30,168 nt of DNA, from positions 1 through 30,168 of IMG/VR virus record IMGVR_UViG_3300046467_000878; one strand, given 5' to 3'. The position numbers and the translations under genes are program-made. This document shows, piece after piece, positions 1 through 30,168 of the stretch. The notes beneath the pieces are model-generated. The model searched no databases. It saw only the letters and a program-made list of their open reading frames with translations, and was not told the origin of the DNA. The stretch's first letter is position 1. Each line of letters begins with the position of its first letter. This DNA comes from a virus.

Positions 1-1
1 A

Positions 2-139
2 CATAAGAAGCGAATGAAGTCTGGTAATGTTCTTGGTTACACTACAGCACATCAAGAGTTTACTATATTCCGAAATGAAAAAGAATGGAGTGATGCTGTC
101 AAGCATGGTAAAGACATGAAGTGGATTCGTGTGGACTAA
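2..139 (+). CDS. 3' end of an unidentified structural-region gene (partial)
   Basis: An open frame enters from the left edge and stops at TAA 137-139, giving 45 residues that end in MKWIRVD. The piece is rich in Lys, Arg and Trp and has no motif I recognise. It is followed after three bases by the start of the next gene in the same direction, so it is probably the last part of another late structural gene. In T4-type phages this position near gp25 usually holds tail-tube, baseplate-hub or neck genes, but I cannot assign one from this fragment. The frame is open to the window edge and its close packing supports it as real. Confidence 0.6.
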   Translation, partial: HKKRMKSGNVLGYTTAHQEFTIFRNEKEWSDAVKHGKDMKWIRVD

Positions 140-142
140 GAG

Positions 143-1273
143 ATGGCCTCTAATGCAATAGAAACTGCAAAACAAGAAAATGGTTCGTTATTTGTTTTTC
201 AGTCATTTGTTGAAAAGGGAAAAATTCCAACGGCTGCAGCAATTGAAAAGGCCGTGTATAAAAATATGCCGTCTAAATGGTATACTACATTTGATTTACA
301 AGCACGGGCATTAAAAAAATATATTGGAAGTGGTAAAGGATATAATTATAGTCGTGATAAAGGTATGATGCAATTCTTGGAAAAAACTGCCGCAAGAACT
401 ATGGGTGTATCTGTTAAGGATAGATGGAATCCTATGGATGTTGTGATGACTAAAAAATTTAAAGAGGCTGAGATTACAAAAAAAGTTGAAAGTATATCTA
501 AAGAAATTATAGATAAAAAAGCTAAGTTAGTTAAACTTAATGTCTATATGGCATCTTTATTGAAGAAGAAAATATTATTACCTATCTCTTTAAAAGAAGT
601 TAAAAAGGGTGTAACACAAGCGAGTGTAGAAGAATCAAATTTAGGCAAGGGTTCTAAGGGTGTAAATTTTTCTTTTAAAAGATATAGTTTAAAATGTAAT
701 TTATCTATAAATAAACAGGGCTTGTTAGATACTGGTGAATTAGCATTTGATTTTTTTGCTGATGATACTGAAATTCATGTTCAGGCTAGAAGTTTTAGAT
801 ATAGTATTCCTAGTACAGTAGTCCAAACAGATTTGACACCAAAGGGTAGACAAAGTGGTGCGAAACTTGGCAAAGCATCTACAGAAGCATTAGATCCGTT
901 TTTAGATAAGTTAGGATTGACTAGACCCAAATCACCAACACAACATCCTGAAATACCAATGGATGGTAAATTTTCAACAAAGCAAATTAAGTATTGGAAG
1001 GACCTACATAAAAAACTTAAAAATATTACAATACAAAATGACAAAGTAGATTTACGAGGTAATATATCTGATATATTAGCTCTTGTTAATACACATAGAA
1101 AGAAGGCTAATGTTTTAGGCCGTCTTACATCTAAGTTGGTTGTATTAGAATGGCTTTGGATTTATAGTCAGATAGATAAAAAACAAAAATTTGAAGAATG
1201 GTTGAGTGTATTATATTATGGTGCAAAAAAAGAATTTTCTGAAACTAACGGACCATTTATAAAAATTTATTAA
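143..1273 (+). CDS. Conserved uncharacterised phage protein, 376 aa
   Basis: This is a Lys-rich 376-aa protein with no signal peptide or membrane segment. Visible landmarks are an aromatic stretch around residues 44-52 (SKWYTTFDL), a KDRWNPMDV motif at 92-100, a Lys/Glu-rich helical part around 105-135, and LNVYMASLLKKKILLPISLK at about 132-151. The combination of a WNP(A/M)D motif with a later ISLK motif recalls an uncharacterised family seen near structural genes of marine T4-like phages; that is from memory and not proven here. The start at 143 follows the previous stop by three bases, with only a weak AAGAG ribosome site. It precedes the late promoter of the gp25 operon. Its function is unknown; a virion or assembly role is inferred from location only. 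Confidence 0.75.
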   Translation: MASNAIETAKQENGSLFVFQSFVEKGKIPTAAAIEKAVYKNMPSKWYTTFDLQARALKKYIGSGKGYNYSRDKGMMQFLEKTAARTMGVSVKDRWNPMDVVMTKKFKEAEITKKVESISKEIIDKKAKLVKLNVYMASLLKKKILLPISLKEVKKGVTQASVEESNLGKGSKGVNFSFKRYSLKCNLSINKQGLLDTGELAFDFFADDTEIHVQARSFRYSIPSTVVQTDLTPKGRQSGAKLGKASTEALDPFLDKLGLTRPKSPTQHPEIPMDGKFSTKQIKYWKDLHKKLKNITIQNDKVDLRGNISDILALVNTHRKKANVLGRLTSKLVVLEWLWIYSQIDKKQKFEEWLSVLYYGAKKEFSETNGPFIKIY

Positions 1274-1279
1274 AACTAT

Positions 1280-1287
1280 TATAAATA
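1280..1287 (+). promoter_or_regulatory. T4-type late promoter upstream of the gp25 group
   Basis: TATAAATA matches the T4 late promoter element read by RNA polymerase carrying the phage sigma-like gp55. It lies in the 27-base gap between the 376-aa gene and the 47-aa gene. Only 13 bases separate it from the ATG at 1301, and a strong Shine-Dalgarno AGGAGA sits at 1290-1295. Confidence 0.75.
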
Positions 1288-1300
1288 TGAGGAGAACATT

Positions 1301-1444
1301 ATGGCTGTACAACAGGTGGTTAAAACCAGGCGAGATAGGATTCAAAAGGTTACTTCTATAGGACATTCTGTACGGAGTACACCAAAGAACAAGAAGAAAC
1401 GAGTAAGTTGGAAACGATATAGAGGACAAGGGAAAAGACGATAA
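1301..1444 (+). CDS. Small, strongly basic protein, 47 aa
   Basis: The ATG at 1301 is preceded by a strong AGGAGA ribosome site (1290-1295), and the 47-codon frame ends at TAA 1442-1444, overlapping the gp25 ATG by one base (TAATG). The protein has 8 Lys and 9 Arg but a single acidic residue (Asp12). It ends in KRYRGQGKRR and holds the run KNKKKR at 29-34. Such a peptide could bind nucleic acid or an acidic protein surface; I recognise no family. Its own ribosome site, the late promoter just upstream, and coupling to gp25 argue that it is a real gene. Without these signals it would be too short to call. Confidence 0.72.
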   Translation: MAVQQVVKTRRDRIQKVTSIGHSVRSTPKNKKKRVSWKRYRGQGKRR

Positions 1445-1908
1445 TGGCTGTAATCTATCAGAAGGGACTTTCTACACACACCAGAGGATGGTCTGATTTG
1501 GACTTGGATTTTACTAAACATCCTGTGACGAAAGATATTACTAGAAAGTTAAATGTGGAAGCCGTCAAACGGTCTGTAAGAAATCTAATTCAGACCAATA
1601 AGTATGATAAGAAATTTCATCCTGAAGTGGATGGAGGAGTAACACGACATTTATTTGGTTTAGCAACCGCAGCAACAAAACATGATATCGCAGAAGCTAT
1701 TGCAACTTGTTTACGGAATTACGAACCTCGTGTTGTTGTAGATAGGGTTAATGTTTTTGGGAATGCTGATGAAGTGGGTCATGTACAAAGTGATATTAAT
1801 GTATCAGGAAATATAGATAAAAATGGGTTTAATGTTTCTATATTTTTTAGAATAATTAATTCTCCAGAACCAATTGAAGTTTCATTATTCTTAGAGAGGA
1901 TAAGGTAA
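1444..1908 (+). CDS. gp25: Baseplate wedge protein gp25 (lysozyme-like fold family)
   Basis: This 154-aa protein belongs to the gp25/GPW family, a core component of the baseplate wedge that helps nucleate sheath assembly in contractile tails (T4 gp25 is about 132 aa). Family landmarks are the N-terminal WSDLDLDF (16-23), the helix containing AVKRSVRNLIQTN, the Phe-His-Pro-Glu of KKFHPEVDGGV, and the C-terminal helix-strand NYEPRVVVDRVNV, which corresponds to the YEPR strand of the family. The end (EVSLFLERIR) is a beta strand with the usual basic finish. Its start overlaps the preceding stop by one base, and its own stop abuts the gp6 start (TAAATG), so the three genes are probably co-translated from the late promoter at 1280. 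Confidence 0.93.
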   Translation: MAVIYQKGLSTHTRGWSDLDLDFTKHPVTKDITRKLNVEAVKRSVRNLIQTNKYDKKFHPEVDGGVTRHLFGLATAATKHDIAEAIATCLRNYEPRVVVDRVNVFGNADEVGHVQSDINVSGNIDKNGFNVSIFFRIINSPEPIEVSLFLERIR

Positions 1909-3744
1909 ATGGCAAGTAATAAAATATCAGTTACAGATTTAGAATTTGATTCTATAAAATCAAATTTAAAAGCACATTTAAAATCACAAACACAATTTCA
2001 AGATTATGATTTTGAGGGAAGTAGTATGGATGTCTTGATGGATGTTCTTGCTTACAATACTCATTACATGGCTTACTATGCAAACATGCTTGGTAATGAA
2101 ATGTTTTTGGATACAGCATCTCTCCGTTCTTCAGTTGTTTCTCATACAAAACATTTGAATGTTATTCCAACATCTGTAACGGCACCAACAGCTTATCTGA
2201 ATATGACATTCACACCAGACAATTCTCCTGTTTCTCTTACTGTTGCAAAAGATACAGAATTTAAAACAGTAATTTCTGGTAACAGTTATACTTTTACAAC
2301 AACGACTGCTACAACAATATTTCCTATTAATAATCTTTATTATGTTAATAGTTTAGCAATTAAAGAAGGTACACTTTTAAATAATGCATACACGGCTGAT
2401 TTATCCAACCCCAACCAACGATTTCTTATTCCAAATCCAAATGTAGATACTTCTACTGTTACTGTAAAAGTACAAAATTCTGCAAGTGATTCTACTGTTG
2501 TAACATGGGCTGATGGTAATTCTTTAGATGTAACTACAATTTCATCTACACAGAAAGTTTATTTTTTACAAGAAGTAGAAGAACAACAATATGAAATTTT
2601 CTTTGGTGATGGAGCTGTTGGAAAACAACTAGCAGATGGTAATATTATTTTTATTGAATATTTAAGTACGGGTGGAGTTCTAGCTAATAAGGCAAGTACG
2701 TTTACTGCTAGTGGAGCAGTTGCTGGTTTGACTTCTGCAAACTATACTTTGACTACTGCTGTTGCAGCTACTGGTGGTGCAGCGATCGAGTCAATGAAAT
2801 CGTTAAAGAATAATGCACCTAAATTATATCAAGCACAGAAACGGTCAACAACAAAAGATGATTATAAAGCTTTGTTATTGCAAGAGCGACCTGATATAGA
2901 ATCTCTTACTGTTTTTGGTGGAGAAGAAGCAAGTCCTCCTGTTTATGGTAAAGTATATATTGCAATTAAACCAACAGGAAATACATCATATAGTAATACA
3001 GTTAAAGATAATATTAAAACAAGTATTCTTAAAAAATCAAATGTAGTAACTGTTATACCAGAATTTGTAGATCCTATTTTTTATTATGTTCTAATAGATA
3101 CAGTTGTTAATTATGACCCTGTTATTTTATTATCAACAGAAGATGTTTTGAAGGCTTCGATATCTACATCTGTCAATAGTTATTTTACAAGTAGCCTACA
3201 GAAATTTGACCAGAAGTTTAGATATTCTAATTTGACAAAAATAATAGATAATACAGATAATGGAATTAGAAATAGTAAAACGTCTGTTAAATACCAAATG
3301 AGAATGACACCACAAACATTGGGAACTACTTCTACATATACATTGGAGTTTAATGCACCGTTAACTAAGAGTTCTGTTGTAAGTACGGCCTTTACTACTA
3401 GTGATGGTAATACATATTATTTACTTGATGATGGAGCTGGAATAATTAAAGTTGTTAGGGCGGTATATACAAGTGGTGTGGTTACTTCTTGGAGTCCAAC
3501 AACATATTTTACTATAGCAGATGGTTCACAAAATCAGGGTACAATCGATTATGATACTGGTAAAATTGTATTGAATAATTTTAATCCTCATACAATTTTA
3601 GATGGAACAGCTTATATTAAATTTACTGTAACACCATTAGTTAATAATCAAGATGTTACTCCATTACGAGAACAAATATTAACAACTGATACAACAGATA
3701 CAGCTGCAGTTGTTGTTACTATGATTGCAGAAACTATAATCTGA
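1909..3744 (+). CDS. gp6: Baseplate wedge protein gp6 (baseplate J-like)
   Basis: This 611-aa protein (T4 gp6 is 660 aa) is the wedge subunit that joins neighbouring wedges into the ring around the baseplate hub. The N-terminal 10-100 region, with FEGSSMDVLMDVLAYNTHYM and the following NEMFLDTASLRSSVVSHTK, is the characteristic start of phage gp6. A FFGDGAVGKQL turn followed by a Gly-rich strand (around 230-260) and the R-TTKDDYKALLLQERPDIES segment near 313-333 fit the baseplate J-like fold. The C-terminal 470-600 is beta-rich and varies between phages. It follows gp25 with no spacer and precedes the next wedge gene by one base, matching T4 order (25 then 6). Confidence 0.93.
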   Translation: MASNKISVTDLEFDSIKSNLKAHLKSQTQFQDYDFEGSSMDVLMDVLAYNTHYMAYYANMLGNEMFLDTASLRSSVVSHTKHLNVIPTSVTAPTAYLNMTFTPDNSPVSLTVAKDTEFKTVISGNSYTFTTTTATTIFPINNLYYVNSLAIKEGTLLNNAYTADLSNPNQRFLIPNPNVDTSTVTVKVQNSASDSTVVTWADGNSLDVTTISSTQKVYFLQEVEEQQYEIFFGDGAVGKQLADGNIIFIEYLSTGGVLANKASTFTASGAVAGLTSANYTLTTAVAATGGAAIESMKSLKNNAPKLYQAQKRSTTKDDYKALLLQERPDIESLTVFGGEEASPPVYGKVYIAIKPTGNTSYSNTVKDNIKTSILKKSNVVTVIPEFVDPIFYYVLIDTVVNYDPVILLSTEDVLKASISTSVNSYFTSSLQKFDQKFRYSNLTKIIDNTDNGIRNSKTSVKYQMRMTPQTLGTTSTYTLEFNAPLTKSSVVSTAFTTSDGNTYYLLDDGAGIIKVVRAVYTSGVVTSWSPTTYFTIADGSQNQGTIDYDTGKIVLNNFNPHTILDGTAYIKFTVTPLVNNQDVTPLREQILTTDTTDTAAVVVTMIAETII

Positions 3745-3745
3745 T

Positions 3746-6118
3746 ATGGCAAGTAATCCAAATACACCAATACATCCTTCGTTTGATGAACGAATATCTG
3801 TTCAAGTAGAAGGACAATTACCAGATTTTGTTAAACAAGATCATGCTACATTTGTAGCTTTCTTGGAAGCTTACTATGAGTATATGGAACAACTTGGTAA
3901 GCCATATGAAATTATTAGTAATTTGGATAATTATTTTAATATTGATAAAACAGTAGATGATTATTTAAAATATTTTAAGAATCAGTTTGGTAAAGATGTT
4001 CCAGAGGCAATATTTGTAAATGCTAATAAACCACAAGTATTAAAGAAGCTTCGTGATTTCTATCGTTCCAAAGGTAGTGAAAAATCATTTCAATTTCTTT
4101 TTCGTTTACTCTATAAAGAGGAAATTGAATTTTATTATCCAGGTTCTGATATGCTTCGTATATCTGATGGTAAGTATTCATCAGATAAAATTCTAAGATG
4201 TGTTGATAATAGTGGTATAGATGCGGCCGCAGGATTTCTTGGAAAAACAATTACTGGTGCAACATCTACTGCTCATGGTGTTGTTGAATTAGTATTGAAT
4301 GAATATGTAGGTCCGTTTAATGTATCAACGATTTATCTTTCTAAAGTAGTTGGAACATTTCAGGCTTTAGAAAATGTTACAGATGGAACTAATAGTATAA
4401 AAATAGATGGTATGGTAACTGGTTATACTATGACCAAACCTGGAAATGGTTATAGTATAGATGATAATGTTACGATTACTGGCGGTGGTGGAAGTGCGGT
4501 TGGAGCTCAATTTTTAGTTGATGCATTAACAACGGGAAGTATTACTATACACACAATACCAACTGCTGGAACAGGATATGTTGTTGGTGATAAACTTACA
4601 ATTAACAATACAAACAAATTAGAGATAGATGGAAGGACTTGTAGTATACTTGTTAAGACAGTAAATGGTTCAGGTGGAATTACTGCTATTGAATTTGAAC
4701 ACAGAGGATATGGATATATAGGTATACCAACTGTTTCTGGTGGGACGGGTAATGGTGCAAGTATTACATTAGGTGGTGATAGTATTGGTGGTATTGCATC
4801 TTTGAAATTAACTAAAAATGGATTTCGTTATAGAGAAATTCCTATTCTTGATTTTTCTAATATTGGTGATGGAACAGCAAAAGGTACTGCAACGATTGGT
4901 GGATATGAAGATAATCACGCGACAAGATGGATTGGTGATGATGGATTTATTTCAGCTGCAAACTATATTCAAGATAGTTTTTATTATCAAGTATTTTCTT
5001 ATGAAATAAAATCTGGACATAGTATCTCTGATTGGAAATCTTATGTTACTCGATTAGTACATCCGTCTGGTCTTGCATTGTTTGGAAGGTCAATGATAAC
5101 ATCATTGCTTTCTACTAGATTGGGAATGCAGCCTGGTGAAACATCATTTCGTACTCCTTATGTACATACATTTCCATATAAGATTATTTTTCATGATGGT
5201 GATATTGAACCACCTGTTAGATTAAATGTTCAATTACAAGGTAACAATACTGCTACTCCATTTGAAGAATGGCCTACTGGTGGTGTATGGCCACATGATG
5301 GACAAGCTAATGGACCCGGATTGGGACCGGGACATTCTGAATGGCATATTTATGAATTAGACTTACCTATTATTTTATTGACCTCGGCAGATTCTGATGA
5401 TTATGAATTTATTAATCATGCTGTTCCCGTCGGTCAAACATATGAGTATGGTACTCTTGGTGGTGTAGTAGCCAGTTCTGAAGATTGGGGTTTTGTTTCT
5501 GGTGGTATTGGTGGTGCTTTAGTATTAGGACCTCTAAAACGACAGATAGACCAACAGAAATTTAATAAAGAAGGTGGAATGTCCAAATCGTCATATTTAC
5601 AAGGTGGGTCTGGATATACTTCTGGAACGATTACTGTTACTGTTTCTGGTGGTGGTGGAACAGGTGCTGTTTTAACACCAACAATAGGATCAGCAGAAAC
5701 CTTTAATGGAACTGTAACAGGAGCTATTCAACCCATATTAACTGCGACCACTGAGGGTTCAGGATATACATCAACACCAACTGTTACGATTACTGATTCT
5801 GGTTCTGGTTCTGGTGCGGTAGTAAAAGCTCAAGTTAATATAACTACTGGAAAAGTTACTGGTGGATATGTACTTCAAGAATCTCATCAATCATTGATGC
5901 GAGATGGTGTTAAATCAACGGAAACAGGAACATTAACCGGTAATATAATTAGTGGTGGAACTAATAATTTTTATGTTTTATCGAAACCACCTGGAATGGT
6001 AGATTTAGGTGGTGGTTATACAATACAGCATTTTAAAGATGCAAAAATTTCAACTTATATTACTAATACGAATGAAAAAACGAGAATTGTAATGAATAGT
6101 GACATTACTCTTGTATAA
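3746..6118 (+). CDS. Large baseplate wedge/virion structural protein in the gp7 position
   Basis: This 790-aa protein sits between gp6 and gp8, where T4 has gp7 (about 1030 aa). Residues 1-140 form a helical domain rich in aromatics (TFVAFLEAYYEYMEQLG, KKLRDFYRSKGSEKSFQFL) resembling the N-terminus of marine T4-like wedge proteins. The middle holds several beta repeats of the form G-x-GY followed by VTITGGGG-type strands (about 225-385). Residues about 394-451 contain YYQVFSYEIKSGHSISDW and a VHPSGLALFG motif. Two more GSGYTS repeats occur near 620-705. Homology to gp7 is inferred from position, not seen in the sequence. Two late promoters overlap and follow its stop, so gp8 can be transcribed separately. 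Confidence 0.8.
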   Translation: MASNPNTPIHPSFDERISVQVEGQLPDFVKQDHATFVAFLEAYYEYMEQLGKPYEIISNLDNYFNIDKTVDDYLKYFKNQFGKDVPEAIFVNANKPQVLKKLRDFYRSKGSEKSFQFLFRLLYKEEIEFYYPGSDMLRISDGKYSSDKILRCVDNSGIDAAAGFLGKTITGATSTAHGVVELVLNEYVGPFNVSTIYLSKVVGTFQALENVTDGTNSIKIDGMVTGYTMTKPGNGYSIDDNVTITGGGGSAVGAQFLVDALTTGSITIHTIPTAGTGYVVGDKLTINNTNKLEIDGRTCSILVKTVNGSGGITAIEFEHRGYGYIGIPTVSGGTGNGASITLGGDSIGGIASLKLTKNGFRYREIPILDFSNIGDGTAKGTATIGGYEDNHATRWIGDDGFISAANYIQDSFYYQVFSYEIKSGHSISDWKSYVTRLVHPSGLALFGRSMITSLLSTRLGMQPGETSFRTPYVHTFPYKIIFHDGDIEPPVRLNVQLQGNNTATPFEEWPTGGVWPHDGQANGPGLGPGHSEWHIYELDLPIILLTSADSDDYEFINHAVPVGQTYEYGTLGGVVASSEDWGFVSGGIGGALVLGPLKRQIDQQKFNKEGGMSKSSYLQGGSGYTSGTITVTVSGGGGTGAVLTPTIGSAETFNGTVTGAIQPILTATTEGSGYTSTPTVTITDSGSGSGAVVKAQVNITTGKVTGGYVLQESHQSLMRDGVKSTETGTLTGNIISGGTNNFYVLSKPPGMVDLGGGYTIQHFKDAKISTYITNTNEKTRIVMNSDITLV

Positions 6119-6130
6119 ATATTATAAATA
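6114..6130 (+). promoter_or_regulatory. Tandem T4-type late promoters upstream of gp8
   Basis: Two perfect TATAAATA elements (6114-6121 and 6123-6130) are separated by one base, with a 9-base period. The first overlaps the stop codon of the upstream 790-aa gene. The gp8 ATG is at 6160 with an AAAAAAAGGA ribosome site in between, leaving a leader of about 24 bases from the second element. Confidence 0.8.
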
Positions 6131-6159
6131 ATATAGAATTTAAAAAAAGGATTTGAGCT

Positions 6160-7566
6160 ATGCCTGCTATTATAACAAACGCATTTAGAACATACAATGC
6201 AGATAATTTTATTAATTCATTAAAGCCTACTACTGATACTCCGGCCGGTTTAGGTAATAAAATATATTTGCTGATTGCCAAAGATTCGCCATGGTCTGGA
6301 AATAGTGCAGGTCAATATGCAGATGGATCATACTCTGATAGTATTATTCCTACACCCAAAGACACGACTGTTGCTCCTTTTCTTCATTATAATGATACTA
6401 TAGCTGCTAAACTTATTAATGTTTCTGATGTATCTCATGTTATTAAGAGATTAAATTGGACATCTGGTGTTATTTATGATGAATATGACCATGAACAAGA
6501 TGATCTGATTGATAAGAATTTTTTCGTAATGACAGATCAGTATAATGTTTATAAATGTATTAGTAATAATCAAGGAGCTGCATCTACTGATAAACCTACT
6601 GGTCAAGGAGTAGGTATTCTTGATGGATCAACTGATAGATATCGTTGGAAATTTATGTATGAAGTTCAGCAGGCAGATGTTCTGAAATATGTAACAACAG
6701 ATTGGCTTCCAGTAAAATATCTTGCAGCAAATGATGGTACAAATCAATGGACGGTTCAACAAGCCGCAGTAGACGGAGCATTGGAACATATTGATGTTAT
6801 TACTCCCGGGTCTGGATATAATTATGTAAATTCAGGTATTTCACCAGCAGTTGCAACTTCAACTACTCTGGTACTTGCTGCAACTGCTGAAGGAACAACA
6901 GATGATGTTTATAATGGTGCAACAGTTTATATTAGTGATGCAACAGCAGGTGCTGGTCAGCAAGCAGTAATAACTGATTATGTTGCAAGTACAAAAACAA
7001 TTACTGTACCAACATGGACTACTATTCCAACAGGAACAATTCAATATCAAGTATTTCCTACGATTACAATTTCTCATGGGTCAGAAACACCTGTACCATC
7101 TACATCAGCTTTAGCAAGAGTTACAGCAATGTCGGGTGATGCTATTGCACGAATAACGTGCGCACCTCAAGGAGCTGGTTATCGTTCTGCAACAGCAGTT
7201 GCTTCTGGTGGTGGAAGTAGTCCGACACATGCTACTTTGTCTACAAGAATAGGTCCTGTAGGTGGGCATGGTGCAAATGCAGTAACAGAATTAGGTGGTG
7301 CTTATGTAATGATTAATGTTCGTTTAGTAGGAACAGAATCGGGTGTGTTTGAAACAGGAGATGATTTTAGAAAAGTAATTTTACTTGCTAATCCTAAACA
7401 AGAATCTGATGGTGCTGATGCAACAGCAACAAGATACGGTCCTACAGTAGCAAGTACAAGTGGTTTAAAACACGATACTGGAAAAATGATTTATATTGAA
7501 TATCGTATGCCTATTAATCGTGCATCTGACCAAACAGAAGATATAAAATTAGTTGTTGAATTTTAA
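6160..7566 (+). CDS. gp8: Baseplate wedge protein gp8
   Basis: This 468-aa protein matches T4 gp8 (334 aa), the wedge protein that dimerises and contacts gp6, gp7 and gp10. The N-terminus has ITNAFRTYNADNFINS followed by KIYLLIAKDSPW, equivalent to the T4 segment with FRTEKM and FGRSEPW. The C-terminus from about 379 has DDFRKVILLANP and then HDTGKMIYIEYRMPI and ASDQTEDIKLVVEF, which align well with the T4 gp8 ending. The extra length lies between about 205 and 375, where GSGY and GAGY beta repeats of the kind found in the preceding protein are inserted. It is preceded by tandem late promoters and followed by the largest gene of the window. Confidence 0.92.
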   Translation: MPAIITNAFRTYNADNFINSLKPTTDTPAGLGNKIYLLIAKDSPWSGNSAGQYADGSYSDSIIPTPKDTTVAPFLHYNDTIAAKLINVSDVSHVIKRLNWTSGVIYDEYDHEQDDLIDKNFFVMTDQYNVYKCISNNQGAASTDKPTGQGVGILDGSTDRYRWKFMYEVQQADVLKYVTTDWLPVKYLAANDGTNQWTVQQAAVDGALEHIDVITPGSGYNYVNSGISPAVATSTTLVLAATAEGTTDDVYNGATVYISDATAGAGQQAVITDYVASTKTITVPTWTTIPTGTIQYQVFPTITISHGSETPVPSTSALARVTAMSGDAIARITCAPQGAGYRSATAVASGGGSSPTHATLSTRIGPVGGHGANAVTELGGAYVMINVRLVGTESGVFETGDDFRKVILLANPKQESDGADATATRYGPTVASTSGLKHDTGKMIYIEYRMPINRASDQTEDIKLVVEF

Positions 7567-7583
7567 GAAGGATTATAATACAT

Positions 7584-10500
7584 ATGACAACCAATATTAA
7601 TTTAAATTTAAATCAAAAACCGTATTTTGAAGATTACGATGAAACTAAAGATTTTCATCAGGTCCTCTATAAACCTTCTGTTGCTGTTCAAGCAAGAGAA
7701 CTTACTCAAGAGCAAACAATATTAAGAAACCAACTCAAACGATTTGGCGATCATATATTTGCAAATGGTAGTAAAGTTCTTGGTGGAGACTTACATCTTG
7801 ATGTACAATATTTCTATGTAAAATTGCAAGCAACTTATAATGGAGCAACTATTGATCCTTCTTTGTTGCTGGGAAAAACAATTGTTGGTAATACATCTGG
7901 TGCAAGAGCAGTTGTTGTAAATACTGCTGCAGTTGATAGTGTAACTGGAGATCCTGATACTCTATGGATTAGAAAGATTAGTGGTGAATCCACAACAGAT
8001 GGTGTTCAAGCTGCTTATCTTACTCTTACTAATAGCTATACTGGTGGTTTTGGATATACAGCAACACCGACTGTTGATTTTGCTGATCCTCCTACTGGTA
8101 CTGCTTATAAAGCAACAGGAACTGCAATTGTTGGTGCAACAGGAACCATTGTTGGAATTAACATGACTAGTTCTGGTTCTGGATATACTTCAGCCCCAGC
8201 TGTTACTATTACTGGCGGTGGATATAGTACAATAGCAACCGCAACATCTACTCTTAATACAGATGATGCTTTTACTGATGGAGAAAGAATTAATTCAACT
8301 GATAGTACATATACTTCTGTATTAGTAGCTACTTCATCTGCAACTGGAAGAGGTTCAGCTGTACATAATGCTGATGGTTATTATTATTTTAATGGTAATT
8401 TTATTCGAGCTGGTGAAGGTACATTAATATTAGATAAATATACTTATGTTCCAACTTATAGGATAGGATTTCAAGTTACAGCATCTCTTGTATCAAATGC
8501 TGATGATACATCATTGTTAGATAATGCTCAAGGTGCTTATAACTATGCCGCACCGGGTGCAGACCGTTTAAAGTATGCACTTGTACTTACTAAGAAAACC
8601 ACATCATCTACAGATGATACAGATTTTATTGAGTTATTAAAAGTTAATGGAGGGTTTAAAGACCTGGAGATTAAGTATCCAGTTTATTCTGTTTTAGAAG
8701 ATACTTTTGCCCGTAGAACATATGATGAATCTGGAAGTTATACTGTAAGACATTTTCCAATCCAATTAAAAAATCATGCAAGTCTCGCAGAGAAATTTAC
8801 AGTAAAAGTTGACCCGGGAAAAGCTTATAATTTCGGACACGAATTTGAAACTTTAACATCAACTGATGTTACTGTAGATCGTGCAAGAACTGATACAAGA
8901 GCAGTAAATAATTTTGATCGTACATTACAATATGGTAATTATACAATTGTTAAAGAGTTGACCGGTAATTATGATTCAACGGCTAATGCTACTGTTGATT
9001 TGCATAATGTAGCTCATGCTTCTGTTGTATTAACAACCCCTGCCACTTATGCTAATACTAAAATAGGTACAGCAAAAGTAAGACAAGTAAATTACTCATC
9101 GGGTATAGCTGGTTCTGCAGCTGGTGGAACTGTAAGTTATTTATTTAAAATATATCTTTATGATGTTCAAATGTCATCAACTGATTTTGGACAAGTTGAA
9201 AGTATTATTATTCCTGAATCTCCTTTGTCTGGTACAATTGTATTAAATTCAAAATCTAATATTGATGTTACAGGTAAAGCCTTGGTGGCAGGACAACCAA
9301 ACATAGCAGGTGATGCAAAATTATTTGAAACAAATTTTAATTCTCATGTATTTAAATTATCACAAAATGTTATTAAAACAATTCGTGATTCGGCTGGTGC
9401 TATTGATACAAGTTATCAAATCCAAAGAACATTCTTAAATTCACAAGTTAATTCCGGTATAATATCTTTGGCGTCTGGTGGTAGTACAGAAAAGTTTCAA
9501 GGAACTGGTGTATTAAGTGATAGTGTTAAAACAGCACATTATCATGCTGTTGTAAAAACAGCTGGTAATTCTGCTCTTACTGTTGGTGATATTATTAATT
9601 TTGAAACAGTAGCTGGTGGTATTGGTACTGTAGCAGCTAATGGTCAATCTGTTACATTAAATACTGGTCAAGCAAGTCATAATTATACAGCTGATGTTAT
9701 TGCTACACTTAATGTAGATACAAAACAGGAGAAAACAAAAACTCTTGTTAAGAACGCAGAAAAAGAAATTATTGCACCGAGTGGTGGTGCTCAAACATAT
9801 ACTTCTTTAGATGTTTCTGATGTATATGCTGTTCGTGCAATTTACGATTCTGGTAATGCTGGGACAAGTGCAGCACCTCCTAAGCTGGTTGTAACAGGTT
9901 CAACAGGAACTTATATTGCTGGTGAGACTATTACAAATGCTGGTGGTACTGCAACAGGAACTGTTATTACTATGCCGACTTCAACAGAAGTTATATTTGT
10001 TGCAACTTCTGGAACATTTGCTGGTACTGATGTAATTACTGGAAGTGCTAATTCTTATACAGCAACTGTTGCTACTTATACTGTTGGTGATACAGATATT
10101 ACTAGTAGATTTTCTTTAGATACTGGACAACGAGATAATTTTTACGATCATGGTAGAATAAAATTAACTGGAACAGCTGCCGGTGGTAGAATCCTAGTTA
10201 TTTTCGATTATTTTTCTCATAGTGGTAATGGATATTTTTCTGTTGATTCATATACATCAAGCGGATTGACTGATCCATATGTAGATATTCCATCTTATAC
10301 AAGTACCACAACTAATGAAACAGTTGAATTAAGAGATTGTATTGACTTTAGACCTCGAAGGCAAGATGGTTCTGGTAATACGGCTATGCAAAATGGTGAA
10401 GCTATTTATCCTAATTCAAATTGGCAAGCAGATTATGAGTATTATTTACCAAGAACAGATGCAATTCTTTTGAGTAAAGATAATTCATTTGCCATTGATA

Positions 10501-13064
10501 CAGGTGTGGCCAGAGAATTACCTATGGCTCCTGTTCAAAAAGATGGAGCAATGCATTTGTGGTTATTAAAAATACCAGCTTATACATTTGATACTAAAGA
10601 TATAGAAATGGTATATATCGAAAATAAGAGATATACTATGAGAGATATTGCTGGTATTGAAAAACGAATAAAACGAATTGAATATTATACATCTCTTTCT
10701 TTACTTGAGAAAGATGCAGAGGCATTAGTTATTCCAGATAGTGCTGGTTTAGATAGATTTAAAAATGGTATTCTTGTTGACCCATTTAAAGGACATAAAG
10801 TTGGTAATGTTTTGGATCCTGATTATAAATGTTCTATTGATTTTCAAAATCAAGAATTACGACCCTCATTCAATTCTAATTTAGTTGATATTACATATGC
10901 ATCTGGTTCATCTACAGGTGTTCAATTAACCGGTGATTTAATTACATTACCATATACTTCACCAGCATTTCTTTCTCAAACACAAGCATCTAATGCTGTT
11001 AATGTTAATCCATTTAATGTTCTTCAATGGATTGGGATTTGTGATTTAAGTCCTCCAAGTGATAATTGGGTATCTACAAATAATGCACCAGATGTTTTAG
11101 TTAATAAAGGAGAGAATGATAACTGGGAAGCTTTTGGAAGAAATTTGGTTCAGGGTTTTGGTACTCAATGGAATGATTGGGAAACACAGAGTAGTTCAGC
11201 CGAACTTGTTCGGACTGATTCCCGAATGGCACCTGGAAGAATAAGAATTGATACTACTACAAATCTTGTTACAGCTAATCAATCACGAAGTGGTATCCAA
11301 ATGAATTTTGAGGGAATGGATTCAATTCAAACATCTATTGGTGATCGTGTTAGAAATGTTTCTATTTTACCATATATTCGTGCGCAAGAGATTACTGTTA
11401 CAATAAATGGAATGAAACCAAATACGAGAGTATATCCATTTTTTGATGGAGAGTCTATTGCAACTTTTTGTACACCTAGTGGTGGTGCTCTTGGAGGTAA
11501 TATCTATACAGATGAATTTGGTGCTGTTTCTAATTTATTATTTTCACTTCCATGTCCAGACCATGCATTAAGTCAAACGCCTCCTCTTCTGGTATTTAGA
11601 GGTGGTGAACGACAATTTTTGGTAACTGATGTTACAAATGGTGATGTAAATACAGCTACTACTTTTGCAGAGGCCATGTTTCAATCACAAGGGTTATTGC
11701 AAACTAAAGAGAATGTTATTTTATCATCACGCGTTCCAAGAATATCTAATACTAATTTGACAGGCGCACAAACTATATCATTTACTGCTGCAACACAAAC
11801 TCGGACTTTCATACCTCCCCCACCTCCTCCACGAGGTGATCCATTAGCACAAACATTTTATGTTGATTCTAGTCAATATCCTGATGGTCTTTGTTTATCT
11901 AGTATGGATTTATATTTTAAGACTAAGGATGACAATATGCCAGTAATGGTTGATATTTTAACAACTGCAAATGGATTTCCAACTGCAATAGTTGTACCAT
12001 TTTCTGAAGTTATAAAAAATCCAGCAGATGTATCCATTAGTTCAGATGCAACAACTGCTACTAAATTTACATTTTCTTCACCGGTTTATTTATTGCCGGG
12101 TGAATATGCAATTAGAATAAGAGCTAATTGTACTGGTTATCAATGTTGGGTTGCTGAACTGGGTCAGAATATTGTTAATACAACAAGAAAAATTTCTGAC
12201 CAAGCATATCTGGGTGTTTTATTTAAATCACAAAATGCAAGTACATGGCAACAAGATCAAAATACAGATTTAACATTTGTATTAAATCGTTGTGAATTTA
12301 CAACAGCTGGAACACATGAAGCTGTATTTCAAAATGCTTCAGGACAAGTAGCTGATTATAAAATGGATGTTATGGATGCAATACCACAAACAGTTGATAT
12401 TAGTTCAACATCTATTGATTGGAGTGCAAGAACAACATTACAATCGAGTGGTTTATTAAATTCAGGGTATGAAAATGTTACAGCAGATTTAAATCATGAA
12501 TTTGATAATCAAATGATTATTACAACAACCGCTGGTAGTTTTTTTAGTAAAGCAGTACTAGGGTCATCTTCTTCTTATGTATCACCAATAATAGATACGA
12601 AGCGTAATAGTGTAATAGCTATTGAGAATGTTGTTAATAATCTTACTACTAATGAAACAGAATTACCAGCAGGTGGAGATGCTTCAGCAAAATATATTAC
12701 AAGAACTGTTACATTAGCAGATGGTTTTGATGCACAAGACATAACTGTTTATTTAAGTATGAATAGAAGGGCAGGAACAAATGTAACTTGTTATTATAAA
12801 GTTTTATCGCAATATGATGTTGATTCATTTGAAGATAAATTATGGAAAGTAATGCAACAGACAAGTAATTTAAATACTATTTCAACAGACCCAGAAGAAT
12901 TTGTTGAGTATCAATTTGATCCAACAACGGTAAATACATATTATTCTGGTGGTGGTGCTAATTTTACTTCATATAAAACTTTTGCTGTTAAGATTGTAAT
13001 GACAAGTAGTAATACTTGTGTTATTCCAAGAGTAAAAGATTTGCGTGTAATAGCATTGGCATAA
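7584..13064 (+). CDS. Giant virion structural protein with DUF4815-like N-terminus
   Basis: This is an 1826-aa protein with an AAGAAGGAT ribosome site just upstream. The N-terminal ~100 residues (PYFEDYDETKDFHQVLYKPS, then AVQARELTQEQTILRNQLK and FGDHIFANGSKVLGG) resemble the DUF4815 family found in large phage tail/baseplate proteins. Residues about 150-220 contain GFGY and GSGYTSAP beta repeats. A long beta-rich centre follows. A run of six prolines at 1411-1416 links to a DPLAQTF motif (1419-1425), which marks a C-terminal beta-sandwich part common in marine phage structural proteins. Its place after gp8 suggests a role at the baseplate rim or fibre attachment point, like T4 gp9/gp10, but this is inference. 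No frameshift is visible. Confidence 0.85.
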   Translation: MTTNINLNLNQKPYFEDYDETKDFHQVLYKPSVAVQARELTQEQTILRNQLKRFGDHIFANGSKVLGGDLHLDVQYFYVKLQATYNGATIDPSLLLGKTIVGNTSGARAVVVNTAAVDSVTGDPDTLWIRKISGESTTDGVQAAYLTLTNSYTGGFGYTATPTVDFADPPTGTAYKATGTAIVGATGTIVGINMTSSGSGYTSAPAVTITGGGYSTIATATSTLNTDDAFTDGERINSTDSTYTSVLVATSSATGRGSAVHNADGYYYFNGNFIRAGEGTLILDKYTYVPTYRIGFQVTASLVSNADDTSLLDNAQGAYNYAAPGADRLKYALVLTKKTTSSTDDTDFIELLKVNGGFKDLEIKYPVYSVLEDTFARRTYDESGSYTVRHFPIQLKNHASLAEKFTVKVDPGKAYNFGHEFETLTSTDVTVDRARTDTRAVNNFDRTLQYGNYTIVKELTGNYDSTANATVDLHNVAHASVVLTTPATYANTKIGTAKVRQVNYSSGIAGSAAGGTVSYLFKIYLYDVQMSSTDFGQVESIIIPESPLSGTIVLNSKSNIDVTGKALVAGQPNIAGDAKLFETNFNSHVFKLSQNVIKTIRDSAGAIDTSYQIQRTFLNSQVNSGIISLASGGSTEKFQGTGVLSDSVKTAHYHAVVKTAGNSALTVGDIINFETVAGGIGTVAANGQSVTLNTGQASHNYTADVIATLNVDTKQEKTKTLVKNAEKEIIAPSGGAQTYTSLDVSDVYAVRAIYDSGNAGTSAAPPKLVVTGSTGTYIAGETITNAGGTATGTVITMPTSTEVIFVATSGTFAGTDVITGSANSYTATVATYTVGDTDITSRFSLDTGQRDNFYDHGRIKLTGTAAGGRILVIFDYFSHSGNGYFSVDSYTSSGLTDPYVDIPSYTSTTTNETVELRDCIDFRPRRQDGSGNTAMQNGEAIYPNSNWQADYEYYLPRTDAILLSKDNSFAIDTGVARELPMAPVQKDGAMHLWLLKIPAYTFDTKDIEMVYIENKRYTMRDIAGIEKRIKRIEYYTSLSLLEKDAEALVIPDSAGLDRFKNGILVDPFKGHKVGNVLDPDYKCSIDFQNQELRPSFNSNLVDITYASGSSTGVQLTGDLITLPYTSPAFLSQTQASNAVNVNPFNVLQWIGICDLSPPSDNWVSTNNAPDVLVNKGENDNWEAFGRNLVQGFGTQWNDWETQSSSAELVRTDSRMAPGRIRIDTTTNLVTANQSRSGIQMNFEGMDSIQTSIGDRVRNVSILPYIRAQEITVTINGMKPNTRVYPFFDGESIATFCTPSGGALGGNIYTDEFGAVSNLLFSLPCPDHALSQTPPLLVFRGGERQFLVTDVTNGDVNTATTFAEAMFQSQGLLQTKENVILSSRVPRISNTNLTGAQTISFTAATQTRTFIPPPPPPRGDPLAQTFYVDSSQYPDGLCLSSMDLYFKTKDDNMPVMVDILTTANGFPTAIVVPFSEVIKNPADVSISSDATTATKFTFSSPVYLLPGEYAIRIRANCTGYQCWVAELGQNIVNTTRKISDQAYLGVLFKSQNASTWQQDQNTDLTFVLNRCEFTTAGTHEAVFQNASGQVADYKMDVMDAIPQTVDISSTSIDWSARTTLQSSGLLNSGYENVTADLNHEFDNQMIITTTAGSFFSKAVLGSSSSYVSPIIDTKRNSVIAIENVVNNLTTNETELPAGGDASAKYITRTVTLADGFDAQDITVYLSMNRRAGTNVTCYYKVLSQYDVDSFEDKLWKVMQQTSNLNTISTDPEEFVEYQFDPTTVNTYYSGGGANFTSYKTFAVKIVMTSSNTCVIPRVKDLRVIALA

Positions 13065-13065
13065 T

Positions 13066-13269
13066 ATGAGTGAACATAAATTTGTTAGAGATAATAATTC
13101 TAATGCAATTTTAAATACTAATATAGGTGCATTAGAACAATATAGGATTTCAAAAAATAAACGAGTACAAGAACAAGACACATTACAAAATTGTGTAGAT
13201 GATATAAATACTTTGAAAGATGATATGCAAGAAATAAAAAATCTTTTACTAAAGATGAGCGAGAACTAA
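13066..13269 (+). CDS. Small coiled-coil protein, 67 aa
   Basis: The start lies one base after the stop of the giant protein, and the stop lies one base before the next ATG, so the gene is locked into the operon. The N-terminus (EHKFVRDNNSNAILNTNIGA) ends in an ALEQYRISK segment. The last 30 residues form a plausible coiled coil with hydrophobics spaced three to four apart (V, I, L, M, I, L, L). Small proteins with this N-terminus recur just upstream of fibre genes in marine phages, as I recall. It could be a linker or trimerisation factor between the baseplate and the fibres; the function is not established. Confidence 0.75.
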   Translation: MSEHKFVRDNNSNAILNTNIGALEQYRISKNKRVQEQDTLQNCVDDINTLKDDMQEIKNLLLKMSEN

Positions 13270-13270
13270 T

Positions 13271-15019
13271 ATGGCAAAGAGAGTACAAAGAAGAAGAGGT
13301 ACAACATCAGAGCATTCTGGTTTTACGGGTGCTGAGGGTGAAGTAACTGTTGATACTACAATAGATACTCTTGTAGTACATGATGGTGCAACTGCAGGTG
13401 GGTTTCCATTAGCAAAAGCTGATGGAAGTAATATTGCTAATAATTCAATTGGTATTATTCAGTTAAATGTAGCAGACGGATCAGCTGGTTGGTTTCTTAA
13501 AACAGATGGAGCAGGTACATTAAGTTTTGCAGCTGTTGATGTAGGCGGTACAGCATTGGGTGGCAGTAAACTTGGTGGTACTATTGCTAATGCTACGATA
13601 GATGTAGGTGCTGTTGGTATTAGTGAATTAGCTGTATCAGAGGCAGGAAGCGGTGGCAGCGCAGGTCATTTTCTTAAAACAGATGGAGCTGGTACATTAA
13701 GTTTTGCAGCTGTTGTTACTGATCCTACTATGGGAGGTGATATTGGTGGTATAACATCTGTCAATTATATTAATACTGGTAAAATAAATCCAGCTCATCT
13801 TTCAACACCATTAAAGGATTTTACTGTTGATGATGGAGTAGGTTCTTTGGGTGTTGATACATTTGCTTTATCGGCAGCACCAGGTTCTGTTAATGCTATA
13901 ATAGTTTATATTGATGGTATTGTTCAACCACCGACTGCTTATTCATTATCGTCAAGTCCAAATCAGATTGTATTTGTAACAGACCCTCCGGTTGGTTCAA
14001 TAATTCGTATTGTGCATCTTGGATTTCAATCAACAGTTGGTACTCCTTCAGATGGAAGTATTACAGCTCAAAAACTTGCAGCGAACGCAGTTACGACAGA
14101 TAAAATTTTACCTTTAACAATTACAACAGGTGATCTTGCTGATGATTTAATTACAGAAGCTAAGATAGCTGCACAAACAATTACTGAGGCATCCATTACA
14201 CCAAATACAATTACAAATATTTCGATTGCAAACGCAACAGTTACAGGTACACAAATAGCTGATAATGCAATTAACGGAGAAAAGATTAGTATCGCTGGTA
14301 ATGCACAAGGTGACATCATGTATTATGATGGAACTAACTGGGTACGATTAGCAGCTGGTACAACTAGTCATGTTTTAACAACTACTGGTACAGGTGCAAA
14401 TCCTTATTGGGCAGCTGGTTCGTCAGGTACTGCTTTACCTGGTGTTGGTTCTTCTGGAAATGTATTAACATCTGATGGATCAAATTGGGCATCAGAAGTT
14501 GTTCCAGTTGCTACAACAACCGTATCGGGGTCAGTAGAAATAGCTACTCAGGCTGAAGTTAATGCTGGAACTGATACTACTAGATCAATAACCCCTGCAA
14601 CATTATTTAGTGCCTCCTCTTCAGTACCAGCTGGTGTACTTAATCCATATGCAGGAGCAACAGCACCTACTGGATGGTTGTTATGTTATGGTCAATCTAT
14701 TTTACGAGCAACTTATGCAACATTATTTACAGCAATCGGTACTACTTACGGATCAGTCTCAGGAACGACTTTCAATCTTCCAGATATGAGAGGACGAGCA
14801 GTTGCTGGTCAAGATGATATGGGTGGTTCTGGAGCAGGTCGTGTAACAACTGCTGGTTCAGGAATTGCTGGTGATACACTTGGAGCAGTTGGTGGTACAG
14901 AAAGTCATCGCCACAACCGAAATGCTAATGCAAATAATCAGTATCAAGGTGGTAGTGATATGGATAATGCATCTAGTATGCAACCAACAATTATTTTGAA
15001 TTACATAATCAAGATATAA
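13271..15019 (+). CDS. Tail fibre with C-terminal collar domain (fibre A)
   Basis: This 582-aa fibre begins with KRVQRRRGTTSEHSGFTGAE, the basic start plus the VHDGATAGGFPL turn of phage fibre heads related to the Mtd N-terminal family. Two copies of FLKTDGAGTLSFAAV occur about 60 residues apart. Residues 183-253 are the shared fibre module (IVYIDGIVQPPTAYSLSS to IRIVHLG), followed by Ala/Thr/Ile-rich shaft repeats (268-340) and a GDIMYYDGTNWVRLAAG repeat. The C-terminal 455-582 is a phage collar domain (GATAPTGWLLCYGQ, FNLPDMRGRAVAGQDDMGG, ending TIILNYIIK), the receptor-binding type found in short tail fibres. An HRH cluster lies in the variable loop. The C-terminal 399 bases, including the junction, are repeated in the next fibre. 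Confidence 0.88.
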   Translation: MAKRVQRRRGTTSEHSGFTGAEGEVTVDTTIDTLVVHDGATAGGFPLAKADGSNIANNSIGIIQLNVADGSAGWFLKTDGAGTLSFAAVDVGGTALGGSKLGGTIANATIDVGAVGISELAVSEAGSGGSAGHFLKTDGAGTLSFAAVVTDPTMGGDIGGITSVNYINTGKINPAHLSTPLKDFTVDDGVGSLGVDTFALSAAPGSVNAIIVYIDGIVQPPTAYSLSSSPNQIVFVTDPPVGSIIRIVHLGFQSTVGTPSDGSITAQKLAANAVTTDKILPLTITTGDLADDLITEAKIAAQTITEASITPNTITNISIANATVTGTQIADNAINGEKISIAGNAQGDIMYYDGTNWVRLAAGTTSHVLTTTGTGANPYWAAGSSGTALPGVGSSGNVLTSDGSNWASEVVPVATTTVSGSVEIATQAEVNAGTDTTRSITPATLFSASSSVPAGVLNPYAGATAPTGWLLCYGQSILRATYATLFTAIGTTYGSVSGTTFNLPDMRGRAVAGQDDMGGSGAGRVTTAGSGIAGDTLGAVGGTESHRHNRNANANNQYQGGSDMDNASSMQPTIILNYIIKI

Positions 15020-15029
15020 GGAATAACAA
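14631..15029 (+). repeat. Collar-domain repeat, copy 1 of 2
   Basis: This 399-base stretch, from CTGGTGTACTTAATCC to the base before the next ATG, is closely similar to 16975-17373, also 399 bases and ending right before an ATG. The collar framework and the TAAGGAATAA junction are conserved; the main divergence is the segment coding for the loop between GDTLGA and TIILNYIIK. Confidence 0.85.
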
Positions 15030-17363
15030 ATGACTATTAAAACACATGGAAGAATGATGACCAATAAGACAATTGGTGCTGACCAGCTTGCTGTTTCTGA
15101 TTATGGTACAGACAATCAGGCATTAGTTACAGATGGTGCAGGTTCAATAAGATGGGCAACAGTTGGTATTGGAGGTAGTGTTGGTTCTTCTACATATGTA
15201 GAAAATATTTTTTCTGGTGATGGTAGTAAAACAAAATTTCAAATGACGGCAACTGCAGCTCTTGAAGAATCATTACTTGTTTTTGTTGATGGTGTAGCAC
15301 AACCGACATCAGCATTTACTTTATCAAGTTCAGGAGCTGGTATTGGTGTAGGTGGTAATTTGGATGAAATTAATATTTCTCCTGCATTAGTTACTGGACA
15401 GCAACTTAGAGTATGTCATCTTGGTATTAATACAGCAATTGCAGATGGAAGCATTACTGGTGCCAAGCTTAGTTTCCCACCAGCTGCTGGTGGTGATTTA
15501 TTATATCATAATGGAACACAATATGATAGATTTCCAATAGGAACAGCTGGACAACTTTTTGCAACTAATGGTGCTGCTACTGCACCCGAATGGATTCTTG
15601 GAGATACTGCTGGTGATATTCTTTTTTATAATGGAACTAATTATGAAAAATTAGGTATTGGAATAGCTGGACAACTTCTTGCAACTAATGCTGGTGCTAC
15701 TGCACCTTATTGGTTAAATGCAACTACAGCAGCGTTACCTGCTGTAGGTGCAGATGGAAATGTATTAACATCTGATGGAACGAATTGGGCAAGCGAAACT
15801 CCTCTCGGTGGAGTTGGTGGTGAGTTGGTATCAATTCAATTGTTTGATTTAAATAATTTTGATACTGCTGGCAATGGTCACGGAGCTGGTAATAGTGCTC
15901 CGGGTCCATATATTTTGGGAACAGGTACTTGGACAAAACCAGCTGGTGTACAAAGAATAGAAGTTTGGGTTGTTGGTGGAGGTGGTTCTAATAGTTCAAA
16001 TTCTCAAGGTGGTTCAACTGCCGGTTGTCCGGGTGCAGGTGGAGGTGGTGTTGCGTATAGTGTTTTTGATGTAACAAATATTTCATCAGCTACATATGAA
16101 ATTGGTATGGGTGGGAAATCATGGTTGATTGGTGCAACTACTAATAATAGTTCTGGTCCTAGTGAGTTTGTCATTGACGGTGTAACAATGACAGCTAATG
16201 GTGGTAGCCAATCGACATCAGGATCTGCTAGTACAGGAGGAACCGCGACTGGTGGTAATTTACTTAATGAACCTGGTACTGGTAATCTTGCTGGCAGTGA
16301 TAGTGAAAGAGGAATAAATACTCTAGCACCTTTAAAACGACTTGGGCTAGGAGCTGAAGCTTGTGCCGGTGGTGGTTCTAATGGTGGAAACGCAGGTGGT
16401 ATTTTTATCAAAGAATACTCAGATGCAAGTGCTCACCTAGTTGGAGAGAAATTAGTATCATCACAATTATTGACTTCTTCTGGAACTTGGACAAGACCTG
16501 CTAACATTACAAAAATAGAAGTTTTTGTTGTTGGTGGAGGTGGAAATTCAACATCTCCTGGTTCGGGTGGTACTACAATGGGAGGAGGAGGTGGTGGTAC
16601 TGCTTATTCCATTCTTGATGTAACAAATCTTGCCACAGCAGTTTATACAGTTGGTGGTGCGACTGTTGCTTCAACATTTGTTGGAGCTACTACTTTGACG
16701 GGTACTGCCGGTGCTAGCTGTACGTCTGAAACTGTTTTTGGAGCTGGTGGAATACCTACTGGAGGTCAAATAAATTATCCCGGTTCACCTGGTGGATATA
16801 CTTCTACCCAGTATACACATTCGATGCAAGGACATTCTTGGTTTGGTGGTTCTTTCGGCAACGGTGCGGTTGCGGGTGGAGGAAATGCAGCTGTTAGAAG
16901 TGGTACTGATGGTTGTGTTTATATCAAAGAATACACAGATGCTTCATTAGTATCTGGTGGTTCACTTGTCCCAACTGGTGTACTTAATCCATATGCAGGA
17001 GCAACAGCACCTGCAGGTTGGTTGTTATGTTATGGTCAAGCAATTTCACGAACAACTTACTCAACATTGTTTACAGCAATTGGTACTACTTACGGAGTGG
17101 GTGATGGAAGTACGACTTTCCTTCTTCCAGATATGAGAGGACGAGTTGCAGCTGGTCAAGATGACATGGGTGGAACTTCAGCAGATCGTTTGACAACTGC
17201 TGGTGGTGGACTTGATGGTGATACACTTGGTGCAGCTGGTGGTTCACAAAATCATACTACTAATTGGCACGGTAACGTAACTTCTGCTGCTGATGAAGCT
17301 GTAGTAACATCATTAGGTAATCTACCCCCAACAATTATTTTGAATTACATTATCAAGACATAA
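15030..17363 (+). CDS. Tail fibre with two glycine-rich domains and a collar domain (fibre B)
   Basis: This 777-aa fibre starts after a TAAGGAATAA junction. Residues about 50-140 are the shared fibre module (LLVFVDGVAQPTSAFTLSS to LRVCHLG). Two tandem shaft repeats follow (GDLLYHNGTQYDRF and GDILFYNGTNYEKL, each ending in AGQLxATN and AP-W), then NVLTSDGTNWASE. Two glycine-rich domains come next, at about 293-464 and 475-640. Each opens with GTWT+PA and a (I/V)EV(W/F)VVGGGG strand and closes with a Y/FIKEY(S/T)DAS strand; this pattern is common in phage adhesins. The C-terminus from about 647 is a collar domain nearly matching fibre A except in its tip loop. It is probably a receptor-binding fibre. 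Confidence 0.87.
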   Translation: MTIKTHGRMMTNKTIGADQLAVSDYGTDNQALVTDGAGSIRWATVGIGGSVGSSTYVENIFSGDGSKTKFQMTATAALEESLLVFVDGVAQPTSAFTLSSSGAGIGVGGNLDEINISPALVTGQQLRVCHLGINTAIADGSITGAKLSFPPAAGGDLLYHNGTQYDRFPIGTAGQLFATNGAATAPEWILGDTAGDILFYNGTNYEKLGIGIAGQLLATNAGATAPYWLNATTAALPAVGADGNVLTSDGTNWASETPLGGVGGELVSIQLFDLNNFDTAGNGHGAGNSAPGPYILGTGTWTKPAGVQRIEVWVVGGGGSNSSNSQGGSTAGCPGAGGGGVAYSVFDVTNISSATYEIGMGGKSWLIGATTNNSSGPSEFVIDGVTMTANGGSQSTSGSASTGGTATGGNLLNEPGTGNLAGSDSERGINTLAPLKRLGLGAEACAGGGSNGGNAGGIFIKEYSDASAHLVGEKLVSSQLLTSSGTWTRPANITKIEVFVVGGGGNSTSPGSGGTTMGGGGGGTAYSILDVTNLATAVYTVGGATVASTFVGATTLTGTAGASCTSETVFGAGGIPTGGQINYPGSPGGYTSTQYTHSMQGHSWFGGSFGNGAVAGGGNAAVRSGTDGCVYIKEYTDASLVSGGSLVPTGVLNPYAGATAPAGWLLCYGQAISRTTYSTLFTAIGTTYGVGDGSTTFLLPDMRGRVAAGQDDMGGTSADRLTTAGGGLDGDTLGAAGGSQNHTTNWHGNVTSAADEAVVTSLGNLPPTIILNYIIKT

Positions 17364-17373
17364 GGAATAAAAA
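16975..17373 (+). repeat. Collar-domain repeat, copy 2 of 2
   Basis: This is the second copy of the 399-base collar plus junction segment, offset 2344 bases from copy 1. It has a small insertion at the GVGDGST turn, and compensating length differences in the tip loop keep the total length equal. Confidence 0.85.
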
Positions 17374-17796
17374 ATGGCATTACAAACAATTACAAAAGAT
17401 ATTTTAACTCGTACTTCTGGTGCGGCATTATTAAATTTACCATATGATATATCCTTTCTTGCTGGTTATGATTCAGATACAGAAGGGGAAGATGTTGTTG
17501 CACGAAAATATGGTGAAATGCTTATGGCACGACCGGGAACTTTTGTTGGTGAAGCAGGTTATATAGATACTGTTTGTACTGGATTAGCTTTAATTGTTGA
17601 TGTGGAAAAAAATGGAACAAGTATTTATTCTACGAAACCACAGTTTGCTGATGGAGTAGCTAATAATCTAATAACTGCAGGTGTACTATCAACAACTACT
17701 TTTGTAGCTAATGATAGAATAACTTTTAAAGTTACACAAATTGGTTCTACAATTGCTGGTAAGGGTGTAAGATTTATGTTAAAATGTAAGGTTTAA
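17374..17796 (+). CDS. Phage virion-associated beta protein, 140 aa
   Basis: The gene starts after TAAGGAATAAAAA, the same junction as before fibre B. The 140-aa product is predicted beta-rich: VARKYGEMLMARPGTFVGEA, then ALIVDVEKNGTSIYSTKPQF and NDRITFKVTQIGST, ending in FMLKCKV. The central 'V.KNGTSIYSTKP.F' to 'DRITF.V.QIG' arrangement is a recurring marine phage structural module, probably a jelly-roll-like sandwich located in or on fibres. There is no membrane segment or signal peptide. It lies one base before the glycine-rich gene, so the two are probably co-translated. The exact role is unknown. Confidence 0.75.
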   Translation: MALQTITKDILTRTSGAALLNLPYDISFLAGYDSDTEGEDVVARKYGEMLMARPGTFVGEAGYIDTVCTGLALIVDVEKNGTSIYSTKPQFADGVANNLITAGVLSTTTFVANDRITFKVTQIGSTIAGKGVRFMLKCKV

Positions 17797-17797
17797 T

Positions 17798-18808
17798 ATG
17801 GCATTTATAAATCAAGGTAGACATATTGGTACTGTTGGTTTCCAACCTCCTGCAACTGAAGGTGGAACAATATCTTATTATGGGAATTATAAAATTCACA
17901 CATTTACAACTTCCTGTTTAGATTTTTCACTTCTTGGTAGTCAATCAATATCTGCATCTATATTATTAATTGCTGGTGGTGGTGGTCGGTGGTCAGGAGC
18001 AGGTGGTGGTGGAGGAGGTATGTTGGAATATGATAATTTTATTATGAATCCTGGAAAATATTATGTTTGTGTAGGTGCTGGTGGAACACAAGAGCGAGGA
18101 GAATCTTCTGTAATTCATGTTAAAGGTGATTCTTCTACAAAAATGACAGGTACAATAAATGGTACAGCTGTTACAATTGGTGATGCAATAGGTGGTGGAT
18201 GTCATGCACTAGTAGGTGGAAATAACAATCCATACCCCGATGCAAATGCTACACAACATGGTGGAAGTGGGGGTGGAGGTGTAGGTACTGGTAATTATGG
18301 TGGTTCTAATCAACCGGCCGGTGAAGGAATTGATACTTTACAGGTTGGTTGGAGTTCAAGTAATCATTTTGGTACTAGTGGTAGTAGAGTTGGACAAGGA
18401 TATGATGGTTCTCGATATGGTAACGCTGGTGGTATGGCTGTTGGAGGTGGAGGTGGAGGAGCAGGCGCAGCTTCCACAGGAGGTTCTCCCGTACAAGGCA
18501 ATCCCGGTGAAGGTGGAAGTCATAGTGGCCGTGGAGGAAATGGAGGTCAACCGAAAACAAATAGTTATCATGATGGGACTGCACAATGGTATGCAGGTGG
18601 AGGAGGAGGAAATGGCACTAATGGAAATCCTTCAGGACCACCTGGCCAAGGTCGTTCAACATGGAGTGGAAATGGAGGAGGTGGTGATAGTGGAGGTACG
18701 GCATCAAATGGTACTGTAAATACTGGTGGTGGTGGACATGGGGTCGGTACTGGAATCGGTGGAAGTGGTATTATTGTTATAAGAGTTCCAGAACCTTTAA
18801 TACCATAG
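17798..18808 (+). CDS. Glycine-rich fibre/adhesin protein, 336 aa
   Basis: Residues 1-65 form a beta-rich start (YKIHTFTTSCLDFSLLG, then SILLIAGGGG). The rest is dominated by glycine-rich runs such as GAGGGGGG, GGSGGGGVG, GGGGGAGAA and GNGGGGDSGG, and it closes with GGSGIIVIR. This is the phage version of a glycine-rich domain that in T4-like adhesins such as gp38 of Salmonella phage S16 packs as polyglycine-II helices with variable loops for receptor binding. The resemblance is in style; homology to gp38 is not claimed. A His-rich part near 130-155 and PGEGG/SGPPGQG turns could form exposed loops. It probably acts as an adhesin attached to a fibre. Confidence 0.8.
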   Translation: MAFINQGRHIGTVGFQPPATEGGTISYYGNYKIHTFTTSCLDFSLLGSQSISASILLIAGGGGRWSGAGGGGGGMLEYDNFIMNPGKYYVCVGAGGTQERGESSVIHVKGDSSTKMTGTINGTAVTIGDAIGGGCHALVGGNNNPYPDANATQHGGSGGGGVGTGNYGGSNQPAGEGIDTLQVGWSSSNHFGTSGSRVGQGYDGSRYGNAGGMAVGGGGGGAGAASTGGSPVQGNPGEGGSHSGRGGNGGQPKTNSYHDGTAQWYAGGGGGNGTNGNPSGPPGQGRSTWSGNGGGGDSGGTASNGTVNTGGGGHGVGTGIGGSGIIVIRVPEPLIP

Positions 18809-18818
18809 AGAGATTTTT

Positions 18819-19304
18819 ATGGCACATTTTGCACAAGTGATAAACAATAAAGTAGTTAGAGTATTAAAAGCTGAACAAGAATTTGTAGATTCTTATGATG
18901 ATGGTATTAATGAGGGTGAGTGGATTCAGACTTCATATAATACGAAAGGTGGAAAACATTATTCTTCTGAAACTGGTTTAGAAGATGATAAACCACCTTT
19001 AAGAAAAAATTATGCTGGTATAGGTTTTACATATGATAGAGAAAATGATGCGTTCATTCCCCCGAAACCATATCCAAGTTTTGTATTGAATGAAACAACA
19101 TTTAGATATGAACCACCTATTTCATATCCTGAAGGAATGCCTGGTGGATTTCATAGATATATTTGGAATGAAGAATATTATCAAGCAGAGGGAAAGTGGG
19201 AAGATTTGTGGGAAACTGCAAAATCATATTTTAATCCGGAGTCAGTATATTATGATCCTCATGCTGAATGGATAAACCCTGATGAAACACCACAAGAGTG
19301 GTAA
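18819..19304 (+). CDS. Conserved phage protein of the MAHFAxV type, 161 aa
   Basis: This 161-aa protein is acidic and aromatic. The N-terminus MAHFAQVINNKVVRVLKAEQ, then GEWIQTSYNTKGGKHY, LRKNYAGIGFTYD and FIPPKPYPSFVLNE, form a pattern I recognise from many marine myo- and podophages, usually next to tail fibre genes and annotated as hypothetical. It is rich in Pro, Tyr and Trp with no membrane segment. The KNYAGIGFTYD and IPPKPYPSW/F motifs suggest a small compact beta domain. It is the last gene before an intergenic region with two late promoters. Its function is unknown; a fibre-associated or assembly role is inferred from its location. Confidence 0.78.
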   Translation: MAHFAQVINNKVVRVLKAEQEFVDSYDDGINEGEWIQTSYNTKGGKHYSSETGLEDDKPPLRKNYAGIGFTYDRENDAFIPPKPYPSFVLNETTFRYEPPISYPEGMPGGFHRYIWNEEYYQAEGKWEDLWETAKSYFNPESVYYDPHAEWINPDETPQEW

Positions 19305-19353
19305 AAAAATATATAAATAATAGATAAGTGATAAAAAATATATAAATAATAGA
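19305..19353 (+). promoter_or_regulatory. Two late promoters inside a perfect 20-bp direct repeat
   Basis: AAAAATATATAAATAATAGA occurs at 19305-19324 and again at 19334-19353, offset 29 bases, beginning right after the stop of the upstream gene. Each copy carries a TATAAATA late promoter element (19312-19319 and 19341-19348). The second leaves a leader of about 21 bases with a TTGGAG ribosome site before the ATG at 19375. Confidence 0.82.
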
Positions 19354-19374
19354 AAAATTGGAGTAATATAATCA

Positions 19375-19980
19375 ATGGCATTAATAGTAGTTAATTTAAC
19401 AGATACTTTCAATGATTGGCGATTAAAGACAAATTCATCAATTGCTCAAATTGGTGATTTAGCATCACTTACTGCCTCAAATACGTCAAGTATTGTTGGT
19501 GCTTTAAACGGGATGATGGAAGAAGTTAAAGATGATACTACACCTCAACTCGGAGGTCCTCTTGATCTGAATAGTAAAGATATTACTGGTACTGGTAATT
19601 TAGGAACAGTAGGTACTCCTATTGTTGGTAATGCTCAAATTACTGGTAATGCAGTTTTGTCTGGTACGGTAACTGCGACTACTTTTCTTGGTGATTTGAA
19701 TGGTACAATTAATACTGCTACTACAGCTGCAACTCAATTACAATCTGATAATTCAACTAAATTAGCAACGACAGCATGGGCGAAAACATATGCTGATGCC
19801 GCAGTAGCTTCAGAGGATACTTTAGCAGAAATGAATGATACTACTATATCGGGATTGGCAAATCTTAATGTTCTTCAATATGATAGTAGTGGTAGTGGTG
19901 CTTGGAAAAATAGAACAATATCAGCTGCTGGGATTCCAACAACAGGATTTACAGTTGCTATGGCGATTGCACTGGGCTAA
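19375..19980 (+). CDS. Tail fibre-type structural protein, 201 aa
   Basis: The product starts LIVVNLTDTFNDWRLKTNSS, a common head of phage fibre subunits. It has the DDTTPQLGGPLDLNSKDI turn, Gly/Thr/Asn-rich shaft repeats (GNAQITGNAVLSGTVTATTF), the segment SDNSTKLATTAWAKTYAD, and ends in FTVAMAIALG. These are typical fibre features: short beta-hairpins stacked as a trimer followed by a helical clamp. The hydrophobic ending AIALG also closes the 112-aa protein at 25141. It is driven by the two late promoters just upstream. No enzymatic motif is present. Confidence 0.8.
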   Translation: MALIVVNLTDTFNDWRLKTNSSIAQIGDLASLTASNTSSIVGALNGMMEEVKDDTTPQLGGPLDLNSKDITGTGNLGTVGTPIVGNAQITGNAVLSGTVTATTFLGDLNGTINTATTAATQLQSDNSTKLATTAWAKTYADAAVASEDTLAEMNDTTISGLANLNVLQYDSSGSGAWKNRTISAAGIPTTGFTVAMAIALG

Positions 19981-19987
19981 AAAGTAT

Positions 19988-19995
19988 TATAAATA
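19988..19995 (+). promoter_or_regulatory. T4-type late promoter upstream of the 115-aa structural gene
   Basis: A perfect TATAAATA lies in the 43-base gap after the 201-aa gene. The ATG at 20024 has an AAAAAGGAAT ribosome site in front, so a transcript starting shortly downstream of the element would have a leader of about 23 bases. Confidence 0.78.
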
Positions 19996-20023
19996 TACAA
20001 AACAATGAAAAAGGAATTAACAA

Positions 20024-20371
20024 ATGGCTAATGAATTTACGAACGCAATAGCACAAAATGTAAATGCTGTCGCTGGAACTGGCACACTTCTTTATACTGC
20101 ACCTGCGGGTAAAACGTGTATTATGTTGGAATTGGATATTGCTAATACATCAAGTGCTGTAATTGAAGCTTCTGTTGAAATATTAGATAAAAGTGTTTCG
20201 ACATCAGCTTGGAGGTATCTAGTTAAAAATGCACCTGTTCCCGCCGGTGGTTCATTGATGGTAATTGCTGGACAGAAAATTGTACTGGCACCAGAAGATG
20301 CAATTAGAGTAACATCAAGTGCTGCAAGTGCTATGGATGTTGTTGCCGCAATCTTAGAGGATGTTAATTAA
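20024..20371 (+). CDS. Small virion beta protein, 115 aa (paralogue of 25490-25825)
   Basis: The 115-aa product looks like an all-beta sandwich: TGTLLYTAPAGKTCIMLELD, then NTSSAVIEASVEILD, PVPAGGSLMVIAGQKIVLA and EDAIRVTSSA. The same order of strands, with a (P/I)P(A/S)GGSL turn followed by AG(Q/K)K(I/V)VLE/A, occurs in the 111-aa protein at 25490, so the two are likely paralogues. Both precede a YIG-module fibre gene that begins at the last base of their stop codon. It is probably a small virion decoration or fibre cap; there is no direct evidence of function. Confidence 0.75.
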   Translation: MANEFTNAIAQNVNAVAGTGTLLYTAPAGKTCIMLELDIANTSSAVIEASVEILDKSVSTSAWRYLVKNAPVPAGGSLMVIAGQKIVLAPEDAIRVTSSAASAMDVVAAILEDVN

Positions 20372-20946
20372 TGGCATATATAGGCAAGTCACCTGCTGAA
20401 GCAGGACAAGTAACATCAGAAAAAGAAATTACTGCAACAGCAGGACAAGTTGCTTTTGTTCTTGATACAACAGTTAGTAGAGAAACTGATATTATTGTTT
20501 CTATCAATGGTGTTGTACAACCAGCATCTGCATATACTATAGGTGGATCATATAATAAGACACTTACAATGTCAGCTGGACTGACTCTTAATGATGTTCT
20601 TAGAGTTCATCATATAGGTTACCAACCATCATATTTTGGACTTCAACCAGGTTCTGTAGATTCATCACACCTGGCAGCTGGTTCTATAGATATAGCTCAT
20701 CTTAGTGCTACCGGTACTCCATCAGGAGATGTAGCATTGAAGGGTGATAATACTTGGGGTACAGCAGCTGCTCCTGAGATTTATGGATTTAGTGTTGATG
20801 CTAACGGGCATTTAATTGTTACGACAACTAATGAAGGTGCAGATAATATCACTAGTGCAACATATGCTACGTTCAAAGATGCTCTACTGTCTGTCTCTGG
20901 CTATACTTGGTCACTTGTAGGGACTCAACTAAGATGTACAATTTAA
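20371..20946 (+). CDS. YIG-module tail fibre protein, 191 aa
   Basis: The start codon overlaps the preceding stop by one base (TTAATGG). Residues 1-90 are the shared fibre module: MAYIGKSPAEAGQ, then AGQVAFVLDTTVSRETDIIV, SINGVVQPASAYTIGG and VLRVHHIGYQP. A linker with repeats (PGSVDSSHLAAGSIDIAHLS) connects to SGDVALKGDNTWGT and a short C-terminal domain (IYGFSVDANGHLIVTTTNEG) that resembles the tip domain of other phage fibres. Compared with its relatives it is short and lacks a collar or lectin domain. It probably forms a short fibre or a fibre base to which a partner attaches. Confidence 0.8.
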   Translation: MAYIGKSPAEAGQVTSEKEITATAGQVAFVLDTTVSRETDIIVSINGVVQPASAYTIGGSYNKTLTMSAGLTLNDVLRVHHIGYQPSYFGLQPGSVDSSHLAAGSIDIAHLSATGTPSGDVALKGDNTWGTAAAPEIYGFSVDANGHLIVTTTNEGADNITSATYATFKDALLSVSGYTWSLVGTQLRCTI

Positions 20947-20965
20947 CTTTTAAAGGAAACTAATC

Positions 20966-21838
20966 ATGGCAACTATAGACTTAGGAGCAATCAGATTTAA
21001 CTGGAGAGGAGCTTACGCGAATGGCACAGCCTATGTTGCAAATGATGTTGTGTCTTTTGGTGGTGCTTCTTACATAAATATTTTAGCATCAACAGGAATT
21101 GCGGTATCAACCGTAGCCAATTGGAGTGTGATGTCTTCTGCTGGTACAGATGGTACAGATGGAACAGATGTAGGTACAACTATTACTACTCAAGGCGATT
21201 TACTTTATAGAGATGGTAGTGGCCCTGCTCGATTAGCTAAAGGAACTGGTTTTCAAACTTTAAGAATGAATACCGGTGCTAATGCACCTGAATGGGTTAC
21301 TCCTGTAAGTCAATCAAGTATAGGTTTATCAACTATATGGGTTCCTGCAGTGGCAATGTATCCGACAAGTACTCTTGGATGTGAATCTGTAGCTCAAGTT
21401 GAAATTACTGCTCAAAGACCAGAATTAAAAACTTTAAATTTTAAAGTTGCGGCTGATTCGTATGCACAATTTGCAATAGCTTTTCCTAAATCTTGGGATA
21501 AGAGCTATCTTCAATATCGAACTTATTGGTCTGTTACTGGAACAGATGTAAATACAGTAGTTTTTACATTATCGGCATACGCAATCTCCAGTGATGATCC
21601 AATGAACCCAGCATTCCCCGCGGGAGTAGCTAATACTGCATTGGCTCATAGTGGAACAGCAAACGATTTAATGGTTAATGCTTTAAGTGGTAACGTAACA
21701 GTAGGTGGTACTCCAGCCGATGGAGATCAAGTTTTTTTCCAAGTTATGAGGGATGTTTCTGCTGGTACTCAACCAGCCGATGTAAGATTACTTGGTATTA
21801 AATTATTTTTCACAACTAATGCGGAGAATGATGCATAA
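20966..21838 (+). CDS. Fibre protein with CBM5/12-like N-terminus and collagen-like triplets
   Basis: An AAAGGAAAC ribosome site precedes the ATG. Residues 10-54 (NWRGAYANGTAYVANDVVSF, ASYI, then NWSVM) have the W-x(n)-Y-x-x-x-D-x-V pattern of the carbohydrate-binding module family 5/12, used by phage fibres to bind sugar polymers. Residues 60-68 are three Gly-Thr-Asp collagen-like triplets. A GDLLYRDGSGPARLAKG shaft repeat follows. The C-terminal 130-290 is a beta domain (SYAQFAIAFPKSWDKSYLQY, then YWSVTG, DQVFFQVMRDVSAGT) that ends in TTNAENDA, a recurring marine phage structural domain. It probably sits at a fibre tip and binds host surface glycans. Confidence 0.8.
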   Translation: MATIDLGAIRFNWRGAYANGTAYVANDVVSFGGASYINILASTGIAVSTVANWSVMSSAGTDGTDGTDVGTTITTQGDLLYRDGSGPARLAKGTGFQTLRMNTGANAPEWVTPVSQSSIGLSTIWVPAVAMYPTSTLGCESVAQVEITAQRPELKTLNFKVAADSYAQFAIAFPKSWDKSYLQYRTYWSVTGTDVNTVVFTLSAYAISSDDPMNPAFPAGVANTALAHSGTANDLMVNALSGNVTVGGTPADGDQVFFQVMRDVSAGTQPADVRLLGIKLFFTTNAENDA

Positions 21839-22821
21839 TGGCTAATTTTTATGGTTCGTACATAGGTTATGGCAGTGGAGGAGAAACTGCTGCATTAGCT
21901 GGTTGGTATGGCACTCGTGGTGTAATTATGGCTGGTTATTACCCAAATAGGGACACGATAGATTACATAACCATAGGCACTCCAAGTGCAACTGCTCTAG
22001 ATTTCGGTGACTGCATAACTGCTGTTAGAGGTGCTAATACTGGGGGTAATGGAATTGGTGGCAGAGGTTGTTGTGTTGGTGGATCAACCAATTCAGGGCA
22101 AGGAAATGGTGGAGCTTTATCAAGTCCAGGCCTACAGTATGTAACATTTAGTTCAACTGGTAATGCCATTTATTTCGGTGATTTACTTGTTGGAGCATAC
22201 GGCCCCACATCAGGAGGGAATGATGGGACGAGATTGCTGAAATATGGTGGTGAAGGAGGTAGTCCATATTATAACGAAAGTATCGATTATGCAACGGTGG
22301 CAACTACGATGAATGCTTTAGATTTCGGAGATATGTATGGGGGTGGTGCTTCAAATGGTTCTCATGTAAACGATGGCACAACTTCTCTACAATGTGGTTA
22401 TTATAGGGCTGCCCCAGCGGGAAAACAAGCGGAGATACAGGTTGTAACGACAATGACAACTGGAAATGCAACAGACTGGGGGCCAGTCTTCCCTGTTGCG
22501 TGGTCTGGTGGTTCTGGCACAAGTAGTGATTCTGGAAGGGGTGTGCTTCACGTTTCAGATACTGCTCCTGCTGGTTACAACAACACTATGGAGTATCTAA
22601 CGATCCAAACAGCAGCAGATGCTCTCGACTTTGGGGATCTGCTAGTTCAATACAACTCCACTATTGGTAAGCTATCTAACGGCACAAGAGGATGTATCGC
22701 TGGAGGATACCCTTCCTCTACAACTATCGATATGTTCAATTTCGCAAGTATTGGCAACAGCACTGATTTCGGCAACTTATCAGTTGGTAGAAGTATGTGC
22801 GATGGAATTTCAGGAACTTAA
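21838..22821 (+). CDS. Six-repeat propeller-like fibre protein (Kelch-like)
   Basis: This 327-aa protein has six repeats of about 50 residues. Each has a strand like IDYITIGTPSATALDFGDCI, found at about 41, 99, 149, 198, 251 and 297, with the DFGD signature replaced by YFGD in the second, DWGP in the fourth and DFGN in the sixth. Between them come N/G-rich turns and GTRG.I.GGY strands (24-35 and 282-291). Six similar units of this size suggest a six-bladed beta-propeller of the Kelch/galactose-oxidase type, common among adhesins. The base composition is visibly less AT-rich than neighbouring genes. The start overlaps the preceding stop by one base. It probably acts as a receptor-binding protein. 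Confidence 0.78.
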   Translation: MANFYGSYIGYGSGGETAALAGWYGTRGVIMAGYYPNRDTIDYITIGTPSATALDFGDCITAVRGANTGGNGIGGRGCCVGGSTNSGQGNGGALSSPGLQYVTFSSTGNAIYFGDLLVGAYGPTSGGNDGTRLLKYGGEGGSPYYNESIDYATVATTMNALDFGDMYGGGASNGSHVNDGTTSLQCGYYRAAPAGKQAEIQVVTTMTTGNATDWGPVFPVAWSGGSGTSSDSGRGVLHVSDTAPAGYNNTMEYLTIQTAADALDFGDLLVQYNSTIGKLSNGTRGCIAGGYPSSTTIDMFNFASIGNSTDFGNLSVGRSMCDGISGT

Positions 22822-22824
22822 ATT

Positions 22825-23652
22825 ATGAATGACATTACACAGACCAACGGACATGGACATGGTTTAGTATTATCAAAAAATGTTTTAGGGGATTTATTAG
22901 AAGGCAGTTCTATTTCTGATGAAGGATTGCAGAAAATATGTGATCGTTTGCCAGAGCTACATAGAGGAAAAAAAATATGCGGAAGAAGGAACAGCCAAAC
23001 GACTTCAACTTTGATGTCGATGACTATGATAGCCGATTCTCCGTATAGGCAGATGAAGCAATGTTTATCCCAAATAGATGCCAAGCGGAATGCATTGATT
23101 GAAGCTCATTTTAATATCAAAAAAGATGAGGTCAGGATAAAACGATATGAAGAAGGAGACGATGAATTAGATAAGGTTGAAGCAAAACACATAAGAGCAA
23201 CTATGTATGAGGTTAGAACTTCTGCTGAAAATGCAATGAAAGAAATAGGAATGTACCAAGACATCTATGAGCAGATTAGAAAATCCCACAACATTCCAGT
23301 TGATTGGGATGAAGAAGATTACGAAGCACAAGAAATACCTCACGCCATACGAATGGGATTTAGACAAGCCATACAAAATATAATGAGTAGCGGTAAAATT
23401 GCAATTTCTACCGTTGAATATTGGGAGCAGTTTGGGGTGCATCCATTGGTAGGTGAAAAACTAACAAGAGATTATTTAGAATCAGTTGCTATTGAGATTA
23501 AAGACAACAAACTACCGAGCGTTGTCAGTATGCACAAATTTTTAGACCATATGGTTGAAACCTTTAAAGATGAATACAGACATTCTTTAACAAGAATTGG
23601 AGTGGATGCAGTCGTTAATCATCAATATGCGTATAAGAAAAAAAAGCAGTAA
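22825..23652 (+). CDS. Uncharacterised coiled-coil protein, 275 aa, first of the oxygenase block
   Basis: The 275-aa product is charged and mostly helical. Residues about 70-160 have heptad-like spacing (PYRQMKQCLSQIDAKRNALI to NAMKEIGMYQDIYEQIRKS) and probably form a long coiled coil. They are followed by an acidic NIPVDWDEEDYEAQE linker and a helical C-terminus containing HAIRMGFRQAIQNIM and VEYWEQFGVHPL. I recall similar proteins near fibre genes in marine phages as hypothetical. The end has a KKKKQ tail and its stop touches the next ATG (TAAATG), so it is translationally coupled to the first oxygenase. It may be a scaffold, chaperone or virion protein; this is unresolved. Confidence 0.75.
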   Translation: MNDITQTNGHGHGLVLSKNVLGDLLEGSSISDEGLQKICDRLPELHRGKKICGRRNSQTTSTLMSMTMIADSPYRQMKQCLSQIDAKRNALIEAHFNIKKDEVRIKRYEEGDDELDKVEAKHIRATMYEVRTSAENAMKEIGMYQDIYEQIRKSHNIPVDWDEEDYEAQEIPHAIRMGFRQAIQNIMSSGKIAISTVEYWEQFGVHPLVGEKLTRDYLESVAIEIKDNKLPSVVSMHKFLDHMVETFKDEYRHSLTRIGVDAVVNHQYAYKKKKQ

Positions 23653-24222
23653 ATGTTTTATATGTTCCCAAGAATTGTTAAACCAGAAGTTTGCGACAAA
23701 ATCGTTAAGGATTTATTGAGTAATAATCTTGAACCAGCGATGGTAGGTTCTCATAAGAATGGTTTAAGAGATGAACCAGATATTAGACAGACTTCTGTTT
23801 CTTTTGTTCCATTTAATATTAAAAGTAAAGCAAATGATATCGCATGGTATTTCTTAAAACAGGCAAACGAAAAATTTTTTAATTACGATCTTACACTTTT
23901 TGAGAATATACAATTTGCCGAATATAAGAACGGAGGGTTCTATGATTGGCATCAAGATTCAAGAGAACCTGATGAGAAGAATAATGTTAGAAAATTGTCA
24001 TTAACTTTTGTATTGTCTGACCCTGATACCTTTGAAGGTGGTAAGTTAGAGTTTTGGAATGGTAATAGATCGATAGAAGAGTCAGAACAAACTAAAAACG
24101 ATATGAAAGCACAGGGTTCTCTAATAATCTTTGATAGTAGGGACTGGCATAGGGTAACACCAGTAACTAAGGGTGTTCGTCATTCGGTAGTTTGTTGGTC
24201 GCTTGGGCAATCATTTAAATAA
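23653..24222 (+). CDS. 2OG-Fe(II) oxygenase, prolyl-4-hydroxylase/PKHD-like
   Basis: This 189-aa protein has the complete iron and 2-oxoglutarate binding set: H100 and D102 in YDWHQDSR, H166 in RDWHRVTP, and R176 in KGVRHSVVCW. These belong to the double-stranded beta-helix dioxygenases that couple oxidation of 2-oxoglutarate to succinate and CO2 with hydroxylation of a substrate. The strands KLSLTFVLSD and GGKLEFW and the SLIIFDSRDWH strand fit PKHD/P4H members. The N-terminal MFPRIVKPEVCDKIVKD helix is typical for this group. The substrate is unknown. It lies within fibre genes, so a virion protein or host surface target is possible. It is coupled by TAAATG to genes on both sides. Confidence 0.88.
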   Translation: MFYMFPRIVKPEVCDKIVKDLLSNNLEPAMVGSHKNGLRDEPDIRQTSVSFVPFNIKSKANDIAWYFLKQANEKFFNYDLTLFENIQFAEYKNGGFYDWHQDSREPDEKNNVRKLSLTFVLSDPDTFEGGKLEFWNGNRSIEESEQTKNDMKAQGSLIIFDSRDWHRVTPVTKGVRHSVVCWSLGQSFK

Positions 24223-24801
24223 ATGGTTTTTATCGAAGATAAATGTTTGCTTGATGAAAAAGAAAAAGAATATATTGATGAATTAATTACTAATAATTGT
24301 TTCCCTTATTTTTATCAAAGTACTGCTGTCAATGATGACCATTATCCATTTTTATGTCATACATTAAAATTTGCAGATAAGGCTACACATCATTCATCAG
24401 AAACAGAAAAGTTTATTGGAATACTTGATAAGTTCTGTAAAAAACATGAGATTGATTATGATACAGTTTATAGAGTAGTTATTAATTTAACTTTTAATAA
24501 TGGCTATAAACAATCTGCTATTCATTGCGATCATAAGTTTGAGCATAAACAATTAATCATTTATTTAAATGAACCGAAAGATAAAAAAAGTCAAACTGTT
24601 ATTGTAGATAAGGATAAAGAGATAAAAGTAGTACCAGAAAAATATAAAGCAATTTGTTTTGGGAAAGAATCACATTATCATTACACACCAAGATTTGGAG
24701 AGAGAATTGTGGCAGTATTCACATTTGGGACAGAGCTATTGACGGTAAAAAAACCGAACAAGGAGAATAACTATGGCAGTAGTAGAATATACATTAGTTG
24801 A
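24223..24801 (+). CDS. Second 2OG-Fe(II) oxygenase-like protein
   Basis: This 192-aa protein is a divergent relative of the preceding dioxygenase type rather than a copy of it. H101 and D103 in the AIHCDHKFEHKQLIIYLN segment give the H-x-D pair, H151 or H153 in ESHYHYTPRFGERIV gives the distal histidine, and R161 is the likely 2-oxoglutarate ligand. The HKQLIIYLN strand and CFGKESHYHYTP are typical of oxygenases encoded by cyanophages and related marine phages. The substrate is unknown. The ATG directly follows the stop of the first oxygenase, and its 3' end overlaps the next gene by 29 bases. The two enzymes may act on related targets or in sequence. Confidence 0.8.
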   Translation: MVFIEDKCLLDEKEKEYIDELITNNCFPYFYQSTAVNDDHYPFLCHTLKFADKATHHSSETEKFIGILDKFCKKHEIDYDTVYRVVINLTFNNGYKQSAIHCDHKFEHKQLIIYLNEPKDKKSQTVIVDKDKEIKVVPEKYKAICFGKESHYHYTPRFGERIVAVFTFGTELLTVKKPNKENNYGSSRIYIS

Positions 24802-25060
24802 CGGAAGAACACCTGATTGGATAACTGATGGGGGTCATTGGGGAAATAACGATGCCAACATTAAACTGATTGGGACTGGAGCAGAAGGTAGCATACCAGA
24901 AGGTACTGTCACTTATACTTTAGCAGAACTACAAACAAGACAACTAGCTATTCACGCTAATGAGCCTCGGAAGAAACAACCTGTTCATACAGACTCTGTA
25001 ACTGTAACTGAGGATGAAGTAAACGCTGAAATTAAAGAGTGGTGGGATGCTAGAAACTGA
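24773..25060 (+). CDS. Small uncharacterised protein, 95 aa
   Basis: The ATG is preceded by a strong AAGGAG ribosome site at about 24760 even though the gene overlaps the end of the oxygenase by 29 bases in another frame; this argues that the start is real. The product begins VEYTLVDGRTPDWITDGGHW and has a Thr/Glu-rich middle. It ends in an acidic helix (TEDEVNAEIKEWWDARN). I recognise no domain; similar small proteins appear near fibre genes in cyanophages, but I cannot name one. It is the last gene of the oxygenase block, followed by tandem late promoters. Confidence 0.68.
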   Translation: MAVVEYTLVDGRTPDWITDGGHWGNNDANIKLIGTGAEGSIPEGTVTYTLAELQTRQLAIHANEPRKKQPVHTDSVTVTEDEVNAEIKEWWDARN

Positions 25061-25104
25061 TATATCGTTAGAGAAGAAATAATTAAATTGCTTTAGAAAT
25101 ATTG

Positions 25105-25121
25105 TATAAATACTATAAATA
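25105..25121 (+). promoter_or_regulatory. Tandem T4-type late promoters before the second fibre set
   Basis: Two perfect TATAAATA elements (25105-25112 and 25114-25121) are separated by one base, the same 9-base arrangement as at 6114-6130. They lie in the 80-base gap after the 95-aa gene. The ATG at 25141 has an AAAAGGAAA ribosome site. Confidence 0.82.
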
Positions 25122-25140
25122 AACAAAAGGAAAGTATTGA

Positions 25141-25479
25141 ATGGCATATATAGGAAGAGGATTACAACTTGGGCAACATATAAAGCAGACTATAACTGTA
25201 ACGGGAAGTCCTAATTCAACTACAGTTTATACTATGAATCTTAATGCATCTCAAAATAGTTTGTTGGTTGTTTATGGAAATGTTATACAAGAACCTGGTG
25301 TAGCGTATACTGTATCGGGAACAAATATTACTTTTACATCAGCTCCTGTAACTGGAACTTCTTTATATATAATTTACTTGGGACAAGAATTAACATCAAT
25401 ATCAAATCCAACAATAGAAGCAACAACATCAATTGCACAAAACGAAGCAGCAGCTTTAGCAATAGCACTCGGAGGATAA
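25141..25479 (+). CDS. Short YIG-module fibre protein, 112 aa
   Basis: Almost the whole protein is the shared fibre module: MAYIGRGLQLGQ, SLLVVYGNVIQEPGVAYTVS, then GTNITFTSAPVTGTSLYIIY and LGQELTS. It then ends with an Ala-rich helix and the hydrophobic tail ALAIALGG. That tail resembles the AIALG end of the 201-aa protein at 19375, and the N-terminal module matches the protein at 20371 and the fibre starting at 25825. It may act as a fibre base or adaptor, with the C-terminal tail docking to a partner; this is inference. It is the first gene after the tandem late promoters. Confidence 0.78.
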   Translation: MAYIGRGLQLGQHIKQTITVTGSPNSTTVYTMNLNASQNSLLVVYGNVIQEPGVAYTVSGTNITFTSAPVTGTSLYIIYLGQELTSISNPTIEATTSIAQNEAAALAIALGG

Positions 25480-25489
25480 GGGAGAGATT

Positions 25490-25825
25490 ATGGCAAACAC
25501 TTTTAAATTAAAAACAAAATTGGGTACTGGTGGAATTGCAGCGGATGCGGTTCAAGATGTGTATACAGTTCCTGGTGCTACAACATCTATTATTATTGGA
25601 TTGACGATTGCTAATCTTACATCTAATAGTGTTACAGTAGATGTAAAAATTGATCGTGTTTCATTAAATGATGTTAGTATTGGATTAAATTTACCAATAC
25701 CATCAGGTGGTTCGTTAGATGCATTGGCAGGAAAAGTAGTATTAGAAACTACTGATAAACTCACAGTTACTTGTGATACATTAAATGGAATAGACACAGC
25801 ATTGAGTGTAATGGAGATTACTTAA
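25490..25825 (+). CDS. Small virion beta protein, 111 aa (paralogue of 20024-20371)
   Basis: The gene follows a GGGAGAG ribosome site. The product is all-beta in appearance: DAVQDVYTVPGATTSIIIGL, then TIANLTSNSVTVDVKIDRVS, LPIPSGGSLDALAGKVVLE and TDKLTVTCDTL. The order IANxT/SS.., PxP(A/S)GGSL, AG(Q/K)K.. and T..(L/I)(R/T)VT matches the 115-aa protein at 20024. As there, the stop overlaps the start of a YIG-module fibre gene by one base. No enzymatic motif is present. It is probably a small fibre or baseplate decoration component. Confidence 0.75.
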   Translation: MANTFKLKTKLGTGGIAADAVQDVYTVPGATTSIIIGLTIANLTSNSVTVDVKIDRVSLNDVSIGLNLPIPSGGSLDALAGKVVLETTDKLTVTCDTLNGIDTALSVMEIT

Positions 25826-27459
25826 TGGCAGGATATATAGGACATAGCCCAGTCAGAAAAGTTTACGCGGTTGATGAATTTACAACATCTGCTGCACAGG
25901 CTTCTAGTGGTGATTTTACATTATCACAAACTGTATCTGATTCAAAAACACTTGAAGTAAGTGTAGGTGGAATAGATCAACCACAATCTGCTTATAGTGT
26001 TACTGGAACAACTTTAGCTTTCGGTGCAAGTATTATAGCACAAAATGATATAGTAATTGTTCGTCATGCTGGTGAGTCACTTATGTATCCGGCACTTGAA
26101 GTTAATGCAGTTGATTCGACTAATATTGTCGCGGGAGCAGTAGATGATGCTCATCTTGCTACAGGAATTGATTCTACTAAATTAACTGGTACTATAGTCG
26201 ATGGAAGAATACCAAGTTTAGATACAGCAAAGATAACTACAGGTACATTTGATAATGCTAGAATTTCAGTAGCGAGCGTTACTCAACACGTTCCAGCTGT
26301 TGACTTAACCGCAGTACGGCAGGACATAGCTATGCTTGCTCTGTATAACGCGGTTTCAGATAACAGAGCGGCATACAATTTACCTTTCAGTTTCATAGAT
26401 CAATTTGAAGACAATACTGGGACTACTACCAGAACTGATGTTTCCAACGGAGGTGAATATTTTGCTTCTGTTATTTCTGGTGCGGCACAACATACAGTTG
26501 CTAAACAGGGTGCTGTTACCAGAAGTAATACCACTGCTCAGTTTGGTGGTTATTCAATGTATTCTGCCGCTGGGGGTCAGGGATTAACATTCCCAGATCA
26601 CGCAGATTTTAATTTTGGAGCTGGAGATTTTACGATAGAATATTGGATTTATCCAACGGCCTCACAAAACCATCATCTTCAGAGAGATATAGCAGCTTAT
26701 CCAGCCTTTGTAATAAACTCCAGCAATTATGTTTATATAAGTGGAAATGGAAGTAGTTGGGGTATAGTTAATGGTCTAGCTTTGGGTGCTGAAACTCTAA
26801 ATGCTTGGCAACATTATGCTCTCGTCAGAGAAGGAAGTACCTTCACAACTTATAAAAATGGGACAAGACAGGCTACTGTATTTGGTGGAGCTTCTGCCTT
26901 AAATAGTAGGGCTGGGGATTTATGTGTTGGCTTTGATGATGCTTCGGCAAGTTCTGTTGTAGGATATATGGACGAGGTAAGAATTTCAAAAGGTATCGCA
27001 CGGTATTCGGGAGCATCTCATGTAGTTCCTACTGCTCAGTTTACTCCAGATTCATATACTGTTTTATTATTACATATGGATGATACAGGGTTGACAGACA
27101 ATTCTGGTACAACTACAAATGCTACAGGAACTCTTGTATCAGATGTCCAAACCGCACCAGCAGCAATTACAAAAATGAGTGGAGTTATATTATATAAAGA
27201 TGGTGTAGGTACAGCTACTACATTAGGAACACATCTCATTATTTCGTTCTCCGCAAATGGTGGTAGTAACTGGACAGATTTAACATCAGCCTCAGATTAC
27301 GATACTCTTACGCCAGTATTTTCTACTGGTGTAAAGATGGTAAAGCTAAAAGAAAAAACGGTAACATCTGGCACAACCCCAGTAATTAAAGCAGTATGGG
27401 CTACACAAGCATCTGGTGTTAGAGAAACCCAACTTCACGGTTGGGCCATGAATTATTAG
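25825..27459 (+). CDS. YIG-module tail fibre with LamG/concanavalin-like lectin domain
   Basis: This 544-aa fibre starts with the shared module (MAGYIGHSPVRKV, VGGIDQPQSAYSVTG, IVIVRHAGESLMYP), then NAVDSTNIVAGAVDDAHLA shaft repeats. Residues about 175-205 contain RQDIAMLALYNAVSDNRA and FSFIDQFEDNTG, a segment also present in the next gene. Residues about 235-415 form a LamG/concanavalin A-like domain: FNFGAGDFTIEYWIYP, WQHYALVREGSTFTTYKNG, and VGYMDEVRISKGIARY. The C-terminus (TKMSGVILYKDGVGTATTLG to GVRETQLHGWAMNY) is a beta module shared with the next gene. It probably binds host surface glycans. Confidence 0.85.
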   Translation: MAGYIGHSPVRKVYAVDEFTTSAAQASSGDFTLSQTVSDSKTLEVSVGGIDQPQSAYSVTGTTLAFGASIIAQNDIVIVRHAGESLMYPALEVNAVDSTNIVAGAVDDAHLATGIDSTKLTGTIVDGRIPSLDTAKITTGTFDNARISVASVTQHVPAVDLTAVRQDIAMLALYNAVSDNRAAYNLPFSFIDQFEDNTGTTTRTDVSNGGEYFASVISGAAQHTVAKQGAVTRSNTTAQFGGYSMYSAAGGQGLTFPDHADFNFGAGDFTIEYWIYPTASQNHHLQRDIAAYPAFVINSSNYVYISGNGSSWGIVNGLALGAETLNAWQHYALVREGSTFTTYKNGTRQATVFGGASALNSRAGDLCVGFDDASASSVVGYMDEVRISKGIARYSGASHVVPTAQFTPDSYTVLLLHMDDTGLTDNSGTTTNATGTLVSDVQTAPAAITKMSGVILYKDGVGTATTLGTHLIISFSANGGSNWTDLTSASDYDTLTPVFSTGVKMVKLKEKTVTSGTTPVIKAVWATQASGVRETQLHGWAMNY

Positions 27460-27468
27460 GAGATATAA

Positions 27469-29484
27469 ATGGCAATACAAAAAGTAAAAGATTCTATGAG
27501 AACGACAACAGCACTTGATGCTACCAAATTATCTGGTGCTGTTCCTACTGGTTCATTAGGAAATGCTCCTGCAACTGATACATCAGTATTAGAATATAAT
27601 ATTGCCCTGTTGGCTTTTAAACATGCTTCACAAAATCAAATTACAAAGTTTGCTATGGTAGATCAACTTATTGATGAATACCAAGATGATACAGGAATAG
27701 ATGACGGTCCTTCTAATAATCAATTAGCTGGTGGAGCTACGAAATCAAAATATTATGGAGGTGGTAGTGTAGCAACACCAGGTGTAACAATTACTGGAAC
27801 TGGAAACACTACTACTACTGATGGTGATTATACAGTTCACTCATTTATAGTTGATGGCACTTTAGTATCTAACCTGGCAACTGCGGCAGATTATTTAGTA
27901 GTCGCAGGTGGCGGTGGAGGTGGGGGTGGTAATTATTCTGGAGGTGGAGGTGGTGGTGGACTTAGAACTTCTTTTGGTTCTACAAGTGGAGGTGCTGTTT
28001 CTGCTGAAGCAGATGCAAACTTGCAAGCTTCTGCAACTTATACAATAACAGTTGGTAATGGTGGTACAGGTGGTGCTGCAGGACCAACTGGAAATGGTGG
28101 TAATGGACAACCTTCATCAATTGCTGGAACTGGAGTTGCAGTCGCAACTGTAGGTGGTGGCGGAGGTGGTGGTGCATTATCTGGTAGTACAGGAGGTTCA
28201 GGTGGTGGAGCTGGTCGAGAAGGTGGTGCAGGTCAGGCTGCTGGTGGCGCACCAACAACGGGTGAAGGTTTTATAGGTGGTACTTCAAGTCCATCACATT
28301 CTGGTGCAGGAGGTGGTGGAGCAAGTGAAGCAGGTGTGAATACATCTGTTGCAAATCAAGGAACAAGAGGTGGAGATGGTTTAGCTGTTGCTATTAGAGG
28401 AGATCATGTAACAATTCCTTCAGTTGTGGCTGATTGGTATGGGGCAACTGGAAACGCAACATACGGTACAGGGACTCTTACTTACACAGCTTCTGATAAA
28501 GGTATATATGCTTTGAATCCGCTTACAGGTGATTTTACATTAGAAGTAACAGCTGCAGATGTTTCTGCCGCGGCATGGATAGGTGTATACGCAATAGCAG
28601 AAGAAGATACATGGAGTGCCGGACATGAAATTGGAAATATGAGATATATGGTAAGTTCATATTTTTATGCCTCACTTAGCAGGGCTGGTCAAACAGCAGG
28701 ATTTATGAAAGGTGGTAGTAATGTTGTACAAGCGTATGCTTCTGCTGATAACGATGTAGTAAAAATTGTAAGAACAGGGACTACTATTACAAATTATTTA
28801 AATGGTACTTTAAAGGCTACTGTAACTGGTGTAACAGCTGGTGATATGCGTGTTGTACTAGGTGGTGGTGGTATTAGCAATTCCGCATACACAAATATTA
28901 GTTGGACCGAACCTGCTGAAATTTTTGCAGGTGGTGGTGGTGGTGCCAATTGGAGCACTGGAATGGGTGGTGCAGGAGGCAAAGGTGGTGGAGCTTCAGG
29001 AGTTCCAGCAGATGCACGCAATCGCGCTGGTTCACCAAATACTGGTGGAGGAGGTGGAGGAGTATCTTCTGCATCTGTTGGTGGTGTTGGAGGCAAAGGA
29101 ATAGTTGTTATTCGTAGAAAGACATCTACAACGGTATCTGGTGCAAACCTAACACTCCAATCCCAAGCAACAGCCGCATCAGGTTCAGCACCAACAACGG
29201 CTAATCTAGTAGTGTTAATAGAAGATAATGGTTCTGGTACAGCAGACTTAGCCGCTGATATAAAAGCTAAAGTAAGTAGAGCGAGTACAGCAGATTTTAC
29301 TGGATATGTAACATTTACAGACGAAGGTAACTGGGGAACTGACAAGAGAATATTACGGTCTAGTGATATAGACCTTACTAGTACTGATACTGGTACTTCA
29401 ATGAGATATAAAATAGAAACATTCAATCAGAGTGCAGGAGTTAAAGAAACTAGAATACACGCTACTTCATTAGCATGGGCATAA
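27469..29484 (+). CDS. Glycine-rich fibre interrupted by a lectin-like beta domain
   Basis: The 671-aa protein opens with VLEYNIALLAFKHASQNQIT and VDQLIDEYQDDTG, homologous to the preceding gene. From about 120 it has the glycine-rich architecture (YTVHSFIVDG, DYLVVAGGGGG, many GG runs). Residues 316-486 break this pattern with a beta domain (DFTLEVTAADVSAAAWIGVY, VVKIVRTGTTITNYLNGTLK, RVVLGGGG), after which AGGGGGANW and GGVGGKGIVVIRR complete the glycine-rich domain. The C-terminal 550-671 (VLIEDNGSGTADLAADIKA to KETRIHATSLAWA) is the same module that ends the previous gene. It is probably a receptor-binding fibre with a glycine-rich tip plus an extra sugar-binding loop domain. Confidence 0.84.
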   Translation: MAIQKVKDSMRTTTALDATKLSGAVPTGSLGNAPATDTSVLEYNIALLAFKHASQNQITKFAMVDQLIDEYQDDTGIDDGPSNNQLAGGATKSKYYGGGSVATPGVTITGTGNTTTTDGDYTVHSFIVDGTLVSNLATAADYLVVAGGGGGGGGNYSGGGGGGGLRTSFGSTSGGAVSAEADANLQASATYTITVGNGGTGGAAGPTGNGGNGQPSSIAGTGVAVATVGGGGGGGALSGSTGGSGGGAGREGGAGQAAGGAPTTGEGFIGGTSSPSHSGAGGGGASEAGVNTSVANQGTRGGDGLAVAIRGDHVTIPSVVADWYGATGNATYGTGTLTYTASDKGIYALNPLTGDFTLEVTAADVSAAAWIGVYAIAEEDTWSAGHEIGNMRYMVSSYFYASLSRAGQTAGFMKGGSNVVQAYASADNDVVKIVRTGTTITNYLNGTLKATVTGVTAGDMRVVLGGGGISNSAYTNISWTEPAEIFAGGGGGANWSTGMGGAGGKGGGASGVPADARNRAGSPNTGGGGGGVSSASVGGVGGKGIVVIRRKTSTTVSGANLTLQSQATAASGSAPTTANLVVLIEDNGSGTADLAADIKAKVSRASTADFTGYVTFTDEGNWGTDKRILRSSDIDLTSTDTGTSMRYKIETFNQSAGVKETRIHATSLAWA

Positions 29485-29494
29485 GGAATAAAAT

Positions 29495-30168
29495 ATGGGA
29501 TATATAGGAAACGAACCAACAACAGGACATTTTCCAGTAGATAATCTTGTCGGAGCTCCGGCAGGTACTTATACATTAACTCAAGCTCCTGCATCGACTG
29601 GTGCAATTGAAGTAAGTGTTTCTGGTGTTTTACAACCAACAACTGCTTATTCAGTAACAGGTACAACTCTTACTATGGCTGGAGTTGCAACTGGTATTCC
29701 TATATTTGTAAGACATCTTGGAGAAACTCTTAGTGTTCCAACTCCGGGAGATGGAACTATTACAGATGCTAAGATGGCATCAAGTGGTACAATGCCTGCA
29801 TGGAATGGATCAGCATTAACGGGAATTACACATACACCAGCTAATGATTCAGTAGACGGAGCTCAACTTGCTCCTCCATTAGTAACAGGTGATATTATTT
29901 ATGCTGATGGTACAGATTCAATAACAAGATTAGCAAAGGGAACTAATGGACAAGTATTAAAGATGGGTGCTTCTATTCCTGCATGGGGAGCTGACTCTGT
30001 TGACTTAACTGCCGATCAATCTTGGACAGGTTCTCAACGATCTACATTAGTAGTAGACAATGATGGTTCATTCGATATGAACTTAGGACAGAATTTTAAA
30101 TGTACTCCAGCTGGAAACTTTGCATTAACTTTTACGAATCATGCAGATGGTCAATCTGGATTTATAAT
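29495..30168 (+). CDS. YIG-module tail fibre, 5' part (cut by window end)
   Basis: The frame opens at ATG 29495 after a TAAGGAATAAAAT junction and stays open for 224 codons to the window edge. It starts MGYIGNEPTTGHFPVDNLVG, has the module signature VSVSGVLQPTTAYSVTG and FVRHLGETLSVP, then DGTITDAKMASSG and a GDIIYADGTDSITRLAKG shaft repeat. The last visible part (VDLTADQSWTGSQRSTLVVD, then FDMNLGQNFKC and GNFALTFTN) is a common marine phage fibre ending, so the true C-terminus may not be far beyond the edge. It is another member of the fibre family repeated through this region. Confidence 0.83.
   Translation, partial: MGYIGNEPTTGHFPVDNLVGAPAGTYTLTQAPASTGAIEVSVSGVLQPTTAYSVTGTTLTMAGVATGIPIFVRHLGETLSVPTPGDGTITDAKMASSGTMPAWNGSALTGITHTPANDSVDGAQLAPPLVTGDIIYADGTDSITRLAKGTNGQVLKMGASIPAWGADSVDLTADQSWTGSQRSTLVVDNDGSFDMNLGQNFKCTPAGNFALTFTNHADGQSGFI

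Follow-up and report, generated by a model that had tools for sequence, protein, structure and literature searches.

Two predicted 2OG-type oxygenase genes within a kelch-fibre cassette of an uncultured, apparently T4-like marine phage

RESULTS

Gene organization of the fibre region

The window analysed here is the entire IMG/VR record IMGVR_UViG_3300046467_000878, 30,168 bases in length. Its named genes encode baseplate-wedge proteins (phrog_261, phrog_219, and phrog_438) followed by fibre and tail-collar proteins, which makes the window the baseplate–fibre portion of a marine T4-like myovirus genome. The window shares 36–46% identity with two baseplate-wedge genes of the pelagiphage HTVC008M. 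A DNA-level search of isolate phages with the region gave no match. Four consecutive genes, which we call A275, B, C, and D95 (Table 1), lie in this region with baseplate-wedge and fibre genes on either side. The original prediction, made from the sequence alone, described them as a tightly packed unit that contains two different oxygenases with HxD...H...R ligands and sits amid fibre rather than metabolism genes. The open reading frame coordinates, the TAAATG junctions at 23650 and 24220, and the 29-nt overlap between C and D95 are exactly as first described, the ligand residues are present in both B and C, and the named genes of the window include none recognised as metabolic.

Table 1. Features of the fibre region of the window
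Feature	Position	Strand	Evidence and remarks
Late-promoter motif TATAAATA	19988..19995	+	36 nt 5' of gene 20024; the late unit ending with D95 probably starts here
g14 + g15	20024..20946	+	phrog_26609/1276, phrog_18673 tail fiber; g15 tail-fibre-like; start of the putative late unit
g16, tail-fibre gene, 290 aa	20966..21838	+	phrog_9851, phrog_5073 tail fiber
g17, kelch-like repeat fibre/adhesin, 327 aa	21838..22821	+	NALDFGDL-type repeats; directly 5' of A275
A275, helical/coiled-coil fibre-linked protein, 275 aa	22825..23652	+	71-member alignment A6; AF2; phrog_1409
B, predicted 2OG-Fe(II) oxygenase, prolyl-4-hydroxylase/PKHD-like, 189 aa	23653..24222	+	PF13640, phrog_61, PDB relatives, alignment A4
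C, predicted second 2OG-type oxygenase, recent insertion, 192 aa	24223..24801	+	phrog_274; H101, D103, H153, R161
3' insertion junction of C	24734..24756	+	L009/L010 homology ends at 24733; L011 homology restarts at 24757 (blastn)
D95, small conserved fibre-linked protein, 95 aa	24773..25060	+	58-member alignment A5; AF2
Two TATAAATA motifs (25105, 25114)	25105..25121	+	36 and 27 nt 5' of fibre gene 25141; a further late unit probably starts here

Exact copies of TATAAATA, which we take to be the T4 late-promoter core, occur ten times in the window (706–25121), all on the + strand, a modest excess over the 4.9 expected by chance on both strands that 5 of 100 shuffles reach. Eight of the ten lie 27–68 nt before gene starts, and the set is likely a late-promoter map of the region. 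As no exact copy was found between 19995 and 25105, the fibre genes at 20024–22821 and A275-B-C-D95 may form one late unit. At two loci that lack B (L017 and L018), A275 and D95 each have a motif of their own, 24–51 nt upstream.

Enzyme B resembles prolyl 4-hydroxylases and PKHD-type enzymes

B appears to be a member of the 2OG-Fe(II) oxygenase superfamily: it matches the Pfam family 2OG-FeII_Oxy_3 (PF13640) above the cut-off (6.9e-19) as well as phrog_61, and its ligands H100, D102, H166, and R176 do not vary across the aligned family. Compared with solved structures, the B profile matches PKHD-type hydroxylases best (8e-15 to 7e-13), with prolyl 4-hydroxylases at 1e-10 and weaker, and B is predicted to be a prolyl-4-hydroxylase/PKHD-like enzyme. 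A bacterial EF-Tu prolyl hydroxylase (PDB entries 4iw3/4j25) is also among its solved relatives (8e-7), and we know of no established protein substrate for the PiuC-type relatives of B.

B also matches the 'ferrochelatase' family phrog_3531 (9.7e-12). Genes with this label lie beside fibre-linked 2OG genes in other phages (L002:12215-12853, L004:14512-15625, L006:12439-13071, and L008:7453-8094); none of these four has a Pfam ferrochelatase match and one shows weak 2OG/PhyH matches. The label on these phage genes, and the ecological claims built on it, merit re-checking.

Enzyme C, a putative divergent oxygenase encoded by a recently inserted gene

C itself has no direct Pfam family match, its scores being below thresholds. 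Its HxD...H...R motif (H101-C-D103, H153, and R161) and the match of 4 of 10 aligned relatives to PF13640 nevertheless point to a 2OG oxygenase, and the best solved matches of the C-family profile are prolyl 4-hydroxylases (3e-4). Comparison of the C and B family profiles with hhalign was weak (probability 6.6%), suggesting that C is a divergent member of the 2OG oxygenases. C matches phrog_274, which is labelled 'DNA endonuclease V', at 4.7e-25. No Pfam match to an endonuclease V or pyrimidine-dimer endonuclease domain was found in C or its relatives, and this label looks wrong for what seems to be a 2OG oxygenase family. We also considered C as a T4 DenV pyrimidine-dimer endonuclease and rejected this assignment, as there was no DenV match and the relatives match 2OG Pfam families instead. 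One C relative matched Pfam Oxygenase-NA weakly (0.007).

Comparison by blastn showed that positions 24223–24733 of the window (511 nt) are 92–93% identical, ungapped, to two other loci (L009 and L010), where the C homologue lies between a phrog_7759-type gene and, by our own reading, the putative neck gene gp13. These homologues are located in other fibre clusters, with neither A275 nor D95 nearby. The flanks of C instead resemble a sister locus, L011 (94% identity over 24101–24222 and 85% over 24757–25054), in which C is absent and 11 nt separate B from D95. The GC content of C is 27.8%, compared with 36.6% for the window, and among the D95 loci a phrog_274-type gene occupies the slot between A275 and D95 in the window only. 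C is thus a recent guest, cleanly inserted between the stop codon of B and the ribosome-binding site of D95. C ends in residues that differ from those of its relatives and that extend into D95, which accounts for the 29-nt overlap; the overlap is real but a by-product of the insertion.

A275 and D95 are conserved fibre-linked families

The AF2 model of A275 is all-helical and coiled-coil (pLDDT 85.6), and that of D95 is a small strand-plus-two-helix protein (pLDDT 90.8). A275 and most of its relatives match phrog_1409, a family of unknown function, while D95 gave a single match per contig in 18 of 18 contigs scanned. Neither protein, nor its divergent relatives, had a tblastn match in isolate phages; neither had significant relatives by sequence among solved structures, and Foldseek of the two models returned nothing significant in the PDB. 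A fold search of BFVD with D95 found two uncultured-virus proteins only (E 0.004–0.006). With VIA-align, D95 reached a Z of at most 2.5, and A275 gave generic two-helix coiled-coil matches only (Z up to 9.0, residues 68–161), results that do not imply a new fold for either protein. Positions in D95 and A275 that track oxygenase presence were confined to lineage-confounded columns, none being clear once lineage was considered. A275 and D95, whose families are newly named here, are probably assembly or attachment factors of the kelch fibre g17.

The cassette recurs in uncultured phages with varied oxygenases

Searching fetched contigs with the window proteins (tblastn) revealed the same order in several uncultured phages, i.e. 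a kelch-type fibre, A275, often B, and D95, with A275 and D95 adjoining where B is absent. Repeat fibres akin to g17 lie directly 5' of A275-family genes at many loci, and one such fibre upstream of an A275-family gene carries an Mtd_N virion-attachment domain. Deeper scans yielded 47 D95 loci and 63 A275 loci, from gene calls that use ATG starts only and contigs that are mostly fragmentary. The D95 proteins formed 26 clusters at 80% identity, 18 of them with at least four upstream genes. A275 was found within five genes upstream of D95 in 17 of the 18 clusters with enough sequence; in the window it is three genes upstream. With 2OG classes assigned by iterated HMMs built in this analysis, 2OG genes lie within four genes upstream of D95 at 14 of 18 loci and within four genes downstream at 2 of 25, and their share of genes is 25–39% at each offset from −4 to −1 and almost nil elsewhere (26 loci). 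Whole-record PF13640 searches missed some B genes and were excluded from these counts. A 2OG gene lies no more than four genes away from 7 of 27 kelch fibres directly followed by A275, compared with 1 of 32 other kelch fibres. The conserved unit is a kelch-repeat fibre, an A275-family gene, and a D95-family gene, with B often between the last two.

The oxygenase content of this unit differs among loci. Besides the A-B-C-D order of the window, we found A-B-D (L011, L012, L023, and L047), A-(X+B fusion)-D (L048, L068, L071, and L073), X-B-O5-A-D (L051, L056, L061, L063, and L066), and kelch-A-kelch-B-D (L206), where X is a further 2OG-like domain by its HxD motif, with no Pfam match of its own, and O5 matches 2OG-FeII_Oxy_5. 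Because the X+B protein joins two 2OG-like domains, the presence of two distinct oxygenases in the A275–D95 slot appears to be a recurring theme, with partners differing each time. Fusions of this kind, 397–449 aa long where whole, are encoded in the cassette at L048:3044-4393, L068:6675-7988, L073:2529-3722, and L076:5766-7070. A275–D95 pairs with no nearby oxygenase also exist (L017–L019, L037, L044, L075, and the L082–L114 group), among them the near relatives L017, L018, and L044, so the fibre module can do without these enzymes, and B, present or absent among close cassettes, seems to be an accessory to it. The proposed reading of the four genes as one fixed system is consequently not supported: A275 and D95 do recur with fibres and B-type oxygenases, whereas C, a late arrival, and B are not an obligate pair.

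The fibre unit is duplicated at two loci (L012:6886-11520 and L206:1172-5090), where a pair of kelch fibres is interleaved with A275-family genes, or has one such gene in common, and a lone B and D95 follow. L206 was the only MAG contig in a D95 scan of the genome collection; it is a phage-like fragment whose Anaerolineales bin was excluded as host evidence.

Stable linkage of B to the cassette

In a tree of 112 B domains, the cassette-linked proteins fall into two groups: the window-type group, made up of L127 and seven cassette members, and a second group of 13 members, all cassette-linked. The cassette label changes 3 times on the tree compared with 18.8 by shuffling, a contrast inflated by near-copies, although the groups span large sequence distances. 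The distal H...R motif is kept in 20 of 20 cassette-linked B proteins. In the B-selected sample, another 2OG gene lies within three genes at 59 of 62 usable B loci, mostly with neither A275 nor D95, suggesting that marine phages more generally carry 2OG arrays next to genes of the fibre region, of which the A275–D95 cassette would be one stable version. In HTVC008M, four 2OG genes stand in a row beside neck genes.

These data bear on the strongest alternative to a role in the fibre, namely that the fibre cluster is a hot spot for mobile cargo in which recombination gathers 2OG genes that are functionally unrelated to their neighbours. The clean and recent insertion of C, its homologues in other fibre clusters, the varying presence of B among close cassettes, and the frequent arrays outside the cassette are as this explanation would have it. 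It is nonetheless unlikely, as the two cassette lineages of B keep near-constant linkage over large sequence distances and the cargo of the slot is mostly one enzyme class and not random genes.

DISCUSSION

A possible role in fibre hydroxylation

Our preferred explanation, with a probability of roughly 0.4, is that B, helped by C, hydroxylates a protein of the fibre cassette late in infection. According to this model, the kelch adhesin g17, A275, and D95 would be a conserved core at the end of a late tail-fibre transcription unit, and B, predicted to be P4H-like and encoded between A275 and D95, would be dedicated to the cassette. Aided by the newly acquired C, B may act at this late stage on a cassette protein (the adhesin, A275, or D95), and its hydroxylation could tune fibre folding, stability, or receptor binding, with a possible effect on host binding. 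In its favour are the single oxygenase slot, the varied 2OG types found there, the stable B lineages, the P4H relatives, the bracketing late motifs, the more frequent 2OG genes near kelch fibres directly followed by A275, and the presence of the closest relatives of C in a fibre cluster. Against it stand the A275–D95 pairs without oxygenase, the 2OG genes elsewhere in marine T4-like phages, the PiuC-type relatives with no established protein substrate to our knowledge, the D95 and A275 positions that fail to track oxygenase presence clearly, and the lack of a collagen-like or proline-rich substrate: no collagen-like repeats were found in the window proteins, and no strongly proline-rich substrate stretch in the fibre proteins of the putative late unit.

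Short proline-rich stretches in the window are confined to the 1826-aa gene and to 18819–19304. The latter encodes a fibre-cluster protein which, like its homologues (phrog_7759), has a proline-rich motif that recurs (PPKPYPSF is one example), and 43 of the 62 B-type oxygenases have a phrog_7759-type gene no more than three genes away. A protein of this type is a possible alternative hydroxylation substrate.

In the accessible parts of the published work, phage 2OG genes are read as metabolic, nitrogen-related, or DNA-repair genes, with no tested function given there (PMC4164917, PMC11561400, PMC9599517, and PMC9146016). Next in plausibility, and likewise improbable in our view, is that the oxygenases are auxiliary metabolic enzymes acting on host small molecules (2-oxoglutarate/nitrogen, sulfur, phosphorus, or iron-linked) and merely lie in a permissive late region. 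Three of these sources class phage 2OG-Fe(II) oxygenases so (PMC4164917, PMC11561400, and PMC9599517), and seasonal marine phage groups show an enrichment of phrog_61. Such a role fits poorly with the precise, repeated placement of the genes beside A275 and D95 or in the slot between them, where the B lineages stay, with the protein hydroxylases among the closest solved homologues of B, and with named window genes that include no recognised metabolic gene.

Modification of a host protein late in infection (EF-Tu, a ribosomal, or a surface protein) is suggested by the 4iw3/4j25 enzyme among the relatives of B, but this match is weaker than that of the PKHD group and host targets leave the linkage to the fibre cassette unexplained, which makes it quite improbable. 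Action on DNA or nucleotides (repair or base modification) is very improbable: the 'DNA endonuclease V' label of phrog_274, a DNA-repair role proposed in PMC9146016, and the Oxygenase-NA match point that way, but the HxD...H...R motif and the Pfam matches seen among C and its relatives are those of 2OG enzymes and none is to a pyrimidine-dimer endonuclease, B is P4H/PKHD-like, and the genes apparently share a late unit with fibres.

The literature searched contained no account of phage enzymes hydroxylating fibres; the Phold paper describes phage 2OG proteins that are structurally similar to the human prolyl hydroxylase EGLN3. As 2OG oxygenases are common 'auxiliary metabolic genes' in ocean-virus counts, their link to a specific fibre cassette cautions against a default host-metabolism reading and offers a concrete, testable hypothesis of virion fibre hydroxylation. 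More broadly, and somewhat doubtfully, a modular adhesin cassette of kelch fibre, A275, and D95 with dedicated hydroxylases might be a virion-fibre modification system in many uncultured phages, varied by oxygenase swaps, and a share of the marine '2OG', 'ferrochelatase', and 'endonuclease V' auxiliary metabolic genes might then be fibre-modifying enzymes.

Comparison with known systems

B shares the catalytic-region match and the ligand pattern with PiuC/Sbal_3634 (PKHD) and with prolyl 4-hydroxylases (PDB 9ghl, 3dkq, 5c5t, and 2jig), but differs from them in its phage context, with no collagen-like substrate in the window. C belongs with the phrog_274 'DNA endonuclease V' proteins, a family that looks 2OG-like, unlike T4 DenV. 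The pelagiphage 2OG/ferrochelatase gene clusters (PMC9599517) resemble the window in having several non-orthologous 2OG genes in one region; in the accessible part of that paper they are read as metabolic partner genes and no tie to an A275–D95 fibre cassette appears.

The phrog_61 oxygenases of marine T4-like phages (T4-GC 412; HTVC008M, S-SM1, and P-SSM7) are similar to B over nearly its full length (31–36% identity), with intact catalytic residues, and in S-SM1, P-SSM7, and S-RSM4 the relative lies near tail-fibre genes, followed by 'DNA endonuclease (V)' genes. Unlike these isolate genes, B sits in the A275–D95 cassette, which was not found in isolate phages by tblastn, and the cassette B proteins appear to form two lineages of their own.
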